A DNA stretch of 64,000 bases from Halanaerobium saccharolyticum. GTDB lineage: Bacteria > Bacillota > Halanaerobiia > Halanaerobiales > Halanaerobiaceae. Shown piece after piece: positions 1 to 64,000 of the stretch. Location of the stretch: contig NZ_SNWX01000009.1 in assembly GCF_004362045.1 (NCBI RefSeq), positions 1,083-65,082 of the forward strand. Reading direction: 5' to 3'. Numbering within the stretch: the first letter of the stretch is position 1; each line of letters opens with the position of its first letter. The translations under genes were made by a program, and so were the position numbers. Below the pieces are notes generated by a model. That model was given only the letters and a program-made list of their open reading frames with translations. It made no database searches and was not told the DNA's origin.

Positions 1-437
1 CTCTTCTGCATATTTCAATATTTTAACCATTTTGTAATCCCTCCATATTTCTGAGATTTCTTGCTTACTTAAAAATTTATCACATAATACAAATGTCAAA
101 GCAACAATATTATTTTTTAAATTTTTTTCTATCTCCAGTTTCTTCTCCAGTTCAATAGTTTCTTTAACCCGTTTAACCATCTTCTGGTCACTCTTCATCA
201 GCGGAAGAAATATTAATTCAAGATAATTAATTTCTTCCCCTTTCTCAATTTTTTCTCTTAATTCTTTCATCTTTTCTTTGCCATCTTTATCAGACATATT
301 AACAACAGTTGTATTATACCCCAGGCTGCCAGCATTAAAAGCTGCCTCTGAAGCTGGGTATCCCTTAATACATAAAATTATGGTCCGAATCCTGTCTCTA
401 TATCTATTATACAACTTTAAGTCATAGGAAGCAAAAC
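1..437 (-). pseudogene. Truncated Rpn-family nuclease copy (copy 1), runs off left edge
   Basis: Nearly base-for-base repeat of the central part of the intact Rpn-type gene at 3062-3952 (matches about 3269-3705). The N-terminal third, including the nuclease core, is missing: after the shared GCAAAAC the sequence jumps directly to a 28-base stretch (about 444-471) that in the intact copy lies upstream of the start codon (about 3993-4020). This is therefore an internal deletion of roughly 290 bp in a duplicated cassette. No start codon lies in frame before the homologous region; translation could only begin internally. The 3' end is outside the window, so the C-terminus cannot be judged. Confidence 0.8.
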
Positions 438-496
438 ACTTTATAGAATAATTTGGAAATAAAGTTAAATATTATAGTTTTGGATAAGCATACTAA

Positions 497-940
497 TTAC
501 TTTCTTAATAACTTTTGCAGCACATCAGCAGAAAAGGCAATAACTAGTGGTGCCAGAACCAGGATCATCCCATATAATATAGCACCAGGAGCATCATCAA
601 CTTCTGCCACAATAAAGACCAGAGGCATCATCAGGGCATACATTATACTGATTATATAGGCATATTTTTTTATCTTAATTAAACTCTCCCCTGCTGAGTT
701 TGAGAAAACATTTTCTGAGTCGACATAACTTAAAAGTTTAAACATCTGATATAAGACAGCAATAAATGGAATTAAGCTGAGAGTCATAATTGTCGCAATA
801 CCATAGAGTACATAAGCCATTTTGGTACTCCCTGCTCCTCCATCACTAAAAACTGCTGCCAGAAAAAATAATAATAAAATTGAGACTATAATCCCGGTGA
901 AAACAACGGCTGCTTTTAAAAATATTATTTTTAGTTTCAT
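497..940 (-). CDS. DUF2975-type four-helix membrane protein
   Basis: 147 residues with four hydrophobic segments (about residues 8-30, 40-65, 90-112 and 118-140), the layout of the DUF2975 / YoaS family. Function is unknown. In Firmicutes such genes are often paired with a small Cro/CI-type HTH gene just downstream. Here the downstream position is occupied by the truncated Rpn copy and no HTH gene is visible, so the partner may have been lost. Start ATG at 940 follows GAGGT. A decayed copy of the same gene, keeping only the two ends, lies at 11962-12032. Family assignment is by pattern and is moderately sure. Confidence 0.7.
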   Translation of the reverse strand: MKLKIIFLKAAVVFTGIIVSILLLFFLAAVFSDGGAGSTKMAYVLYGIATIMTLSLIPFIAVLYQMFKLLSYVDSENVFSNSAGESLIKIKKYAYIISIMYALMMPLVFIVAEVDDAPGAILYGMILVLAPLVIAFSADVLQKLLRK

Positions 941-986
941 ATCACAGACCTCACTTATCTAATTTTTATTAAAACCAGTAAAACTC

Positions 987-2234
987 TCAATATCTACCCG
1001 AAAATTTCTGTTCATACATTTTTTCATCAGCTTTATTATAACATTTTCTAATATCTTTAACGCTATGATTCTGATTATTACCATCTGTTGTCTCGGAGCC
1101 CAACGCGATAGTCAATGGTATCGGCAGCTCCTCAATCTTATTGTCTTCTTCAAGCCTCTTTAATATCCTATCAACAACATCCTCTGCCCTGGAATAATTG
1201 GTATCAGGCAAGATGATTGCAAACTCATCTCCACCAATTCGGGCAACAATATCTTCAGTTCGGACGGAGTCTTGGATTGCCTCGGCAGCTCTTTTAATAT
1301 ACCTATCACCCATGCTGTGACCGTAATTATCATTAATTTCTTTTAACCTGTTCATATCTCCAACAATAATACTGATCGGATATTTTCTGGAATTATTCAA
1401 TCGCTTAAGCTCTTCATTGAAAAATCTTCTGTTATACAGTCCTGTTAATTCATCATGGTTGGAAAGGTGTTTTATTTCTTCTGCAGCTCTTTTTTCCTGA
1501 TCTATATCTATGTGAACTCCTACAACCCGGACAGCATTTCCACTTTCATCTCTTTCTGTTACCTTCCCAATATCTCTGATCCACTTCCAATCTCCGGACT
1601 TAATTTTAACACGATGTTCATTCTGATATTTATTGGTTTTACCTTCCAGATGATCTTTGACATCCTTTAAGGCCTGATCTTTATCATCAGGATGAACTAA
1701 ATCCAGCCAGGTATTAAGGTTATTATCCAGATCAGAAAGCTCATATCCCAACATTTGGGCCCAATTATCATTGAAATGTACTGTATCATTAGCAGGATTC
1801 CAATCCCAGATCCCAATATTACCACCCTCTAGAGCAAGTTCCAATCTTTCTTTAAGCTCTTTTAATTCCTGTTTCTGCTTTATCCGATGCGAAATATCTA
1901 TAATCTCAAAGAGTATTTTCCCATCATCTAAGTTAGAATAACGGAAATTGAAATATTTATAATCACCAGCAGCAGTTGTAATCTTATAGGTTCTATCTTT
2001 AATATTATTTTCTATATCATATTGAAAATGTTTTTTGACTTTTTCTCTAGATTCTGGATCTGGATAAGCCTTTTTGTACCAGTCTTCCATTGTTTTAATT
2101 TCAGCTTCTGTATATCCAGTCATCTCTCTAATAGTCTGGTTGGTAAATAAAAGCTGGCCCTGTTGATCAACTATTACAACCCATGTTGATAATTTATCGA
2201 TTAAAGTCTCCATTAATTGATCATCTCTTCCCAT
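987..2234 (-). CDS. PAS-PAS-GGDEF diguanylate cyclase
   Basis: 415 residues, no membrane segment. Two PAS domains (about residues 14-120 and 130-250, the second ending in a PAC-like GVHIDI segment) precede a GGDEF domain (about 258-412). The active site reads RIGGDEF, and RTED sits five residues before GGDEF, a complete RxxD inhibitory site. It should therefore be an active, product-inhibited synthase of c-di-GMP in the cytoplasm, gated by whatever the PAS domains sense. Start ATG at 2234 follows GAGGTG. The second PAS plus GGDEF part resembles the middle of the protein at 15598-17910, suggesting duplication within the island. The signal sensed is unknown. Confidence 0.92.
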   Translation of the reverse strand: MGRDDQLMETLIDKLSTWVVIVDQQGQLLFTNQTIREMTGYTEAEIKTMEDWYKKAYPDPESREKVKKHFQYDIENNIKDRTYKITTAAGDYKYFNFRYSNLDDGKILFEIIDISHRIKQKQELKELKERLELALEGGNIGIWDWNPANDTVHFNDNWAQMLGYELSDLDNNLNTWLDLVHPDDKDQALKDVKDHLEGKTNKYQNEHRVKIKSGDWKWIRDIGKVTERDESGNAVRVVGVHIDIDQEKRAAEEIKHLSNHDELTGLYNRRFFNEELKRLNNSRKYPISIIVGDMNRLKEINDNYGHSMGDRYIKRAAEAIQDSVRTEDIVARIGGDEFAIILPDTNYSRAEDVVDRILKRLEEDNKIEELPIPLTIALGSETTDGNNQNHSVKDIRKCYNKADEKMYEQKFSGRY

Positions 2235-2314
2235 AGTTTGTTCACCTCAGACATCATTATAGTGATAATACTTATATTATACATCAGACTTTGTATTCCT
2301 GCATTATACTGGAT

Positions 2315-2350
2315 AAAAAGCCGGAATCTTATATCAAGATCCCGGCTTTA
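2315..2350 (-). terminator. Intrinsic terminator after the pentapeptide-repeat gene
   Basis: On the minus strand an AAAGCCGGGATCTT arm pairs with AAGATTCCGGCTTT with a short loop and runs into TTTTTATCC. It lies just 3' of the pentapeptide gene and before the GGDEF gene, so the two are probably separate transcription units. Confidence 0.8.
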
Positions 2351-2366
2351 AACTTTCTGCAATATT

Positions 2367-2990
2367 CTATTCTATCAAAGCTCCCAGAGATTCAACTATT
2401 ATCCCTGCCTGCATATAATCTAGATGTACATTCTTTAAATCTATGTTTTTAAAATCAATACCAGCAATCTTAGCTTCCCGCAGATTGGACCCACTAATTT
2501 TTGCTTCTGTTAAAACCGCACCACTTAAATCAGACTCTCTAAAATCAGTTTCTTTTAAATTGCAGCCATAAAAATCTGCGCCAGCAAACTTTATTCCCCT
2601 TAAATCAAATCCCGACAGATTATTATGTCTAAATATAACATAGGACCAGTCTCCACCAATTATTTTTAGTGCAGTCAAATCAGCACCAATTAAGTCTGCA
2701 CCAACCATTCTACAGTCTACAAAGTCTGCATTAAATAACTTGGCTCCCTCAAAGTTACAATTTAAAAAGGTTGAATTTTCATGAACTGAGGCATTTAAAT
2801 AAGAATTGGAAAAGTCACATTCGACAAAATTACATTCTCTGGTCATTATTTCTTTTAAGCGGGTATTTTTAAAACTGCAGTTATTAAATTTGCTTTTATT
2901 GATGGTTATCTCACTTATAGATCTGTTATCAAATATCTCTTCTACATATTCTGTTTTATCCTTTAATTTCACTGGCTTTTGCCCCTTCAT
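2367..2990 (-). CDS. Pentapeptide-repeat protein
   Basis: About 207 residues, most of which (about 25-190) are tandem A(D/N)LXX-type pentapeptides such as ADLIGADLTAL and SGADF-like units. These fold as a right-handed beta-helix. Members range from DNA-mimic gyrase protectors to proteins of unknown role, so no function is claimed. The reading frame is open back to a TTG at 3032, but that stretch is the terminator hairpin of the upstream Rpn gene, which recurs with another Rpn copy at 9036-9069. I therefore prefer the ATG at 2990, preceded by AAAGAG. Its own terminator follows at 2315-2350. Confidence 0.8.
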   Translation of the reverse strand: MKGQKPVKLKDKTEYVEEIFDNRSISEITINKSKFNNCSFKNTRLKEIMTRECNFVECDFSNSYLNASVHENSTFLNCNFEGAKLFNADFVDCRMVGADLIGADLTALKIIGGDWSYVIFRHNNLSGFDLRGIKFAGADFYGCNLKETDFRESDLSGAVLTEAKISGSNLREAKIAGIDFKNIDLKNVHLDYMQAGIIVESLGALIE

Positions 2991-3003
2991 TTTCTCTTTA
3001 ATA

Positions 3004-3038
3004 AATAAAACCGGCTGAATTTTTAACTCCAACCGGTG
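3004..3038 (-). terminator. Terminator of the intact Rpn gene
   Basis: On the minus strand ACCGGTTG pairs with CAGCCGGT and is followed by TTTTATTTATT. The same hairpin in diverged form sits 3' of the third Rpn copy (9036-9069), so it travels with the Rpn unit. Confidence 0.65.
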
Positions 3039-3061
3039 TAATTAATATTTTTATATTCAAA

Positions 3062-3952
3062 TTAATGTTTCAAAAAGTCTATTAATTCTGCCTTTGAATT
3101 TGTAGTTACTATTTTTTCACTTAAATCTTCAATTTTATTTAGCTCAGCCTCATTAATTAGAGCAATAATTTCATTATCTGTATCACCAAATTTAGCCTTG
3201 ATTTGCCTCATCAGGATTAATCGTGCTTCTTCCTGTTTCCCTTCAATTTTGCCTTCTATCTTGCCCTGTTCTTCTGCATATTTCAATATTTTAACCATTT
3301 TGTAATCCCTCCATATTTCTGAGATTTCTTGCTTACTTAAAAATTTATCACATAATACAAATGTCAAAGCAACAATATTATTTTTTAAATTTTTTTCTAT
3401 CTCCAGTTTCTTCTCCAGTTCAATAGTTTCTTTAACCCGTTTAACCATCTTCTGATCACTCTTCATTAGCGGAAGAAATATTAAGTCAAGATAATTAATC
3501 TTTTCCTTCTTTTCTATTTTTTCTTTTAATTCTTTCAGCTTTTCTTTACCATCTTTATCAGACATGTTAACAACAATTGTATTATACCCTAGACTGCCGG
3601 CATCAAAAGCTGCCTCTGAAGCAGGATATCCCTTAATACATAAAATTATGGTCCGAATCCTGTCTCTATATCTATTATACAACTTTAAGTCATAGGAAGC
3701 AAAACGAATCAGATCATCAACCGAAACCTCTATTTCTTCTTCTAAATGTAAGATTGATCCATCTTCCAGTTTGAAATTCAAATCCATCCTCTCTGTATTT
3801 GTTTCAATCTCAGCAAATTCAGTCTCCAAATAAGAATCAATTCCAGGCAGCTCCACCTTTAAGAAATCGCCAATATCATTTTTAAAAAGATTAAAAGAGT
3901 CTTTAAAAACAAAATCATAGTTATGAGCTGTAACATCAAACTGTTCCTGCAT
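3062..3952 (-). CDS. Rpn family recombination-promoting nuclease / PD-(D/E)XK transposase-like protein
   Basis: 296 residues. The N-terminal half shows the Rpn / YhgA-like nuclease pattern: FKDSF near residue 16, an acidic MDLNF strand near 56, then LHLEEEIEV, consistent with the D...ExE centre of a PD-(D/E)XK fold. The C-terminal part has the low-complexity GKIEGKIEGKQEEARL segment followed by a helical tail, typical of this family. E. coli Rpn proteins cut DNA and stimulate RecA-independent recombination; that role is inferred here. It is the only intact one of three copies in the window (others at 1-437 and 9087-9520). It has no inverted repeats of a classical insertion sequence. Start ATG at 3952, with only a weak CCTCC-complement site before it. 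Confidence 0.8.
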   Translation of the reverse strand: MQEQFDVTAHNYDFVFKDSFNLFKNDIGDFLKVELPGIDSYLETEFAEIETNTERMDLNFKLEDGSILHLEEEIEVSVDDLIRFASYDLKLYNRYRDRIRTIILCIKGYPASEAAFDAGSLGYNTIVVNMSDKDGKEKLKELKEKIEKKEKINYLDLIFLPLMKSDQKMVKRVKETIELEKKLEIEKNLKNNIVALTFVLCDKFLSKQEISEIWRDYKMVKILKYAEEQGKIEGKIEGKQEEARLILMRQIKAKFGDTDNEIIALINEAELNKIEDLSEKIVTTNSKAELIDFLKH

Positions 3953-4041
3953 TAATTTTCCTCCATTTCTAATATTTATACTAATTAAAGTATATCATAG
4001 AATAATTTGGAAATAAAGTTAAAAATTAATAAAAAGCTGAA

Positions 4042-4075
4042 TAAAAAAACCGCCCCGAAAAAAGGACGGTTAAAA
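4042..4075 (-). terminator. Terminator of the MCP / HD-GYP operon
   Basis: On the minus strand AACCGTCC pairs imperfectly with GGGGCGGTT and is followed by seven T. It lies 3' of the HD-GYP gene and closes the riboswitch-MCP-HD-GYP unit. Confidence 0.8.
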
Positions 4076-4085
4076 ATACTTTAAA

Positions 4086-4130
4086 TTAACATCTACCTGC
4101 AAATTTCTGCTGATACAGCATTTCCACTTT
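4086..4130 (-). pseudogene. Relic of a GGDEF C-terminal tail
   Basis: Read on the minus strand this short stretch encodes ...MLYQQKFAGRC-stop, matching the last residues of the GGDEF protein at 987-2234 (KMYEQKFSGRY-stop). Nothing else of a GGDEF domain remains between it and the HD-GYP stop codon at 4141. I read it as the scar of a lost or recombined cyclase gene. Confidence 0.5.
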
Positions 4131-4140
4131 AATCCTAAAA

Positions 4141-6528
4141 TCAATCCTCCCTCGACTCATAAATAATCGAGTAAAGATATTCTTTTTCTCCAAAAAGAAT
4201 TGGCTGGCTGTAAACCTCAACATCCCGGATCTCACCATTAAAAAGTTTATGTTTAAAAATAAAATAATTTTTATTTTTCTGCCTGGCTTCCTTCATTTCT
4301 CTGATTACCTCATCTTTTTTTAGTACATTAATATCTGTGATTTCCATTGAAGTCAGCTGATCTTTACTCCAGCCATAAAATTGGATCGTTGCAGGATTTG
4401 CATCAACAATTTTCCCAGTGTCAGGATCAATGATCAGCATTATTGTGAACTCATTTTCGAAAAGCGCCTGATATCTGTCTTTAATATTTTCATACTTTCT
4501 TTTTGTATCTTCCAGCTCAGTTAAATCTCTATAAATAACATAATAACCGGCATTTTCTCCTGCTAAAGAAATCGGAAAAGCCTGGATTGAAACTTCAATT
4601 TTTGCGCCTTCACATTTTTCTCTAATACTGCGGGAACTAACTCTTTGTCCTGCGAGCAGTCTGTCAATATATATTTCTGTTTCCAGCTTTTTGGTTTCCG
4701 GAACTATCTGTTTAATATTTTTTCCAATTATCTTTTTTCTACTGTACTCAAACATTTCAAGAAAATAATCATTTGCCCTTATGATATTAAAGTCAACATC
4801 TAAAATTACAATTCCTTCCTTTGATTCTTCAAATAAATCCTCAAAGTATTCTTTTTTATCCAGAGAATATTTTTCGGTTTGCGAACTATTTATCTCATCT
4901 TTTAAAACATCTTTTTTCAGACTGTCAATTCTGTTGCTTTTTACAATCTGGATAAAGGCTTCCGCCACCTGTGGTGAAAATTGACTTCCCTTATTTTTCT
5001 GTATTTCCTCTAAAGCGGTCTCAATACTTAGAGGATCACGGTATGCTCGTTTAGATAACATTGCATCCCAGGCGTCTGCTACCCCCAGAATCTGTGAGAT
5101 GATCGGGATTTTATCTCCTGCAATTCCTTCTGGATAACCACTGCCATCCCATTTTTCGTGATGATATAAGATATATTCTGAAATAGATTTTAAGGACTCA
5201 GATTTAGAAAGTGCTTCACTACCCCAGACCGGGTGCTTTTTAATCAATTGATATTCGCGCTCAGACAATTTACCCTTTTTATTAATAATATCCAGCGGCA
5301 CTAGTAACTTACCAATATCATGGACAAGTCCTGCCCAGTAGGTGGTTTTGATTGTTTTTTTAGGAAGATCCATTTCTCTGGCGATAGCAGAAGCGATTTC
5401 GGCTACATTTTCCGAATGGCCCTTTGTGTAAAGGTCATAAATCTCCATTATTTTGATAATTGAAGTGATCAATTCTCTGGTAAAGTTAGTCTGCAGATTA
5501 TCAAATCTTTTAAAGGCAAAAAAAACAGAGGCCAGGGTCGAAAAAGATTCCAGGATTTTTCTGGTTGTATCACTAAATTCTCTGCTGCTGCCCTGTTTAA
5601 TATCAAGAGCCAGTCTCCCCACAACCTGGCTGTCAACATCAATATTTATATACAGGGAATCTTTTATCGGTTTTAAAGCCTGCTTTAAAATTTCTCTCTG
5701 AGATGTTTCCATTTTATCAACATTTAAAAAGTAGTCTCTGGTCTGGTAGATATCCTTCCCTTTAAAATTGTAAAATAAATCTTTTTCTATTTCTAACTTT
5801 TTTAATAATTCTATCTCATGTCCGACTGCATCAATAAAAACATAATTATCATTTTGATTAACAATCACCATTTTAGCATAATCTGCTTCAGGAACTATTT
5901 CAATTGCATTTTGCAGAAGATCTGAGAAAAAATCTTCTTCACTCATAAAGGTCTTATTTTCCATATTAGATACGAGCTCTATCATATTTACAAATCTTTG
6001 ATTTAGATTATTTATTTCGGCAAAAGACTGTTCCAGTTCTTCATTCATTGCAATAACTTCTTCGTTATAGGCTGAAAGCTGCTCATTTGAGGCAGCCAGT
6101 TCTTCTTTCTGGTTCCTGAGCTCTATCTCCTGCTCTTTTCGCTCAGTAATATCGATCACAAAACCTTCAATTTTATTTTCATCATTATTTTTTGAAGAGA
6201 CAACTCTGGCATTCATACTTACCCAGAACTTTTCTCCATTTATTTTATATGCCTGATATTCAAAATTTTTAAGCTCATTTTGTTTCTTTAATTTTTCTAA
6301 AAATTCATTTCTTTTTTCTGAATCAACATAAAAGTCCTGACTGAGACACTGATAATTTACTAAAACTTGTTCAACATTCTCAGCTCCCATCATCTCAGCC
6401 ATACTAGAATTAATATATTCGATTTTATCATTAAAAGTGGTTCTAAAAATTCCTATAGGAGCTTGATCAAGAAAATCAAAATACTCTTCTGACATGTTTT
6501 TAGATATATTCCTGTCATAATCACTCAC
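4141..6528 (-). CDS. PAS / HD-GYP / PAS-PAS c-di-GMP phosphodiesterase
   Basis: 795 residues, soluble. Order: PAS (about 18-130), coiled-coil linker (130-175), a GAF-like region (190-345), HD-GYP (about 350-520), then two further PAS domains (about 560-675 and 680-793). The HD-GYP signature is intact: GHSENVA, VHDIGKL, HHEKWDGSGYPEG, VADAWDAM. The expected reaction is c-di-GMP to pGpG or GMP with a bimetal centre. The C-terminal placement of PAS domains after HD-GYP is less usual. The start is a GTG at 6528, nine bases after GGAAG. Only 25 bp separate it from the upstream MCP gene, so the two are likely co-transcribed downstream of the c-di-GMP riboswitch at 8742-8832. Confidence 0.9.
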   Translation of the reverse strand: MSDYDRNISKNMSEEYFDFLDQAPIGIFRTTFNDKIEYINSSMAEMMGAENVEQVLVNYQCLSQDFYVDSEKRNEFLEKLKKQNELKNFEYQAYKINGEKFWVSMNARVVSSKNNDENKIEGFVIDITERKEQEIELRNQKEELAASNEQLSAYNEEVIAMNEELEQSFAEINNLNQRFVNMIELVSNMENKTFMSEEDFFSDLLQNAIEIVPEADYAKMVIVNQNDNYVFIDAVGHEIELLKKLEIEKDLFYNFKGKDIYQTRDYFLNVDKMETSQREILKQALKPIKDSLYINIDVDSQVVGRLALDIKQGSSREFSDTTRKILESFSTLASVFFAFKRFDNLQTNFTRELITSIIKIMEIYDLYTKGHSENVAEIASAIAREMDLPKKTIKTTYWAGLVHDIGKLLVPLDIINKKGKLSEREYQLIKKHPVWGSEALSKSESLKSISEYILYHHEKWDGSGYPEGIAGDKIPIISQILGVADAWDAMLSKRAYRDPLSIETALEEIQKNKGSQFSPQVAEAFIQIVKSNRIDSLKKDVLKDEINSSQTEKYSLDKKEYFEDLFEESKEGIVILDVDFNIIRANDYFLEMFEYSRKKIIGKNIKQIVPETKKLETEIYIDRLLAGQRVSSRSIREKCEGAKIEVSIQAFPISLAGENAGYYVIYRDLTELEDTKRKYENIKDRYQALFENEFTIMLIIDPDTGKIVDANPATIQFYGWSKDQLTSMEITDINVLKKDEVIREMKEARQKNKNYFIFKHKLFNGEIRDVEVYSQPILFGEKEYLYSIIYESRED

Positions 6529-6553
6529 TGAATAACACTTCCTTTTTAAGCTC

Positions 6554-8518
6554 TTACAGATTAAATTTCTTAATCACTTCTGTTAATTCAACTGCCATTC
6601 TTGTTAAATCTTCAGATGCGCTTACAATTTCTTCTGTAGAAGCACTCTGTTCTTCACTGGCTGCTGCTACTTCTTCTGCATTGCTGGCTGCTTCCTGACT
6701 TACTGAAGCAATTTCTTTTATTGTTGCTTCGACATCTTTACCATTGGCACTTACCTTTTCTGAGCGATCATTAATATTCTCAATTAAATCTCTCAAGCTT
6801 AAGGCTGCTGAATTAATTGCTTCGAATGACTTACCTGTATTTCTAATTGCATCAACACTGCCATTTACAACTTCTTCGGTAGCGTCCATCCTGGTTACTG
6901 CACTGCCAACTCCACTCTGGATTTCTCTTACCAGTCCTCCAATTTGATTTGTAGCATCTTCTGATTCTTCTGCCAGCTGTCTTATCTCATCAGCAACAAC
7001 GGAAAATCCACGGCCGGCGTCTCCTGCTCTGGCTGCTTCAATAGCAGCATTTAAAGCTAAAAGATTGGTCTGAGCTGCTATATTATTAATCAAGTTTACT
7101 ATCTCACCAATTTTATTTGATAAGTCTCCCAGATTATTGATAGTATTCGCGATTTCTTTAGTGTTTCCCTTTACGTTTTCTATCTGAGCAACAGAATTAT
7201 CTATTGATCCATTTCCATCCTCAATATTATTCATAACATGATCTGCCTGTTTTTCCATATCTCTGGACATTAAGGTTACATTTTCTATCTGATCTATAAG
7301 CTCATCAATTTTACTGGTTGTTTCCTCTACCTGGGCTGACTGTTCTTCAGCACCAGATGCAACCTGCTGAATAGACTGTCCTACCTGAGTGGCGGCGGTA
7401 GCTACTTCCTCTCCCGAGGCAGATAATTCTTCACTGGAAGCAGAAAGATTTTCGGCAATATTTGCAAATTTAGAAAGTATTTCATTTAGATTTTCTTTCA
7501 TTTTATTTAAAGATGAAGCTAACAATCCAATTTCGTCATTTCTATCTATTTCAAGATCGTCAACTGCCAGGTTACCCTGGGCAATACTGTCAGCCGTTTT
7601 AACCGCTTTAAGAATGGGGTTTGCAATATAACTGGCAATAAAATAAGTTATAATAATTCCAATAAGTAATGCAATTGCTGCTATCCAGATACTCATATTT
7701 CTGGAAGTAACTAATTCTGCCAGCACATCACTTTCGTCTGCTGTCATAGCCACAACCCAGCCTGCCAGTCCCACAGGGGCATAGGCTAATTCTTTTTCGA
7801 CTCCGTTATATGTATATTCTCCTGTTCCAGAACCACCCTGGACCATTTTTTCGGTTAGACTCTGCAGATCAGGCTGTCCCGTTAAAATATCTGTATTACC
7901 TATATACTGGTCCCCTGGATGGGCAATTGTTCTTTTTTGTTGATCTATAATCCAGCCATAGCCAAAACCACCAATCTCCATCTCATTTATTAAAGACTGT
8001 AAGTATTCACTTTTTACTGTCCCCCCCATCACTCCCACCAGGTTATTATTTTCGATTATGGGAACTGCAATAACTATAACCTTATCACCCGAAATTCTAC
8101 TTGTCATCGGAATAGAAATTGCTGTTTTCCCGGTTGAAATTGCTTCCTGAAAGTATTGGCGATCAGAAATATCTATGCTGCCACCATTTAAAATATTACC
8201 ACTACCGGTAGTATCCACTATCAAAATTGATTCGATATCAGGATTATTAAATTGTGATAAAAAATCACTCTGCTCTGACCAGTTCATTGACTTTACCCGT
8301 TCGGCATTCGCAAAATCCTCCATCTGAGCTTTTAAACCAGAAAGCCATTCGAATACAATCTTTGCGTTCTGCTCCGCGCTGTTTAATGAACTATCAGCAG
8401 TTGAATCCTGAATAAGCTCACTAATAAAATTATTAAATGCTGCTGAACTGCCCACCATTAGAATCAGAATCATAACCGCAATAATAAGTATCATTTTCCC
8501 TTTTAAGCTTTTAAACAT
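6554..8518 (-). CDS. Methyl-accepting chemotaxis protein with dCache sensor
   Basis: 654 residues. A membrane segment (about 8-30), a periplasmic dCache-type ligand domain (about 35-275), a second membrane segment (about 280-303), HAMP (about 305-355) and a long coiled-coil signalling domain (about 380-650). The signalling tip carries the classical conserved [20 protein letters not shown] core followed by RGFSVVADE. It would report an extracytoplasmic ligand, perhaps an amino acid or organic acid, to CheA; the ligand is inferred only at family level. Start ATG at 8518 follows GGGGGAG. The transcript begins with a c-di-GMP-I riboswitch and terminator, so expression should respond to c-di-GMP. 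Confidence 0.93.
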
Positions 8519-8679
8519 TTAGTCTCCCCCTTGAATGTTTTAGTTAACTAATATTGACACTAATCTACTTTAACTCAAATGATTATCCTTTTATCTAAAA
8601 TGTAAGTTACTGGTAATTAAATAAACTATAATTTAATCAGTAATCTTTATTAATAAAAGTAATAATTTTCCTGTATTAA

Positions 8680-8720
8680 TAAAAAAAATAAATACTTAAG
8701 CTCTTCTGCCTTAGTATTTA
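8680..8720 (-). terminator. Riboswitch expression-platform terminator
   Basis: On the minus strand AAATACTAAG pairs with CTTAAGTATTT (one bulged base) around a GCAGAAGAG loop and is followed by eight T. It lies directly 3' of the c-di-GMP-I aptamer and about 160 bases before the MCP start, the right place for transcriptional control. Whether c-di-GMP promotes or prevents termination was not resolved. Confidence 0.75.
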
Positions 8721-8741
8721 TTCAATACGATGATAATAATT

Positions 8742-8832
8742 TATCACAGGCAGCCTGGCAGTCATAGATATTAAAATCCCTTAGACCCATAGCTTTGCGT
8801 CACCATTTTTCAATGATTTTGCCAAATATTTA
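8742..8832 (-). promoter_or_regulatory. c-di-GMP-I (GEMM-I) riboswitch aptamer
   Basis: Read on the minus strand, the hallmark elements occur in order: GGCAAA, a hairpin CATT-GAAA-AATG whose GAAA is a GNRA tetraloop, then GGTGACGCAAAGC, then a second arm with TCTAAGG ... CTATGA resembling the 11-nt tetraloop receptor, and finally GACTGCCAGGCTGCC. These match the known class I consensus (GNRA loop docking, conserved GACGCAAAGC core, CAGGxxGCC end). The aptamer binds c-di-GMP. It lies between an extended -10 promoter and a terminator, upstream of the MCP gene. No second copy was found in the window. Confidence 0.92.
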
Positions 8833-8853
8833 GTTGACTTGTTTATTATGTTA

Positions 8854-8862
8854 ATTATATCA
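8854..8862 (-). promoter_or_regulatory. Extended -10 promoter for the riboswitch-MCP operon
   Basis: On the minus strand TGATATAAT (TGnTATAAT) lies about 20-25 bases before the first aptamer element. The -35 region is AT-rich with no clear TTGACA, consistent with an extended -10 promoter. Confidence 0.6.
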
Positions 8863-9035
8863 CATATATAATTAAAATTATACTTCTAAATTCTTACATA
8901 ATAAATCATTTTTCGACAGATTGTTACCAATTAACATCGTCTGTTTAAAGTTTAAGTTCCAAATTCTGTTTTTCGCTCATAATTTTTTCTACAAAATATC
9001 CACATTCCGGTAAAAACATAAACTCCTGAAGCAAA
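8863..9035. other. AT-rich gap between riboswitch promoter and Rpn copy 3
   Basis: No convincing gene. On the minus strand a 23-codon ORF (9014-8943), starting MFLPECGYFVEK and preceded by AGGAG, may be a gene scrap, but it has no recognisable family and is too short to call. Confidence 0.3.
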
Positions 9036-9069
9036 ATAAAACCGGCTGAGGTTTTAATCCCGGCCGGTT
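9036..9069 (-). terminator. Terminator of Rpn copy 3
   Basis: On the minus strand AACCGGC pairs with GCCGGTT and is followed by TTATTTT. It is a diverged copy of the hairpin at 3004-3038, showing that the terminator was duplicated along with the Rpn gene. Confidence 0.65.
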
Positions 9070-9086
9070 AATTTACTTGCTGCTAT

Positions 9087-9520
9087 TTAATGCTTTAAAA
9101 AATCTATTAGTTCTGACTCCGAATTTGTAGTTACTATTTTTTCACTTAAATCTTCAATTTTACTCAGCTCAGCCTCATTAATTAAATTAATGATTTCATT
9201 ATCTGTATCACCAAATTTAGCCTTAATTTGCCTCATCAAAATTAATCTTGCTTCTTCCTGTTTACCCTCAATCTTGCCTTCGATTTTTCCTTCTTCTTTC
9301 CCTTTTTTCTTGCCCTGCTCTTCTACATATTTAAAAAATTTTACCATTTTGCGATCCCTCCATAGTTCTATCATATTTTCACTGCTTAAAAATTTGTCAC
9401 ATAACACTATAGTTAATGCAGCCAAATTATTCTTGAATTTTTGATCGGCATCCAGCTTATCTTCCAGTTCAATAGTTTCTTTAACCCGTTTAACCATCTT
9501 CTGGTCACTCTTCATCAGCG
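9087..9520 (-). pseudogene. Truncated Rpn-family copy (copy 3), C-terminal half only
   Basis: The open frame encodes 142 residues beginning MKSDQKMVKRVKETIEL, aligning to residue 159 onward of the 296-residue Rpn protein; the PD-(D/E)XK half is absent. Similarity stops abruptly at CAGCGGA (about 9520), where the sequence joins the stop region of the GGDEF-EAL gene at 9533. It has diverged from the intact copy (an extra GKKKGKEEGK repeat and several substitutions), so it is older than copy 1. Expression as a small protein is possible but it cannot be a complete nuclease. Confidence 0.75.
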
Positions 9521-9532
9521 GAATCCGCCCAC

Positions 9533-10840
9533 TTATTCCTTTTTTAAAAATTCCTGTTCAAATTCTGCGGCAGGTATTGGTCTGCTGATATAGTAACCCT
9601 GAATTTTATCGCATTTAAGCTTCTTTAAAAGATTCAGCTGGGCAAGTGTTTCTACACCCTCGGCCGTTACCGTTAGTTCCATGTTTTTAGCCAGGTCCAG
9701 GATGGCTTTTACAATACCTGTCTCATAATTATCAACAGTTAAATCCATAATAAATGACCTATCAATTTTTAGTTTATCAATTGGGAATTTCTTTAGATAA
9801 CTAAGTGAGGAGTAACCAGTTCCAAAATCATCGAGTGAGATTTTAATCCCCAGCTCTTTGAGTTTGTTTAATTTTGCCAGCACTAATTCCGGTTCAATCA
9901 TCAAAACGCTTTCGGTAATTTCAAATTCCAACCGGCAGGGATCAACACCTGTCTCCTTAATTATACTCCGGACATCATCAATAAATTTTAATTGTTCAAT
10001 CTGGATACTGGAAATATTTACGGCTACTCTCATTTCCTTATTATAAGAACTACTCCATTCTTTTATCTGCTGACAGGTCTGTCTTAAAACCCATTTTCCA
10101 ATTGGAATAATCAAGCCACTTTTTTCTGCCAGTGGTATAAACTGAGCCGGAGAAATAAATCCCTGTTTGGGATATTCCCAGCGCAGCAGAGCCTCCATGG
10201 TATTTATCTTACCAGTATCTAAAGTCAATAATGGCTGATAATATACTTCCAGTTCATTCTTTTCGACAGCCATTCTGAGATCATTTTCCATAGTTAACTG
10301 CTCTATAAAATTTTCGCTTAAATTGTCAGTAAAGACCTTAAAATCCAGGTCATTTTCTTTAGCATAGTACATTGCAAGGTCTACATTTCTCAATAATATA
10401 CTGATGTTTTCTCCATCATCAGGATAATTGACAATCCCGGCACTGGCTTTAATCTGAAATTCCTGATCAAAATATTCCCACGGTTCTTCTATGGCTTTTA
10501 AAATTTCTCTGCATTTTTGCTTAATTTGTTCTAGATCTTCTAAGTCTACAAAAACAAAAGCAAACTCATCCCCACTAAATCTGGCGACCATATCTTCCGG
10601 GCCCACTAAGTCCTTCATTTTTGCTGCAATATTTTTTAAAAATTTGTCTCCGGCATCATGGCCAAAAGAATCATTAATCAGTTTGAAACGATCAAGATCC
10701 AGATAAATGATACTGAAAGTTTTTTTATCTTTGTTTACCAGTTCTTCGAAATACTCAATAAACCTTGCTCTATTGGGCAGTTCTGTCAGATAATCCTGAT
10801 AGGCCAACACCTTAAGCCTGTACTGCTCGGTAATATCCAT
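9533..10840 (-). CDS. GGDEF-EAL protein (downstream half of a split gene)
   Basis: 435 residues. GGDEF (about 10-170) has an altered signature RFSGDEF and a possible RxxD-position segment that reads GPED, so cyclase activity and the inhibitory site are doubtful. EAL (about 185-430) reads EALLRWEYP, with NISSIQI, EITESVL, DDFGTGYSSL and KIDRSFI, all typical of an active phosphodiesterase. The first codons, MDITEQYRLK, are the usual end of a PAC segment, and the frame remains open upstream through GNIKGLVGII. So this is the C-terminal part of a longer CHASE4-PAS-GGDEF-EAL protein whose front half is 10861-11910. If translated from 10840, no good ribosome site precedes it. Confidence 0.8.
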   Translation of the reverse strand: MDITEQYRLKVLAYQDYLTELPNRARFIEYFEELVNKDKKTFSIIYLDLDRFKLINDSFGHDAGDKFLKNIAAKMKDLVGPEDMVARFSGDEFAFVFVDLEDLEQIKQKCREILKAIEEPWEYFDQEFQIKASAGIVNYPDDGENISILLRNVDLAMYYAKENDLDFKVFTDNLSENFIEQLTMENDLRMAVEKNELEVYYQPLLTLDTGKINTMEALLRWEYPKQGFISPAQFIPLAEKSGLIIPIGKWVLRQTCQQIKEWSSSYNKEMRVAVNISSIQIEQLKFIDDVRSIIKETGVDPCRLEFEITESVLMIEPELVLAKLNKLKELGIKISLDDFGTGYSSLSYLKKFPIDKLKIDRSFIMDLTVDNYETGIVKAILDLAKNMELTVTAEGVETLAQLNLLKKLKCDKIQGYYISRPIPAAEFEQEFLKKE

Positions 10841-10860
10841 AATTATACCAACCAGCCCTT

Positions 10861-11910
10861 TTATATTGCCGGAATTATCCCGATAGACTCCATGAGAAGC
10901 CGAAATCCATTTTTTGCTGAGATATAGTTTAGGTCCCTGTCTTTTAAGAAAATCCGGGCCGGTATGGTGTTTAGCAAAACCTGCTGTTCATCATTATGGA
11001 TAAATATTGTTTTATTTAGAAGATAAAAAATTACAAAAGAAAATAAAGCACTGCTTAATAAAAATACAAAGATTAGATAATACAAACTTTTTAGACCCTG
11101 AGCATATACATTTCTTGGTTCTATTAATCTAAATCTTAAGCGATAGTTACCGGAAAGGTCTTTAACCACCAGATCACCGGCTATATACTCCCTATTAATT
11201 GGATTTATCTGGCTTATCCCATCTTTTAAAATTGAAGAGTCGGGTACCTTTTTGTAATTTGATCCAGGTTTGTTAGCAGAATCAGTTACTTTAATTTCTA
11301 CAGTCATATTCAAACTTTCTGCCAGATTGCTGCGAAAGTGAGAATCCAGATGTTTTCCCATAATTAAAACACCATTCTGTTCTCCTGTAAATTCGCTTTT
11401 TAATATTGGTCGGAAAGAAATATAGTATGGTTGATCCTGATAAATAATTACTCCGGCAGTATAATCCCGATTATCACTAAATTCTATTTTGCTGTTTTTA
11501 GCCAGCAGATAATCCAGCATTCCTTTACTTAAGCTGTCTGCATCCTGCTGATGCAGGTCAACTTGCTTACTATAAACTAAATTATTATTACTATCAACAA
11601 AAACCATAAAGTTAAGGTCCAGATTTTTGAGAGTCTCATCACCTAAATTGTTCTCAATATACCTATTATTGCGATCATTAATAAATTGATATGTATCATC
11701 CCAGGGAGCCCAGTCACCATTTATTGTATTAATTCTTTCTAACTCCTGATTTAAAATCATCTGCAGAAGACTAATATCATTTTCCACCTGATTTTTCTCA
11801 ATTTCTTTAAATTCATTTAATATTAAAACTCTACTCATCAGTAATAATACTACCAGCAGAACAAGTACAGTTATCATTATTATTTTAAGTGCTTTTTTAC
11901 GAATATTCAT
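10861..11910 (-). CDS. CHASE4 sensor half of a split CHASE4-PAS-GGDEF-EAL gene
   Basis: 349 residues. Membrane segment (about 10-30), extracytoplasmic CHASE4 domain (about 35-265, with the WAPWDDTYQF element near residue 66), second membrane segment (about 275-300), then the start of a PAS domain (NTIPARIFLKDRDLNYISA). It ends in an out-of-frame tail (KNGFRLLMESIG...). In the other frame the DNA continues as KKWISASHGVYRDNSGNIKG, the end of a PAS domain. The middle of the PAS is missing and the frame changes at an A6 run (about 10913-10918). The gene is thus probably inactivated or yields a sensor stub. Start ATG at 11910 follows GGAGG. Confidence 0.8.
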   Translation of the reverse strand: MNIRKKALKIIMITVLVLLVVLLLMSRVLILNEFKEIEKNQVENDISLLQMILNQELERINTINGDWAPWDDTYQFINDRNNRYIENNLGDETLKNLDLNFMVFVDSNNNLVYSKQVDLHQQDADSLSKGMLDYLLAKNSKIEFSDNRDYTAGVIIYQDQPYYISFRPILKSEFTGEQNGVLIMGKHLDSHFRSNLAESLNMTVEIKVTDSANKPGSNYKKVPDSSILKDGISQINPINREYIAGDLVVKDLSGNYRLRFRLIEPRNVYAQGLKSLYYLIFVFLLSSALFSFVIFYLLNKTIFIHNDEQQVLLNTIPARIFLKDRDLNYISAKNGFRLLMESIGIIPAI

Positions 11911-11961
11911 ACCTGTTCCTCCATTACATAATATTATTAATCTCTTTACATTTTTCCTGTC

Positions 11962-12032
11962 TTCTTCAATATATTTTGCAGCAGATCAGCAGCAAATAAC
12001 AGCTGCTTTTAAAAAAATTATTTTCAGTTTCA
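11962..12032 (-). pseudogene. DUF2975 relic with large internal deletion
   Basis: On the minus strand the sequence starts ATGAAACTGAAAATAATTTT, as in the DUF2975 gene at 497-940 (MKLKIIFLKAAV), then jumps in another frame to FAADLLQNILKK, matching that protein's C-terminus (FSADVLQKLLRK). The upstream bases ATAACAGACCTCACTTATC also match the leader of the intact gene. About 370 bp of the middle are gone. Confidence 0.7.
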
Positions 12033-12051
12033 TATAACAGACCTCACTTAT

Positions 12052-12647
12052 CTAATTTGATTTAAAGATTTTATCTATATCTTTGCTTACTCTGACATTT
12101 AGTTTTCCTTCTCCAGCCATTCTATTTAATATCTCCACAGCTTCCTGATGACTTAAACAATTTCTATACGGTCTTTTCTCCCTCAGCGCCTGATAAATAT
12201 CTAAAGCTGCTAGTATCTGAGAAGGAAAATCAAGTTTTTCTTCTTTCAATCCTTTCGGATAACCACTGCCATCATTTTTTTCATGATGGTTCCCGGCCCA
12301 TCTAGCTACTTCTTCCAATCCTTCTATTTGTTCTAAAGCTTTTCTGGTATAAAAACTATGAGCCTTTACCTTTTGATATTCCGGTTTGGTTAGTCTCCCT
12401 GGTTTATTTAATATTGAATTAGAAATAGCCAATTTACCCAGATCATGTAGATCAGCAGCAACAATTAATTGCTGCCTCTTTTCTTCACTAAAACCATAAT
12501 GTTCAGCAATTATACTTGCCTTTTCACTTAACTGTTGTGAGTGGTGTCTGGTATACTTTGATTTAGAGTCAATAATCTCAGAAAATATAGCTGTTATTTT
12601 ATGTAAATCTTGATATGAATAATCCACTAAGTAATCAGGACTTTCCC
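12052..12647 (-). pseudogene. C-terminal HD-GYP half of a gene split by an IS3-family element
   Basis: Encodes a complete-looking HD-GYP core: HHSQQLSEKA, ADLHDLGKL, HHEKNDGSGYPKG, ALDIYQAL. The reading frame continues into the insertion sequence (to 12705), so the predicted N-terminus MSLLYYTQ... is element-derived. The host frame resumes on the far side at 14357-14948, which carries a first, degenerate HD domain. Together they would have made a tandem HD / HD-GYP protein of about 395 residues. A truncated HD-GYP protein might still be expressed from a promoter in the element; no ribosome site was identified. Confidence 0.8.
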
Positions 12648-12726
12648 TATGTGTTAGGATAGTTGTCGTGGGGCACAAAATCTGTGTATAATAGAGTAAC
12701 GACAATAAATCCTAAGGAGAATTACA

Positions 12727-13221
12727 ATGCCAAGAAAAGTTTATTCCAAAAAATTGAAAGAATCCATATTTAAAAGACTGGCTCCACCTAATGCTGAAAA
12801 AGCACCTGATATAGCTAGAGAAACTAATATACCAGTTAATACCCTCTACACCTGGAGATCTAAGGTTTTAAAGAGTAATCCAACAAGTAATAAAAAAGCA
12901 AGAAAATGGACTTCCAAAGATAAGTTTCAGGCTGTTTTAGAAACGGCAAGTCTCTCAGAACTTGAAACAGCTAAATACTGCCGTGAAAAAGGCATCCATG
13001 TCGAAGAACTAAAAAGCTGGATTAAGCAGTGTCAGAACGCCAATGAAAACAAATTTGAAGATCCTAAAGAACTGAAAGATAACCTTAAAAAAGAACAAAA
13101 GAAAGCTAAAGAACTTGAAAAAGAACTTCGCGAAAAGGAAAAAGCTCTTGCTGAAACTGCAGCATTACTGGTGCTCAGAAAAAAGGCCCGAGCGATCTGG
13201 GGGGACCCAGAGGACGACTAA
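12727..13221 (+). CDS. IS3-family transposase OrfA
   Basis: 164 residues. An N-terminal helix-turn-helix (about 20-50, with DIARETNIPVNTLYTWRSK), a second HTH-like unit (about 63-100) and a lysine/glutamate-rich coiled coil (about 115-155), the usual leucine-zipper region before the frameshift. Start ATG at 12727 follows AAGGAG. It is longer than the common OrfA of about 100 residues because the HTH is doubled. It binds the terminal repeats and, by frameshifting into OrfB, forms the full transposase. Confidence 0.85.
   Translation: MPRKVYSKKLKESIFKRLAPPNAEKAPDIARETNIPVNTLYTWRSKVLKSNPTSNKKARKWTSKDKFQAVLETASLSELETAKYCREKGIHVEELKSWIKQCQNANENKFEDPKELKDNLKKEQKKAKELEKELREKEKALAETAALLVLRKKARAIWGDPEDD
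13179..13185 (+). other. Probable -1 programmed frameshift site A6G
   Basis: The heptamer A AAA AAG lies in the OrfA frame exactly where OrfA and the -1 OrfB frame overlap. A -1 slip here continues KKGPSDLGG... into OrfB, giving a fusion of about 520 residues. A6G is the classic IS3-family slippery sequence. A G6 run a few codons later is a second candidate. Confidence 0.75.
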
Positions 13222-14288
13222 TAGAAATTTCAGATCGCAAAAAAGCAGTAGAACTAATCGATGAAGCACATGCAAATGGCTGCAGAAAATTTAAAGCCTG
13301 TGAGGAGCTGAATATATCACAGAGGACCTATCAACGATGGTCTAAAGATGGTACTGTTAAAGAAGATCAGAGACCTTTGGTTGAAAGACCAGAACCCAAA
13401 AACAAATTAACTGAAGCTGAAAGAAAAGAAATAGTTGAAGTTTCAAACAGCAAAGAATTTGCAGACTTACCAGTTTCTCAAATTGTTCCTAAACTTGCTA
13501 GTCAGGGTAAATATATAGCTTCAGAATCCACCTTTTTTCGAGTCTTAGATAAGGAAAAAATGAATACGCATCGAGCTAAAAGCAAAGAACCTGTAAAACG
13601 AGAAGCTCCTACTCATATTGCTACTGCTCCTAACCAGGTCTGGACCTGGGATATCACCTGGTTGAATGCGATGATTAAAGGCAGTTTCTTTAAGCTCTAT
13701 TTAATCGTTGATATGTTCAGCAGAATGATAGTAGCTTATGAAGTCTGGGAAACAGAAAATGCTGAGTATTCTAAAAGACTGATCAGAAAAGCTTCCCTGT
13801 CTCAGGGCATAGCAGCAAAAGATAAACCTCTTGTACTACACTCTGATAATGGAAGTCCAATGAAAGCAGCAACATTTCTAGCGACACTGGAGAAACTGGG
13901 AGTACAGAGTTCCTTTTCAAGACCAAGAGTAAGTAATGATAATCCTTATTCTGAGTCATTATTTAAGACAATGAAATATAGACCAGTTTATCCTAACAAA
14001 GGCTTTAAAAACCTAAGTGAGGCCAGAGAATGGGTAGCTGATTTTGTCCGCTGGTATAATCATCAGCATTTGCATAGCGGAATTAAATTTTTAACGCCCT
14101 ACCAAAGACATTACGGGCTTGATATAGAGATCATGAAAAAGAGAACTGAAACATATTTAAAAGCTAAAGCAGAACATCCAGAAAGATGGTCAGGGGATAT
14201 TAGAGATTGGACCCTGCCAGAATATGTAACTTTAAATCCAATGGATACTGCTGAAGTAGAAAAATATCTCAACCAGCAGAGCTCTTAA
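13185..14288 (+). CDS. IS3-family transposase OrfB (DDE integrase domain), made by frameshift
   Basis: The OrfB frame is open from the slippery site; there is no good independent start (first candidate is a TTG at 13377). The N-terminus carries an HTH (CEELNISQRTYQRW). The rve-type catalytic core follows: first Asp in TWDITWL, second in LHSDNGSP, Glu in SESLFKTMKYRP, with WYNHQHLHS near the end. These are the DD(35)E residues that cut and join DNA. It appears intact, so the element may still move. The stop at 14286-14288 is about 70 bp before the right end. Confidence 0.88.
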   Translation, partial: GPSDLGGPRGRLIEISDRKKAVELIDEAHANGCRKFKACEELNISQRTYQRWSKDGTVKEDQRPLVERPEPKNKLTEAERKEIVEVSNSKEFADLPVSQIVPKLASQGKYIASESTFFRVLDKEKMNTHRAKSKEPVKREAPTHIATAPNQVWTWDITWLNAMIKGSFFKLYLIVDMFSRMIVAYEVWETENAEYSKRLIRKASLSQGIAAKDKPLVLHSDNGSPMKAATFLATLEKLGVQSSFSRPRVSNDNPYSESLFKTMKYRPVYPNKGFKNLSEAREWVADFVRWYNHQHLHSGIKFLTPYQRHYGLDIEIMKKRTETYLKAKAEHPERWSGDIRDWTLPEYVTLNPMDTAEVEKYLNQQSS

Positions 14289-14356
14289 ATGAGCTTCTGC
14301 AGGAGTGTTATTCAAAGAAATTTTTAACTAAATGCGACAACTTTCTTGACAAACAC

Positions 14357-14948
14357 CGCTTTCTTCTTTTACTGCATCTAATATAAATATATCTTCTAAG
14401 TTAAGCCAAAAATTTTCCTGCTTAATTATCTGCCTAAATGCATTGATCATCCTTTTTGAAAATCTTATGTCTATTTGTTCACTAACCTGAGAAACTAAAA
14501 CACTTCGATCCGGATCCCCATCATAATTTAGCTCGAAAAAATCAGCTAAAGAAATGATCTGAGAAAACAAAGGAATTTCATTGCCCTTTTTGTTGAAGAA
14601 GCCACTACCATCTACGTTTTCATGATGATATAAAATAATATTTTCATATTCACTGATCAGCGGAAATTTATTAATTGTTTTTTCGCCAATCACACAGTGG
14701 CTTTTTGCTTTTTCCAATTCTGATTTACTTACCCCTTTTTTATTTTCAACTCCACCTATATCATGCATTATTGAAAAGGCCAATAATGAAAACTGTTCTT
14801 TTTCCGTTAAATTAAACATCTCTCCCAATTTTAAAGCTATATAAGCCACTCGTTTACTGTGATTGGTAATATCATCTAAGATATCAATCTCAATATAATC
14901 TAAGACAAAAGAAATTGATATTAAAAACTGCTTTAAATTAAATTGCAT
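14357..14948 (-). pseudogene. N-terminal HD half of the gene split by the IS3-family element
   Basis: Begins at ATG 14948. It carries an HD-GYP-like domain with SIMHDIGG, HHENVDGSGFF in place of the usual HHE..DGSGYP, and SLADFFEL. The GYP to GFF change and a shortened tail suggest a degenerate, possibly regulatory, first HD domain. The natural frame reaches DAVKEESG and then runs into the element (to a stop at 14328). The second half is at 12052-12647. Tandem HD plus HD-GYP proteins are uncommon, so the pre-insertion gene would have been of interest. Confidence 0.8.
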
Positions 14949-14976
14949 ATTTGATATAGCTCCTTCAATTTATCAA

Positions 14977-15420
14977 TTATTTAGCTTCGTGTATTATTGA
15001 ATAAAGATAATCTTTTTCGACAAAAGGTATCGGCTGGCTGTATACTTCAACCTCTTTTACCTCACCAGTTGAGATTTTGTGCTTAAAATTAAAATATAGC
15101 TTATCTTTAGATTTTGCACTTTTCATTTCTTCCTTTACTTCCTCTTTACTCATAGTATTTATATCTGTTATCTTCATTGCTGATAATTCTTCCCTATAAT
15201 ATCCATAGTTTCAAACTCAAACATCTCTAAAAAATATTTATTGGCTCTAATTATATCAAAATCACTATCCAAACTGCTGGTTAGATTCAGCTAACTCTAT
15301 TTTTTGTTGCCGTAATTTTTTCTCATTATTTTTTTCTTCACTAATATCAAAAATATAACACTCAAAAGCTAAATAATCATCAGGCCAATACTTCCCAACC
15401 ACAAAACTGTTCTATACTAG
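14977..15420 (-). pseudogene. Decayed PAS-domain signalling gene
   Basis: A 66-codon open stretch (14977-15177, MKITDINTMSKEEV...) matches the last PAS of the HD-GYP protein at 4141-6528 (MEITDINVLKKDEV...). Upstream, in broken frames, are further pieces: DFDIIRANKYFLEMFEF at about 15190-15265, matching that protein's middle PAS, and a PAC-plus-coiled-coil segment (FDISEEKNNEKKLRQQK) at about 15290-15350. The pieces are in family order but separated by deletions and frameshifts. No HD-GYP or GGDEF part is left. Confidence 0.7.
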
Positions 15421-15597
15421 TTTATTTCTGCTTTTATTGAATAAAACCTTTTTTTGTTATTTAATTTAAAAATTGAGGCTACCTGAATAGCCCCAATTAA
15501 CCTCCAAACTACAGCATATATTTAAACTTTCTCTCCTTCAGTTTAAGTGACTTGGCTTAATGATAATCCTTACTATTGTTATGCAATATTTTCCTTC

Positions 15598-17910
15598 CTA
15601 AATTAAATCATTTTCCATAAATTTAATAAAACCATCTGCTAACTCTGGCTCAAACTGACTGCCGGCACACTCTCTTATTTCTTCCAGAGCCTCATTTTTT
15701 GAAACAGCCTCTTTATAGGGAGCAGCATGAGTCATAACATCATAGGCATCTACTATTGTAATAATCCGGGCCAGATAAGGAATGTTTTCCCCCTGCAGCT
15801 GGCGGGGATAACCACTGCCATCCCAGCGTTCATGATGTGCATAAATATCCTCAGCTATAGTCACAAACTCTTCCGATGAAGAAGCGATTTCAAATCCTGT
15901 CTCAGGATGCTTTTTTACAACTTCCCATTCGATCTCTGTTAATTTCCCCGCTTTATTCAATATCGATTCCGGTATTGTGATCATTCCGATGTCATGTAAG
16001 GTTCCGAGCAGCGATAATCTGTGCAGCTGGGAATTATTTAATTCTAAAAACTTTCCAAATTTATAAGCTAACCCACTCATTCTTTCGGAATGTTCTTTTG
16101 TTTCATTACTCTTCTCATTTAAGGTATTAACCAGGCTTTTTACTATTTTACTCTTCGTACTTCTACTCTCCGATAATTTATTTTGATACATCTCATTATC
16201 TGCCTGTTTTAAAATCTCTGTAAGATCCGGTTCCGGTTTCTGCTTGGCAGCAAGGCCCAGGGCAATTGACACTGTCAGTTCATCATTTTCGGTGTTCTCA
16301 CATTTTTCATTAATCCTGTTTATTATATTTTGAGCATCTTTTTTGCTTGTTTGTGGTAAAATAATTGCAAATTCGTCTCCACCCTGGCGGGCTAAAATAT
16401 CCTCATCTCTCAGGGAAGATTTCAAAATCTCAGCTGTTTTAACTAACAGTTCATCACCTTTTTGATGACCAAAACTATCATTAATTATTTTAAGCCCATT
16501 AACATCAGCCATAATAATACTTACTGGCAGCTGCCGTTCGGTATCCAGTCTTTTCATTTCTTCTTCAAAAAATCTCCGGTTATATAAATCTGTTAGAGAA
16601 TCTTTGTAGAGAAGATATTTAATCTGCTTTTCCTGATGTTTTTGATCATTAATATCCAGGTGGATCCCGACCAGCCTCAGCGGATTTCCCTCCTGATCAC
16701 GTTCCACTATTTTGCCAATACCTCTTATCCATTTTAACTCTCCGGATTTAGTCTGGATGCGATGCTCATTTTCATAAAATTCTTTTCTTCCTTCAAAATG
16801 TTCTTTTAAACTTCTATCAATATTTTCTTTATCTTCAGCAAAAACTAGATCGCGCCAGGTTTTAACATCATTTTCTAATTCTTCTAAATCATATTCTAAC
16901 ATATTGGCCCAGTTTTCATTAAAATTAAGTTCGTCAGTCTTAAAATTCCAGTCCCAGACACCTACGTTTGCGCCTCTGATGGCCAGTTCCAGTCTTTCTT
17001 TGATTTCTTTAATTTCTCTGTCCTTTTTCTTTCTCGCAGTTATATCATCATAAACTGCATAAATCCCTACTTTACCAGTCAGTAATTCAACTTTAATTAC
17101 ATGCAAAGAAAAATATTTGATTTTTCCAGTTTTGGTCTTCCTTTTGACTTCTACTTCTACATTCTTATTCTTTAATACCTGGTTTTTATATTTATAGAAA
17201 TCTTCTTTTTCGGATTCAGGAATTATAAAATTTTCAATATTATTAGCTAACAGCTCGTCTTCGGAATAACCAAAGATTTCTTCAAATTTTGGATTTGCCT
17301 TCAGCACATTATAGTCCTGATCCATCAGAAGTATACCTTCCAGAGATTTATTAAATAAATTTTCAAAAAGTTTTTTCTGATCACTTAACTCTGTCTGCTT
17401 AATCAGCAGCTCCAAATCTTCTTCAATAATTCTTTTGAATTCCTGCAGCAATTTTTTATCTTTACTCTGCAGCTCCAGACTCTTATTATCAAGAATGCAG
17501 ATTGTTCCAAATGATTTTTGATCCGGCCAGCTTATAGGCAGGCCGTAATAAGATATCATATCCAGCCCCACATCAGGATTATCCTTCCAGACTTTATTTT
17601 TTAGAGCATTTTTAATATAGAGTTCTTTATTCTCTGCCAGAACTGTTTCGCAGTACAGGCCATCACCTATTATATTTTCTTCCCCGGTGTTATATGGGTT
17701 TGACTCATTCTGGCTCTTTAGAAAAACTTCTATCGATTCCGCATTTATTTTCATTATTAAAGCAGCCGACACCTCTATCATATCGGTAATTAAGTTTAAA
17801 ATGTTCTGCCATTTACTAACAAATTTTTCGTTTATCTCCGGTTTGTTAAGATCAGTAATTTCGATCTCTTTAAGTTTGTTTTCTCCCCTTGAAAAAACCT
17901 GAGCTCGCAT
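15598..17910 (-). CDS. GAF-PAS-PAS-GGDEF-HD-GYP bifunctional c-di-GMP protein
   Basis: About 770 residues, soluble. GAF (about 25-170), PAS (185-300), PAS (310-430), GGDEF (about 435-595) and HD-GYP (about 600-765). The cyclase signature is ARQGGDEF with RDED five residues upstream (intact RxxD site). The phosphodiesterase signature is TLHDIGM, HHERWDGSGYPRQ and VDAYDVM, so both making and breaking of c-di-GMP are possible, with the balance set by GAF/PAS inputs. AGGAGG lies eight bases before ATG 17910, which I prefer to the GTG at 17916. It lies just downstream of the curli genes but is separated by a terminator, so a link to curli control is only positional. Confidence 0.92.
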   Translation of the reverse strand: MRAQVFSRGENKLKEIEITDLNKPEINEKFVSKWQNILNLITDMIEVSAALIMKINAESIEVFLKSQNESNPYNTGEENIIGDGLYCETVLAENKELYIKNALKNKVWKDNPDVGLDMISYYGLPISWPDQKSFGTICILDNKSLELQSKDKKLLQEFKRIIEEDLELLIKQTELSDQKKLFENLFNKSLEGILLMDQDYNVLKANPKFEEIFGYSEDELLANNIENFIIPESEKEDFYKYKNQVLKNKNVEVEVKRKTKTGKIKYFSLHVIKVELLTGKVGIYAVYDDITARKKKDREIKEIKERLELAIRGANVGVWDWNFKTDELNFNENWANMLEYDLEELENDVKTWRDLVFAEDKENIDRSLKEHFEGRKEFYENEHRIQTKSGELKWIRGIGKIVERDQEGNPLRLVGIHLDINDQKHQEKQIKYLLYKDSLTDLYNRRFFEEEMKRLDTERQLPVSIIMADVNGLKIINDSFGHQKGDELLVKTAEILKSSLRDEDILARQGGDEFAIILPQTSKKDAQNIINRINEKCENTENDELTVSIALGLAAKQKPEPDLTEILKQADNEMYQNKLSESRSTKSKIVKSLVNTLNEKSNETKEHSERMSGLAYKFGKFLELNNSQLHRLSLLGTLHDIGMITIPESILNKAGKLTEIEWEVVKKHPETGFEIASSSEEFVTIAEDIYAHHERWDGSGYPRQLQGENIPYLARIITIVDAYDVMTHAAPYKEAVSKNEALEEIRECAGSQFEPELADGFIKFMENDLI

Positions 17911-18003
17911 TTTCACATCCTCCTCTACCCAAAATTTATGGATTATCTCCTTTATTGTAACATTTTTTTAAGATTTTTGCAGTATTTGTTGCTTTATAAT
18001 AGC

Positions 18004-18040
18004 AAAAAATCCTGATCTCTTTAAAAGAAAATCAGGATTC
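18004..18040 (-). terminator. Terminator after csgG
   Basis: On the minus strand AATCCTGAT pairs with ATCAGGATT around a CTTTTAAAGAG region and is followed by TTTTTTGC. It closes the curli operon. Confidence 0.8.
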
Positions 18041-18064
18041 TATAAATATTTTATTGTCAGCAAA

Positions 18065-18883
18065 TCAAATTACTCCCTGCTGATAAATTTTGAATACTGC
18101 TTCTTCTAACAGGGTTCTTATAATTAGATTAATAACTTCCTGTTTACCACGCCCGGTTTCGAATTCTACAATGTTATTGCCCATAAAGGAAAAGGCCTGA
18201 ACTCCAACTCGTTCTCCTTCAATTTTTCCTTTTAAACTCTCTGACCAGACTACCTCTCCAGTAGTAGAATCAAGTACTCTGATGTCAACAGCTGTAGTGG
18301 CCACAGCATATTCTTTGATGCCACCTAAACCACCGATGTTGAGGCCAAGTCCACCAGTATTTCTATCAACCTGATATTCTGTTATTGCACCCTGAATAAT
18401 ATAATCAGCGCCTATCATCTGACCAATACCGGGACCTTCATCTCCGGCAAGTCTTTCATTTGTCTTTAAATTTTGCTCATTCATAAAATCTCCAAAGTTA
18501 ACTCGGTCCAGCACCTTAAATTGGCGGGATCTTTTTAGAGCGGTGATCATCATATCTGTAGCACCCTGGGTAACTACCGCTGAACCTTCCTCCTTAATTT
18601 GTCCGGTCCGGTCAGCAATTGAGTAAACTGCTACAGCTGGTTTGTCTTCTCGCTCTGGAAGAGCAGCCAGCAGCTGAGTAGCAGGAGTCACATTGGGAGT
18701 GGAAGAAAGAATCGACTGATAATCTGCCAGAATTTCTTTCATCAGCTTTTCCGATTTTTCTGCCGCTAGATCTTCACCATGCTCACTACCCAATACGGCG
18801 GCAGAACTAATAATCAGCAAAGTTCCGGCCAGAAAAAATATAATAAAAAATGAAATAATAAATTTGTTTTTTAATTTCCCCAT
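18065..18883 (-). CDS. csgG: CsgG-family curli secretion channel
   Basis: 272 residues. A hydrophobic N-terminal signal (about 8-30) is followed by a CsgG domain (about 75-265): PAVAVYSIADRTGQ, a conserved QGATDMMITAL helix, the RSRQFKVLDR segment, GADYIIQGAITEY and the TTGEVVWSES strand. CsgG forms the nonameric outer-membrane pore that exports curli subunits. Unlike E. coli CsgG, no cysteine lies at the signal-peptide cleavage region, so it is not an obvious lipoprotein. Start ATG at 18883 follows AGGAGG. It is the last gene of the locus. Confidence 0.9.
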   Translation of the reverse strand: MGKLKNKFIISFFIIFFLAGTLLIISSAAVLGSEHGEDLAAEKSEKLMKEILADYQSILSSTPNVTPATQLLAALPEREDKPAVAVYSIADRTGQIKEEGSAVVTQGATDMMITALKRSRQFKVLDRVNFGDFMNEQNLKTNERLAGDEGPGIGQMIGADYIIQGAITEYQVDRNTGGLGLNIGGLGGIKEYAVATTAVDIRVLDSTTGEVVWSESLKGKIEGERVGVQAFSFMGNNIVEFETGRGKQEVINLIIRTLLEEAVFKIYQQGVI

Positions 18884-18973
18884 TTTCTAAACCTCCTTCA
18901 TTTAAATTAACTCCTATAATATTTTTTTCTATAATTAATTGTTCGAATTAAACTGGATTTTAAAGTGTTTGAA

Positions 18974-19489
18974 CTAAAAACCGATCATAAAACCGGTGCC
19001 AAAGTAGATTTCAGTCTCCTCAGAACCATTTTCTTCAGGATTGATTCCTTTAACTTCTGCAAAAATATTTTCGGTTATATTTACCCCGGCAAAAACCTGA
19101 TAATTGGCTCTACCTGTTACTTCTGCTCCGGCCCCAAAATAACCAAGTGGATGGGGCTCAAAGGCGAGTGAAATAAATCCTGCAAAGTCATCTTCTTCTC
19201 GCAGATAATATGCTTCCGAAATCAGCTTCAGGCCCCTTCCTCGTGTTCCTGTCAGCTGGTTTTCCAGTCTAAAACCAGGATTTAGCAGATTACCTTCAGA
19301 ACTGAAATTACTTAAAGTAACTCCAAATTTATGTTTTCGCGGCCCTAGTTCCTTTGCGTTTTCTGCCTCCAGCTGCTGAGAAGCCTCAATTAAAGCCAGT
19401 CTACTATCTAGATCTGACTGTGCCTGGACTGGATTGACTGATAAAACTAGAACTGAAACTATAATAATAAAAATTAATTTTACTCTCAT
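18974..19489 (-). CDS. Exported beta-rich protein of the curli locus, family not recognised
   Basis: 171 residues with a signal peptide ending near VQA-QSDL (about residue 24). After a short helical stretch (about 25-45) the chain is made of alternating strands ending in an aromatic residue (FGTGFMIGF), the shape of a small outer-membrane beta-barrel. It lies between csgF and csgG with similar spacing and a strong GGGGGA ribosome site, so it is probably co-expressed. I do not recognise it as CsgE, CsgC or CsgH. It might be a local accessory of the channel; this is inference from position only. Confidence 0.7.
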   Translation of the reverse strand: MRVKLIFIIIVSVLVLSVNPVQAQSDLDSRLALIEASQQLEAENAKELGPRKHKFGVTLSNFSSEGNLLNPGFRLENQLTGTRGRGLKLISEAYYLREEDDFAGFISLAFEPHPLGYFGAGAEVTGRANYQVFAGVNITENIFAEVKGINPEENGSEETEIYFGTGFMIGF

Positions 19490-19551
19490 AATATTATCCC
19501 CCTTTTCTTTTTCCGTTACTTAAATCCTATAAATCTATTTTTTTCTGAAAA

Positions 19552-19971
19552 TTAATAGTAATAGTCGTCAGCAGAATAGGTTACAATAGAAGTTTCTCCT
19601 GTATTAAGATCTGTAATTGTTAATGTTACATCTCCATTAGGCTCTTCAATAACAGAAATATCGAGATTTTCTGTCTGATAACTTTTTTCTATTACAGACT
19701 CCTCACCTGTGATTTGGTCAATTAATTCCCGCTGCATAGTACTCATCAGCCTTCTCTCAAAGCTTTCTTTAAACCTTTCTATTGGGTCTTCATCTTCTTC
19801 TACCAGACCATCCTGTTTTTCTGCTGTATTAATTGCTACCTGACGGGCATTGGGATTGTTAAAAGTCCTGAAGCTCCAGCTCATTGTATACTGGGAAGCC
19901 TGGACTGATGCAAACCCTCCCCAAAATAAAATGGTCACTAAGGTTAAGATGATAATCTTATTTCTCCTCAT
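19552..19971 (-). CDS. csgF: CsgF-family curli assembly factor
   Basis: 139 residues with a signal peptide (to about ASVQA, residue 25). The mature N-terminus, YTMSWSFRTFNNPNA, corresponds to the TFQFRNPNFGG region of E. coli CsgF that inserts in the CsgG pore. The C-terminal half, LDISVIEEPNGDVTLTITD with NTGETSIVTYS, matches the CsgF ending (DGQLQLNVTDRKTGQTSTI). CsgF couples secretion by CsgG to surface nucleation of curli. Start ATG at 19971 follows AGGAGG. Length is close to the E. coli protein (138 residues). Confidence 0.85.
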   Translation of the reverse strand: MRRNKIIILTLVTILFWGGFASVQASQYTMSWSFRTFNNPNARQVAINTAEKQDGLVEEDEDPIERFKESFERRLMSTMQRELIDQITGEESVIEKSYQTENLDISVIEEPNGDVTLTITDLNTGETSIVTYSADDYYY

Positions 19972-20002
19972 TTTTATTCCTCCTTCTTTAAGAATCTTTT
20001 CT

Positions 20003-20033
20003 AAAACCGCTGTAAATTTTACAGCGGTTTTAG
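20003..20033 (-). terminator. Hairpin between second curlin gene and csgF
   Basis: A perfect inverted repeat, AAAACCGCTGTAAA / TTTACAGCGGTTTT, with almost no loop and a TTTTAG end. It can act as a partial terminator or 3' mRNA stabiliser, lowering csgF and csgG expression relative to the curlin genes. Confidence 0.75.
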
Positions 20034-20054
20034 CTAAGATACTACTTTTTACTG

Positions 20055-20651
20055 CTATAATCCCAGCATAACTTCTAGATCTAAACCATTACCATACTGT
20101 TCAATATTAGCCTGATTATTATCGCCGATCTGTAAAACACCGGCAGTATTGTGATCACCATTTTGAGTTATCTGGCTTGAGTTATTTTGACCATATTGAG
20201 CACTGAAAGCCATATTGTTAAATCCATCTTGATCAATGTCATTAATATTATCAGAGCCAAACTGTTTGATCAGCGCTATATTATTTTCTCCGTGCTGGTT
20301 AATCTCTGCAGTATTACTGCTGCCAAACTGTTTGATTCCTGCTCTATTTCTACCACTTTGATAAATTGCACCCTGGTTATGGCTTCCGTATTGATAAATA
20401 TAGGCTTCCTGATCCATCTCGAAATATCCAGAACCCGGGCCAGCTTCTCCACCAGATCCATTATCCTGTCCGGGATTATCTTCTCCTTCGTCTAAAAAAG
20501 GATTATAGCTGCCGTTAAATTCTCCCTGACCGGGATATTCGAACTCTACCTCTGGATTTCCTGGTGGAGCCTGGGCTAGAGCAATACCACTTAAAATCAT
20601 TACCGCCGTCATTATCACGGCAAGTATGATTAATTTATTATTATCTAACAT
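20055..20651 (-). CDS. Curlin-repeat protein (CsgB-like minor subunit candidate)
   Basis: 198 residues. Signal peptide (to about ALA-QAPP, residue 27), a proline/glycine/acid-rich linker (about 28-80) and then about six curlin repeats of 22-23 residues (about 83-190), each with a Q-x-G-x-x-N core such as IYQYGSHNQG, IKQFGSSNTA and ITQNGDHNTA. It ends in a non-repeat hydrophobic tail (LDLEVMLGL). The odd N-terminal linker and tail make it the better candidate for a nucleator or anchor; the purely repetitive neighbour at 20857-21567 is the likely major fibre subunit. Start ATG at 20651 follows GGAGGTG. CsgB identity is inference. Confidence 0.85.
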   Translation of the reverse strand: MLDNNKLIILAVIMTAVMILSGIALAQAPPGNPEVEFEYPGQGEFNGSYNPFLDEGEDNPGQDNGSGGEAGPGSGYFEMDQEAYIYQYGSHNQGAIYQSGRNRAGIKQFGSSNTAEINQHGENNIALIKQFGSDNINDIDQDGFNNMAFSAQYGQNNSSQITQNGDHNTAGVLQIGDNNQANIEQYGNGLDLEVMLGL

Positions 20652-20784
20652 TTAAACACCTCCTGCATAGAACATAATCACTAGTAAAACATAATTAATA
20701 ATTAAAAAAAGCCTGAATATTTATTTAGCTAATATATCCAGACAACTTCTACAATTTAATAAATAAACTTAATCTAGACTAATA

Positions 20785-20834
20785 AATTACTGGATCTCGG
20801 GAATATATATCCCCGAGATATTTGACCAGTAATT
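20785..20834 (-). terminator. Strong two-part hairpin between the curlin genes
   Basis: On the minus strand AAATTACTGG pairs with CCAGTAATTT and, inside it, ATCTCGGG pairs with CCCGAGAT. It follows the first curlin gene by about 20 bases. It could terminate most transcripts or protect the upstream mRNA, giving an excess of the major subunit. Confidence 0.75.
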
Positions 20835-20856
20835 TAATAGCTAATGATTAATCATA

Positions 20857-21567
20857 TTAATTTTGAATAATTGTTGCTCCGTTATTATTACCTGATTGTG
20901 TTATATTCGCATCATTATTGTTGCTTGACTGGTTAACAAAACCAGCATTTCCAAAACCAGATTGTACAACATCAGCATTATTATGCTCAGCAGACTGCAT
21001 AACAAACGCAAAGTTGGAATCTCCAGCTTGAGTTACTTGAGAAAAGTTATATTTACCAGTTGCTTTTTGATGAGATACATTCCACTCCCCATACTGATAA
21101 GCACGCTGTTCATTAACTACACCCTCGTCCATATTCTGAGTTGCAGTATTATAATTTCCATCTTGATAAATTCTGGCATATTGACCCTGCTGACCAAATG
21201 ACTGAGCAGCAAAGTTGCCGTTTCCAGTTTGATCAATATCTCCTGTACTACCAGAACCAACCCCCCAGAGACCTTGAGTTTGATAAGCCTTGTTATAAGA
21301 ACCCTCTGAATTTATTGTTAAAACACTATTGGCACCATAAGCTTCCTGTCCTGCCAGGTTTGAATTACCAGACTGGAAAATAGTACCATAGTGGTTGCCT
21401 TGATCATAAGATGCTTTATTATCTGAATCCTGCATGATATAGGCTCCATTGTTGCTTCCTTCCTGATCAACATCTCCATAATTATCCTGAGCCATCACAG
21501 CTGAACCCATACCTACTACTAAAAATACCACTAAAGCTAATACAAAAAATCTTTTATTAAGTTTCAT
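20857..21567 (-). CDS. Curlin-repeat protein (CsgA-like major fibre subunit candidate)
   Basis: 236 residues. Signal peptide (to about VMA-QDNY, residue 26) followed by about ten curlin-type repeats to the very C-terminus. Unit cores include VDQEGSNNGA, IFQSGNSNLA, IDQTGNGNFA, ITQSGNNNGA, rich in Asn, Gln, Gly and Ser and nearly devoid of Lys and Arg. Each unit should form one beta-strand-loop-strand layer of an amyloid beta-solenoid. It is the first gene of the locus, with an AGGAGG-type site and an unusually long leader (21568-21823). Length is larger than E. coli CsgA (151 residues, five repeats). Confidence 0.88.
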   Translation of the reverse strand: MKLNKRFFVLALVVFLVVGMGSAVMAQDNYGDVDQEGSNNGAYIMQDSDNKASYDQGNHYGTIFQSGNSNLAGQEAYGANSVLTINSEGSYNKAYQTQGLWGVGSGSTGDIDQTGNGNFAAQSFGQQGQYARIYQDGNYNTATQNMDEGVVNEQRAYQYGEWNVSHQKATGKYNFSQVTQAGDSNFAFVMQSAEHNNADVVQSGFGNAGFVNQSSNNNDANITQSGNNNGATIIQN

Positions 21568-21823
21568 TTTTTTTCCTCCTTTTTGGTTTTGTTGCCTTTT
21601 TGGTCGGTTTCACCCTGACTCCCCGCCACTCCATTGGTGACCAGTTAAAAAACAGCGGATCAGCATCTCCAAAAAAAAGACTTTTCCCTACTCGTTTTCT
21701 ACTCTTCTCCTCTGAAACTTGTGTTTCTTTAAGCTAGTATTTTGGATCATTTTGGAACTGCTTTTTTAACCACCTCCTAAATATTTTTCTCTTTCTATTT
21801 TTTTGTTGTTTGTCGTTATTTAT
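21568..21823 (-). promoter_or_regulatory. Long leader of the first curlin gene
   Basis: If the promoter at 21824-21852 is used, the transcript carries about 250 bases before the start codon. The leader holds an isolated AGGAGGTGG (about 21771-21779) with no long ORF after it. A GC-rich patch near 21605-21655 can fold (GGTCACC with GGTGA, and CACC with GGAGTG). An 18-codon ORF beginning MLIRCFLTGHQW (about 21688-21632) also covers that patch, preceded by TTTGGAG. It does not match a riboswitch class I know. Either a structured RNA or a leader peptide is possible. Confidence 0.4.
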
Positions 21824-21852
21824 ACTATAGCAATCTACTCAACTTTTAGCAA
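21824..21852 (-). promoter_or_regulatory. Probable sigma-A promoter of the curli operon
   Basis: On the minus strand TTGCTA, 17 bases, TATAGT. It is the best-placed pair between the SARP gene and the first curlin gene; the -35 is imperfect, as expected for an activator-dependent promoter. Confidence 0.45.
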
Positions 21853-21928
21853 TAATAATAACTGTTCTAATTAAATATCACGGTAAATGTCATTTGATTA
21901 TACCTTAATTAAGTCCTAATTTAGGCAT

Positions 21929-21955
21929 AAAAAAACACCGCTCAAAGGCGGCATT
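21929..21955 (-). terminator. Terminator of the SARP-type regulator gene
   Basis: On the minus strand GCCGC-CTTTGA-GCGGT followed by GTTTTTTTATG, 24 bases after the stop codon of the regulator gene. Confidence 0.8.
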
Positions 21956-21978
21956 TCAATGATAATTGAAGTCAAATA

Positions 21979-23133
21979 TTAAATTTTTTGATAGCTGTAG
22001 CTAATACTGGTTTCAGCAGGAGAAAAATTATCATTATAGACTTTTCTGATCCTTTTTAAAATTTTATCCACTGCTTCTGGAACTATGTCCACCAGCAAAA
22101 TTAAATAATAGCGGGGTTTCCAGCAGGTAACCACATCATTTTCTCTCAGGTTTTTATTAATCGTATTCCGCAGTATTTTTTCAGCCTTAGTTAACTTTGC
22201 GGGAGATTGAGTCCCATTGATTTTAAGATGAACAAGGTAAATGTCTTTATCTGTGCGCTTGCTTCTCCTTTTTTCCAGAGAATAAATACTGGAAAAAGTC
22301 ATGGGGCCGCATTCAAAAGTTTCACCTCGACACAGTTTGTTGTTTTCCAGTATATCAGCTGGATTTTCGCTGATATCTGCCTGAAAAAAATTATTAATTT
22401 CGGTATTTAAATTTTCAGGCATCGGCAAATTGGTATTTTTTAGATAGAGCATAGCCTCTTCTGTTTTCGTTAAGGCCAGATCAGGTCTACCTGATTTTTT
22501 ATAGCCTTCAATTAGACCTGTATAAAAATCAACACAGAGAGGATTAAGCTGCAGAGCTTCTTCATAGATATCAATTGCTCTCTCATAATCTTTTTGCTCC
22601 ATCAGAATCATTCCTGCCTGAGTCACAGCTTCCTTGTACAATTCCTGATACTTTTCTCGCAGTTTATTGATCTTAACATTTGTCAGCTGCTGATTTTCTA
22701 AAAACTTACCTTTATATAAATTAACCGCTTCCTGATAAAAATTTAAAGAACTATGTTTTTCCTTCACTCCTTTTGCTTTTTTGATCATCCCACTAAAATA
22801 TTCAGTATCCAGCCAGAAATGACTCTGGGGATTAAAAAGATATCCTCCCTGATCACTCAAAATAAATTTGCTGTTTGTAAACTTCAAATCTTTGCGCAGC
22901 CTATAGACAAGAGCCCGTAAAGACTGGTGTGGTTCAACATTTTCCTCCAGATCCAGCTCCTTAATCAACTCATTATCAGTCACCTTATTCCCCTTGTTAA
23001 ACAATAGATGTAAAAATAATCGCCATCTTTTATTTAAATACTTGTTTTCCCCGGAGAAAAGAATCTCATTTTCTCCCCTGACTAAAAAATTTCCCAGAGT
23101 ATAGATATACAATTTACGATAGTGAACAGTCAT
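21979..23133 (-). CDS. SARP/BTAD-type transcriptional activator
   Basis: 384 residues. An OmpR-like winged helix (about 8-105: RWRLFLHLLFNKG, then SLRALVYRLRKDLK and the wing GGYLFNP) is followed by a bacterial transcriptional activator (BTAD) TPR domain (about 108-245, with YERAIDIYEEALQLNP) and an unassigned C-terminal domain (about 265-380) of ferredoxin-like or cyclase-like pattern without GGDEF. Such proteins bind direct repeats at promoters and recruit polymerase. It is the nearest regulator to the curli operon, in the same direction and just upstream, so control of curli is plausible but inferred. Start ATG at 23133 follows GGGGG. Confidence 0.75.
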   Translation of the reverse strand: MTVHYRKLYIYTLGNFLVRGENEILFSGENKYLNKRWRLFLHLLFNKGNKVTDNELIKELDLEENVEPHQSLRALVYRLRKDLKFTNSKFILSDQGGYLFNPQSHFWLDTEYFSGMIKKAKGVKEKHSSLNFYQEAVNLYKGKFLENQQLTNVKINKLREKYQELYKEAVTQAGMILMEQKDYERAIDIYEEALQLNPLCVDFYTGLIEGYKKSGRPDLALTKTEEAMLYLKNTNLPMPENLNTEINNFFQADISENPADILENNKLCRGETFECGPMTFSSIYSLEKRRSKRTDKDIYLVHLKINGTQSPAKLTKAEKILRNTINKNLRENDVVTCWKPRYYLILLVDIVPEAVDKILKRIRKVYNDNFSPAETSISYSYQKI

Positions 23134-23202
23134 CTCTTACCCCCTCTGCCTTCTCCAGTTCCCAATCCTGTAGTTAAAATTTGAACTTATTCAATTTTAA
23201 GC

Positions 23203-24621
23203 TTAAAGTATTGGTGACAAAAGCCGGGAAACAGATTCCCTGAGCTTCATGGTCCAGCCTCTATTTTCATAAAGTTCCTTTGTGATCTCCTGAGAATACT
23301 TTAAATCTTCCTCAAAAAGTTGGTCGTGATATTCGGCTCTTTCCCTGTCATAAATAAAGGCATTGATTTCGAAATTGAGTTTAAAACTGCGGACATCCAT
23401 ATTGGTGGTTCCAATTGAAAGCACCCGACCGTCAATACAGATTGTCTTGCTGTGGAGAAAACCTTTAGTATAGTGATAACAGCGGGCCCCGGCTTCTAAA
23501 AGCTGACCGACAAAAGAATTATTGGCTGCATAAACAAAAGGATGATCCCCCCGGTCAGGAACCATAATTTTAACCTCAACTCCCGCACGAGAAGCCAGCA
23601 TTAAGGCCTCCAGCATTGACTGGTCAGGAATAAAATACGGGGTTTGAATATAAATTGTCTCTTCTGCCTCATAAATCATCTTTAAAAACATTGCCTTAAT
23701 TTCTTCTTCTCTGGAGTCAGGACCACTGCTTACAATCTGCAGCGCAGAATCACCTTTGTATTTTTTTTCAGGAAAATATTTTTCCTCTGCCAGCAGATCA
23801 TCACCTGAGGCAAAATTCCAGTCCAGCAAAAAACGATACTGCTGACTGTCAACACTCTCTCCCTTAATTTTTAGGTGAGTATCCCGCCAGTCTCCAAATC
23901 GTTTAGAACGGCCTAGATATTCATCACCGATATTAATTCCGCCGAGATAACCTACCTGACCGTCAATAATTACATTTTTGCGGTGATTTCTATAATTGAT
24001 ATCCAGCACAAAAGGAGCAAAGGAAACAACTTCTCCGCCAGCATCTTCTAAATTGACAATAGCATAACGTGAAAGATTGCGGCAGCCCATTTTATCATAG
24101 AGCAGCCTCACTTCTACCCCTTCTGCTGCCTTTTTAGTCAAAATTCGCATAAATTCGTTTCCCAGCTGATCATTATTGATTATAAAATAATTGGCATGAA
24201 TAAATTTCTCTGCCTTTTTAAAATCCTGAAAAAGATCTTTAAACTTTTCCTCTCCATTTTTGTATATTTTAAGCTGATTATATCCGATTTCTGCCGGGAG
24301 ATCACTCTGAATACCGAGCCTCATAATGCTCTGTTCCAGATGATCAAATCCTGCCTTCTGTTCCTCGGCAGTCCGCTTAAAATATTTAAGTCTATTATTT
24401 TTAAGTTCATCTGCCTGCTGTTTGCGCTGATAAACCCTTCTTTTTTTAGGGGTAAGCCCAAAAAAGAGATAGAGTATAAAACCGAGCACCGGAATCAGAG
24501 TTAAAATCAGGAGCCAGGCCCAGGTTGCAGTGGGATCCTTTCTTTCAAAAAAAATCAGCAGAACTATAAAAATTATATTCAAAATTAAGATTCCAGTTGG
24601 TAAAAAAGATAAAAAATTCAT
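23203..24621 (-). CDS. cls: Cardiolipin synthase
   Basis: 472 residues. Two N-terminal membrane helices (about 5-25 and 33-55, the second ending FGLTPKKRR) and two phospholipase D domains, each with a full HKD motif: HRKNVIID (about 217) and HSKTICIDG (about 394), each followed by GGINIGDEY or GTTNMDVRS. It joins two phosphatidylglycerols to cardiolipin and glycerol at the inner membrane. Length matches the 480-residue Cls family. Start ATG at 24621 follows GAGGGG. The gene sits 19 bp downstream of the HD-GYP gene, suggesting co-transcription. Confidence 0.93.
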   Translation of the reverse strand: MNFLSFLPTGILILNIIFIVLLIFFERKDPTATWAWLLILTLIPVLGFILYLFFGLTPKKRRVYQRKQQADELKNNRLKYFKRTAEEQKAGFDHLEQSIMRLGIQSDLPAEIGYNQLKIYKNGEEKFKDLFQDFKKAEKFIHANYFIINNDQLGNEFMRILTKKAAEGVEVRLLYDKMGCRNLSRYAIVNLEDAGGEVVSFAPFVLDINYRNHRKNVIIDGQVGYLGGINIGDEYLGRSKRFGDWRDTHLKIKGESVDSQQYRFLLDWNFASGDDLLAEEKYFPEKKYKGDSALQIVSSGPDSREEEIKAMFLKMIYEAEETIYIQTPYFIPDQSMLEALMLASRAGVEVKIMVPDRGDHPFVYAANNSFVGQLLEAGARCYHYTKGFLHSKTICIDGRVLSIGTTNMDVRSFKLNFEINAFIYDRERAEYHDQLFEEDLKYSQEITKELYENRGWTMKLRESVSRLLSPIL

Positions 24622-24640
24622 AAAATCCCCTCAAAATAAT

Positions 24641-25672
24641 TTATTCTTTTAATTTTACAGCTTTTTCTGCTTCTTCAACATCTTTAACCAGGCTTATAAT
24701 ACTCAGTTCACTTTCGTCATTAAGATCAATATAATTTTCGTCAACCCTGACAATTGGTGATTCTGGATTCCGGGAGTTGATAAAAACAATTACCGCTCTC
24801 TCTCCATTACTCAATTCTACCTGATCACCGATTAAAGAATAAGGGATTTTTTCGATAAAAAGTGATTTTAACTTATGATCAAAGGAATTAAAATCTTCTT
24901 CCAGCATTTTAACAGCGGCAAAAGGTGAAACTGATTTCTGGTAGGGACGATCGGTAGTTACCGCATCAAAGGTATCACAGATGGCGATGATTCTCCCAAA
25001 AAGAGGAATTTTTTTGCCTTTTAATCCCAGGGGATAACCGCTGCCGTCATATCTTTCGTGATGAGTTAAAATCCCGGCCATAATACTTTTGGAAAAGCGG
25101 TTGCTTTTTTTAAGCAGCTGATAACCATACTGGGAATGCTTTTTTGCTTCTTCGTATTCTTCCTCTGTCAGAGCTTCTGGTTTATTTAAAATCGCTTTTT
25201 TTATTTTACTTTTGCCAATATCATGCAGCAGAGCAGCAGTCGTCAGGTTGCTGAGTCTGCCTTCATTTAAATGCAGCCATTTACCAAATTTATTGGCCAA
25301 AATACCCACATGTAAGGAATGAGAATATGTATAATTATCAATATCACGGGTCATTTTTAAAGTATCTTCCAGATCAAGATAATCAGAGATTTCCATTGCC
25401 TCTTCGGAGAGGCTTTTTACTGTTTTAAAGTCAACCTTTTTCATATAATAAGCTTTTTTATAAGTTTCCGAAAAATCTTCCAGGTTCTGCTGATACTTTT
25501 CTCTGGCGATTTTTTTCTTATTTATCTTCTCTTTTATTTCTTTTTCTGTTTTAACTTTAATTTCTTTAATATCCATATTTTTTAATTGTGCAATCAGACG
25601 CCTGTTAAGCTCAGTCCCGGGAGGGATTAAGACTCCTCCAAACTCACTTCGTACTTCCTCATCAATTATCAT
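24641..25672 (-). CDS. HD-GYP domain c-di-GMP phosphodiesterase
   Basis: At least 343 residues. An N-terminal DUF3391-like segment, a helical linker (55-120), then HD-GYP (about 120-285) with HSLHVG, LLHDIGKSK, HHERYDGSGYPLG and ICDTFDAV, and a small C-terminal beta domain (290-340). The ATG at 25672 has no ribosome site. In frame upstream is VKVEDLKSGM, the conserved start of this family, reaching back to ATT ATT TCT at 25717-25709, three to six bases after GGAGAGG. No ATG, GTG or TTG is available there, so initiation at AUU (25714) is possible. A -10 TATAAT lies at 25757-25762. Confidence 0.88.
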   Translation of the reverse strand: MIIDEEVRSEFGGVLIPPGTELNRRLIAQLKNMDIKEIKVKTEKEIKEKINKKKIAREKYQQNLEDFSETYKKAYYMKKVDFKTVKSLSEEAMEISDYLDLEDTLKMTRDIDNYTYSHSLHVGILANKFGKWLHLNEGRLSNLTTAALLHDIGKSKIKKAILNKPEALTEEEYEEAKKHSQYGYQLLKKSNRFSKSIMAGILTHHERYDGSGYPLGLKGKKIPLFGRIIAICDTFDAVTTDRPYQKSVSPFAAVKMLEEDFNSFDHKLKSLFIEKIPYSLIGDQVELSNGERAVIVFINSRNPESPIVRVDENYIDLNDESELSIISLVKDVEEAEKAVKLKE

Positions 25673-25920
25673 TCCACTTTTTAAATCTTCTACTTTTACT
25701 TTGTTTTCAGAAATAATAACCCTCTCCTTTCTCAGGATTACCTGGTATATTCAATATTATAACATTTTATCCCTAAAACAACAATAAACTGACAGATTTA
25801 AATCCTCTGCATTTCCCGGCGGCCAGAGGCAGCGGGTTTCTATCGCCCGGGCTTTTTTGAATAATCCTAAATATTAATCCTGGATGAGGCAGCTTCTTCT
25901 GTAATTACCATCCTGTCAAT

Positions 25921-27306
25921 TTATTTAAATTTTAATATATGATAATTTTGCGATGGATTCACTTTCTGGTATTCGCCAGAAGGATAGATAATCCCGCTGT
26001 GGGCCTGATTGCCGGTTTTAATCACCGGTACCCTATTTTCCACTGCCCGCAGTACAGCTGCCTGCCACATTATATTTTTTAAAAGTCTGCTCTCATTAAA
26101 CCAGGCTTCATTTGTCTGATTTACTATAAAATCAATATCACTTTCAGTCTGCACATATTCCGGATAAAGAATTTCCGAGCAGATCACTGTTTTCCAGCTT
26201 AAATTTTTGTTTTTAAATACTTTTGAATCTTCTCCAGCCTTTAAGGAAGAAAAATTGTAAGGAGTATATTTATTTAAGATTTTCTGGTAGGGATAGGTCT
26301 CACCAAAATATAAAAGTAGATTTTTATCATAGCGCGCAGCGATCTCTCCCGACTCCGAGACTAAAAAAGAACTATTGTAGCGACCTCTGGCTGAATCCCC
26401 GGCTGCCAGGGATCCAATCTGAATTGGAGTTTCAAATTTATCTGCAGCTTTATTTAGAAACTGCCGTCTATAATATTGATTTGAGTGAAAATCAAAGGTG
26501 AGGTTTGTCTCGGGAGCAATGATTAGCTGAGTCTGATTTAATTCTGAAGCTGCTTTTAGCACAAGAGCAATATTTTGATCAAGCTGAGCAGAACTCCATT
26601 TTCTCTTCTGATCGATCTCAGTTGTAATGATTCCAATTTCAATTTCTTTTGCCCCCTCAGCAGCAAAATTTGTCTGCTGACGAGAATAAGCAAAACTGAA
26701 GATTATTATAAAGATCAGAGCTATTATAAAAATATTTTTAAACTTTTTCTGAAAAAAGAGCTGAAAAAGCAGGCCATTGACCAGAATTAAAACAAAGGTC
26801 AGCAGCCAGATTCCTCCCAGTTCTGCCAGCTGAATAAAGCTTACAAACTCTGCCTGAGTATAGGCCGGACTGGCGATCGGAAAAAAGTGCAGCAGATAAT
26901 GGCGGCTGAACTCGAACAGAGCCCAGCAGAAAGCAAATAAAAAAGGTCTAAATTGATTCTGGCTAAATAAGCGGCTCTGCAGGTAAAAATAAAAGAGAAA
27001 AAAGAGGCCATAGCTTAAAGAAAGTAGTGAAAATAATAAAACGAGAATTAAAATTATAATTAGCATCGGAGCTGAAGTATATAGTTTAATAGAATGGTAT
27101 AAAAAGTTAGCTGAAAAAATCAAAATCCAGAAGCCCAGATTCCAGCCGTTAAGGAAAATTTTGCGGTAAGTTATTTCATCATTTTTAAGCACAAAAAGAT
27201 AGTAGAGAAAAGGAAGCAGAGCGGCCCAGCTCAAAAAGTATAACTCCCCATAATAATTGGCTGCTGTCAGTAATGCTGCTGATAAGACTGTTAGAATAAG
27301 GCCCAT
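25921..27306 (-). CDS. lnt: Apolipoprotein N-acyltransferase
   Basis: 461 residues. About six to seven membrane helices (1-215) followed by a nitrilase-fold domain (about 225-455). Catalytic residues appear in order: Glu in IIAPETN, Lys in YDKNLLLYFGE, Cys in VICSEILYPEY. It transfers an acyl chain to the N-terminus of lipoproteins in the periplasm, a step needed for LolCDE-mediated export to an outer membrane. Its presence in a Firmicute-type gene set supports a diderm cell. Slightly short compared with the 510-residue E. coli enzyme. Start ATG at 27306 follows AAGGAA. Confidence 0.88.
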   Translation of the reverse strand: MGLILTVLSAALLTAANYYGELYFLSWAALLPFLYYLFVLKNDEITYRKIFLNGWNLGFWILIFSANFLYHSIKLYTSAPMLIIILILVLLFSLLSLSYGLFFLFYFYLQSRLFSQNQFRPFLFAFCWALFEFSRHYLLHFFPIASPAYTQAEFVSFIQLAELGGIWLLTFVLILVNGLLFQLFFQKKFKNIFIIALIFIIIFSFAYSRQQTNFAAEGAKEIEIGIITTEIDQKRKWSSAQLDQNIALVLKAASELNQTQLIIAPETNLTFDFHSNQYYRRQFLNKAADKFETPIQIGSLAAGDSARGRYNSSFLVSESGEIAARYDKNLLLYFGETYPYQKILNKYTPYNFSSLKAGEDSKVFKNKNLSWKTVICSEILYPEYVQTESDIDFIVNQTNEAWFNESRLLKNIMWQAAVLRAVENRVPVIKTGNQAHSGIIYPSGEYQKVNPSQNYHILKFK

Positions 27307-27367
27307 TTTTTCTTCCTTTCCTTATTTCTTTAAATCTCAGTTGACTGAAAGCTAAAGCTGTTTTACT

Positions 27368-28849
27368 TTAATATTGACTGCCCCAGATTGTAATACCCCG
27401 GTCGGAAAGAGCACTAAAAGTCATGACTTTCTTTTCCAGGCCCCGATCATACTGCCTGATAAAGCTTCCATAATACTTTTCTCCTTCAATAGTTATTTCC
27501 GCATAATACTTATCTACAAGCTTCCAGCTGCCTTTTATTTCTCCACTGATACTGCCATCTGAATTTAATTTAATTTCCTGAGAATAATTAATATTGCGGT
27601 AACCATTTTGAATATCTCTGCCGTGATTTACAAATTGATAACTACCGATTATATCTTCTCTACTGTAATCTGAAATATTTTCGCCATTGTAGCTGTGGGG
27701 AGTAATTACCGGCCATCCCTTTTGATTAAAAATTGTCTGATGAACCCGAACCTGATGGTATTCTCCCTGGCCTGGATAACGAGTATGGAAAATCACATAG
27801 CTTTTTCCTGTTTCCTGATCATAGTAAGCAGAATTATGTCCCGGTGATAAATATCCCAGCTCAGATTTTTCAAAAATAAAGTTACCAATTAATTTAGCTC
27901 CATAGTTTACTGCATCTGCCCAGTCACCGCTGTCATATTCCCGCATGTCATTTCCCATCGGATCAAGATAGGGACCATCGACATTCCTGGAGCGGGCCAC
28001 TCTAATATTATAGCCGCCATCTGCTGCCAGAGTTCCAAAAGACAGATAGAGATAGTAATAGTTGGTCTCAGGATTATATAAAATATATCCACCTTCTATT
28101 GGTGAATGATTACCCCCTGCAATCTCTTTGCCATAGCCGGAACCTTCTTCTAAATAATTGGTCTCCGGATTGTAATTTTCTGGATATCCTGTTTTTTCAT
28201 CCATCTCCAGCATGTGAAATCCGCCCGCATAGGAACCATAGAGCAGCCAGAGATTATCATTTTTATCATAGAATACATGGGGATCAATCACACCAGGATC
28301 TTTTAGATGGCTAAAATTTCTCCCGGCTTCATGACTGTACTGACCTTCTTCGTACTTTCGAATTAAAATTCTATCAAATTTATAAGGCCCTTCTATCTTA
28401 TCTGAAACTGCCAGAGAAATTGTTGACCTTTCTGACTCCCAGTGAGCTGTGCTAAAGTAAAGGTGATACCGATTTGAATCTTTTGCTTTAATTTTTACTG
28501 GACTCTTGGCCCAGGTGCTTTCCGCATCTGGCTCCGGCCATTTTAGAGCTTTTTTCAATTCTGATTCCGGATGGGGAATAATTGGATTAGAAGCATCCCA
28601 GTCTTCTGAAATCTGCTTCCATTTAATTAAATCATCTGATTTTGCCGCTGCCAGATGAGAACCAAAAAGATAATATGTACCATTTTCTTCTATAATCATC
28701 GGATCATGGACTGAAACACTTTCAGGATCCAGCTCTACTGTAATTTTCGCTTTTACTTCATTGTTTTCTGCTCCTGCTGTGATATTTACGGTTAATAATA
28801 AAATTAAAGAAATTAATAAGAGCATTGACTTGAAATTGAATTTTTTCAA
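27368..28849 (-). CDS. Secreted GH43 family arabinanase-like glycosidase
   Basis: 493 residues with a signal peptide (to about ITAGA, residue 27). The five-bladed propeller of GH43 covers about 45-385: VHDPMIIEENGTYYLF (catalytic-base Asp), DPGVIDPHVFYD, a glutamate in the SPIEGGYILY segment, and GHNSAYYD. The C-terminal domain (about 400-493) resembles the lipocalin-like module found on endo-arabinan hydrolases. It should cleave alpha-1,5-arabinan outside the cell. Start is a TTG at 28849 preceded by AGGAGGGG. No sugar transporter or regulator lies beside it, so this is a lone carbohydrate gene here. Confidence 0.85.
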   Translation of the reverse strand: MKKFNFKSMLLLISLILLLTVNITAGAENNEVKAKITVELDPESVSVHDPMIIEENGTYYLFGSHLAAAKSDDLIKWKQISEDWDASNPIIPHPESELKKALKWPEPDAESTWAKSPVKIKAKDSNRYHLYFSTAHWESERSTISLAVSDKIEGPYKFDRILIRKYEEGQYSHEAGRNFSHLKDPGVIDPHVFYDKNDNLWLLYGSYAGGFHMLEMDEKTGYPENYNPETNYLEEGSGYGKEIAGGNHSPIEGGYILYNPETNYYYLYLSFGTLAADGGYNIRVARSRNVDGPYLDPMGNDMREYDSGDWADAVNYGAKLIGNFIFEKSELGYLSPGHNSAYYDQETGKSYVIFHTRYPGQGEYHQVRVHQTIFNQKGWPVITPHSYNGENISDYSREDIIGSYQFVNHGRDIQNGYRNINYSQEIKLNSDGSISGEIKGSWKLVDKYYAEITIEGEKYYGSFIRQYDRGLEKKVMTFSALSDRGITIWGSQY

Positions 28850-29025
28850 AATACCCCTCCTGTTTTGGGATTTTAATTTTATTTTTCATTTAATTAAAAG
28901 TATAATTATTTAATTTATACTAAAATTGTATCAGCCTCTATTCTCAATTGTCAAATAATTCTTAGAAATTTAACTGATTAAGGAAAATAATATTTATTTC
29001 ATATATTCTAGTCTGTCCATATAAC

Positions 29026-29049
29026 AAAAACCGCCAATTAAGGCGGATT
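29026..29049 (-). terminator. Terminator of the MgtC-like gene
   Basis: On the minus strand CCGCC-TTAATT-GGCGG followed by TTTTTG. Confidence 0.85.
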
Positions 29050-29072
29050 TTGTTGGTATTTGTACTTTTTTA

Positions 29073-29501
29073 CTAAACTCTCCTCTTAAGTGAAGGCGCA
29101 ACCCGCAAACTCAGGAAAATAATTATAGTTGCTGCAATGGAAATATCATATAATCCATAGCCTATTGCCAGACCGAGACCTGCTACTCCCCAGAGGCTGG
29201 CTGCTGTTGTCAGTCCTTCGATCTTATCTTCCTGTTTTAAAATAGTACCAGCACCTAAAAATCCAATTCCACTTACAACCTGAGCGGCCAGACGGGCTGG
29301 ATCACCTTCAACTCCACTCATTGAAGCACTGGAGCGGGCAACCTCAACTGATAAAATCATTATCACACAGGAAATAACCGCTACAATAACATTTGTTCTA
29401 ATTCCTGCCGCCTTATTCTGCTTTTCTCTATCATATCCAATTAAAGCTGCCAATACTGCAGCTAAAATTAGCCTGAAAATTCCAATCCAGTTTAAAATCA
29501 A
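29073..29501 (-). CDS. MgtC/SapB family membrane protein
   Basis: About 142 residues with four hydrophobic segments. MgtC signatures are present: the GYDREKQNKAAGIRTN loop, QVVSGIGFLGAGTIL and GLTTAASLWGVAGLGLAIG. Proteins of this family affect Mg2+ limitation response and ATP synthase control in pathogens; the role in free-living anaerobes is unclear. I take the TTG at 29501 as start: GGAGGTG lies six bases before it, while the longer frame to 29549 would begin inside a REP-like repeat and overlap a possible -10 (29521-29526). Confidence 0.85.
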   Translation of the reverse strand: MILNWIGIFRLILAAVLAALIGYDREKQNKAAGIRTNVIVAVISCVIMILSVEVARSSASMSGVEGDPARLAAQVVSGIGFLGAGTILKQEDKIEGLTTAASLWGVAGLGLAIGYGLYDISIAATIIIFLSLRVAPSLKRRV

Positions 29502-29543
29502 AAGATACACCTCCGAACACATTATAACATATATTGTTACTAC

Positions 29544-29578
29544 GTACACCTACCGTTTACTTGTCGTTTTTTGTCGAA
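29544..29578 (+). repeat. REP-like repeat (a), left flank of the RAYT gene
   Basis: Reads GTACACCTACCGTTTACTTG, then TCG and a second TTGTCGAA. Nearly the same 23-base core recurs inverted at 30377-30399 on the other side of the transposase gene, and elsewhere in the window. A-T rich second half TTTTTTGTCGAATT is shared with the copy at 43093. Confidence 0.85.
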
Positions 29579-30127
29579 TTATTTACTCCCACAATTCTTT
29601 CCAAATAATACATAACGATTATAAAATTCTCTCCTTCCTCCAAAATAACTTAAAATCTCGTTTTCGTCGATCAAATTATTCTTCTGGACTCCCATATATC
29701 CAGCATAACTACTCCATTTATATTTAGTTGGGCTGATTACTAATTTATCTTTAACAGGATTTAAATGAATATAACGGCTAACAGTCAAATTATAATAATT
29801 ATTTTCAATTAATTTAGAAGCATATCTCCCCTGAAATAAGTGTCCTACCGTATCATGACGCTCATTAAAATATTTTGAATAACGCCAATTAATTCCATGC
29901 ATAATTGTCCAGATTGCTGTTACCTCTGTTTTTAGTTGGAGATGAACATGGTTGGGCATTAAACAGTAAGTCAAAATTTTAAACGGTTTTGCTCTTTTAA
30001 CTTCTCTTAGAATGCTTAGATAGATCTTATAATCCACTTTGTCTAAAAAAATATTATTTTTTCTATTTCCTCTACAGGTAATATGATACTTGGCACCCGG
30101 ATACCATTTTCTTCTCTTGTAAGTCAA
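29579..30127 (-). CDS. REP-associated tyrosine transposase (RAYT, Y1 family)
   Basis: 182 residues, the length typical of RAYTs. Motifs in order: YHITCRGNR, LTYCLMPNHVHLQL (the HUH metal site), GHLFQGRYASKLI and YIHLNPVK with the conserved tyrosine region. These single-strand HUH nucleases cut REP sequences and are thought to spread them. Start is a TTG at 30127 with AAGGGTG before it. The gene is flanked by inverted REP-like repeats at 29544 and 30377, and related repeats occur in at least five other intergenic regions, as expected for a RAYT/REP system. Confidence 0.9.
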   Translation of the reverse strand: MTYKRRKWYPGAKYHITCRGNRKNNIFLDKVDYKIYLSILREVKRAKPFKILTYCLMPNHVHLQLKTEVTAIWTIMHGINWRYSKYFNERHDTVGHLFQGRYASKLIENNYYNLTVSRYIHLNPVKDKLVISPTKYKWSSYAGYMGVQKNNLIDENEILSYFGGRREFYNRYVLFGKNCGSK

Positions 30128-30370
30128 TTAAATCACCCTTTCAATAATTAGATAGTGACTTAATTATATACTTTTTTAGTTATAATTTCAATATATTTAC
30201 ATTTTATATAATTATTTATTATAAATATCATTGAAAATCAATCTAGTATATGCAGTTAATTACTGATCTAAATGGAATTTTAAGGCTTAACTATAATCCA
30301 AATAAATCCCTTATTGTTAATACATATCATAATCAATTAAATCAATAGTTATTTTTCTTTTTATTTCTAC
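30128..30370. other. AT-rich upstream flank of the RAYT gene
   Basis: About 240 bases with no ORF worth calling and no recognisable RNA. It separates the transposase start from its right REP-like repeat and is probably part of the RAYT unit. Confidence 0.4.
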
Positions 30371-30399
30371 ATATTTCGACAAGTAAACGGTAGGTGCAC
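30371..30399 (-). repeat. REP-like repeat (b), right flank of the RAYT gene
   Basis: Contains CGACAAGTAAACGGTAGGTG then CAC, the reverse complement of repeat (a) with one or two changes. Together they enclose about 850 bp holding the transposase gene. Confidence 0.85.
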
Positions 30400-30406
30400 A
30401 CAATAC

Positions 30407-30437
30407 AAAAAGACCAGCGGCGTCCCGCTGGTCTTTT
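30407..30437 (-). terminator. Terminator of the PFOR gene
   Basis: On the minus strand AAAGACCAGCGGGA-CG-CCGCTGGTCTTT followed by TTG; a perfect ten-base stem. Confidence 0.9.
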
Positions 30438-30479
30438 ATCCTTGCTCGTATTTATTTTTAAGCTATTTTTTCTTTAGCC

Positions 30480-33400
30480 TTACTCTTCATCTTGAGGTGC
30501 ATAAGCTGTTTCCAGTCTCTTGTAGGACTGATAACGTTCTTCTGCATCCTTTTCGGATTTTTCAAAGAGCTCTTCAGCAATATCAGGGAATGTCTTCTGC
30601 AGGGAGGAGAAACGTACCTCACTGAGTAAGAAATCTCTGAAGCTTTCTGTAGGCTCTTTGGAATCCATGCTGAATGGATTCTTGCCCTGTTCTTTAAGCT
30701 CTGGGTTGAAGCGGAATAAGTGCCAGTAACCTGCTTTAACAGCATCTTTCTCCTGGCTCACGCTGCATCCCATACCTGCTTTAAGTCCGTGAGAAATACA
30801 GGGAGAATAAGCAATTACAATGGAAGGTCCATCATATGCTTCAGCTTCGGCGATAGCTTTGATAGCTTGATTCATGTTAGCTCCCAGAGAAATCTGAGCA
30901 ACATAAACGTAGCCGTAAGTCATAGCCATCTGACCTAAGTCTTTCTTCTTGATCTTCTTACCAGAAGCAGCAAACTTAGCAGCTGCAGCTGTTGGAGTAG
31001 CTTTAGAGGACTGTCCACCGGTATTAGAGTAAACCTCTGTATCAAAGACTAATACATTTACATCATCACCAGAAGCGATAACGTGGTCTAAACCACCATA
31101 ACCGATATCATAAGCCCAGCCGTCTCCACCGAAGATCCACTGAGATTTTCTAGTAATAAATTCTTTACGGTCAACAATCTCCGCTATTACTTCGTTTTCA
31201 CTATATTTAGCGAGTAAAGGCATCATTTTCTTCTTGATTTCCTGAGTCTTCTCGCCGTCATTATAGTTATCTAGCATTTCTTTCATTAATTCGGTTAGTT
31301 CATCATCTAAGTTAAGCTCAATTGCTTCTTCCATCAGGTCAGCAATTTTAGCTCTAATCTGCTGATTAGCTAAGAACATACCATAACCGTACTCGGCATT
31401 ATCCTCAAATAAGGAGTTCGCCCAGGCTGGTCCGTGTCCTTCAGGATTAGTAGAGTAAACAGATACAGGAGCAGATCCACCCCAGATTGAAGAACAACCT
31501 GTAGCGTTAGCGATTAACATTCTGTCTCCAAATAACTGAGTTACAAGCTTGGCATAAGCTGTTTCTCCACAACCTGCACAGGCACCGTGGAACTCAAGTA
31601 GTGGTTCCTGGAACTGACTACCTTTAATATTAACAGGATCCATTAAATCATCTTTAATAGATATTTCGTTAATAGCATAATCCCAGTTGTCTGCATCTTT
31701 GGCTGCCATTTCGGCAAATGGAGTCATTTCTAGAGCATCAACAGGACATACATCAGCACAAACACCACAACCGGTACAGTCATAAGGACTTACCTGAATC
31801 TTGTACTGTAGACCTTCTAACTGCTTACCGCGTGCATCTAGAGTTTCAAATCCTTCTGGAGCATTAGCAGCTTCTTCTTCGTCCAGTAAGAAAGGTCTGA
31901 TAACAGCATGTGGACATGCTAATGAACACTGGTTACACTGGATACACTTGTCGCTCAACCAGTCAGGTACATTAATTGCAATACCACGTTTTTCATACTT
32001 GGAAAGTCCTGGAGGGAAGTGTCCATCTTCACGGCCAACAAATGTACTTACAGGTAAGTCATCACCTTTTTGAGCATTAACAACCTGAACTACATTTTTA
32101 ACGAATTCTGGCACATCTTCCTCCTCTTTCTCTACAGAGTCTGCACTTGACCAGGATGCAGGTACATCCACTTTAACTAAAGCATCCATAGCCTTATCTA
32201 CAGCTTTATTATTCATTTCAACGATCTTATCACCTTTGTGGCCGTAAGATTTCTGAATAGCTTCTTTTAGATATTCAATGGCTTCATCAACAGGAATGAT
32301 ATCAGCTACCTCAAAGAAGGCAGTCTGCATAACCATGTTGATTCTCTGGCCTAAGCCAACTTCCTGAGCGATATCTACAGCGTTAATTGTATAGAAATTA
32401 ATATCATGATCAGCGATATATTTCTTCATTTCTGCAGGAAGATTTTTGTCTAATTCGTCTGCTGACCAGGTACAGTTAAGAACAAAGTTTCCACCGTCTT
32501 TTAGATCCTGCACCATATCAAATTTATCTACATAAGATTCGTTATGACAGGCTACATAGTCTGCCTCATCAATTAAGTAAGTTGACTTAATTGGCTCATT
32601 ACCAAATCTTAAGTGAGATACTGTTACACCACCAGATTTTTTGGAGTCATAAGAGAAATATGCCTGAGCATACTTATCTGTATTATCACCAATAATTTTG
32701 ATAGCATTTTTGTTAGCACCAACAGTACCATCAGAACCAAGACCCCAGAATTTACAGCGCACTGTATCTGCTGGAGAAGTATTAATATGTTCAGTAAGTT
32801 CAAGATTGGTATGGGTAACATCATCATTAATACCAATAGTAAACTGATTTTTAGGCTTATCTTTTCTAAGGTTATCAAATACAGCCTTAATTTGAGTAGG
32901 TGTTGTATCCTTAGAACTTAAACCATAACGTCCACCAACAATAACAGGACGCTTTTCATGATCATAGAATAATGATCTTACATCTTCATAAAGTGGTTCC
33001 CCTACTGCACCAGGTTCTTTAGTTCTATCTAATACAGCAATCTTCTCAGCAGTTTCTGGAAGAGCCTTCATGAAGTATTTTTCGGAGAATGGACGATATA
33101 ATCTTACTTTAATCAGACCAACTTTTTCTCCCTGTTCAACTAAGTACTTAACTGTTTCTTCGATAGTATCAGTTACAGAACCCATAGCCACAATTACGTA
33201 TTCAGCATCTTCTGCACCTACATAGTTAAATGGATGGTATTCTCTACCTGTTAATTCGGAAATATCCTGCATATAATCTTCTACAATATCAGGCACTGCA
33301 TCATAGAAACCGTTTGCTGCTTCGCGAGCCTGGAAGAAAATATCAGGGTTCTGAGCTGTACCCATTGTTACAGGACGCTCAGGATTTAATGCTCTGTGTC

Positions 33401-34010
33401 TAAATTCGCTAACCTTTCCGTAGTCAACCAATTCTGCCAGATCATCATAATCTAAAACTTCTATTTTTTGATACTCATGAGATGTTCTAAAACCATCAAA
33501 GAAATGGACAAATGGAACACTTGATTTAATGGATGCCAGGTGAGCAACACCAGCTAGGTCCATAACTTCCTGAACACTTCCGGAAGCAATCATAGCTGTA
33601 CCTGTTTGACGGGCAGCCATTACATCAGAGTGGTCACCAAAAATTGATAGAGCATGTGTAGCAACAGTACGCGCACTAACATGAAAAACACCAGGTAATA
33701 ATTCACCGGCGATTTTGTACATATTAGGCAGCATCAGTAGTAAACCCTGAGAAGCTGTAAAAGTAGTTGTCAAAGCGCCTGCCACCAAGGAACCGTGTAC
33801 TGCACCAGATGCTCCTCCCTCAGACTGCATTTCAGTCAACTTCACTTCCTGGTCGAAAATGTTCTTACGACCGTTAGCACTCCATGAGTCGACTAATTCA
33901 GCCATTGGAGATGAAGGAGTAATAGGATAGATAGCTGCTACGTCTGTAAAAGCATATGCTACATGAGCTGCAGCAGTGTTTCCATCCATGGTCTTCATTT
34001 GATTTGCCAT
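30480..34010 (-). CDS. nifJ: Pyruvate:ferredoxin (flavodoxin) oxidoreductase
   Basis: 1176 residues, the single-chain homodimeric PFOR. Domain I holds YPITPSSPMAE, then a gamma domain, the two [4Fe-4S] ferredoxin motifs CIQCNQCSLACPHAV (about 690) and CTGCGVCADVCPVDAL (about 745), the proximal-cluster ACAGCGETAY (about 815) and the thiamine-diphosphate domain with GGDGWAYDIGYGG and DTEVYSNTGGQ. It oxidises pyruvate to acetyl-CoA and CO2, reducing ferredoxin, the central step of fermentative energy metabolism. Start ATG at 34010 follows GGAGGG. It stands alone with its own terminator. Codon use is more regular than in neighbours, fitting high expression. Confidence 0.97.
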   Translation of the reverse strand: MANQMKTMDGNTAAAHVAYAFTDVAAIYPITPSSPMAELVDSWSANGRKNIFDQEVKLTEMQSEGGASGAVHGSLVAGALTTTFTASQGLLLMLPNMYKIAGELLPGVFHVSARTVATHALSIFGDHSDVMAARQTGTAMIASGSVQEVMDLAGVAHLASIKSSVPFVHFFDGFRTSHEYQKIEVLDYDDLAELVDYGKVSEFRHRALNPERPVTMGTAQNPDIFFQAREAANGFYDAVPDIVEDYMQDISELTGREYHPFNYVGAEDAEYVIVAMGSVTDTIEETVKYLVEQGEKVGLIKVRLYRPFSEKYFMKALPETAEKIAVLDRTKEPGAVGEPLYEDVRSLFYDHEKRPVIVGGRYGLSSKDTTPTQIKAVFDNLRKDKPKNQFTIGINDDVTHTNLELTEHINTSPADTVRCKFWGLGSDGTVGANKNAIKIIGDNTDKYAQAYFSYDSKKSGGVTVSHLRFGNEPIKSTYLIDEADYVACHNESYVDKFDMVQDLKDGGNFVLNCTWSADELDKNLPAEMKKYIADHDINFYTINAVDIAQEVGLGQRINMVMQTAFFEVADIIPVDEAIEYLKEAIQKSYGHKGDKIVEMNNKAVDKAMDALVKVDVPASWSSADSVEKEEEDVPEFVKNVVQVVNAQKGDDLPVSTFVGREDGHFPPGLSKYEKRGIAINVPDWLSDKCIQCNQCSLACPHAVIRPFLLDEEEAANAPEGFETLDARGKQLEGLQYKIQVSPYDCTGCGVCADVCPVDALEMTPFAEMAAKDADNWDYAINEISIKDDLMDPVNIKGSQFQEPLLEFHGACAGCGETAYAKLVTQLFGDRMLIANATGCSSIWGGSAPVSVYSTNPEGHGPAWANSLFEDNAEYGYGMFLANQQIRAKIADLMEEAIELNLDDELTELMKEMLDNYNDGEKTQEIKKKMMPLLAKYSENEVIAEIVDRKEFITRKSQWIFGGDGWAYDIGYGGLDHVIASGDDVNVLVFDTEVYSNTGGQSSKATPTAAAAKFAASGKKIKKKDLGQMAMTYGYVYVAQISLGANMNQAIKAIAEAEAYDGPSIVIAYSPCISHGLKAGMGCSVSQEKDAVKAGYWHLFRFNPELKEQGKNPFSMDSKEPTESFRDFLLSEVRFSSLQKTFPDIAEELFEKSEKDAEERYQSYKRLETAYAPQDEE

Positions 34011-34185
34011 TATAACTTTCCCTCCTATTAATAAGGTAATTTATTATTATTTATTTCCTCTTTAAGTATAATACTTTACAATTCTGCTGTCAAATATTTC
34101 ACAGCTTTTAAAGGGTATTTTTTGGTATTCGAAATTATTAGAATTCTTTAAATAACCGCACTATTAGCGAGACCTTGATTTTGCT

Positions 34186-34869
34186 TTATCCAGGCGGTTT
34201 TTTTGCCGAGATAATGTAGAGTGATTTATTAAGGTATTCTGCCTCCGTTTTTAGTCCAGTTTTAGCTGTCATTTCTGCCAATTTTTGAGCTTCGAAAAAA
34301 TTAACCGGCTCTCCGACCAGTTTTTCGAAAAAAATAATTGCCTTTGTAAAAAAAGTATTGGGGTCAAATTCTAAAATATATAATTTACCTCCCGGTTTGA
34401 GCACCCTTGCCGCCTCACTTAAGGCCGATTCCACCTGCCTGAAATGATGGAGAGAATCCGAAATTGTTATATAATCAAAAGTACTATCTGCAAAAGGGAG
34501 CTCAGCTCCATCAGCCAGCTCAAATTTTACTTCCTGACTGAATTCTTTTTCTCTGCCCTTAGCCAGCATTGCTTCTGAAGGGTCGGCAACTATAACTTCC
34601 ACATTTTTGGGCAGATGATTGGCCAGCTCACCAGTTCCACCTCCCAGATCAAGCAATTTTATTGATGACTTTTCCTTTTTAGAATCCTGCTCTGTTTTAA
34701 ATTTTGCCTGATTTAAATTGAACGAGTTTTGATTTCCATTCGAATGTCTTTTCAGTTCATCTTTCTTAATTCTATTTCCCAGTTCAACTAAAACCTCATT
34801 GTGGCCGGAAATCTTCATTGCCAGATCGAAAATCGGTGCTGCCAGAGTAAATAAATCCATTATTTTCAC
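34186..34869 (-). CDS. Class I SAM-dependent methyltransferase (UbiE-like)
   Basis: 227 residues. The Rossmann methyltransferase motifs are clear: LLDLGGGTGELANHL (motif I), VIVADPSEAML (acidic loop), ELPFADSTFDYITISDSLHHF (motif II) and EAARVLKPGGKLYILEFDP (motif III). The pattern is closest to UbiE/MenG-type enzymes, but substrate cannot be told, and no menaquinone genes are nearby. A polar insert of about 35 residues (about 35-70) separates the N-terminal helix from motif I, which is unusual. It reads away from the DUF2330 gene. Confidence 0.85.
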   Translation of the reverse strand: MKIMDLFTLAAPIFDLAMKISGHNEVLVELGNRIKKDELKRHSNGNQNSFNLNQAKFKTEQDSKKEKSSIKLLDLGGGTGELANHLPKNVEVIVADPSEAMLAKGREKEFSQEVKFELADGAELPFADSTFDYITISDSLHHFRQVESALSEAARVLKPGGKLYILEFDPNTFFTKAIIFFEKLVGEPVNFFEAQKLAEMTAKTGLKTEAEYLNKSLYIISAKKPPG

Positions 34870-35003
34870 CTCTTTTGAATAAGTATATCATAAAAGTTAG
34901 ATATTAACAGGCTGCAGACTGCATTAATTTCTAATTACAGGCAGGAATAAAAATGAGAGACAAGAACTATATAATATCAAAAATTATTTGGGGGGAGATT
35001 AAA

Positions 35004-36347
35004 TTGAAAAAATTTATTGGAGTATTATTTATTATGCTGCTTCTTTTTTCTGCTGGTGCCAGCGCCGATCGAGGTTCAATACCTTTCAGGCCTGGAGTCA
35101 ATATTTTCGAACCGGGCCAGGATGCCTTAATTGCCTGGAATGGTGAAGAGGAGATTCTCATTCTCTCGACAGAATTATCTGCTTCAGAGCCAACAAAAGT
35201 CCTGCAGGTATTACCGCTGCCTGCTGAACCTGAGGTCACAAAATCAAGCCGTGATGTTTTAAGAAGGGCTAACGAATTTGCTTTTCAGGGAATATTTAAT
35301 CAATTACGGCAGCCGGTTCTCAGGAGTTCTGATCCATCAGCTCCGGCCGCTGAAATAAAAGAAGAAGTGGTTATTGGCTCTCATGATATTATCGTAGTTG
35401 AAGTTTTAAATCAGGATTATTTTGTCAGCTGGGTTAATGATTATTTAAAAAACAGAGGAGAAAGCAGCCCGCAAATACCTGAGCCATTAAAAAACACAGT
35501 CAATAATTATATTAATCGCGGCTACAATTATTTTGTTTTTGATACAATTGAAGTTGGACCTGAACCTGAACTCAACCAGGCTATTTCGTATCACTTTAAA
35601 AGTAAAGAACTCTATTATCCACTGGAAATAACAAAATCAGATCACGGTATCAGTGAAATTAGCTTATTAATTTTAACAGACCAGAACCTTGTTAATTATA
35701 ACGGACTTGAGCAGAGTCGGATTAAAGAAAAAACTCCAACTGTCAAATTAAGCTATGGAGAAACTGCATATATTTCAACCAGTATCGCTGATTTATTTAT
35801 CAAAAATATTAATGATTTAGAAGCAGATAATAAAAAGGTTAAACTTTTAAACTGGTCTATTAAAGATGATCTGGCTAACTTTAATACCGATCTGCTTGTT
35901 GATCAGCAGCTGGAAGAACTGCTAAAAAACAAATTCGTTTATCAGGGCACTACTTTTGTGGATTATAAAGCAGAAGCTAATTACCCCTATTCGAGTCAAA
36001 AAGAAATAGAAACAATTAAAGGAAAAATAGAGAAAAGAATGGGCAGCAGAATGTACCCCTGGATTGCTGCTTCGGTCAAGGGCAAAGTATTATTTAATGC
36101 CAGCACCAGAGCGCTGCTTAATAATTTTGCAGCCGAAGGAGAAAATGTTATAATTAAAGGGTACAGCAGTGATCAGGGACAGATTGGGATGCGGGATCCG
36201 ATAGATAAAATGCCGGTTTTGGTGGGAATTAGAGATGTCTTTTATGTAACAGAAATTGTGGGCTGGACTCCCTATACTGGTATTGCACTGAGCGGTGAGG
36301 GAGAGCTTAATAATACAAGAACACGTTTCTGGTTAAAGAACAGATAA
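35004..36347 (+). CDS. Exported DUF2330-like protein
   Basis: About 447 residues with a signal peptide (KKFIGVLFIMLLLFSAGASA). I take a TTG at 35004 as the start because GGGGGAG sits just upstream; the longer frame from 34953 adds 17 residues before a signal peptide. The mature chain begins DRGSIPFRPGVNIFEPGQDALIAWNG, then STELSASEPTKVLQVLPLPAEP, the hallmark of DUF2330-type periplasmic proteins of unknown function. No catalytic motif is evident. The next gene, 37 bp downstream, is a small exported beta-rich protein, so the two may act together in the envelope. Confidence 0.75.
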   Translation: MKKFIGVLFIMLLLFSAGASADRGSIPFRPGVNIFEPGQDALIAWNGEEEILILSTELSASEPTKVLQVLPLPAEPEVTKSSRDVLRRANEFAFQGIFNQLRQPVLRSSDPSAPAAEIKEEVVIGSHDIIVVEVLNQDYFVSWVNDYLKNRGESSPQIPEPLKNTVNNYINRGYNYFVFDTIEVGPEPELNQAISYHFKSKELYYPLEITKSDHGISEISLLILTDQNLVNYNGLEQSRIKEKTPTVKLSYGETAYISTSIADLFIKNINDLEADNKKVKLLNWSIKDDLANFNTDLLVDQQLEELLKNKFVYQGTTFVDYKAEANYPYSSQKEIETIKGKIEKRMGSRMYPWIAASVKGKVLFNASTRALLNNFAAEGENVIIKGYSSDQGQIGMRDPIDKMPVLVGIRDVFYVTEIVGWTPYTGIALSGEGELNNTRTRFWLKNR

Positions 36348-36384
36348 AAGTTATACCCTCTATAAATTTAGGAGAGGTTTTAAA

Positions 36385-36864
36385 ATGAAGCTTAAAATTA
36401 TAATTATGTCTATTCTAATCTTTATATTTTTTACAAACCCTTTAATCGCAGCTGAATTAGAAAATTATTATTTCCAGACAAGCTTTTATACCCATCATTA
36501 CAGTCAAAAAGACTATCAAAATAACGAACAGCAGCTGATCGGGCTGGAAAAACACTTCTCAGATAATGATTTATATGGTATTGCTTTTTTTGACAACACC
36601 TATGAACAGGAAAGTTTTTATCTTTATAAAGGGACAAATTACAATCTGTTTTCAATTGGCAAAACTCAAATAACTGCCAAATTTACCTATGGGATTGTCC
36701 ACGGTTATGATGATGAAAATGGTAAATATGATACCTGGATGCATGATATGGGAACTTTTCCGGGAGCAGTTTTTAGTTTTGGACTGCACCGTGGACCTTT
36801 CCGCCTGGATATTGTACCTTTTGCTGATGCCGGTATTCTGATCATAGGAGGGGTAGAATTTTAA
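36385..36864 (+). CDS. Small exported beta-barrel-like protein
   Basis: 159 residues with a signal peptide (to about LIAA-ELEN, residue 23). Alternating aromatic strands run through the chain and it ends in an outer-membrane-type strand (IGGVEF). No cysteine lipobox. The pattern recalls 150-170-residue outer-membrane proteins of unknown function (PagP-sized), but I see no catalytic motif to support lipid A acylation. Probably co-transcribed with the DUF2330-like gene; AGGAGAGG precedes its start. Confidence 0.65.
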   Translation: MKLKIIIMSILIFIFFTNPLIAAELENYYFQTSFYTHHYSQKDYQNNEQQLIGLEKHFSDNDLYGIAFFDNTYEQESFYLYKGTNYNLFSIGKTQITAKFTYGIVHGYDDENGKYDTWMHDMGTFPGAVFSFGLHRGPFRLDIVPFADAGILIIGGVEF

Positions 36865-36866
36865 AA

Positions 36867-36924
36867 CCGCCCGAATTCAGTCGACAAATTTCGACATAAT
36901 TCGGGCGGTAAACGGTAGGTGCAC
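36867..36924 (-). repeat. REP-like repeat (c) with nested inverted repeat
   Basis: CCGCCCGAATT ... AATTCGGGCGG encloses two TCGACA units and is followed by GTAAACGGTAGGTGCAC, the repeat core. It lies between two convergent genes and may also serve as a bidirectional terminator. Confidence 0.75.
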
Positions 36925-36925
36925 G

Positions 36926-38092
36926 TTAATTATTATTAAATAAATCTCTGCTGTAAACTTTTTCCTCTACATCTTCCAGCTCAGAAGCCATTCGATTGGC
37001 TATGATGATCTCCGATTCAGCTTTAAACTCGTCTAAATCCTTAATAACTCTTGATCTATAGAATTGATCCTCTTCCAGGGCCGGCTCATAAACCACTACT
37101 TCTATTCCTTTGGCTTTGATCCGCTTCATAACTCCCTGGACAGAGGACTGTCTAAAGTTATCCGAGTTTTTCTTCATTGTTAAGCGGTAGATTCCGACTT
37201 TTTCCGGCTGCTGTTTGACTATCATTTCCGCTATGTGATCTTTTCTGGTCCTATTGGCATCAACAATCGCCTGCATAATATTATTGGGAACATCTTTGTA
37301 ATTTGCAAGCAGCTGTTTGGTGTCTTTGGGCAGACAGTAACCTCCATAGCCAAAGGAAGGATTGTTGTAGTGATCTCCAATCCTCGGATCCAGGCCAACC
37401 CCCTCGATAATCTGTCTGCTGTCTAAATCTCTAACCTCAGCATAAGTATCCAGCTCATTAAAGAAAGCAACCCGCATCGCCAGATAGGTATTTGCAAAAA
37501 GCTTTATCGCCTCTGCTTCAGTGGAATCGGTAAATAAAACCGGGATATCTTCTTTTTTGGCTCCTTCTACCAGCAGGTCGGCGAAGTCTTCTGCTCGTTC
37601 AGATCGCTCTCCCACAATAATTCGGGAAGGATAAAGATTATCATATAGAGCCTTACCTTCTCTCAAAAACTCCGGTGAAAAGATAATGTTTTCTGTGTCA
37701 AATTTTTGCCGCAGTTCTTCAGTATAGCCAACCGGCACTGTTGATTTAATGATCATGACTGCATCTTCATTAAAAGAAAGTACATTTGCCACAACGGCCT
37801 CTACTGTTCTGGTATTAAAATAATTTTGATCGGGATCATAATTGGTTGGAGTGGCAATAATCACATAATCCGCCTCTCGATAGGCTTTCAGCGAATCAGT
37901 TGTTGCCTTCAAATTAAGCTCCTTATTTTCCAGATAGTCCTCAAGTTCTGGATCCACTATTGGAGATTCTCTTCTGTTGACCATCTCCACTTTTTCTTCA
38001 ATCACATCTACAGCAGTCACCTCATGGTTTTGAGCAAGTAAAACTGCATTGGACAGCCCCACATATCCGGCCCCTGCTACTGTAATTTTCAT
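36926..38092 (-). CDS. ugd: UDP-glucose 6-dehydrogenase
   Basis: 388 residues from the ATG at 38092 (AGGGAGAA upstream), matching the short E. coli-type Ugd; the open frame to 38143 adds a non-homologous start. The NAD site reads [16 protein letters not shown], the central helix carries KSTVPVGYT, and the catalytic cysteine is in [15 protein letters not shown]. It makes UDP-glucuronate for surface polysaccharide. GDP-mannose or UDP-ManNAc dehydrogenases are alternatives, but the length and [11 protein letters not shown] motif favour Ugd. No glycosyltransferases are adjacent. Confidence 0.88.
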
Positions 38093-38372
38093 ATTATCAT
38101 TCTCCCTGTATGTAAATTTTGTTGTTGATGAATAAATTCTCAATTCTAATTTTATTACAAAAATGGCCGAGATTCAAACATAAAGCTCGACATTTTTTGC
38201 TGTTTAGAGCTGTTTATTTTTAAATTATTTGATTTTAGATGCAGGAAAAGCAGATTTAAGTTATAATAGTATATATAAGCTGATTAATCAACTTTAGTCT
38301 GCTAAAGGTACCCGGTACGTGAACATAAATGAAAACAAATGAACATAAATATACAAAAAGAAAGGAAAGATT

Positions 38373-39632
38373 ATGGATTACCAAAAACAGATTGATACAT
38401 TTGTCAACTATTTTAAAAGTGCTGAAAGCAAAAAAGAAAATCATAAAATTGGCATGGAATTTGAACATCTAATTTTAAATAATGATCTCACAGCTGTGGG
38501 TTATTATGAGGAGCAGGGAATAGAATCACTGCTGCAGCAGTTAAGCCAGGGCGAATGGAAAAAGGTTTATGAAAAAGGACATTTAATCGGGCTCAGAGGG
38601 GACGAAAAAATTGTAACTCTGGAACCAGGTGGACAGCTGGAAATCAGCATTGCTCCTTTCCCTGAGCTTGAAAACACCGAAAAAATTTACCTTGAATTTA
38701 TAGAAGAATTAACCGAAATTTTAGATGAGCGAGATCAGAAACTTGCTGTTTTAGGTTATCAGCCCAGAAGCTCAATTGAGGACCTTGCTCTGCTGCCCAA
38801 AGAGCGTTACGATTTTATGTATGAGTATTTTAAAACCACCGGTAAATATGCACATCATATGATGAAGGGTACTGCCTCAGTCCAGATGAACATTGATTAT
38901 ATCAATGAAGAAGATTATATTAAAAAAATGAGGGTCGGCTACTTTTTGTCTCCTTTAATCTATTATCTTTTTGACAACACTCCGTTTTTTGAAGGAGAGA
39001 TAGCTGCGGATTCCAGTATCAGAGAAGAAATCTGGACCAACTGTGACAGCCAGCGTTCGGGAATTATCGAAGGCATTTTTGATAAAAAATTTGGTTACAG
39101 TGATTATGCTGAATACCTTTTAAATATCCCCCCCATTATCAGAAAAAAGGAAGGCGAATTAATCTATACCGGGGACCAGCTTTTAAAAGATGTAATGCAA
39201 AATGATAAATTAGAGGAAGTTGAACATTTCATTTCTATGGTCTTTCCAGATGTCAGAACCAAAAAATACATAGAAATCAGGTCTGCTGATGCAGTTCCCT
39301 ATCCCTACAATTTTGCTTTTGCTGCCTTACTGAAAGCTCTATTTTATAATCAGGAACATCTTGATTATCTCTACCAGGAATCTTTAAAATATAACCAGCG
39401 GGATTTTCTGGAGTACAAAGAAGAAATTCTGAGAAATAAGGAAAGCATAAAAAGAGAAGAATTGATAGCAGATATATTCAAACAGGCAGAAAATACTTTA
39501 AGTGGAAATGAATTAAAATATTTAGGGAAGCTAAAAAAAATATATTTAGAATACGGCAGATTCAAATTTAAAACCCTGGCTGATCTGGATCAGGGAAAAC
39601 AGAAAGCACTCAACTGGTGTCTTTTAAATTAA
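38373..39632 (+). CDS. gshA: Glutamate-cysteine ligase, GCS2-type
   Basis: 419 residues. Plant/alphaproteobacterial-type GCS2 pattern: GMEFEHLIL near residue 28, VTLEPGGQLEISIAP (about 88-102), YMYEYFKTTGKYAHHMM near 150, TASVQMNIDY and FPDVRTKKYIEIRSADAVP. It joins glutamate and cysteine with ATP, the first step to glutathione or to gamma-glutamylcysteine. No glutathione synthetase gene is visible, so the product may be gamma-glutamylcysteine, as inferred for some anaerobes. Start ATG at 38373 follows AAGGAAAG. Stop is followed by a terminator. The upstream 38093-38372 region contains a TATAAT at 38262-38267. Confidence 0.85.
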   Translation: MDYQKQIDTFVNYFKSAESKKENHKIGMEFEHLILNNDLTAVGYYEEQGIESLLQQLSQGEWKKVYEKGHLIGLRGDEKIVTLEPGGQLEISIAPFPELENTEKIYLEFIEELTEILDERDQKLAVLGYQPRSSIEDLALLPKERYDFMYEYFKTTGKYAHHMMKGTASVQMNIDYINEEDYIKKMRVGYFLSPLIYYLFDNTPFFEGEIAADSSIREEIWTNCDSQRSGIIEGIFDKKFGYSDYAEYLLNIPPIIRKKEGELIYTGDQLLKDVMQNDKLEEVEHFISMVFPDVRTKKYIEIRSADAVPYPYNFAFAALLKALFYNQEHLDYLYQESLKYNQRDFLEYKEEILRNKESIKREELIADIFKQAENTLSGNELKYLGKLKKIYLEYGRFKFKTLADLDQGKQKALNWCLLN

Positions 39633-39638
39633 ATAATT

Positions 39639-39715
39639 AAACCCCGACGATTTCTACTGGTCCAGCTTCTAAATCTGGATCAGCTTTTTTCGAAATCAGC
39701 CGGGGTTATTATTTG
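39639..39715 (+). terminator. Terminator of the glutamate-cysteine ligase gene
   Basis: AACCCCG pairs with CGGGGTT across about 55 bases holding a second CCAG...CTGG stem; ATTATTT follows. Weaker than a textbook terminator but well placed. Confidence 0.55.
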
Positions 39716-39758
39716 CTATTTAATTTTAAGATCATTTGCAAAAAAACAATATCCTCAA

Positions 39759-40583
39759 TTATTCTTCTTTCATAAACTCTTTAAAAAAGATTATAAACAC
39801 TGCCAGCATTAAGGCTAGAACTGCGGCGATAGCAACATTTAGCCTGATGTTGGGGCTGATTGGATTTTCGGGTAAATAGGGAGCATCAAGAACCTCAAGT
39901 GGGTAAAAATTCAATAATTTAGTTTCTTTTTCTTCAATCGCTTTCCTTAATTCTCTTTTAGAATTTTGTAAAGCGGTATTTTCTTGAATCAATAAAGAAG
40001 CAGTCTCTAATTCTCCAGCCTCTCTACTTGCTGCAATTAATTCCTGATTTCTTTCTATATCTGAATTAATTTCTTTTAGATCAGCTTTTAAGTCAGAAAT
40101 ATATTCTCTTTCATTTTCTATTTTATTTTGAAAATATTGATTAGAGTCACTTTCAAAATTATTAATAATTCCTTCTGCTATATTTAATGTCAGCTGCGGC
40201 TCATTATTTTTTACAGTTATTGAAAGAATAGAAGTGCTGCCAATTTGGCTTACAGTTAAATTGCTGTTGATATATGAGTTCAACCTGGCCGCTGACATCT
40301 CAATCCCCAAACCTGACATCACGTTTTGCATTAAATCAGTACTGCTCAAAAGTTGTACTGCAGTACTCGGCTCACTATATAAACCCTCATAATTTGAAAG
40401 CTGTATTCTTGCCCTGGTTTGATAGGTAGGAGCCATGACAAAAGAACTAACTAAAAATGCGATAATAACTGCTGCAGCGGTCAGTCCAATTATAAAAAAC
40501 TTATTTTCCCACAACAGCATTATGTATTCCCTGAGATCAATTTCGTATTCATCATAGTAATTTGGCTCCGGTTCATTTTCCAT
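39759..40583 (-). CDS. Wzz/chain-length-determinant family protein
   Basis: 274 residues. N-terminal membrane helix (about 30-52) after EIDLREYIMLLW, a periplasmic region with coiled coil (about 150-220) and a C-terminal helix (about 247-268) preceded by the proline-rich APYLPENPISPN, the standard PCP1 layout. It would set the length of O-antigen or an exopolysaccharide at the inner membrane. No kinase domain, so it is not a full Wzc-type protein. It stands alone here, apart from any polysaccharide cluster. ATG at 40583 follows AAAGGGGG. Confidence 0.85.
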   Translation of the reverse strand: MENEPEPNYYDEYEIDLREYIMLLWENKFFIIGLTAAAVIIAFLVSSFVMAPTYQTRARIQLSNYEGLYSEPSTAVQLLSSTDLMQNVMSGLGIEMSAARLNSYINSNLTVSQIGSTSILSITVKNNEPQLTLNIAEGIINNFESDSNQYFQNKIENEREYISDLKADLKEINSDIERNQELIAASREAGELETASLLIQENTALQNSKRELRKAIEEKETKLLNFYPLEVLDAPYLPENPISPNIRLNVAIAAVLALMLAVFIIFFKEFMKEE

Positions 40584-40713
40584 AAAAATCCCCCTTTATT
40601 GTATTATTCAACGTCTTATTGACATTAATATTATTACAATATTAACCACTTTTCAAGACGCAAATTCCGACAAAATATTTTTATAATCAACTTTAAAAAG
40701 TTGGTTAATATAT

Positions 40714-41346
40714 TTAGTTGAAAACAATCTCACTCACATGCTCAAATCCAAGTTTGAAAATCTCTCCAGCAGCCGGCCAGACAATTATACTCTGTCCATT
40801 TAAATTTGCCTTAATATTAGAAGCATTCCTGCGCCTGATTAAATAAATGTCCTCTCCCCTCAGATATTCAATAGCATTTAAATTGTTATAACTAATATTT
40901 AGACTCCCCAGAGAGGTATTAATCCTGATAGAATTTTCTACCGTACTGGCAGAGAAAAAATCATCATTCCTTAAGCTTACAGAAATCTGAGTATTGTCAT
41001 TAAAAGCATCATTATTGGAAAAATCAACACTGCTAATTTCAGCAGCAGAAAAAGTTTGCTCTCTGCCATTAGACAGAAAAATAATATCTGAAAGCAGCTG
41101 ACCGCTGAACCTATTACTTGCTGAAGCTCTAACAACAAAATTCCCATTCGCTCTTTCTATTTTATTAAGATACTGGCTCTGAAGATTTAATTCAGCATAA
41201 GAAGTCTGCAGAGTTAAACTTGGATTTTGAACATCTCCCCTCAGCTGCTGACCATTTTGAAGTACAATCTGATCAGCAAAAACAGCCGGGCTCAGCATGA
41301 ATGCTATTAAAAAAAACAGGATAAAAGTAACTAAATAATTTTTCAT
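40714..41346 (-). CDS. Exported beta-rich protein with L-x-NG repeats, function unknown
   Basis: About 210 residues with a signal peptide (to about AVFA-DQIV, residue 25). The ATG at 41346 follows GGGGGA, better than the TTG at 41358. The mature chain shows repeated strand pairs such as LQNGQQLRGDVQ, FLSNGREQTFSAAEISSVDF and SLRNDDFFSASTV. Such pairs occur in several bacterial periplasmic proteins of unknown role. I recognise no named family. Confidence 0.6.
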   Translation of the reverse strand: MKNYLVTFILFFLIAFMLSPAVFADQIVLQNGQQLRGDVQNPSLTLQTSYAELNLQSQYLNKIERANGNFVVRASASNRFSGQLLSDIIFLSNGREQTFSAAEISSVDFSNNDAFNDNTQISVSLRNDDFFSASTVENSIRINTSLGSLNISYNNLNAIEYLRGEDIYLIRRRNASNIKANLNGQSIIVWPAAGEIFKLGFEHVSEIVFN

Positions 41347-41394
41347 TTTTTCCCCCAATCATAAAGGTCGGAGTCCCAGTCCCCGTCATTAATA

Positions 41395-41736
41395 TTATTC
41401 TTCAAACATGCTGTGCAGAATACTGGATACAAAACTCACAATTATCGAAGCAATTAAAGCCGAAAAGAAACCGCTGACTGCAAAACCAGGAACTAAAACA
41501 GAAGTTAAGGCCAGCATAATTGCATTAATCACCAGTAAAAATAGACCAAAAGTTAAGATTGTAAATGGGATAGTCAGGATTGTAAAAATCGGTCTGATAA
41601 AACCATTAACAAAACCTAAAACCACTGCTGCAAAAAATCCAGCCCAGATTCCGGTCACTGTAATTCCCGGTACTAGATAGGCAGCCACTAAAAGTGCCAC
41701 CATTGTTGAAATTACTTTTGCTAAAAAATGAGACAT
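41395..41736 (-). CDS. Phage holin family 4 / DUF360-type membrane protein
   Basis: 113 residues from ATG 41736, which has AAAGGAGGAAT upstream; the longer frame to 41781 is not supported. Four hydrophobic segments with the conserved AAVVLGFVNGFIRPIFTILTIP loop, typical of the four-helix family named after mycobacteriophage holins but found as a chromosomal gene in very many bacteria. A real holin role is unlikely as no phage genes are near. Confidence 0.85.
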   Translation of the reverse strand: MSHFLAKVISTMVALLVAAYLVPGITVTGIWAGFFAAVVLGFVNGFIRPIFTILTIPFTILTFGLFLLVINAIMLALTSVLVPGFAVSGFFSALIASIIVSFVSSILHSMFEE

Positions 41737-41943
41737 ACTAAATTCCTCCTTTTGAAAGTTTGACAGGTTATATGCTATCATTATTTTAATTATCCATTTA
41801 ATTTTTATTTCACTTTAGCCTTTATTCCACTATTATTTATTCCTTTGATAATTACATTATACCTTTTTTGAAAAAAATGTCAAAATTATAGCTGTTAATT
41901 ATTTTTGTCTGCTCACCCGCTATATTCGTTTTTTGTGATATAG

Positions 41944-41972
41944 TTGACAGTTTCTAAATACTGTATTATAAT
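41944..41972 (+). promoter_or_regulatory. Consensus sigma-A promoter of cysK
   Basis: TTGACA, exactly 17 bases, TATAAT: a perfect consensus. It lies 66 bases before the cysK start. No T-box or S-box structure was recognised in the short leader. Confidence 0.9.
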
Positions 41973-42038
41973 ATAAATCAAAGTAAAGTGCTCAACTTTA
42001 AATGCTTTAATCCGAAAATGATTTTGGGAGGTAATTTT

Positions 42039-42950
42039 ATGATTTTTAATAATGTAACTGAACTGATAGGAAATACACCGTTGGTTCGACTGAATAATTT
42101 AGTAAATGATAATTCTGCTGAGGTTGTTCTCAAACTGGAGAGCTTTAATCCCGGCGGGAGTGTAAAAGATAGAATTGCTCTAAATATGATCAGCGAAGCC
42201 GAAAAAGCTGGCAAAATTGAGCCGGGCGGAGTTTTAGTTGAACCGACCAGTGGTAATACCGGGATCGGAATTGCAATGGTAGGAGCAGCTAAAGGTTATG
42301 AGGTTGTTTTGACTATGCCCGAATCCATGAGTCAGGAAAGAAGGCAGATGCTTAAAGCCTATGGGGCAGAATTAATTTTAACACCAGCTTCCGAAGGTAT
42401 GAAAGGAGCAATCTCTAAAGCAGAAGAAATCGCTGCTGAGAGAGATGGATTTATTCCCTCTCAGTTTACCAATCCTGCTAATCCAGATATTCACCGCAAA
42501 ACTACTGCTAAAGAAATAATTACTGAAACTCAGGGTAATATCGATTATTTTGTAGCAGGAGTAGGAACCGGTGGTACAATTACTGGAGCCGGTGAGGAAC
42601 TTAAAAAAAGAATTAATAATCTGAAGATAGTAGCAGTAGAACCTGAAAACTCAGCTGTTATCTCCGGTGGTGAACCTGGACCACATAAGATCCAGGGAAT
42701 CGGAGCTGGATTTATACCAGAGGTTTTAAATACCAAAATTATAGATCGAGTCGAAAAAATAAAAAATGATGAAGCTTTTGCGACTGCTAAAAAACTAGCA
42801 GCCAGAGAAGGTATCTTTGCCGGGATTTCAACCGGAGCTGCAGTTGCTGCCGCTCTTAGATTAGCTGAAGAAGTAGGCAAAGATAAACGAATTGTAGTAA
42901 TCGCACCTGATACAGGTGAGCGCTACCTCTCAACCGGAGTCTTCGGTTAA
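42039..42950 (+). CDS. cysK: Cysteine synthase A
   Basis: 303 residues from ATG 42039 (TGGGAGGT upstream); the longer frame to 41988 is rejected. The PLP fold-type II signatures are complete: [20 protein letters not shown] with the PLP lysine, [20 protein letters not shown] and [12 protein letters not shown]. It makes cysteine from O-acetylserine and sulfide. The partner serine acetyltransferase, cysE, is in the same window at 49492-50148 but not linked. A near-perfect promoter suggests strong constitutive expression. Confidence 0.96.
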
Positions 42951-43045
42951 AGTGCAGCTGCCGTTTACGCAGCCAATTTTAACCAATTTTATGTGTTTTT
43001 AATAAAGTTTACCCCGATAATTTGATATAGAAGAATTTCCCCTGT

Positions 43046-43080
43046 GAAAGGCCCGGAGGACCCCCAACCTACCGGGCTAT
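43046..43080 (+). terminator. Possible terminator of cysK
   Basis: AGGCCCGG ... CCGGGCT hairpin followed by ATTTCCATTT, a weak T tract. It lies about 100 bp after the cysK stop. The sequence at 42951-42973 (GTGCAGCTGCCGTTTACG) just after the stop looks like a degenerate REP-like core. Confidence 0.45.
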
Positions 43081-43092
43081 TTCCATTTATAT

Positions 43093-43127
43093 GTACACCT
43101 ACCGTTTACTTGTCGGTTTTTGTCGAA
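43093..43127 (+). repeat. REP-like repeat (d)
   Basis: GTACACCTACCGTTTACTTG followed by TCGG and TTTTTGTCGAATTA, almost identical to repeat (a) at 29544. It sits just before the promoter of the DUF362 gene. Confidence 0.85.
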
Positions 43128-43140
43128 TTAACTGGGTGGT

Positions 43141-43169
43141 TTGTCATATGTTCTAAAATAACATATAAT
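43141..43169 (+). promoter_or_regulatory. Sigma-A promoter of the DUF362 gene
   Basis: TTGTCA, 17 bases, TATAAT. The start codon is about 55 bases downstream, with GGGGGAG as ribosome site. Confidence 0.8.
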
Positions 43170-43223
43170 TGAAACTGGACTTTTAAACTTTAGTTTAGTA
43201 AATTAAAAAAGGGGGAGATTAAT

Positions 43224-44327
43224 ATGGCAAGCAAAGTATTTATGGCAGATATGAAGGCTTCATCTGGCAGCGAAAGTCTGGTAAATAAACTGGGGAAATT
43301 ATTTTATCAGGCCGGCTTCCACCAATTAATTGCAGAAGATGATTTTGTAGCGATTAAACAGCATTTTGGTGAACCGGGCAACACCGCTTTTATCAGACCG
43401 GTTTTTGCCAGGAAGATAGTTGAAATTTCAAAAAAATTAAAAGGTAAACCATTTTTGACTGATGCGAATACTCTTTATACTGGTCAGCGCTCAAATTCTG
43501 TGGACCACTTAAATGCAGCTATAGCAAACGGCTTTGGTTATGCCACCGTCCAGGCACCAATTATTATTGCCGATGGACTCAAAGGTAAGGGTTCAACTGA
43601 GGTTGAAGTTAATCTTAAACATTTTGATAAAGTTCGTATTGCTTCGGAAATACTGGATGCTGATGTTCTGATCAGTCTGGCTCATTTTAAAGGCCACGAA
43701 CTCTCCGGTTTTGGTGGAACATTTAAAAATATCGGGATGGGTCTCGGCAGCAGAGCCGGTAAGCAGATGATGCACTCTGCAGTCCTGCCGGAAATTACAG
43801 AATCAGAATGTATTAAATGTATGCAGTGTGTCAAACACTGCCCGGTAGATTGTATTACTATCAATGATCAGGAGAGCACAATCGATCATCAAATCTGTAT
43901 TGGCTGTGGAGAATGTGTTGTTACCTGTCCGACAGATGCAATTGCTGTGGAATGGGAGTCCACCAGTGAAGGGATGGAAGAGCGTCAGGTAGAATTTACT
44001 TATGGTATTGTTAAAGATAGAAAAAATGTCTATATCAATTTTATCACCAATGTTTCTCCTGACTGTGACTGTGCCGGCTGGAGTGACCGTCCAATCGTTA
44101 ATGACATCGGAATTTTAGCTTCTAAAGATCCGGTAGCTCTGGAGCAGGCTTCCCTGGATCTGGTTAACCAGGCTGAGCCGGTGGGGATGCTTGCAGACCA
44201 GGATTTAAAGCCTGGAGAAAATAAGTTTAAAGCAGTTCATCCAGATACTGATGGAGGAGTAAGGCAGATTGACTATGCTGCAGAAATTGGAATGGGCTCA
44301 AAAGAATATGAATTGATTTCTCTGTAA
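43224..44327 (+). CDS. DUF362 protein with two [4Fe-4S] ferredoxin motifs
   Basis: 367 residues. DUF362 domain on both sides (about 1-185 and 255-340) of a ferredoxin insert with CIKCMQCVKHCPVDC (about 195) and CIGCGECVVTCPTDAI (about 225). Features such as GLKGKG, SLAHFKGHELSGFGGTFKNIGMG and SKDPVALEQASLDL are typical of the family. These cytoplasmic iron-sulfur proteins are common in anaerobes; the reaction is not established. The gene is alone, with its own promoter and a large terminator. Confidence 0.88.
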   Translation: MASKVFMADMKASSGSESLVNKLGKLFYQAGFHQLIAEDDFVAIKQHFGEPGNTAFIRPVFARKIVEISKKLKGKPFLTDANTLYTGQRSNSVDHLNAAIANGFGYATVQAPIIIADGLKGKGSTEVEVNLKHFDKVRIASEILDADVLISLAHFKGHELSGFGGTFKNIGMGLGSRAGKQMMHSAVLPEITESECIKCMQCVKHCPVDCITINDQESTIDHQICIGCGECVVTCPTDAIAVEWESTSEGMEERQVEFTYGIVKDRKNVYINFITNVSPDCDCAGWSDRPIVNDIGILASKDPVALEQASLDLVNQAEPVGMLADQDLKPGENKFKAVHPDTDGGVRQIDYAAEIGMGSKEYELISL

Positions 44328-44340
44328 AATCTAAGCAGAA

Positions 44341-44429
44341 AGGTCAGACACCCGTGAATTTTGCAGGCAGCCGTTAAATGCTGCCAGCGCAAAATTAGAC
44401 AAATCATCTCGGGTGCCTGACCTTTTTTT
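44341..44429. terminator. Large nested palindrome, probable bidirectional terminator
   Basis: AGGTCAGACACCCG pairs with CGGGTGCCTGACCT over about 85 bases; inside, ATTTTGC pairs with GCAAAAT and GGCAGC with GCTGCC. Seven T follow on the plus strand. It lies between convergent genes (DUF362 plus, aldo/keto reductase minus). The size and nested arms are more like a small mobile repeat used as a terminator. Confidence 0.75.
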
Positions 44430-44439
44430 GCTTTTTTAC

Positions 44440-45558
44440 TTACTGCATAATCTCACTTTCTCCTAATTTATAATCGACAATTTCCAATTTATTCTTTACA
44501 TCTAAACCATATTTACAGGCTTTAAACTCAGCTGCTTTTTTTAACAAATCTGCTGCTTTTATTTCCAGCTTCTGATATCTCTCTTCTGCCAGTTTTTTAT
44601 CGCCAAACCAGAAACGCAGGCGGTCCCGCAGAGCATAATCAGCAGGATTCCTGGGCCTTCCATCATACATCTGGCGGTCATAATAGCCTTCCATTCTAAA
44701 TACGCCTTTTATGTTTTCTCCAAATTTTCGCGAAACACTACAGTCAGCACACTGGCGGCAGATATAGTCACCCAATTCTTCTGCGTTTTTAAATAATTCT
44801 TCCTTCTCCTCTGCAGTCATTGGCTCAAATTCTGCTGCCAGGTTGAGATCCATCTCGAGCATTTCTCTGCTATTCATCCCTGTCACAACTGCATCTATCG
44901 GCAGCGAAAAAACATAACGAAAAGCATCTTCAACATTCTGCCACAAAAACCCATCAGCCAGAGGTTTCATACAGAGTGTACCAATATTCCTTTCTCTAAC
45001 TAAGGGCAGCAGTTTTTTTTCTAATCTGGGAAAGTTAAAGTTATCAAAATAATTAAAATGGGTCATCATCACTTCGAATTCACCTGTTTTTAAAGCTTCA
45101 ATTAAAACATCCGGCTGGCCGTGACCGGTAATCCCAATATGTTTTACTTTTCCCATCTCTTTCGCCTTTTTTGCCGCTTCCAGTGAACCACCTGGTGCTA
45201 ATATTGACTCTAAATCGGCCTTATCTCCTACACCATGCATAAAAATTATGTCAAGATGATCTGTCTGTAAGTTTTTTAGACTGCGATCTATTTCCTCCAT
45301 CGCACCTCCGGCATCCCTGACCCCGGTCTTGCTGGCCAGAATAATCTCATCCCGTCTCTTTTTTACTATTTCTCCAATTTTCTTTTCGGATTCTCCATCA
45401 CCATACGAAGCAGCTGTTTCCAGATAATTACCCCCATGATCTAAATAAGTATTTAATAAATCAGCAGCTCGATCAGCAGGGATTTCTATTAAGTGAAATC
45501 CTCCGAACCCCAGCAGACTAATTTCTAAACCAGTATTTCCCAGACTTCTTTTTTTCAT
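44440..45558 (-). CDS. Aldo/keto reductase with C-terminal iron-sulfur-like segment
   Basis: 372 residues. TIM-barrel AKR: GNTGLEISLLGFGGFHL, catalytic-site NYLETAASYGDGESE with Tyr, LASKTG (Lys), and LDIIFMHGV (His). The C-terminus adds ICRQCADC with three close cysteines, the start of the CxxCxxC motif seen in ferredoxin-type AKRs of anaerobes, though a fourth cysteine is not clearly placed until far downstream. Substrate unknown. Start ATG at 45558 follows GGGGG-like purines. Confidence 0.88.
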   Translation of the reverse strand: MKKRSLGNTGLEISLLGFGGFHLIEIPADRAADLLNTYLDHGGNYLETAASYGDGESEKKIGEIVKKRRDEIILASKTGVRDAGGAMEEIDRSLKNLQTDHLDIIFMHGVGDKADLESILAPGGSLEAAKKAKEMGKVKHIGITGHGQPDVLIEALKTGEFEVMMTHFNYFDNFNFPRLEKKLLPLVRERNIGTLCMKPLADGFLWQNVEDAFRYVFSLPIDAVVTGMNSREMLEMDLNLAAEFEPMTAEEKEELFKNAEELGDYICRQCADCSVSRKFGENIKGVFRMEGYYDRQMYDGRPRNPADYALRDRLRFWFGDKKLAEERYQKLEIKAADLLKKAAEFKACKYGLDVKNKLEIVDYKLGESEIMQ

Positions 45559-45649
45559 TTTAATTTCCCCCTCTTAACAATAATTTAATTGAATATTTTT
45601 TATAAGTATGAATTAGATAAATCAAAGTTTAACCATTATTTTGTCTTAA

Positions 45650-48600
45650 TTAGTTCTGCAATTTTACTTTAAATGTTTTTATTTCGTAGGGCTTTATTTC
45701 AAACTCAAAGGAAGTGGATTCTGCTGCAATTTTAGTCGTCTCTTTTTCCATCAAATTACATTCGCTTACTTCTTTCAGTTCTCGCCCCAGATCAACTCTA
45801 ACTTTTTCTCGGCGACTGCCATATTCATAAAATCTCAAAATCAAATCATCACTGGCTTCTGCTTTTTTAACTGTCTCCAAAATTGTACTGGCTGAATCAA
45901 CATCTACAAATGATTTCTGCTGCGGCTGCTCACCAGATTCGCTCTGAGCAATTACAGTTTTCAGAGGATAATTCAACTCATAGGCTTCTTTTGTGGTCCC
46001 GGCCTCAAACCAGTCACCACCATGGGGATAAAGGCTGTAGGTAAAACTGTGCTGACCCTGATCAGCCTCTGGATCGGGATCAATACCTGATTTAATCAGA
46101 CTCAACCGCATTGTTTGATCTTTAATATCATGTCCATATTTACAGTCATTTAAAAGACTGACTCCATAATCTCTTTCGGAAAGATCCACCCATTTCTGGC
46201 CCACAGTTTCGAACTTAGCATAATCCCAGCTTGTATTCCAGTGAGTGCTCCGCTCAACATTACCAAATTGAATCTCATAGGTAGCTGTCGTACTGCGAAC
46301 ATCGACCGGGAAAGCAGTTTTCAGCAGGATCTGTTCTTCCTGCCAGTCCACATCTGTTTTAAAATCTATTCGCCTCTGATTGGCATAAACAATCATCTGC
46401 TGTGAAATTGTAGAATCTAAAAACTTCCATTCTAAATTAACCACTATTCTCTCCGCTTGTTTATCTATTTTCATCTTCTGCAGCTGGTCAACTGGATACT
46501 CTTTTTCTTGATAATAAATATCTATATCCCAGGCATTATACTGCATTGGTCGATCCTCAAAGGCCTGCAGCAGGTTGGCTTTTTTCCCTTCAGGTATTAT
46601 TTCCCGCCGGAACTGTCGGTCATAGATTGAAATAATCTGGCCCTGCTCATTCAGCTTAATTCTATAATACCTATTTTCAATTAGATTTTTTTCTGGTTCT
46701 AATTTGAGCAGATTTTTTCTTCCTGCTTCACCAACTTCCTGAGCTTTACTTTTGGCAGTTAAATAATTGATCTGGCTTTTTTTGAAATCAGCTTCTTTTT
46801 GAGCCTCGATTTCAGCTTCCAGTTTCAGGCCCTCACTGCTTTCTACAATATTATAGGCTTTATAACCGCTGGCAGGTAGATCATCAATCATGATTTCTCG
46901 TCCATCAAATTCAATATAACCCGAGCGCTGCCAGGGCAGAGAATTAAAAACAACCAGTTTCTTTTCCTCACCCTTTATCTGAGCTGCAATTTTTTTCAGA
47001 CCGCTGTCTAATTCAGCTGCTGCAGTATTGAAAAGTTCTTTGAATTCCGCCGCACTATCCTGATAAACTTCCTTAATTGAGGAGCCGGGCAAAATATCAT
47101 GAAACTGATTTTTAAGCAGAACTTCCCAGTTTTCGCTCAGTTTTTGAGCGGGATAATCCAGCTCAGCTTCTAACGCTGCAAAAGACCTGAATAACTCTGT
47201 GTCATGGAGCAGAATTTCTGCTTTTCTGTTATTTTTTTTGATTTCCGCCTGAGAGGTATATGTACCGCGGTGATATTCCAGATAGAGCTCACCATCCCAG
47301 ACAGGTAAATCCTTATTCTCACTCACTCTTTCTGCCAGCCGGGAAAAGTAAGCTTCAGCACTGCCAAATTTAATTTTGGGTAAACCCGGAATCTGCTGCA
47401 TGTTTTTGCCTGTTTCAATCATTTTGCGGGTTGGACCTCCACCACCATCTCCCCAGCCGTAAGCTAAGAGCAGCTGATCATTAATATCTTTCTGCTGATA
47501 ATTATCCCAGCTGCCTTTGACTGACTCCGGATTTAAAAGTCCGTTGTAAGTATAGAAGGGTTCGTCATTATTAACTTCGGGAGTTGTAATAAAATGGGTC
47601 AGAACTTCTGTCCCATCAATGCCCCGCCACTTAAAGGTATCATATTCCGGCCGGTTAAACTGACTCCAGCTGATCTTGGTGGTCATAAAATACTCCATTC
47701 CGCTTTTTTTAATTATCTGGGGCAGGGCCCAGGAATAGCCAAAAACATCAGGCAGCCAGAGTATATTCCAGTCCAGATCAAATTCTTCTTTAACAAATCG
47801 CTGTCCATGCAGAAATTGCCTGACCAGAGACTCACCTGAAGTAAGATTGCAGTCTGCTTCGACCCACATTCCACCGGTAACTTCCCACTTTCCTGCTTTT
47901 ATCTTTTCTTTAATTTTTTTATAGATTTCGGGATAGTCTTCCTTGATAAATTTATATAGCTGAGGACTTGACTGGACAAAAGTGTAGTCCGGATATTCGT
48001 CCATCAGTTTTAAAACTGTAGAAAATGTGCGGGCAGTTTTTTCTCTTGTGTGCAGCAGCCGCCAGAGCCAGGCTACATCGATATGAGAATGGCCGACTGC
48101 GGTTATCTGAGGTAAATTTGATTCTGACTTTAGCCCTGCCAGTGAATCTTTGAGATATTGATTGGCTTCAGCTGCAGTCTGCAGAAATTCTTTTGAACCG
48201 GGCTTCCTGAAATCAATGATATTGAAAGCCTGATTAAGTTTGTTTAAAAGTTTATGTCTCAGGTTTTCACCTGCAGCCACTGCTGCTATTGTCTGTTTGA
48301 GTGTCTCTGCCAGCCGGTAAAATTCTTCTACATTTTTATCTCTATAAACAAGGGCCGCCTTTTTAAACTGCTGTTTTTCTGTTCCGGGACCGCTGAATGC
48401 TTTAACTGCTATCTCTAAACTATTATTTTCCATTTCTTTTCTGCTTAACTTGACCAGAGAATGATTGCGGTCCAGCCCCTGTAGAGCTCTGCCATTTAAA
48501 TAAAGCAGGGATTCAGATCCACTTAAACCGCCGGAATGACCCTGGCCGGGTATGATTTCTAAATAAATATTTCCCTGCAGTTCTTTCCAGCTTTCAGGTA

Positions 48601-48817
48601 CTGCAATCCCGGCTCTAAACCAGCAGCTTTTATCTTTTCCTCCCCAGCTTGCTCCAACATTAAAATCTTCTCCTGCAAGTTTTGTAAAATCAGGCAGAGA
48701 TTTATTCTGAATGCTGGCTGGATATTTTTTGAAATTCTCAATCGCTATTTCTTTCTGGTTTAAGACTGATTTTAAATCTTTTAAATATCTTTCAATTTTT
48801 CCTGTTTTAAAAAACAA
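45650..48817 (-). CDS. GH38 alpha-mannosidase
   Basis: About 1055 residues. The GH38 catalytic domain (about 235-520) has the zinc/substrate motif GHSHIDVAWLW, then GGMWVEADCNLTSGESLVRQ, and the nucleophile region LWLPDVFGYSWALPQI; a middle helical domain and C-terminal beta domains follow, as in the cytosolic class II enzymes. It releases alpha-mannose from oligosaccharides. No signal peptide, so intracellular. I prefer a TTG at 48817, eight bases after GAGGAAG, to the GTG at 48826 that touches the ribosome site. Neighbouring genes do not form a mannan-use locus. Confidence 0.92.
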   Translation of the reverse strand: MFFKTGKIERYLKDLKSVLNQKEIAIENFKKYPASIQNKSLPDFTKLAGEDFNVGASWGGKDKSCWFRAGIAVPESWKELQGNIYLEIIPGQGHSGGLSGSESLLYLNGRALQGLDRNHSLVKLSRKEMENNSLEIAVKAFSGPGTEKQQFKKAALVYRDKNVEEFYRLAETLKQTIAAVAAGENLRHKLLNKLNQAFNIIDFRKPGSKEFLQTAAEANQYLKDSLAGLKSESNLPQITAVGHSHIDVAWLWRLLHTREKTARTFSTVLKLMDEYPDYTFVQSSPQLYKFIKEDYPEIYKKIKEKIKAGKWEVTGGMWVEADCNLTSGESLVRQFLHGQRFVKEEFDLDWNILWLPDVFGYSWALPQIIKKSGMEYFMTTKISWSQFNRPEYDTFKWRGIDGTEVLTHFITTPEVNNDEPFYTYNGLLNPESVKGSWDNYQQKDINDQLLLAYGWGDGGGGPTRKMIETGKNMQQIPGLPKIKFGSAEAYFSRLAERVSENKDLPVWDGELYLEYHRGTYTSQAEIKKNNRKAEILLHDTELFRSFAALEAELDYPAQKLSENWEVLLKNQFHDILPGSSIKEVYQDSAAEFKELFNTAAAELDSGLKKIAAQIKGEEKKLVVFNSLPWQRSGYIEFDGREIMIDDLPASGYKAYNIVESSEGLKLEAEIEAQKEADFKKSQINYLTAKSKAQEVGEAGRKNLLKLEPEKNLIENRYYRIKLNEQGQIISIYDRQFRREIIPEGKKANLLQAFEDRPMQYNAWDIDIYYQEKEYPVDQLQKMKIDKQAERIVVNLEWKFLDSTISQQMIVYANQRRIDFKTDVDWQEEQILLKTAFPVDVRSTTATYEIQFGNVERSTHWNTSWDYAKFETVGQKWVDLSERDYGVSLLNDCKYGHDIKDQTMRLSLIKSGIDPDPEADQGQHSFTYSLYPHGGDWFEAGTTKEAYELNYPLKTVIAQSESGEQPQQKSFVDVDSASTILETVKKAEASDDLILRFYEYGSRREKVRVDLGRELKEVSECNLMEKETTKIAAESTSFEFEIKPYEIKTFKVKLQN

Positions 48818-48963
48818 TGTTATCACTTCCTCTAGTAGGGATTAATATATATTTATTGGCTGAGGCAACAAATTCCTGATAAAAATTATAATACTCAAAT
48901 TACAATATATTCGTAAATTTATTTAAAAAATAATTAATTGATTCATTTTTTTGAACTGCAGTT

Positions 48964-49412
48964 TCAATTGAGCAAATTTTGTATATATAAATCATCTATA
49001 CCCATATCATTATCTAAAAATACCTGCACTTCCTTTTTCTCTACCGGTTTTGTGATTTTAGAAAACCCGTCTGGATCACGATGGACTAAAAAAAGATTCT
49101 GCAGATCAATATATTTAATCAGTTCCAGGCTTTATTCTTATCTTCTATTATATTTTTCAATACAATTGCCAGATTTTCACCATCTTCTTCTAACTCAGCT
49201 TTTCCAGTTATTGGAGTTGCTTTTTTAGATAATAATGGATTAATATTATAAATTGAGATTCCACCTAAAATTTCTCTGAGTGACCTCTCAATAATAAAAG
49301 CGAAAGGTGTTTCTAAATTCAATTGCAAATTGATATTTACTCTCGTAAGCTTCTCTGCAGAGCAAATTATTCTCATTTTCTTTTTCAATTTTCTGTATAT
49401 TAGGGCGATCAA
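48964..49412 (-). pseudogene. Remnant of an AAA15/RecF-like ATPase gene
   Basis: A 97-codon open stretch (49119-49412) contains SLREILGGISIYNINP, then PITGKAELEEDGENLAIVLKNI, a pattern seen in the middle of SMC/RecF-like AAA ATPases of defence-type operons. Downstream, in a shifted frame, 48964-49120 encodes LIKYIDLQNLFLVHRDPDG, SKITKPVEKKEVQ and DDLYIQNLLN-stop, the usual C-terminus of the same family. Walker A and Walker B are both gone. It is a decayed gene with internal deletion, not a functional protein. Confidence 0.65.
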
Positions 49413-49443
49413 AAATCTATTACCTTCATTATATCACAATAAG

Positions 49444-49476
49444 AAAAAAATGACAGCTCCCGGAGGGACTGCCATT
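49444..49476 (-). terminator. Terminator of cysE
   Basis: On the minus strand TGGCAGTCCC pairs with GGGAGCTGTCA, followed by seven T. Confidence 0.85.
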
Positions 49477-49491
49477 AAGATTAACTCTATT

Positions 49492-50148
49492 TTAACCTGC
49501 ATCTTCAAATGAATCCTTATCTAAGATTTCTTGCTTTAGTTTTGAAAATTCTTTCTCTAATTCTAAAAGTTGATCGCGAACTGGATCCGGTAGATCGGCA
49601 TGAGCAAGATCTCTTTCTGGATGAACTCGGCGGCCATCACGGGTCACAACTCTGCCTGGAATACCAACAACGGTAGAATTTTCATCTACATCTTTTAAAA
49701 CCACAGAGCCAGCTCCAATTTTAGCATCATCACCAATTTTAATTGAGCCGAGCACTTTTGCCCCGGCGCCAATAACAACATTATTGCCGATAGTAGGATG
49801 ACGTTTGCCTCTTTCTTTGCCGGTTCCTCCCAGGGTGACTCCCTGATAAAGAGTTACATTATCACCGATTTCGGTGGTTTCTCCAATCACTACTCCCATT
49901 CCGTGATCAATAAAAAAACCACAGCCAATCTCTGCTCCGGGGTGAATTTCAATTCCGGTTAAAAAACGGGCCAGCTGTGAAATCAAACGGGGAATGGTCC
50001 TCAGCCCTTTACTGTACAGCCAGTGCGAAAAACGATGAAACAGCAGTGCATGCAGACCTGAATAGGCTAAAATTACCTCCAGCAAATTATCAGTTGCTGG
50101 ATCTCTATCAAAAATTGCCTGAATATCACATTTTAATCTTTTAAACAT
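49492..50148 (-). CDS. cysE: Serine O-acetyltransferase
   Basis: 218 residues, the short CysE of Firmicutes. After a helical N-terminus ([15 protein letters not shown]) comes the left-handed beta-helix with hexapeptide repeats: [49 protein letters not shown] and [10 protein letters not shown]. His in DHGMG and HPTIG are the catalytic and CoA-site residues. It makes O-acetylserine for CysK. Start ATG at 50148 is preceded by GGGGGTGGG. Confidence 0.94.
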
Positions 50149-50220
50149 TAATTTCCCACCCCCAGAGAACGAGAATAGTTGAGAGGTAACAGATACCTTT
50201 CAGTTTTATATCGGTCGGTT

Positions 50221-50270
50221 TTATAAAAATTCGGGGTCAGATACAATAATTAGATTCGTACCGGACCCTG
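50221..50270 (-). terminator. Terminator of purD
   Basis: On the minus strand GGGTCCGGTAC pairs with GTATCTGACCC around an AT-rich loop, followed by CCGAATTTTTATAAAA. The GGGTCAGATAC sequence resembles the arm of the palindrome at 44341-44429, so the two may be related repeats. Confidence 0.6.
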
Positions 50271-50336
50271 TCTTTAAATCCGAGTTTTAAACTCAGCTTT
50301 ATTATACTAATTTAAAGCGATAAATGCAAGGATTAT

Positions 50337-51629
50337 TTATTCAACAGGAGCCTGTGGGACATCTGGGATAGTAAATCCAATGTCAGTTCTGTAGTGCATA
50401 TCTTTAAAATTCACTTCCTCGATGTAATCATAGACAGTATTAATAACACTCAGTATACCCTCTCCAACTACTGTCATTCCCAGCACACGGCCTCTATCAG
50501 TATAATATTTTCCGTTTTCCAGACGCGTACCGGAGTGAAATACAAGTAAGTCATCATGGTATTTTAGATTTTCTAAACCTTTGATTTCATAACCGGAGGC
50601 ATAGGTTAAAGGATAACCTGCAGAGGCAAGAACCACACAGACTGCGTCACTCCCGTAAATTTCAATCTCTTTTTTATATTTCAATTTTACATCATTTGTC
50701 ATCTGCATCAGCTCCAGCAGATCTTCTGCCAGCAGCGGCATAATAACCTGAGTTTCGGGGTCCCCAAAACGGGCATTATAATCAATTACTTCCGGGCCAT
50801 TTTCTGTTAAAATAATCCCCACATGCAGAACCCCTCTGTAATCAATACCTTCACTGTTAAGAGCGTGGAGAGTCGGCCTTAAAATTTCCCGGCAGATCTG
50901 CTCCATCATTTCCTGATCTACATAAGGTGAGGGTGAGTAAGAACCCATTCCACCTGTATTGGGACCTTCTTCTCCCTCAAATACAGCTTTATGTTCTCTG
51001 GTGCTGGTTACCGGCAAAATAGTCTGACCATCTGTCAGAGCAAAAATCGAAACATCTTCTCCTTCAATGAAATCCTCAACTACAATTCTATCCCCGGCAT
51101 CTCCAAAGGCTTTATCTTCCATAATGCGAGCAACAGCATCCTGGGCAGCCTGGTAATTAGAAGCAACAATTACTCCTTTGCCACCTGCCAGGCCATTTGC
51201 CTTAACAACAAGTGGATATTTGGCATTTTCCAGATAATTAAGCGCAGTATCCGGGTCAGTAAAGACCTCATATTCACCTGTAGGTATATTATATTTATCC
51301 AGTATTTCCTTGGCAAAAGCTTTACTGCCTTCCAGCAGAGCAGCCTGTTTTTTCGGTCCGAAGATCGGCAGTCCCCGCTCGACAAAATAATCGACAATTC
51401 CTGCTACCAGCGGCTCCTCGGGGCCAACTACAGTCATACCGATTCCATTTTCCTGAGCAAAGTCAGCTAAAGCCTCTATCTCATCTGCGTCTATATCAAC
51501 TCGTTCTGCGATTTCTAACATTCCATCATTACCTGGAGCAGCAAAAATTTTATCTACATTTTCGCTCTGATAAAGCTTCCAGGCTAAGGCATGTTCTCTG
51601 CCTCCGTCTCCTACAATTAATACCTTCAT
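50337..51629 (-). CDS. purD: Phosphoribosylamine-glycine ligase
   Basis: 430 residues, usual length. ATP-grasp enzyme with MKVLIVGDGGREHALAWKL at the start, VVKANGLAGGKGVIVA (ATP lysine), EGEDVSIFALTDG, GGMGSYSPSP and DYNARFGDPETQ near the metal site. It converts phosphoribosylamine, glycine and ATP to GAR, step two of purine synthesis. It lies 23 bp after purA. Other early pathway genes are absent, so only this part of the purine pathway is here. Confidence 0.97.
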   Translation of the reverse strand: MKVLIVGDGGREHALAWKLYQSENVDKIFAAPGNDGMLEIAERVDIDADEIEALADFAQENGIGMTVVGPEEPLVAGIVDYFVERGLPIFGPKKQAALLEGSKAFAKEILDKYNIPTGEYEVFTDPDTALNYLENAKYPLVVKANGLAGGKGVIVASNYQAAQDAVARIMEDKAFGDAGDRIVVEDFIEGEDVSIFALTDGQTILPVTSTREHKAVFEGEEGPNTGGMGSYSPSPYVDQEMMEQICREILRPTLHALNSEGIDYRGVLHVGIILTENGPEVIDYNARFGDPETQVIMPLLAEDLLELMQMTNDVKLKYKKEIEIYGSDAVCVVLASAGYPLTYASGYEIKGLENLKYHDDLLVFHSGTRLENGKYYTDRGRVLGMTVVGEGILSVINTVYDYIEEVNFKDMHYRTDIGFTIPDVPQAPVE

Positions 51630-51652
51630 AACCGATCCTCCTCATCGTATAT

Positions 51653-52924
<1,272 letters not shown>

Positions 52925-53116
52925 TTAATTTCTCTCCTCACATATTCATTAATTTAAAACTTCTCAATTCTACTCATTAAATCAATTTATCATTATCAAA
53001 TTATTTTAAGCTATTTTGAAATAACTCTGTCAGCAATTTAATCTAAATAAATAATTTAGTTTTTAGCTGTCCACTTCTCAGCTCTTAACTATAGTTTAAC
53101 AAATATTTACCAGAAG

Positions 53117-53140
53117 TGCATCCTTTAATTTGAGATGCAC
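53117..53140 (-). terminator. Hairpin after purB
   Basis: GTGCATC pairs perfectly with GATGCAC across an AT loop, in the 283-bp space between purB and purA. No T tract follows, so it may be only an attenuating or stabilising hairpin. Confidence 0.4.
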
Positions 53141-53207
53141 CAGTTTAGGCGGCTTAAAATTAGCTAATATCCAGCAAATAACATGCTTTATCTAAAACCA
53201 GCCCCCT

Positions 53208-54503
53208 TTAGAGCAGACCGGTCCGCTGAAAAATTTGATCAATATTTTTTAGATATGCCTGCCAGTCAAAAATCTGGTCAAGCTCTGCTTCAGTTAGATA
53301 TTCAGTGATTTCTTCATCCTCTGAGATCAGCTTTCTGTAGTCTGTTTTTTCTTCCCAGGCTGTCATCGCATTCCGCTGGGCCAGCTCATATGCTTCCTCG
53401 CGGCGCAGACCTTTTTCTACCAGGGCCAGCATCAAACGCTGAGAAAAGGTGAGTCCCAGTGTTTTTTCCAGATTGAGCTGCATATTATCCTCATTGACTA
53501 CCAGTTCTTCCATTACTCCTTTAAATTTATGCAGCATATAATCCAGCAGAACTGCACTGTCAGGCAGAATTACCCTCTCAACTGAAGAATGGGTCAAATC
53601 CCTTTCGTGCCAGAGAGTCACATTTTCTAGGGCAGGGACTACATTGCCGCGGATTACCCGGGCCAGCCCGCTTAAGCGCTCACAGACAATTGGATTCTTT
53701 TTGTGAGGCATGGCTGAAGAACCTTTCTGTCCCTTGCGGAAGCCTTCTTCCACCTCCAGAATATCGGTCCGCTGCAGGTTTCTAATTTCAGTCGCAAATT
53801 TTTCTATAGAAGCTGCTGCCAGGGCAATTCTTTCGATAAAATCTGCATGGCGGTCCCGCTGCAGAATCTGGGAGCTGACCTTTGCGTTTTTAAGCCCCAG
53901 GATCTGACAGACTTTTTTTTCTACTTCTGGATCAATGGTGGCAAAAGTACCGACAGCACCCGAAATCTGACCAACAGCCACAACTTCCTCCAGCTGCTTA
54001 AAACGAGTAATCTGCCTCTCAATTTCCTGATACCAGTTTAAGACTTTCAGTCCCCAGGTAATCGGCTCAGCGTGAACCCCGTGGGTCCGGCCAACCATAA
54101 TTGTATCTTTAGCAGCCAGAGCTTTCTGGCCCAGTGTCTGCTTTAAATTCTTTAGATCCTCCAGAATTAACTGACAGGCCTGCTGCATCTGCATCGCCCG
54201 GGCAGTATCCTTAATATCTGAGGAGGTCACTCCTTCGTGGATAAAACGGGACTCAGCTCCCAGATTTTCCGAAATCCCCTCAATAAAGGCAATCATATCA
54301 TGACGGGTTTCAGCTTCAATTTCCTTAATCCGCTTTAGATCTACCTGCGCTTCCTGCTCAACTTTCTCAGCTGCACTATCTGGAATTTCTCCCAGCTCGG
54401 CTCTAGCCTTTAAAATAGCAATTTCAATCTCAAGCCAGATCTCATATTTTCTCTCCTCACTCCAGACATTTTCCATCTCTGCCCGGCTGTACCTTGAAAG
54501 CAT
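53208..54503 (-). CDS. purB: Adenylosuccinate lyase
   Basis: 431 residues. Fumarase/aspartase superfamily: RAEMENVWSEERKYEIWLEIE start, SRFIHEGVTSSDIKDTARA, VGRTHGVHAEPITWGLK with catalytic His, and the signature loop GSSAMPHKKNP. It acts twice in purine synthesis, on SAICAR and on adenylosuccinate, releasing fumarate. Start ATG at 54503 follows GAGAGGGAG. It has its own promoter at 54628-54656. Confidence 0.97.
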   Translation of the reverse strand: MLSRYSRAEMENVWSEERKYEIWLEIEIAILKARAELGEIPDSAAEKVEQEAQVDLKRIKEIEAETRHDMIAFIEGISENLGAESRFIHEGVTSSDIKDTARAMQMQQACQLILEDLKNLKQTLGQKALAAKDTIMVGRTHGVHAEPITWGLKVLNWYQEIERQITRFKQLEEVVAVGQISGAVGTFATIDPEVEKKVCQILGLKNAKVSSQILQRDRHADFIERIALAAASIEKFATEIRNLQRTDILEVEEGFRKGQKGSSAMPHKKNPIVCERLSGLARVIRGNVVPALENVTLWHERDLTHSSVERVILPDSAVLLDYMLHKFKGVMEELVVNEDNMQLNLEKTLGLTFSQRLMLALVEKGLRREEAYELAQRNAMTAWEEKTDYRKLISEDEEITEYLTEAELDQIFDWQAYLKNIDQIFQRTGLL

Positions 54504-54627
54504 AAATAATCTCCCTCTCTTTTTTCCTTAATTAGATTAATTTTCTTTAATAATAAATATCAGGCTTATTTCAGCAATTTAGCTGCTGATAGGCCGATAA
54601 TTTTGATATTCTCTTTTTTTCAGTTTA

Positions 54628-54656
54628 ATATTAGCAGATGCAGTGGGTGCTGTCAA
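54628..54656 (-). promoter_or_regulatory. Sigma-A promoter of purB
   Basis: On the minus strand TTGACA, 17 bases, TAATAT. About 120 bases of leader precede the purB start; no purine riboswitch core was recognised in it. Confidence 0.7.
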
Positions 54657-54761
54657 GATAAGTCCCCGGGCTTACTGTTGAATTTTGATGCAATTCCACG
54701 TATAATTATTAACTGCAGTTGAGAAATTTATTGGGATTTTTCTTAAAATTTCTCTGAGATC

Positions 54762-54770
54762 TGATATAAT
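54762..54770 (+). promoter_or_regulatory. Extended -10 promoter of the replication operon
   Basis: TGATATAAT (TGnTATAAT) about 40 bases before the dnaD-like start; the -35 region is weak. The 307-bp divergent space 54504-54810 holds this and the purB promoter and nothing else I recognise. Confidence 0.65.
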
Positions 54771-54810
54771 AAAAATATGTACTAAATTTTGAAGGGTTAA
54801 AGGTGATAAA

Positions 54811-55932
54811 ATGAAACATAATTATTATAAAAAGTCTATAGATTTAAGTGAAGCCGAAAGCCGACAGCTTTTGACCTTAGGTGACAGTTTAATCGAAAAA
54901 GGGTTTCTGCGGCAGTTTTCCGGGGATCAGACAAAGGTTCTGCTCTATCTTTTAACTCACGTTAAAGAAGCCAATGAAATAGAATTGGAACTTCCGCTGG
55001 CCGCTGGAGCACTGGGCATGGAAATTAAAGAATTAAAAACCGCTCTCCATAATCTGGCTGCTACAGGAATTATTAACCCTCAGACAGCAGAGGCAGAAAA
55101 CTATTTTCGCTGTTTTCTAAGTTTAGAAGCAGTTTTAACAAAAAATATGGAACACAGCAAGGCTGAAGCAAGTTCTACTACCGGGGCAGAAGTCAGACAG
55201 CAGCTGATCAAAAGCAATTCTGCTTCTGAAAATGAAATTGCAGCTGCCTTAATTTCTTTTCTACCGCCTGGAGCCCGAAATATCCACCGCCGGGAAGAAA
55301 TAAAAAGCTGGCTCAATGATTTTGAGCCTCAGATGCTCAAGGAACTGGTGCGCAGAGTTGACAAATGGCTCAAACGTCAGGGTGGTGGTGACCACCTGCA
55401 GGGAGCTTATGCCTATCTCAGGGCAATTATCGACAGCTGGTACCAGGAGGAAATTACCACTTACGAAAAACTGCAGGAACAGGATAAACTGCACCGGGAG
55501 ACCAGAGAGCTGGCCCGGGCTTATGGCATCAGGTCTTTTTCTTCCAATACAGCCCAGCTCAAAACTTTTCAGAGCTGGCTCAGCGGAGAACAGGCTTTAA
55601 GCAAAGAACTGGCTCTGGCTGCAATTAGAGAGGCTGTGCGCCGCAAGCGTGATGGTCAGCCTTCTTTAAAATATGTAGAGGATAATTTTATCAATCCGAT
55701 TAAAGAGCTCAGCATCAATAACCTGGCCGATTTTCGCCGCTGGCTGCAGAAAGAAATGGATGGTCAGGCCTCGGAAGCTGACAGCAGAGATCAAACTGAT
55801 TCTGGTACTAAAGATAAAAAGCAGAAAAGTAAGGCGTCTAAATCTAAAAATAGTAAAAGCGATGAGAAAAATGATGAGGACAATTATAAATGGAAGGACT
55901 TTTTTATTGATTTTGATAAATATAAGGAATAA
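54811..55932 (+). CDS. DnaD-like replication initiation protein
   Basis: 373 residues. An N-terminal winged-helix-like region (about 35-95, with SGDQTKVLLYLLTHVK and LKTALHNLAATGII), then two DnaD/DnaB-II-type helical domains (about 145-215, ending GAYAYLRAIIDSWY, and about 235-300, with the PSLKYVEDNFINPI element corresponding to the YxxxI motif) and a lysine/serine-rich tail (about 320-373). Such proteins help load helicase at replication origins or stalled forks in Firmicutes. Position directly upstream of the loader ATPase and dnaB supports this. Exact orthology with DnaD or DnaB of Bacillus is not settled. Confidence 0.75.
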   Translation: MKHNYYKKSIDLSEAESRQLLTLGDSLIEKGFLRQFSGDQTKVLLYLLTHVKEANEIELELPLAAGALGMEIKELKTALHNLAATGIINPQTAEAENYFRCFLSLEAVLTKNMEHSKAEASSTTGAEVRQQLIKSNSASENEIAAALISFLPPGARNIHRREEIKSWLNDFEPQMLKELVRRVDKWLKRQGGGDHLQGAYAYLRAIIDSWYQEEITTYEKLQEQDKLHRETRELARAYGIRSFSSNTAQLKTFQSWLSGEQALSKELALAAIREAVRRKRDGQPSLKYVEDNFINPIKELSINNLADFRRWLQKEMDGQASEADSRDQTDSGTKDKKQKSKASKSKNSKSDEKNDEDNYKWKDFFIDFDKYKE

Positions 55933-55941
55933 AATGTACGC

Positions 55942-56060
55942 GTGCACCTACCGTTTACTTGTCGAAATATGTAATTTTATGTTTGAAAACTTACAAAACA
56001 CCTTCACCAAAGTTATTTCGCCAAAATTTAACAAAAATCGACAAGTAAACGGCAGCTGTA
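55942..56060. repeat. Inverted pair of REP-like repeats (e, f)
   Basis: GTGCACCTACCGTTTACTTG at 55942 and its near reverse complement CGACAAGTAAACGGCAGCTG at 56039, about 75 bases apart, forming a BIME-like unit able to make a long stem. It sits between two genes of the replication operon. Confidence 0.85.
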
Positions 56061-56084
56061 AGTTAAAAACCAGAAAGGGGATTA

Positions 56085-57110
56085 ATGATGCCACTACAGT
56101 TTAATTCGAACAAATATCAGGGTAAGGCCCGCGAAAAATATATGGAAGCTGAAAAAAGAATATCTCGAATCCACAAAGAGTATCCTGATGTTGAACAGGC
56201 ATACAGTTATTTAAATTCCCTCAAGCGTGAATACAAAATGTTAAAGGTCGGCCTGTTTAATAAAGATGAAACAGAAAAAAATTCGATAGAAGAATTAAAA
56301 AATGAAATTGATCATCTGGAAGCTCACTACCATCAGCTTTTAAAAAAACATGATATTCCACTTGATTATAAGGAACCAGACTGGGACTGCGAAAAGTGCC
56401 ATGATACCGGCCGCATTTACCGCAACAATCAATATTTAGTCTGCAGCTGTGCCAAAAATGATTTGAGACAGCGTAAACAGCATAATGGCAATTTACCGCG
56501 CCACCTGCAGAATGCTACCTTTAGCAATGCCAATCTCAACTATTATGAAACCGATTTAATAACTGACAGCGGCATGAATTATCGGGAGAATGCTCAGAAA
56601 GTTTACAGCCTTGCTTCTACCTTTGTTCAGCGCTTTAACTCAGAAGGACTAAGCCGGGGTTTAATTATTGAAGGGCCAATTGGAAGCGGAAAATCCTATC
56701 TTTTAGGCTGTATTGCCAATGCCTTAATTGACAGAGGGATTCAGTTCCGCTATATTGTTTATTCTGACCTTTTACAGCAGATTAGAAGTACTTACAATCA
56801 GAACAACCCCGAAACTGACGAAAAACAAATTTTAAGCACTGTTCAGCAAATTCCGGTACTTTTAATTGATGATCTGGGGACTGAAAAGGCAACCGAATTC
56901 GCCTCCTCTACCCTTTATCAAATAATTGACCGCCGCTACAGAGAGGAAAAACCAATTATCTTATCAACAAATTATTCAATTAAAAATTTAAAGAACCGCT
57001 TTCCGGTTATGGGAGAGCGAATTTTTCAGCGACTTTTAGAAATGAATAAGTATTTAGAACTTGCAGGTAATGTTAGAGTTAAAAAAATTGAAGAACAACA
57101 GGAGGCCTGA
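56085..57110 (+). CDS. DnaI/DnaC-type helicase loader ATPase
   Basis: 341 residues. N-terminal helicase-binding region with coiled coil (about 10-95) and a Cys-rich motif (CEKCHDTGRIY ... LVCSCA, about 103-125), then an AAA+ domain with Walker A EGPIGSGKSYL (about 205), Walker B PVLLIDDLGTEKAT (about 258) and sensor IILSTNYS. This architecture is that of DnaI-type loaders that place DnaB on DNA. It ends two bases before dnaB, so the pair is translationally linked. Start ATG ATG at 56085 after GAAAGGGG. Confidence 0.88.
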   Translation: MMPLQFNSNKYQGKAREKYMEAEKRISRIHKEYPDVEQAYSYLNSLKREYKMLKVGLFNKDETEKNSIEELKNEIDHLEAHYHQLLKKHDIPLDYKEPDWDCEKCHDTGRIYRNNQYLVCSCAKNDLRQRKQHNGNLPRHLQNATFSNANLNYYETDLITDSGMNYRENAQKVYSLASTFVQRFNSEGLSRGLIIEGPIGSGKSYLLGCIANALIDRGIQFRYIVYSDLLQQIRSTYNQNNPETDEKQILSTVQQIPVLLIDDLGTEKATEFASSTLYQIIDRRYREEKPIILSTNYSIKNLKNRFPVMGERIFQRLLEMNKYLELAGNVRVKKIEEQQEA

Positions 57111-57112
57111 TT

Positions 57113-58495
57113 ATGGCAGCTGAAGTACCGAATGTAAAAAAAGACGACCGCTACAACAAAAATGAATACCAGCTTTTAGGCATCCTGCTGCAGTATCCGG
57201 ATAAAATTGACGAAGTTGCTGATCTGCTTGAGTTAAAGCATTTTCTGGATCCTCAGGCTTCGATTATTTTTGATCAACTTTTAAAACAGTATCAGCAGGA
57301 CAATCAAATTTCCCGGACAAAACTTTTAATTGATCTCCAGAGCCAGAATGCAGTAGATGAAGCGGAACAGATTATTGAACGTCTGACTTCTGGTTTTAAT
57401 ACAGTTGATGAACTGAAACCGACTATTGATTTAATCAAAAAAGATTATCAGCGTTCTCTTTTGCGAAGAGCCTCCAATAAACTGAGGGATTTAACTGAGG
57501 CTAATGACCTGACTATTGATGACTATCAGGCCCGGGCCCAGGAAATTATTTTCCAGGCAACAAGTGAGAGTAATGACTTAGAAAAACATATTTATAATAT
57601 GGAAGAAGTTTTAATGGAGTCTTTTTCCAACTACATGGACCGCAAACACAAAAAGGCTGATGTTGGTCTGCGCACCGGCTTTATTTCTCTTGATAATTTA
57701 ATTGGGGGATTTAAGCGCGGTCACCTGACAGTAATTGCGGCTTCCACCTCGATGGGAAAAACTGCTTTTGCAATTAATATCGCCAAAAATGTGCTTAAAA
57801 GGAAGGCCAAAGTAGCTATTATGTCACTTGAGATGGATGCAGCTGAGGTTGTAGACAGAATGATAGTCCAGGAATCACAGGTTAATGCCTGGAAGTATAC
57901 TCAGGGTGAGACCAATGATGAGGAAGATCAGCGGGTTTCCAAAGCTTTAGATAATTTACATGAGCTGCCGCTGATGATTTCCGATGAGCGTGGTTTGAAT
58001 ACTGCTCAAATTAGAGCCCGCCTGCGTAAATTTAAGGCGCAGATGGATGGAATGGATCTGGCAATTATTGATTACCTGCAGATGATTCAGCTGCCGGAAG
58101 AACATGCACAGAATACTGCCCGGGCAGTCGGTCAGATTGTGCTGCAGCTTAGAAACCTGGCCTCAGAGCTTGATATCCCGGTTATTTTAATTTCTCAGAT
58201 TTCGCGTAGTTTTACCAGCCGGACAGATAAAAGACCTGTTCTCTCTGACTTGAGAGACTCCGGTAATATTGAGGAGGTTGCTGATGGTGTTATTTTCCTT
58301 TACCGTCATGCTCATACCTCTGCTAAAGCACGTGAGGAAGCTGAAGCCGAAGGAACCGAAAGTGATACAGATATTATTATAGCTAAACAGCGTACCGGTC
58401 AAACCGGATCAATCAAACTCTTTTTTGAGGAAGAATTTATCCGTTTTGTTGATCCCGAAAATCTCTCTCTGGAAGGAACGATGCCTCATGGATAA
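57113..58495 (+). CDS. dnaB: Replicative DNA helicase
   Basis: 460 residues, DnaB family. N-terminal helical domain (about 15-110, starting NEYQLLGILLQYPDKIDEV), linker, and RecA-like motor (about 175-450) with Walker A AASTSMGKTAF, Walker B LAIIDYLQMIQ, ISQISRSFTSRTDKRPVLSDLRDSG and the arginine-finger region AKQRTGQTG. It unwinds DNA at the fork. Slightly divergent in the linker compared with Bacillus DnaC, but all motor residues are present. Whether it is the main or a second replicative helicase cannot be decided from this window. Confidence 0.95.
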   Translation: MAAEVPNVKKDDRYNKNEYQLLGILLQYPDKIDEVADLLELKHFLDPQASIIFDQLLKQYQQDNQISRTKLLIDLQSQNAVDEAEQIIERLTSGFNTVDELKPTIDLIKKDYQRSLLRRASNKLRDLTEANDLTIDDYQARAQEIIFQATSESNDLEKHIYNMEEVLMESFSNYMDRKHKKADVGLRTGFISLDNLIGGFKRGHLTVIAASTSMGKTAFAINIAKNVLKRKAKVAIMSLEMDAAEVVDRMIVQESQVNAWKYTQGETNDEEDQRVSKALDNLHELPLMISDERGLNTAQIRARLRKFKAQMDGMDLAIIDYLQMIQLPEEHAQNTARAVGQIVLQLRNLASELDIPVILISQISRSFTSRTDKRPVLSDLRDSGNIEEVADGVIFLYRHAHTSAKAREEAEAEGTESDTDIIIAKQRTGQTGSIKLFFEEEFIRFVDPENLSLEGTMPHG

Positions 58496-58682
58496 TCTGG
58501 ATAGTTTAGATTTAAAGCTGGTGCTCTCCTTTGCTAATGCATATCGGCGCCTCAATGAAAAAGGGGAGATTAGTGATCAACAGCTGGAAGAGGTGATGCA
58601 GCTGGTGGAAAATTATCAGAACTTTGCTCCAGCTGAATTTAAAAATAAGCTGCACGAAATTTTCCCGGAAAGTGATTTTTAA
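58488..58682 (+). CDS. Small acidic protein overlapping dnaB, unknown
   Basis: 64 residues from ATG 58488, overlapping the dnaB stop by eight bases. Predicted helical and acidic (MDNLDSLDLKLVLSFANAY ... KLHEIFPESDF). No family recognised. The overlap and frame suggest real, translationally coupled expression with dnaB. The longer frame from 58425 is in the middle of dnaB and is not believed. Confidence 0.6.
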   Translation: MDNLDSLDLKLVLSFANAYRRLNEKGEISDQQLEEVMQLVENYQNFAPAEFKNKLHEIFPESDF

Positions 58683-58685
58683 AGC

Positions 58686-58795
58686 GTACACCTACCGGGA
58701 ACCACCCGATTTATGTCGAAATATGTCTAAAAAGCTGATTTTTCGACACCAATCTAGGTTATTATACAAAAATCGACAACTACCCGGTACATGTC
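58686..58795. repeat. Inverted pair of variant REP-like repeats (g, h)
   Basis: GTACACCTACCGGGAACCAC at 58686 and its rough reverse complement CGACAACTACCCGGTACATG at 58774. They share the CACCTACCG and TTTATGTCGAAATATGTC parts of the main repeat but carry CCGGG(T/A)A in place of CCGTTTAC, so they form a second subtype. A single similar piece lies at 38307-38324. Confidence 0.7.
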
Positions 58796-58833
58796 AGTTG
58801 ATGTCGAATTATGTAGGATAGGAGGTCAGTTTT

Positions 58834-59277
58834 ATGGAAGAAGAAAAAATTAATAAAATCAAGGATATTTTAGCAGACTTTGGCCTTGAACTCCTCATTT
58901 TATTTGGCTCCTACGAAAGTAATAACTTTAATGAGAATAGTGATCTTGATTTAGCAGTAAAAGTTAAAGCTGTGGGGCAGCTAAAAAAAGACCAGTTAGA
59001 TATTTTAAATAAAATTTCCGCTCTCTTTAATCAAATACCAGTTGATCTGGTTTTATTAAATCATGCTGATCCTTTAATTAAATTCAAAATTGCTTCTGAG
59101 GGTAAACTGCTTTATCAAGCTGAAAAAGGCCTCTTTGAGAAATTTCAGGTAAGAGCCGCCGCTGAACATAATGACGCCCGAAAATTTTATCAGCTTGACA
59201 AAAAATTTATTGAAGATTTTTTAGAAAGGAGCCAGTCTAATGACAGATCCGCTCATCGTGCGCCGAAAATTAAATAA
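58834..59277 (+). CDS. mntA: MntA-type nucleotidyltransferase antitoxin (module 1)
   Basis: 147 residues. Minimal nucleotidyltransferase with the GSX10DXD motif: G-S-Y-E then ten residues to DLDLAV (about 28-45). In the type VII system MntA adds AMP to a tyrosine of HepT, blocking its toxicity. Its last 38 bases overlap the start of hepT. Start ATG at 58834 follows AGGAGGT. An extra C-terminal tail of about 35 residues past the core is longer than in the second module. Confidence 0.85.
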   Translation: MEEEKINKIKDILADFGLELLILFGSYESNNFNENSDLDLAVKVKAVGQLKKDQLDILNKISALFNQIPVDLVLLNHADPLIKFKIASEGKLLYQAEKGLFEKFQVRAAAEHNDARKFYQLDKKFIEDFLERSQSNDRSAHRAPKIK

Positions 59278-59677
59278 GATGATAGAATATCTAGATCAGC
59301 TGGAAGAAGTCAATCAATATACACTGGAAAATTACCTTGATAATTTTTTTGTTAAACGGACTGCAGAAAGGTTAATCCAGCTGATAGTTGAAACTGCAGC
59401 GGACATAAATGGCCATCTGATAGTTAGTTCAGGCCATAAGCCTCCTGCAGACTATTTCACTTCTTTTATTAAATTAAGTGAGCATCAGATAGTGGACCAA
59501 AAATTTGCTGAAGAAATTGCACCCTCAGCCGGATTGAGAAACCGCCTGGTTCATGAATATGAGGAAATAGATGATGAAATTGTTTACAAAAGTATTCAAA
59601 AAACTATTGATAATTACAAAAAATACATCAGAGAAATTGAAAACTACCTCAAAAATATCGAAAACTCCAGCCGCTAA
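59240..59677 (+). CDS. hepT: HepT-type HEPN toxin (module 1)
   Basis: 145 residues, helical, DUF86 family. The HEPN catalytic motif RX4HXY reads RNRLVHEY (about 108-115). HepT is an RNase toxin of type VII toxin-antitoxin systems; the Tyr of HXY is the target of MntA AMPylation. Start ATG at 59240 with AAAGGAG, inside the end of mntA, which ensures coupled translation. The strand partner and terminator follow. Confidence 0.87.
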   Translation: MTDPLIVRRKLNKMIEYLDQLEEVNQYTLENYLDNFFVKRTAERLIQLIVETAADINGHLIVSSGHKPPADYFTSFIKLSEHQIVDQKFAEEIAPSAGLRNRLVHEYEEIDDEIVYKSIQKTIDNYKKYIREIENYLKNIENSSR

Positions 59678-59690
59678 GCTGGAGCTTTTT
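59661..59690. terminator. Bidirectional terminator between hepT and the PspC gene
   Basis: AAACTCCAG-CCGCTAAG-CTGGAGCTTTTT on the plus strand; the complement also ends in an A/T tract, so it can serve both converging genes. Confidence 0.85.
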
Positions 59691-59695
59691 CATTT

Positions 59696-60013
59696 CTAAA
59701 TATCATAATATTTTGGATCCTCATCATTATTGCTGTTATCCTGGCCAGAATTCGTTTTATTTCTTTGCTGATTTTTCTGCTGGTCTTCCTGCACCGGCTC
59801 AGAAGTGACATCATAATCAACATCAATATGGGCTGGCCTTTCGGGAATGATGGCCCAGGCTATGATATATGCCCAAAACCCTGCCCCCCAGAGAACAGTT
59901 AAAACCACTGCTCCCACCCGAACCAGAGTCGGATCCCAATCAAAATATTCTGCTATACCACCACAGACCCCACCAATTTTTCTGTGTTCACGGGAACGAT
60001 AAAGTTTTTTCAT
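59696..60013 (-). CDS. PspC domain membrane protein
   Basis: 105 residues. The PspC domain fills about 1-60: KKLYRSREHRKIGGVCGGIAEYFDWDPTLVR followed by a single hydrophobic segment ending AWAIIPERP. A polar Gln/Asn/Asp-rich tail follows. PspC proteins sense or counter inner-membrane stress in many bacteria. No pspA lies in the window. It lies between the two toxin-antitoxin modules but has no evident tie to them. Confidence 0.9.
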   Translation of the reverse strand: MKKLYRSREHRKIGGVCGGIAEYFDWDPTLVRVGAVVLTVLWGAGFWAYIIAWAIIPERPAHIDVDYDVTSEPVQEDQQKNQQRNKTNSGQDNSNNDEDPKYYDI

Positions 60014-60093
60014 TTTTTTTCACCTCTTTATTTTTTATTCTAAATTTACAAACTGATCAAAGTAAATAAGCTTTTAAATGTTAGTTTATCAAA

Positions 60094-60510
60094 TCAAACT
60101 AATTTTAGATAAGATTTTAAAATCCCTCGTATATCAGCTAAATTGTTTTTTAATAAATCAAAAATAACATCTCTATCTAAATCCAGATAATCATGTACTA
60201 AAATATTTCTAAAAGCAATAATTCTTGTAAATAAATTCTTTTCTTTTTCATCTAAATAACCGTTTTCTGCCAGAATTATTGCAATATCTCTATAAACATC
60301 AACTCTGCCCAGATTATCATCTGAAATTATATGGTTTCCGATATCAATTAATGCTTCAATGGACAGATGCAAAAATCTTTCCGCACTGCCATACAAAAGA
60401 GGATTATTATTAAATTCTTCAAAGTCCACGTCTTTTACTATTTTATCCAGCTGTTCAAGATATTCATTACATTTTTGAGATCTCTCTAAAATTATCTCTC
60501 TTTTAACCAT
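60094..60510 (-). CDS. hepT: HepT-type HEPN toxin (module 2)
   Basis: 138 residues, DUF86 family, with RNILVHDY (about 102-109), an intact RX4HXY. It is only distantly similar to the HepT at 59240-59677, so not a recent duplicate. It overlaps mntA by eight bases at its start, with GGAGCGAATTTTAA upstream. Function as above for the family: RNase toxin silenced by AMPylation. Confidence 0.88.
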   Translation of the reverse strand: MVKREIILERSQKCNEYLEQLDKIVKDVDFEEFNNNPLLYGSAERFLHLSIEALIDIGNHIISDDNLGRVDVYRDIAIILAENGYLDEKEKNLFTRIIAFRNILVHDYLDLDRDVIFDLLKNNLADIRGILKSYLKLV

Positions 60511-60910
60511 TTAAAATTCGCTCCTTAAACTTCTGCTGGTTTTTCTTTAAATAATACTCAAAATCAAGATATTTCCTGATCACTAAAGATTGGTAAGAAG
60601 CTGCATCAAAGTCATTTTTTTTATAGATCAAATAATTTTCTTTAACAACTTCATATTTCAAAAGAGCTGAAGCCTGATTTAAAATAACTAAGTCGATATT
60701 ATCAAGTCCCTCTTTGATTAATTCTTCGTATAATTTAATTTTAAGTTCTCCACTTTTTTCGCTATAATCAGCCTCTAAAAGAACTGCAATATCTATATCA
60801 CTATTTTGATCAGCTTTATCACGGGCCTGGGAGCCAAAAAGATAGACAGCCTGAATAAACTTATATTCTTTTGCGATATTATTTAGCTTATCGATTATTT
60901 TCTGATCCAT
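60503..60910 (-). CDS. mntA: MntA-type nucleotidyltransferase antitoxin (module 2)
   Basis: 135 residues from ATG 60910, which has GAGGAG eight bases upstream; the longer frame to 60943 is not believed. GSX10DXD reads GSQARDKADQNS then DIDIAV. Together with the HepT gene it forms a complete type VII module on the opposite strand to module 1, the two separated by the PspC gene. Confidence 0.88.
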   Translation of the reverse strand: MDQKIIDKLNNIAKEYKFIQAVYLFGSQARDKADQNSDIDIAVLLEADYSEKSGELKIKLYEELIKEGLDNIDLVILNQASALLKYEVVKENYLIYKKNDFDAASYQSLVIRKYLDFEYYLKKNQQKFKERILNG

Positions 60911-61094
60911 TATATCAGCTCCTCTGAAGCCACATATTTGCATCTGAGTTTTATAAAGCAGTTTAGCAAAAGTCCGCAGCTAAAATTTCAATTAAATAAT
61001 CTCCTTAAATTTATTATAAAACAAATCTGACACAATTAACAGAGGTCTAAAAACTTTTTGTTAAAAAACTTGAAAATATCTGAATTAAATTTTG

Positions 61095-61133
61095 TTTTTC
61101 GACAAAATTCGACAAGTAAACGGTAGGTGTACG
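61095..61133 (-). repeat. REP-like repeat (i)
   Basis: CGACAAGTAAACGGTAGGTG followed by TACG, preceded by a second TCGACAAAAT; same consensus as repeats (a) to (f). It abuts the stop codon of the next gene. Confidence 0.85.
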
Positions 61134-62222
61134 TTAAAAAACATAGCTTAGAGTTATCTCCAGACCCTTTGCATCTCCACCGAACATTTCTTCTTCTGCT
61201 CCGGCGGCAATGCTTCCTCTCAGTTCTAATTTCAGATTACTTCCAAATGTATAGGAATAATTGGGAATGAAAACTGTACTGCCGTCGTCTAAATAACTGA
61301 CCGTCATAATCCCGATAGAAGAAAAATCATCAATCTCATAACTTAGATTTGTATTGAAAAAATCTAAATTGTTTTCCAGAGCAGAAGTACTTTCAGGGTC
61401 TGCAGCTGCTCCAAGATTAAAGAAATCAAAAGATGAAATATCCCCTTTTACTCCTTCTAATCTCAAATACTCGCCCTGCAGATAAAGCTGGCTGCCGGCC
61501 AGAAAATTGTAACTGTAATCCGTACCCAGCTGATAAATATCATAGTCAATCACATCACTCTGCCAGAGACCATAGGCACCATAAACACCAACCGGGCCAA
61601 GATCACCTTTGGCTGTCAGTCCATAACGTTCAAAGTCAGTACTGGCAGAAACAGGGGTCCTCACATAACTGGCAGTTAGGTCATAGCCTCTAAAAGTAGT
61701 CCGACCTCTTAAGGCCCATTTATGCTCTTTTTGATTTTCCAGATTTGAGATATCAAAAGTTAGTCCTGAACCCCAGTTAATCGGATAATATATTTCTATT
61801 CCATCAACATATTTGGCCCGACTTTCCTGCTCTAAATTTTCTGCTCCCAGCGTATAATCAACCGGGTTAATTAAGGCACCATAGGACCAGGAAATAGGCT
61901 GTCTACCGACAGAGGCTGTGAACGGTCCCAGCTCTTTTTCCAGATATAATTTTTTAAACCAGAGGTCAAATTTATCTTCCCGACCTTCCTTCAAAGAAAT
62001 AACTGCTCTGTTTTGAATATTTAAAGGAAAATTATAGGGAAAATACCACTGCAGTTCCAATTCTGCTGCCAGGTTATTATTTAATTCAGAATCAGAATAA
62101 CTTAAGCTGCTGATTAACCGTGCTTCACCACCAATTTCCGCCGCTACAGGAAAGGAAATTAATGCAGTTAATATTACAATTGTAATTATTAAAAAGCCCT
62201 GTCTAATCTTTGAATTTTTCAT
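61134..62222 (-). CDS. Outer-membrane beta-barrel protein, DUF1302-like pattern
   Basis: 362 residues with a signal peptide (to about PVAA-EIGG, residue 29). Strand-turn pattern across the chain and a C-terminal aromatic strand (LEITLSYVF). Internal features include SVGRQPISWSYGALINPVDYT near residue 105, which recalls DUF1302-type barrels. Third gene of an operon after the ABC permease and the LolA-like protein. Likely the outer-membrane part of that system. Substrate unknown. Confidence 0.75.
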   Translation of the reverse strand: MKNSKIRQGFLIITIVILTALISFPVAAEIGGEARLISSLSYSDSELNNNLAAELELQWYFPYNFPLNIQNRAVISLKEGREDKFDLWFKKLYLEKELGPFTASVGRQPISWSYGALINPVDYTLGAENLEQESRAKYVDGIEIYYPINWGSGLTFDISNLENQKEHKWALRGRTTFRGYDLTASYVRTPVSASTDFERYGLTAKGDLGPVGVYGAYGLWQSDVIDYDIYQLGTDYSYNFLAGSQLYLQGEYLRLEGVKGDISSFDFFNLGAAADPESTSALENNLDFFNTNLSYEIDDFSSIGIMTVSYLDDGSTVFIPNYSYTFGSNLKLELRGSIAAGAEEEMFGGDAKGLEITLSYVF

Positions 62223-62261
62223 CCTAACAGCTCACCACCCTTTAAGTAAATATCTGTCAAT

Positions 62262-63050
62262 TTATCTTAATCTTTCTAAAGTAAAAATATCCTCCGGAAG
62301 CTCCGGATTGAAATTTATTTTCTGAATAATAAACTCTGTGCTGGTATTTTTGCGCAGCTTATTTTCCATAATCATCCGGACTGGATACCAGCGGCCCTCA
62401 ATCTTATCTACTTCTAAGACAACCGCTTCCTTTAACAGCCTGCCGCTTTCTGCATAAAGTTCTTCCTTTAAACCAACAAATCTTTCTTTATCAATCCAGA
62501 CAACTCTGCGGTAATAACTTACTTCTTTCCCCGGAACCTTAATCCCCTCCAGTTTGTAGACAGGCCGGCCTTTGTACTTTTCCTCACCCAGAAGTTTAAA
62601 ATTATATAATTCAGTTAGATCATCAGATTCGAGCATATCCTGGTAGGAAAAATCGCTGCCCATCATTCCCTGTTCCAGCATATGACCTGATATTTTAACT
62701 AAATCCTCTGCCTGGGGAAAAAACATCCAGAGATTGTCCCCTCTTTTTAAAAACTTAGTCCCTCTATCGCGTGGATTTGTAAATACCACCAGAGCTTTTT
62801 CGCCATCCTGCCAGCTGCGCATGGTTTTAACCATAGTTCTCCCACTATTTTTAATAATCATCTTTGATTCTGAATAAGCTTTGATCACATATTCATTTTG
62901 ATCTCTTCTGGTAATTATTTCATCTGCGGTTAATTCCTGAGCTGCGGCCAGAAAGGTGATCCCCACCAGTAAAATTGACAAAAGAGAAATAATTAATAAA
63001 ATTTTAAGCTGATAACTTCGTTCAGAGTTTCTCATCAAAGCAAACATCAT
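62262..63050 (-). CDS. LolA-like outer-membrane lipoprotein-sorting protein
   Basis: 262 residues. Signal/anchor (about 15-38) and then a half-barrel domain: SKMIIKNSGRTMVKTMRSW, KALVVFTNPRDRGTKFLKRGDNLWMFFP, SDFSYQDMLESDDL and GRPVYKLEG. This is the LolA-like family annotated as outer membrane lipoprotein-sorting protein, and it usually sits beside an FtsX-like permease and a barrel. It may shuttle a lipid or lipoprotein across the periplasm. Start ATG at 63050 follows GGGGGG. It is not the canonical LolA. Confidence 0.85.
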   Translation of the reverse strand: MMFALMRNSERSYQLKILLIISLLSILLVGITFLAAAQELTADEIITRRDQNEYVIKAYSESKMIIKNSGRTMVKTMRSWQDGEKALVVFTNPRDRGTKFLKRGDNLWMFFPQAEDLVKISGHMLEQGMMGSDFSYQDMLESDDLTELYNFKLLGEEKYKGRPVYKLEGIKVPGKEVSYYRRVVWIDKERFVGLKEELYAESGRLLKEAVVLEVDKIEGRWYPVRMIMENKLRKNTSTEFIIQKINFNPELPEDIFTLERLR

Positions 63051-63080
63051 TTTTTACCCCCTTCAAGATAATTGTTTTCT

Positions 63081-64000
63081 CTAGATTTCACGCAGGGCTT
63101 CTGTTGGATCTAATTTAGCTGCTCTACGCGCCGGAATGATAGCAGTTAAAGTTGTAACGATGACTCCAATTGCAAAGGCAAAAAGCATATGCTCAATTTT
63201 AAAAGTAGGATAGATAATTGGATTCATTAGAACATCAATATCTTCAAAGGCAGCACTGTAGTCAAATCCTACTCCTGACAGATAATAGTTTAAGGCCCCT
63301 CCCGCAAGTGCACCAAAAAAGCTGCCGACTACTGCCATTGCTGAACCTTCCAACATAAAAAGCAGCATAACTTCTTTTTTCTTTAGTCCAAGTGCACTCA
63401 TCATTCCAATTTCCTGAGTTCTTTCTTTGACGATCATTACCAGAGTATTAATTACTACAATAGAGGACAGCAGAACTAAGAAAAGATAGACGAAATTATA
63501 AATTGTCTCACTGACTTCTAACAGCTGGATAAAGGAATTACCATTTTTCCAGCTCTGGGCCAGATATTTATCTGCTCCTCCATTTTTTTCTAAATAATTT
63601 TTGACAGCTGGCAGATATTCATTTGCCTGTTCTCTATTGTTTGTCACCAGCAGCAGCTCTGTACTTTCATTATTTAAATAAAGTAATCTCTGAGCTGTAT
63701 CCAGAGGCATAAAGACAAGCTGTTCATTTAATAGAGGAAGATTGCTTTCAATTTTACCCACAATCTCAAAAGTAGCTCCCTGAAAAGAACTGAAAGCTGT
63801 GGTATAGACCATTGTCACATCTTCGCCCACACTTTTATTAATCTTAGCAAGCAGTTTTGTACCCATAACCACTTCTCTTCCACTTTTAACCATTCTGCCT
63901 TCTACCAGCTGCCGCTCAAGATTTGTAAATTGGAGTTCCTTTGCTCCGACAACTCCCCAGGCCAGCATCTGTACCAGTTCTTCCTCTGTACTAACTGCTG
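63081..64000 (-). CDS. FtsX/MacB-like ABC transporter permease (partial, runs off right edge)
   Basis: The frame is open through the window edge (codons before the ATG at 63968 continue AVSTEEELVQ), so the N-terminus is missing. It ends with three membrane helices (about residues 155-180, 205-235 and 255-285 of the visible part) and the FtsX-type motifs KERTQEIGMMSALGLKKKEV and IPARRAAKLDPTEALREI. The visible front part is a MacB periplasmic-core-like domain. With a LolA-like protein and an outer-membrane barrel next to it, it resembles a lipid or lipoprotein export system. The ATPase is expected beyond the edge. Confidence 0.88.
   Translation of the reverse strand, partial: AVSTEEELVQMLAWGVVGAKELQFTNLERQLVEGRMVKSGREVVMGTKLLAKINKSVGEDVTMVYTTAFSSFQGATFEIVGKIESNLPLLNEQLVFMPLDTAQRLLYLNNESTELLLVTNNREQANEYLPAVKNYLEKNGGADKYLAQSWKNGNSFIQLLEVSETIYNFVYLFLVLLSSIVVINTLVMIVKERTQEIGMMSALGLKKKEVMLLFMLEGSAMAVVGSFFGALAGGALNYYLSGVGFDYSAAFEDIDVLMNPIIYPTFKIEHMLFAFAIGVIVTTLTAIIPARRAAKLDPTEALREI

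Follow-up and report, generated by a model that had tools for sequence, protein, structure and literature searches.

Does a c-di-GMP riboswitch in Halanaerobium saccharolyticum place a chemoreceptor (MCP) and an enzyme that removes c-di-GMP under the control of c-di-GMP itself and, if so, in which direction would such a circuit act? The question is raised by a locus in a 64,000-nucleotide stretch of the H. saccharolyticum genome (the window; the genome, G000, comprises 3.36 Mb in 79 contigs), where an earlier note had proposed a class I (c-di-GMP-I) riboswitch ahead of an operon of an MCP gene and an HD-GYP phosphodiesterase gene, with feedback as the outcome.

The aptamer and the two-gene unit

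The aptamer matches RF01051 over the full model (positions 1-87) with an E-value of 9.5e-13 (cmscan), and a whole-genome search returned the same aptamer. The Infernal comparison that the earlier note had proposed as a check gave no poor score: the match reaches 74.4 bits, well above the gathering cut-off of 35. The ligand-contacting bases G20, A47 (within CUAA) and C92, in a numbering that we take to follow the Vc2 structure, are all present, as is a GAAA tetraloop in the stem-loop AUCAUU-GAAA-AAUGGU. By every computationally testable feature the aptamer is a member of RF01051, and the proposed class, with its conserved parts, holds.

Judged by base identity, the contact positions are those of the c-di-GMP-selective form, and c-di-GMP is predicted to be the natural ligand. 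A second reading, in which 3',3'-cGAMP instead of c-di-GMP alone is part of the natural ligand or substrate, appears very improbable for this locus, where the A20 that marks cGAMP-selective GEMM-Ib aptamers is replaced by G. In favour of a role for cGAMP, the orthologous aptamer of the sister species G007 has A at position 20, as do about 40% of aptamers across the genus, and A20 is linked to cGAMP recognition and selectivity in Geobacter (PMC6456294). Changing the equivalent position of Cd1, G11, to A had little effect, however (PMC9262584).

The leader is bounded by the promoter and terminator elements that had been described (Table 1). The extended -10 element should be read against a high chance frequency of such matches here (26 found vs. 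21.2 expected), and a promoter scan upstream of the aptamer scored no good -35; the -10 hexamer is TATAAT in the leader of the sister species G003 and TACAAT in that of G007. The leader terminator, which was missed by a consensus terminator scan because its hairpin is AU-rich, begins 27 nt past C92, clear of the aptamer. It is kept in G007 and G003, and in each of the three orthologs it shares no sequence with the aptamer. The anatomy of aptamer and leader terminator backs control by transcription readthrough.

Table 1. Features of the riboswitch locus, in order of transcription (window coordinates).
Feature	Position	Strand	Details
Extended -10 element TGATATAAT	8854..8862	(-)	read from sequence, exact match
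c-di-GMP-I riboswitch aptamer (RF01051)	8746..8833	(-)	G20 = 8823, C92/C93 = 8750/8749
Predicted antiterminator, 5' strand CUGCCU	8748..8753	(-)	holds C92 and C93; predicted pairing with 8711-8706
Predicted antiterminator, 3' strand AGGCAG	8706..8711	(-)	overlaps upper 5' arm of leader terminator
Leader intrinsic terminator	8681..8723	(-)	hairpin 8723-8686 and U tract to 8681, -12.9 kcal/mol
MCP, 654 aa, dCache-HAMP-MCPsignal	6554..8518	(-)	Pfam PF02743 dCache_1 4.1e-27, PF00672, PF00015 4.8e-43
PAS-HD-GYP-PAS-PAS protein, 795 aa, GTG start, predicted c-di-GMP phosphodiesterase	4141..6528	(-)	PF13487 HD_5 4.3e-38
Intrinsic terminator closing the unit	4048..4071	(-)	9-bp stem, 5 GC pairs, then T run

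The MCP gene is intact, its three domains (sensor, HAMP and MCP signalling) all score above the Pfam cut-off, and the HD_5 domain of the downstream protein scores 131.2 bits against a cut-off of 27.2. The metal-ligand motifs of the latter (HD, KKHP, HHEKWDGSGYP and VADAWDAM) align with those of the solved enzymes 5z7c and 4mcw, and it shares the HD, H, HHE-DGxGYP and D motifs of PmGH and related HD-GYP enzymes (4mcw, 4r8z and 5z7c), although its HD-GYP domain is flanked by PAS domains and its activity is a prediction. The protein probably destroys c-di-GMP. Its top solved relative, 5z7c, is a cGAMP phosphodiesterase, which would suit cGAMP as a substrate, whereas the next-best, 4mcw, is an HD-GYP enzyme of c-di-GMP type. 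The gap of 25 nt between the two genes and the terminator that closes the unit suggest that both are carried on one mRNA; a separate promoter may lie within the MCP gene, or ahead of it in the stretch that follows the leader terminator. Both genes, the closing terminator and the coordinates are as the earlier note had given them.

Predicted polarity of the switch

The direction of control turns on the relation between the aptamer and the terminator. In the absence of c-di-GMP, the CUGCCU of the aptamer 3' strand, which includes C92, would pair with AGGCAG in the 5' arm of the terminator, and the resulting antiterminator would allow RNA polymerase to read through. With c-di-GMP bound, C92 would be held by the aptamer and the 5' arm released for terminator formation, such that both the MCP and the HD-GYP protein would be repressed at high c-di-GMP. 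Because the terminator stands outside the aptamer and the putative antiterminator captures C92, the switch is read as OFF, a polarity that we regard as likely.

Folding is consistent with this scheme. The CUGCCU/AGGCAG helix encloses two small hairpins, and in a transcript-length folding scan the probability that C92 is paired downstream reaches 0.92-1.0 at lengths of 141-157, a capture window that falls after GGC(AG) has emerged and ahead of terminator completion. RNA in which the aptamer is constrained still forms the terminator, and the two structures coexist at full length. The full-length RNA without ligand is also predicted to fold into the terminator, and readthrough must therefore rest on folding during transcription. 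In a control with dinucleotide-preserving shuffles of the platform, 12 of 60 reach the observed capture of C92 or of G20/G21, so the folding probability alone is no proof of an antiterminator, and its weight as evidence for polarity was downgraded. The same length scan gave no clear polarity readout for the flagellar and pilus switches.

Comparison with the sister leaders adds to the picture. The antiterminator helix keeps 94% of its pairs in G007 and G003, with one double change: in G003 one pair has gone from C-G to U-A on both sides and two have become U-G, with pairing kept. For the whole three-helix structure, pairing is found in 94% of cells, a share that drops to 34-53% when the partners are slid. 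Covariation is not significant with only three orthologous leaders, as the score is equalled in 75 of 500 column shuffles, and the antiterminator of G003 is less distinct in the length scan.

The opposite polarity, in which c-di-GMP promotes readthrough and so induces its own degrading enzyme in a homeostatic loop, seems unlikely. It has a precedent in Bc1-mcpE of the Bacillus cereus group, a known c-di-GMP-I ON switch before an MCP gene (PMC11218506), and by inspection a weak A/U pairing is possible between UAUUU of the aptamer 5' strand and AAAUA of the terminator 5' arm. The predicted fold of the G007 leader, moreover, joins the aptamer 5' strand to the terminator 3' arm. Set against these points, the terminator is wholly outside the aptamer in every ortholog and forms even when the aptamer is constrained, and bound ligand therefore has no evident way of blocking it.

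The OFF reading instead brings the leader close to Cd1 of Clostridioides difficile, an OFF switch whose aptamer and terminator are compatible with each other and whose antiterminator pairs with the ligand-binding C (PMC9262584). The window leader shares with Cd1 the aptamer family and a terminator apart from the aptamer, and its putative antiterminator would likewise pair the ligand-binding C; the leader differs in that Cd1 governs flagellar genes rather than an MCP and an HD-GYP protein, and in that OFF polarity is reported for Cd1 but predicted here. In the pilM ON switch, by contrast, aptamer and terminator are mutually exclusive, whereas they are predicted to coexist in the window leader. 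Control of an MCP by a c-di-GMP-I switch is already known from Bc1-mcpE, and in this respect the two loci are alike (PMC11218506). Bc1 differs in its ON polarity, its long platform and its two terminators, and the description consulted mentions no phosphodiesterase gene, in contrast to the HD-GYP gene at the window locus (PMC11218506).

Conservation of the locus and other switches of the class

Switch and orthologous MCP occur together in three species, namely the window genome, G007 and G003. The MCP of G007 is 89% identical to that of the window, while that of G003 (80-88% identical) is split into two pieces and contains an in-frame TAG. An intact HD-GYP gene accompanies switch and MCP in the window genome only. 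In G007, a deletion scar of the HD-GYP gene lies 3' of the MCP gene, consisting of the first codons fused to pieces of the C-terminal PAS domain (DNA identity of 86%, 91% and 79% over 57, 70 and 67 nt), and a PAS-GGDEF gene comes next. In G003, the MCP gene is followed after 81 nt by a GGDEF gene, and no HD-GYP remnant was seen in the region after the MCP. The scar implies that the ancestor shared by the window genome and G007 carried the HD-GYP gene, which G007 has since lost. New insertion of the gene in the window genome is ruled out by this scar directly after the MCP and by the presence of the pair in G006, G001 and G012. In these three genomes the MCP/HD-GYP pair (with a 24-nt gap in G006) has no switch in front. 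G012 belongs to another genus, its MCP sensor domain is 60% identical, and it carries a c-di-GMP-I aptamer 3' of the HD-GYP gene, ahead of a GGDEF-EAL gene. The pair probably predates its association with this switch, and, judged from gene content, the MCP is the conserved and steadier target, whereas the HD-GYP gene can be lost or exchanged.

The window switch is one of six RF01051 aptamers in its genome. At least one such aptamer is found in 11 of the 12 genomes of the genus, for a total of 53, one of them below the cut-off, and their gene contexts, read by inspection, include MCPs and c-di-GMP enzymes as well as operons of the flagellar flgB type and the pilB type. In the order as a whole, four further genomes have c-di-GMP-I switches ahead of MCPs, and several have them ahead of c-di-GMP enzymes.

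A second switch in the window genome (G000:C7:59096-59170) is followed by the gene of a 662-aa degenerate-GGDEF/EAL protein, which carries EALLRW, DDFGKGYSS and EGVEE motifs, and then by that of a 656-aa dCache MCP, 47% identical to the window MCP. The switch-EAL-MCP order is kept in five species (G000, G003, G007, G008 and G009), with stop codons in the EAL gene of G003. Here too the terminator stands apart from the aptamer. The aptamer 5' strand contains GGGC, which includes G20/G21 and can form pairs with a GCCC at the terminator; this switch is also predicted to be OFF. Both loci thus set a c-di-GMP-I switch of predicted OFF polarity over a phosphodiesterase and a dCache MCP, and they differ in that the second has an EAL rather than an HD-GYP enzyme, places the enzyme gene first and would use the aptamer 5' strand (GGGC/GCCC) for its antiterminator. 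Owing to this EAL locus beside the HD-GYP locus, the arrangement of a switch over a phosphodiesterase and a chemoreceptor recurs with two enzyme families. A third switch of the genome, which has relatives in two further species, precedes a gene that we read as FapA-like and one for a 185-aa HD protein.

Proposed feedback and its biological meaning

If the switch is OFF, low c-di-GMP, as in the motile state, would give more receptor and more phosphodiesterase, and c-di-GMP would be kept low. OFF polarity makes such a loop positive, or reinforcing, rather than homeostatic, as high c-di-GMP would lower the enzyme that removes it. The earlier note had proposed feedback and left its sign open. A loop through the HD-GYP phosphodiesterase is plausible, but it is not conserved, given the scar in G007 and the absence of the gene in G003, and conserved linkage was rejected as proof of the loop since the intact trio occurs in the window genome only. 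The second, independent switch, which five species keep ahead of an EAL phosphodiesterase and an MCP, supports the general idea of a loop better than the window locus does.

The same losses raise the alternative that the switch governs only the MCP in practice, with the HD-GYP gene as a passenger or under its own promoter and without a meaningful loop. Retention of switch and MCP where the HD-GYP gene is scarred or missing would fit this alternative, as would the pairs that stand without a switch in G006, G001 and G012; the 15 matches to the HD-GYP protein in its own genome further suggest that a single enzyme may matter little. It is nonetheless the less probable account, though a serious one, as only 25 nt lie between the genes, a Shine-Dalgarno-like AAGGAAG closely precedes the HD-GYP gene, and the second switch joins a phosphodiesterase to an MCP in five species. 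Taken as a whole, the evidence leans towards an OFF-type transcriptional c-di-GMP-I switch, similar to Cd1, that heads the MCP and HD-GYP two-gene unit and would bring about a reinforcing loop.

In the literature searched, no c-di-GMP-I switch over an MCP and a phosphodiesterase, recurring with two enzyme families, was found, though an earlier account may exist in the papers on GEMM discovery and specificity. According to one review, genes of c-di-GMP metabolism are rarely under the control of c-di-GMP riboswitches (PMC6366702), a statement to be qualified by a single genome in which two switches precede a phosphodiesterase and a chemoreceptor and a third precedes a FapA-like and an HD gene. 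A broader and more tentative proposal is that OFF switches were recruited twice in the genus, the phosphodiesterases (HD-GYP and EAL) belonging to unrelated families and the two antiterminators being different, coupling a chemoreceptor with c-di-GMP removal in a self-reinforcing, possibly bistable motile state. The relatives provide a natural series for testing the importance of the loop, from intact operon to HD-GYP scar to no HD-GYP gene. Should OFF polarity be true, the signal would feed back positively on itself through RNA, without a protein regulator, and the motile and sessile states could become bistable.

c-di-GMP genes and a probable split sensor

Genes related to c-di-GMP are densely clustered between positions 987 and 25672 of the window (see table). 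A CHASE4 open reading frame (ORF) and the GGDEF-EAL ORF of this cluster (together 11910-9533, minus strand) look like a single sensor gene split by a frameshift or stop.

Features of the c-di-GMP gene cluster and associated loci (window positions unless a contig is named)
Feature	Position	Strand	Remark
DUF4351 gene region	2-437		
PAS-GGDEF	987-2234		cluster
DUF4351 gene region	3003-3952		
DUF4351 gene region	9034-9523		
GGDEF-EAL	10840-9533	-	cluster
CHASE4	11910-10861	-	
HD-GYP	12052-12705		cluster
HD	14328-14948		cluster
GGDEF/HD-GYP	15598-17916		cluster
Curli-type operon	21567-18065	-	preceded by c-di-GMP-II-GAG riboswitch
c-di-GMP-II-GAG riboswitch	21679-21593	-	RF03169, 42.3 bits
HD-GYP	24641-25672		cluster
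Second c-di-GMP-I switch	G000 (window genome), contig C7, 59096-59170		then predicted EAL phosphodiesterase and MCP (locus L170:11005-15004)

Further c-di-GMP riboswitches

The c-di-GMP-II-GAG riboswitch lies ∼25 nt upstream of the curli-type operon, which encodes two curlin-repeat proteins, CsgF, a 171-aa protein, and CsgG; compared with the window, the equivalent position in the sister species G007 lacks this block. A second RF03169 copy in the window genome (contig C18, 92-179) lies 5′ of a further cluster encoding small secreted-type proteins. The arrangement at the second c-di-GMP-I switch is common to five species, and tandem c-di-GMP-I aptamers occur in three genus members, at loci L168 (genome G008, contig C21), L208 (G010, C222), and L197 (G006, C22). 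Across the genus, ∼40% of aptamers carry A at the ligand-contacting position 20 and most of the remainder carry G. A20 is found in all pilus-operon aptamers but one, which has C20, and also in several flagellar-operon aptamers.

DUF4351 repeats

The three DUF4351 copies, one cut at the window edge and one truncated, share 78-95% DNA identity and flank the cluster that holds the MCP/HD-GYP operon, and are candidate points of the rearrangements observed between relatives.

Follow-up and report, generated by a model that had tools for sequence, protein, structure and literature searches.

A six-gene operon of Halanaerobium saccharolyticum as a candidate TetR-controlled exporter across the cell envelope

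Here we describe an operon of six genes that encode a TetR regulator, an ABC ATPase, two LolC/E-type permeases, a LolA-like carrier and an outer membrane barrel; the window, that is, the whole analyzed stretch of 64,000 nucleotides, holds only its tail. On balance, and with moderate confidence, we favor the reading of this operon as an exporter that is driven by ATP, is controlled by TetR and moves an amphiphile across the envelope, with a lipid or a lipophilic metabolite being a likelier cargo than lipoproteins in general.

Operon organization and predicted regulation

The head of the operon lies to the right of the window, past base 64000, and its features are given below in the coordinates of locus L005 (G000:C9:55000-74900; an L005 coordinate plus 53917 is the extrapolated window number).

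61134-62222, minus strand: barrel gene, 362 aa
62262-63050, minus strand: LolA-like carrier gene, 262 aa, PF17131
63081-64000, minus strand: permease B gene, cut by the window edge, with the last 305 of 416 residues inside the window
L005 9164-10414, minus strand: permease B in full, 416 aa, FtsX/MacB fold
L005 10428-11663, minus strand: permease A, 411 aa
L005 11666-12379, minus strand: ABC ATPase, 237 aa (ABC_tran, E 3.6e-36)
L005 12342-12980, minus strand: TetR, 212 aa (TetR_N, E 4.4e-13)
L005 13018-13047, minus strand: double palindrome, the predicted operator
L005 13049-13077, minus strand: promoter, TTGACA-17-TATAAT

The three genes inside the window are neighbors on the minus strand, separated by 30 bases (permease B/carrier) and 39 bases (carrier/barrel), and the coordinates, together with the Pfam assignments of permease and carrier, agree with the permease, LolA-like protein and barrel described in an earlier note on this DNA. 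The ATPase and the regulator, for which that note advised looking further right, are encoded directly beyond the window edge, and the parts fit the inner membrane (permease), the periplasm (carrier) and the outer membrane (barrel), as it had proposed.

The promoter is abutted by the double palindrome, which is predicted to be the TetR operator. This operator is present in each of the 10 genomes of family f1 that have the operon, and absent from all four genomes of the same family that lack the carrier-barrel pair (G010, G014, G018, G022). A search of the own genome with this operator for further members of the regulon recovered, besides the operon, a single relic site, and yielded no clue to the cargo.

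The carrier, the barrel and their MMPL-linked relatives

The carrier belongs to the PF17131 LolA_like family (197.9 bits against a cut-off of 30) and has a signal-peptide-like N-terminus (crude script) but no lipobox. The closest solved folds to its predicted structure (pLDDT 93.2, pTM 0.82) are 4z48 (Z 26.6) and LolA3 of Porphyromonas gingivalis (Z 25.4), the latter from the Bacteroidota (PMC13103446). P. gingivalis LolA3 is reported to bind LolB very weakly at most (PMC13103446), and deletion of its namesake in Flavobacterium johnsoniae is reported to leave gliding and amylase secretion intact (PMC11885536). PF17131 is also found in archaeal control genomes; thus, the family is not tied to the outer membrane, which counts against the exporter reading.

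The barrel likewise has a signal-peptide-like N-terminus (crude script), a C-terminal Phe and no lipobox. A Pfam scan at E up to 1 assigned it to no family, and its profile found no sequence relative in the PDB. The structure prediction (pLDDT 85.4, pTM 0.79) gives 18 strands, and the model resembles the 18-stranded channels of the Occ/OprD type (OpdQ, Z 23.0, rmsd 3.1 over 290 residues) and AlgE (Z about 22). The POTRA part that would mark an Omp85 protein is absent from this model, and Omp85, LptD and FadL are not in the list of its best fold matches, an absence that by itself rejects none of them. When 45 barrels were scanned at E up to 10, 12 families were matched, among them Porin_4 (14 of 45, best E 3.9e-6) and Wzi (1 of 45), but neither Omp85 (PF01103) nor the OprD and alginate-export families. 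The most conserved stretch, as judged by segment, includes GRQPISWSYGALINPVDYTLGAENLEQE (residues 106-133), located in the model at the end of strand 5 and in the long loop that follows. The strict pattern GRQ..W...NPVD occurs in 14 of 25 barrels of ABC sets, 2 of 22 of MMPL sets and 1 of 6 unlabelled ones; on these counts it was rejected as a general mark of both barrel classes.

The same genome encodes two MMPL-carrier-barrel sets. Both carriers of these sets pass DUF1329 (61.2 and 35.5 bits, cut-off 23.1), and the barrel on C10, a homolog of the operon barrel, passes DUF1302 (29.6 against 23.2), whereas the one on C3 matches no Pfam family. ABC-set and MMPL-set barrels are homologous over their full length (hhalign, 99.7%, E 8.3e-26). 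Given the two MMPL sets and the homologous DUF1302 barrel, the ABC set looks like an ATP-driven sister of the RND/DUF1329/DUF1302 exporters of lipophiles. The operon itself is not of this (Ame) type: its motor is an ABC transporter and neither DUF cut-off is passed, the carrier scoring 17.7 bits against 23.1 for DUF1329. These low scores, along with the lack of a Pfam family for the C3 barrel, count against export.

Among described systems, AmeABCD of Castellaniella, an RND cassette with DUF1302 and DUF1329 proteins that affects monoterpene tolerance (PMC6394551), resembles the operon in combining an inner membrane motor, a periplasmic protein of the LolA superfamily and a barrel. In Pseudomonas putida, PP_0765/PP_0766 with PP_2018/PP_2019 form, as described, an RND (HAE3/MMPL) system with DUF1329 and DUF1302 proteins (PMC10866462). 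The operon differs from both in that ABC replaces RND, no AmeC-type protein is encoded and its own proteins fall below the DUF cut-offs. The Borrelia locus BBJ23-BBJ29, proposed to carry a non-polar ligand to the outer membrane (PMC13078400), also comprises a LolE-like ABC transporter, a LolA-like protein and a barrel; as described there, however, it has a homodimeric permease, an Omp85-type barrel (BBJ25) and TPR proteins, in contrast to the two permeases, the channel-type 18-stranded barrel and the TetR gene found here. Operons of P. gingivalis and Prevotella intermedia encode TetR, ABC ATPases, MMPL and an 'outer membrane lipoprotein-sorting protein' (PMC10434189); their motor is MMPL, and the passages on these operons name hypothetical proteins but no barrel. 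For the six-gene set as a whole, we found no paper in the open-access PMC literature.

Occurrence and co-variation of carrier and barrel

Sets with the same gene order recur across Halanaerobiales and also occur in other Bacillota, in Atribacterota and in a small number of MAGs from further phyla. Of the 38 genomes of the order, 35 have either both carrier and barrel or neither (the Fisher test on these data counts related genomes as if they were independent and serves as description only). Of the 32 ABC-motor carrier loci of the order, 25 have a barrel gene on the same strand within 1.5 kb downstream; six loci lack it (five in family f4 and one second copy) and one is cut by a contig end. Among the best 80 of 180 public relatives, 55 of 71 permease-linked loci have a barrel, 10 lack it by the distance rule and six are cut by a contig end. 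At one of the 10, L211, a barrel ORF is present after all but overlaps, which leaves nine barrel-less public loci among the best 80, four of them also among the order's six. All 22 MMPL-motor carriers examined have a barrel. The adjacency of carrier and barrel is well beyond chance. Because ABC-carrier loci without a barrel exist, ABC and carrier do not always require a barrel in cis; the six loci of the order and the nine public ones count against the exporter reading, as does the predicted lipoprotein encoded next to the barrel-less locus L197.

The distance matrices of carrier and barrel are correlated across 50 loci (Mantel r 0.89, reached in 0 of 2000 permutations), a value that includes shared species history. 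Thus, both co-occurrence, which the earlier note had put forward as a check, and co-variation are observed. In both trees, the ABC-type and MMPL-type sets fall on opposite sides of one branch, and for carrier and barrel alike the second copies of G011 and G013 cluster with those of family f4; given these matching positions, the set appears to travel as one block. Motor swapping within the order was sought and none was found, with one motor change per tree among the labelled rows, so that a motor exchange, if real, would be ancient.

The pair is missing from G010, G014, G018 and G022, all of the same family and listed as 99% complete, and is therefore dispensable. The earlier note had named the finding of barrel and LolA-like genes apart in relatives as evidence against its reading; ABC-carrier genes without a barrel are seen in family f4 and in one second copy elsewhere, and the barrels of G026 (C18) and G029 (C26) stand apart from a carrier, in partial conflict with that reading.

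Among 20 neighboring ORFs of other lineages, picked by hand and inspected by eye, no cargo enzyme recurred across lineages; one comparison set, of 20 loci, was likewise chosen by hand from the search matches. Two Atribacterota loci share one neighbor gene.

Alternative readings and the proposed path

An unlikely, although published, alternative is that the operon is the Lol system of Halanaerobiales, namely LolCDE and LolA, with the barrel as a LolB substitute, an insertase or a surface flippase. A LolA homolog, two permeases and an ATPase were reported in one cluster in most Halanaerobiales and presumed to be a Lol system (Antunes 2016, PMC5007114), a statement repeated in a 2024 review (PMC11784454). 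Those ABC and LolA genes are very likely the same as the ones described here, so that the view of such sets as little studied in diderm Firmicutes needs a caveat for this part; the main text of Antunes 2016 does not contain 'TetR', and its passages on the cluster name no operator or barrel. The permeases are clear homologs of Lol proteins: permease B matches Pfam FtsX (E 4.2e-20 for the part in the window) and LolF, LolC, LolE and MacB in the PDB, and permease A matches LolF, LolE and MacB. Among solved chains, LolF, LolC and LolE are the best matches, which fits lipoproteins and counts against the exporter reading. Lnt passes its cut-off in 35 of the 38 genomes, while in G014 neither Lnt over the cut-off nor the operon is present; the tie between the two was tested and is broken by G010, G018 and G022, where Lnt is over the cut-off and the carrier-barrel pair is missing. 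Neither the carrier nor the barrel has a lipobox, hence there is no LolB in the operon, as the Lol reading would have it. Against it, the permeases score 124.4 and 120.5 bits with TIGR02212 (LolC/LolE), and none of the order's 38 genomes reaches the cut-off of this profile, 362.45. There is no match whatever in G014, G018, G022 and G030; the first three, listed as 99% complete, have no LolCE-like permease, and G018 and G022 keep Lnt over its cut-off. Canonical LolA (PF03548) was found neither in the carrier nor in any of the 38 genomes, although the same search was positive in 6 of 14 control genomes, including Escherichia coli and Caulobacter. The carrier is structurally far closer to DUF1329/LolA3-type proteins (Z 25 to 27) than to LolA entries (Z 9 to 13), and TetR with a dedicated operator would fit inducible export more readily than a housekeeping role. 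Thus, where Antunes 2016 reads the cluster as lipoprotein sorting, the canonical LolA and LolCE tests fail here, and the operon is probably not the lipoprotein-sorting machine of the cell. Of the 'private lipid or lipoprotein export path' proposed by the earlier note, the lipid branch stands as the best reading, whereas the lipoprotein branch is weakened by these tests.

Still less probable is a path for the uptake or retrograde transport of a lipid or lipophile, with the barrel letting in an amphiphile that the carrier and the ABC transporter bring inward. The Occ channels that the barrel resembles best in fold serve uptake, but characterized MacB/LolCDE-type transporters act outward, Halanaerobium is a sugar fermenter and no catabolic gene recurs across lineages among the 20 listed neighbors. 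DUF1302/DUF1329 systems may work in uptake, which counts against export. The P. putida DUF1302 and DUF1329 genes are reported to be required when Tween 20 is the growth substrate (PMC10866462), an effect that the exporter reading also draws on, and an MMPL/LolA-like protein and a neighboring porin to rise on long-chain alkane (PMC6304351). That the barrel is a mere porin sharing the promoter, with the ABC transporter and the carrier as the functional unit, appears the most improbable of these alternatives: the Porin_4 matches, the ABC-carrier loci without a barrel in f4 and elsewhere and the barrels standing apart would fit it, but the barrel stays beside the carrier across phyla, has co-diverged and apparently been co-transferred with it, and accompanies every MMPL-motor carrier examined.

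Under the exporter reading, a ligand would relieve TetR repression at the double palindrome, and a greasy molecule would be lifted from the inner membrane by the ATP-driven ABC motor. The carrier, judging from its predicted fold, might take the greasy part into its open half-barrel and cross the periplasm, and the cargo would pass to the dedicated 18-stranded barrel, standing where LolB would act. The barrel would then serve as the exit channel, with the long, conserved loop that follows strand 5 and charged residues of the wall as its putative gate. Cargo, direction and hand-over are all inferred. More tentatively, the carrier and a matched 18-stranded exit channel could form a constant core driven by either a proton-driven RND motor or an ATP-driven, LolCDE-type ABC motor; the ABC form, so far read as Lol, would then be widespread in diderm Bacillota and Atribacterota, handing cargo directly from carrier to barrel without LolB.

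A Lol system in diderm Firmicutes bears on the date of origin of the Lol pathway and on the diderm-to-monoderm question. If the 'Lol' cluster of Halanaerobiales is an inducible lipid exporter, the evidence for Lol in this order falls away. If the exporter reading is true, the operon would represent a widespread six-gene path from the inner membrane to the surface, with candidates for its regulator, carrier and exit channel, that could be tested as a whole.

A six-gene operon at the right edge of the window

The earlier note described an envelope gene set, possibly a private lipid or lipoprotein export path, at the right end of the window (G000:C9:1083-65082 in the 3.36 Mb source genome, G000). 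All three of its genes are present:

61134-62222, minus strand, barrel
62262-63050, minus strand, LolA-like carrier
63081-64000, minus strand, permease, cut by the window edge

Extension to the right, which the note had proposed, recovered the ATPase and a TetR regulator and added a second permease (permease A). Read past the window, the gene order is TetR, ATPase, permease A, permease B, LolA-like carrier and barrel, with intergenic gaps of 2 to 39 bases plus one overlap. Elsewhere in the window, at 58834-59677 (+) and 60094-60943 (-), there are what we take to be two small nucleotidyltransferase-like and HEPN-like gene pairs, facing each other with a PspC-like gene between them; the nucleotidyltransferase-like genes carry the motif GS..NSD[LI]D[LI]AV, and the pairs resemble MntA/HepT.

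A TTGACA-17-TATAAT promoter lies upstream of TetR, and a 30-base double palindrome, taken as the candidate TetR operator, starts one base after it. Allowing at most two mismatches, the palindrome occurs at two sites in the source genome, and the reversed-pattern control at none. It was found in 19 of the 38 Halanaerobiales genomes; within family f1, to which the source genome belongs, it is present in all 10 genomes with the operon and in none of the four without it. The second copy in the source genome, also with the promoter, is located behind an RND efflux operon (G000:C1:318886-318915, or L221:6887-6916) and is followed by what seem to be the opening codons of a degenerate tetR, beyond which the genes are unrelated; this site is apparently a relic of a lost second operon copy. 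In two further loci (L233 of G031 and L239 of G037), the same double palindrome is found near other TetR genes, whose products start with the same TFFNL motif, which suggests that a subfamily of TetR proteins uses one common operator.

Conservation within and beyond Halanaerobiales

The ABC-type carrier was detected in 32 of the 38 genomes and the barrel in 31; in the co-occurrence check that the note had called for, both were present in 30 (G025 being scored from a 65-residue piece of the barrel at the start of a contig), both were absent in five, and one alone was found in three. The G027 carrier stops 492 bases short of the contig end, the G032 barrel sits at a contig start, and the G028 carrier is followed by genes other than the barrel. 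The 32 ABC-motor carrier loci examined in detail comprise 25 with the barrel directly downstream, six with none, and one that is cut (L104). The separation of barrel and LolA-like genes in relatives, which the note named as evidence against its proposal, thus occurs in part, in the six barrel-less loci (L097, L099, L101, L105 and L107 of family f4, and L112, a second copy in G007), in two f4 carriers that lack motor and barrel alike (L102, L111), and in G029, where the barrel is apart from the carrier; yet 25 of the 32 loci keep the pair together. Family f4 also holds one carrier-barrel pair without a motor (L103). A small predicted lipoprotein with an LTGC lipobox, a possible private cargo, is encoded after one barrel-less locus (L197:9876-10481, the same gene as L099:5093-5698). 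G010, which has no carrier-barrel pair, encodes an isolated 330-aa ORF resembling permease B, with no carrier or barrel at that locus (L214, G010:C58, 2028-3020), possibly a remnant.

Searching the GTDB species collection with the ABC-type carrier yielded 180 relatives, of which the best 80 were analyzed. By record titles, which are not classifications, these come from Halanaerobiales and its genera, Bacillota/Firmicutes/Clostridia and Atribacterota, along with one or two MAGs each, possibly misbinned, titled Aerophobetes, WOR-3, Elusimicrobia, Sumerlaeota, Spirochaetaceae and Limnochordia. Among these best 80 of 180, an upstream permease was found in 71, of which 55 have the barrel, 10 have none by the distance rule and six are cut; one of the 10, L211, has an overlapping barrel, leaving nine barrel-less loci. 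Eight of the remaining nine have the barrel (five cut upstream, three lacking an ABC permease there), and the ninth is cut upstream and has none. Of the ABC-plus-barrel loci in the same set, 34 extend over more than 6.5 kb upstream; 33 of these contain the ATPase and 24 TetR. Phe is the last residue in 53 of the 55 full-length barrels. Omp85 was detected in all 32 tested genomes not titled Halanaerobiales, by a search that gave hits in seven of 14 known control genomes but none in B. subtilis, L. lactis or C. glutamicum; the source genome encodes one Omp85 protein. Seven loci (L086, L143, L146, L155, L170, L175 and L180) contain additional LolC/E-type permease genes ahead of the ATPase, as if by duplication within the operon.

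Sister sets with an MMPL motor and predicted folds

The source genome encodes three copies of the carrier family PF17131, for which a control search was also positive in three archaea. The other two copies belong to sets with an MMPL (RND) motor, on contigs C3 (MMPL, carrier, 466-aa barrel) and C10 (TetR, carrier, barrel, MMPL). Both of these carriers pass DUF1329; the C10 barrel passes DUF1302, and the C3 barrel matched no family. A barrel follows all 22 MMPL-motor carriers examined in hand-picked loci. Of the 21 MMPL-set barrels in fetched loci, all but three (L118, L126 and L132) are matched by a profile of 32 ABC-type barrels, the 18 matches having E values from 1.5e-23 to 5.1e-4. A comparison of profiles, with 12 aligned MMPL-set barrels on the other side, gave 99.7% with the full length covered. 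In quick trees, with long branches flagged by the program and rows without a seen motor left out of the count, one branch separates ABC from MMPL sets for the carrier and likewise for the barrel. The second ABC copies of G011 and G013 group with f4 in both trees, which suggests that the set was transferred as a whole. In two loci (L133:305-10965 and L181:8941-18662), an MMPL-carrier-barrel set adjoins an ABC-carrier-barrel set.

The barrel is modeled with 18 strands (pLDDT 85.4), with Occ/OprD channels (Z 23.0) and AlgE (Z about 22) as the best fold matches. Its conservation peaks in strand 5 and the long loop that follows (residues 101-137), and the conserved charges, including R172, R174, D181, R199, K205, D207, D235 and E251, would line the lumen. 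The strict GRQ..W...NPVD motif is shared with the C10 barrel, yet occurs in just 2 of 22 MMPL-set barrels. The carrier model (pLDDT 93.2) is nearest to 4z48 (titled DUF1329 family protein), P. gingivalis LolA3, 3buu and 3bk5 (Z 25 to 27), compared with Z 9 to 14 for LolA and LolB entries; the permeases are relatives of LolF/LolC/LolE. Among 75 carriers, six fit a loose lipobox pattern, as do two of 61 barrels; the source genome's own carrier and barrel do not.

Lipoprotein sorting or dedicated export

A functional Lol system linked to Lnt was put forward as a possibility for Halanaerobiales by Antunes et al. (2016), on the basis of the LolA, LolC/E and LolD genes present (PMC5007114), and, according to a 2024 review, lolCDE and lolA of Halanaerobiaceae were likely acquired horizontally (PMC11784454). 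Counting against a Lol role, the canonical LolA family PF03548 was found in none of the 38 genomes and no permease in them passes the LolCE cut-off, with zero LolCE matches in G014, G018, G022 and G030. Lnt exceeds its cut-off in 35 of 38 genomes, including G010, G018 and G022, all without the ABC-type carrier, and G014 has neither; thus, Lnt presence does not simply follow the ABC operon. P. gingivalis LolA3 is described as binding LolB only very weakly and missing the residues that mark LolA and LolB (PMC13103446), and the report on the F. johnsoniae lolA3 deletion describes no observed phenotype (PMC11885536); these proteins are relatives or namesakes of the operon carrier, not the same protein.

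The best reading is a dedicated export path under TetR control, in which the ABC motor would extract the cargo at the expense of ATP, the carrier would take it over and the barrel would release it through a dedicated channel. The gene set, its conservation and co-variation, the predicted folds and the candidate operator form the established part of this reading; the cargo class, direction, hand-over and regulation we infer. Analogous systems are described for ameABCD, the deletion of which lowered monoterpene tolerance and raised the influx of Nile Red into cells treated with CCCP (PMC6394551), for PP_0765 and PP_0766, which growth on Tween 20 requires and for which uptake is also possible (PMC10866462), and, as a computed analogue, for Borrelia BBJ23-29 (PMC13078400). 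The six-gene operon is real and widely conserved; it would change how the Halanaerobiales Lol cluster is interpreted and would provide an ABC-driven counterpart of the RND/LolA-like/barrel exporters.
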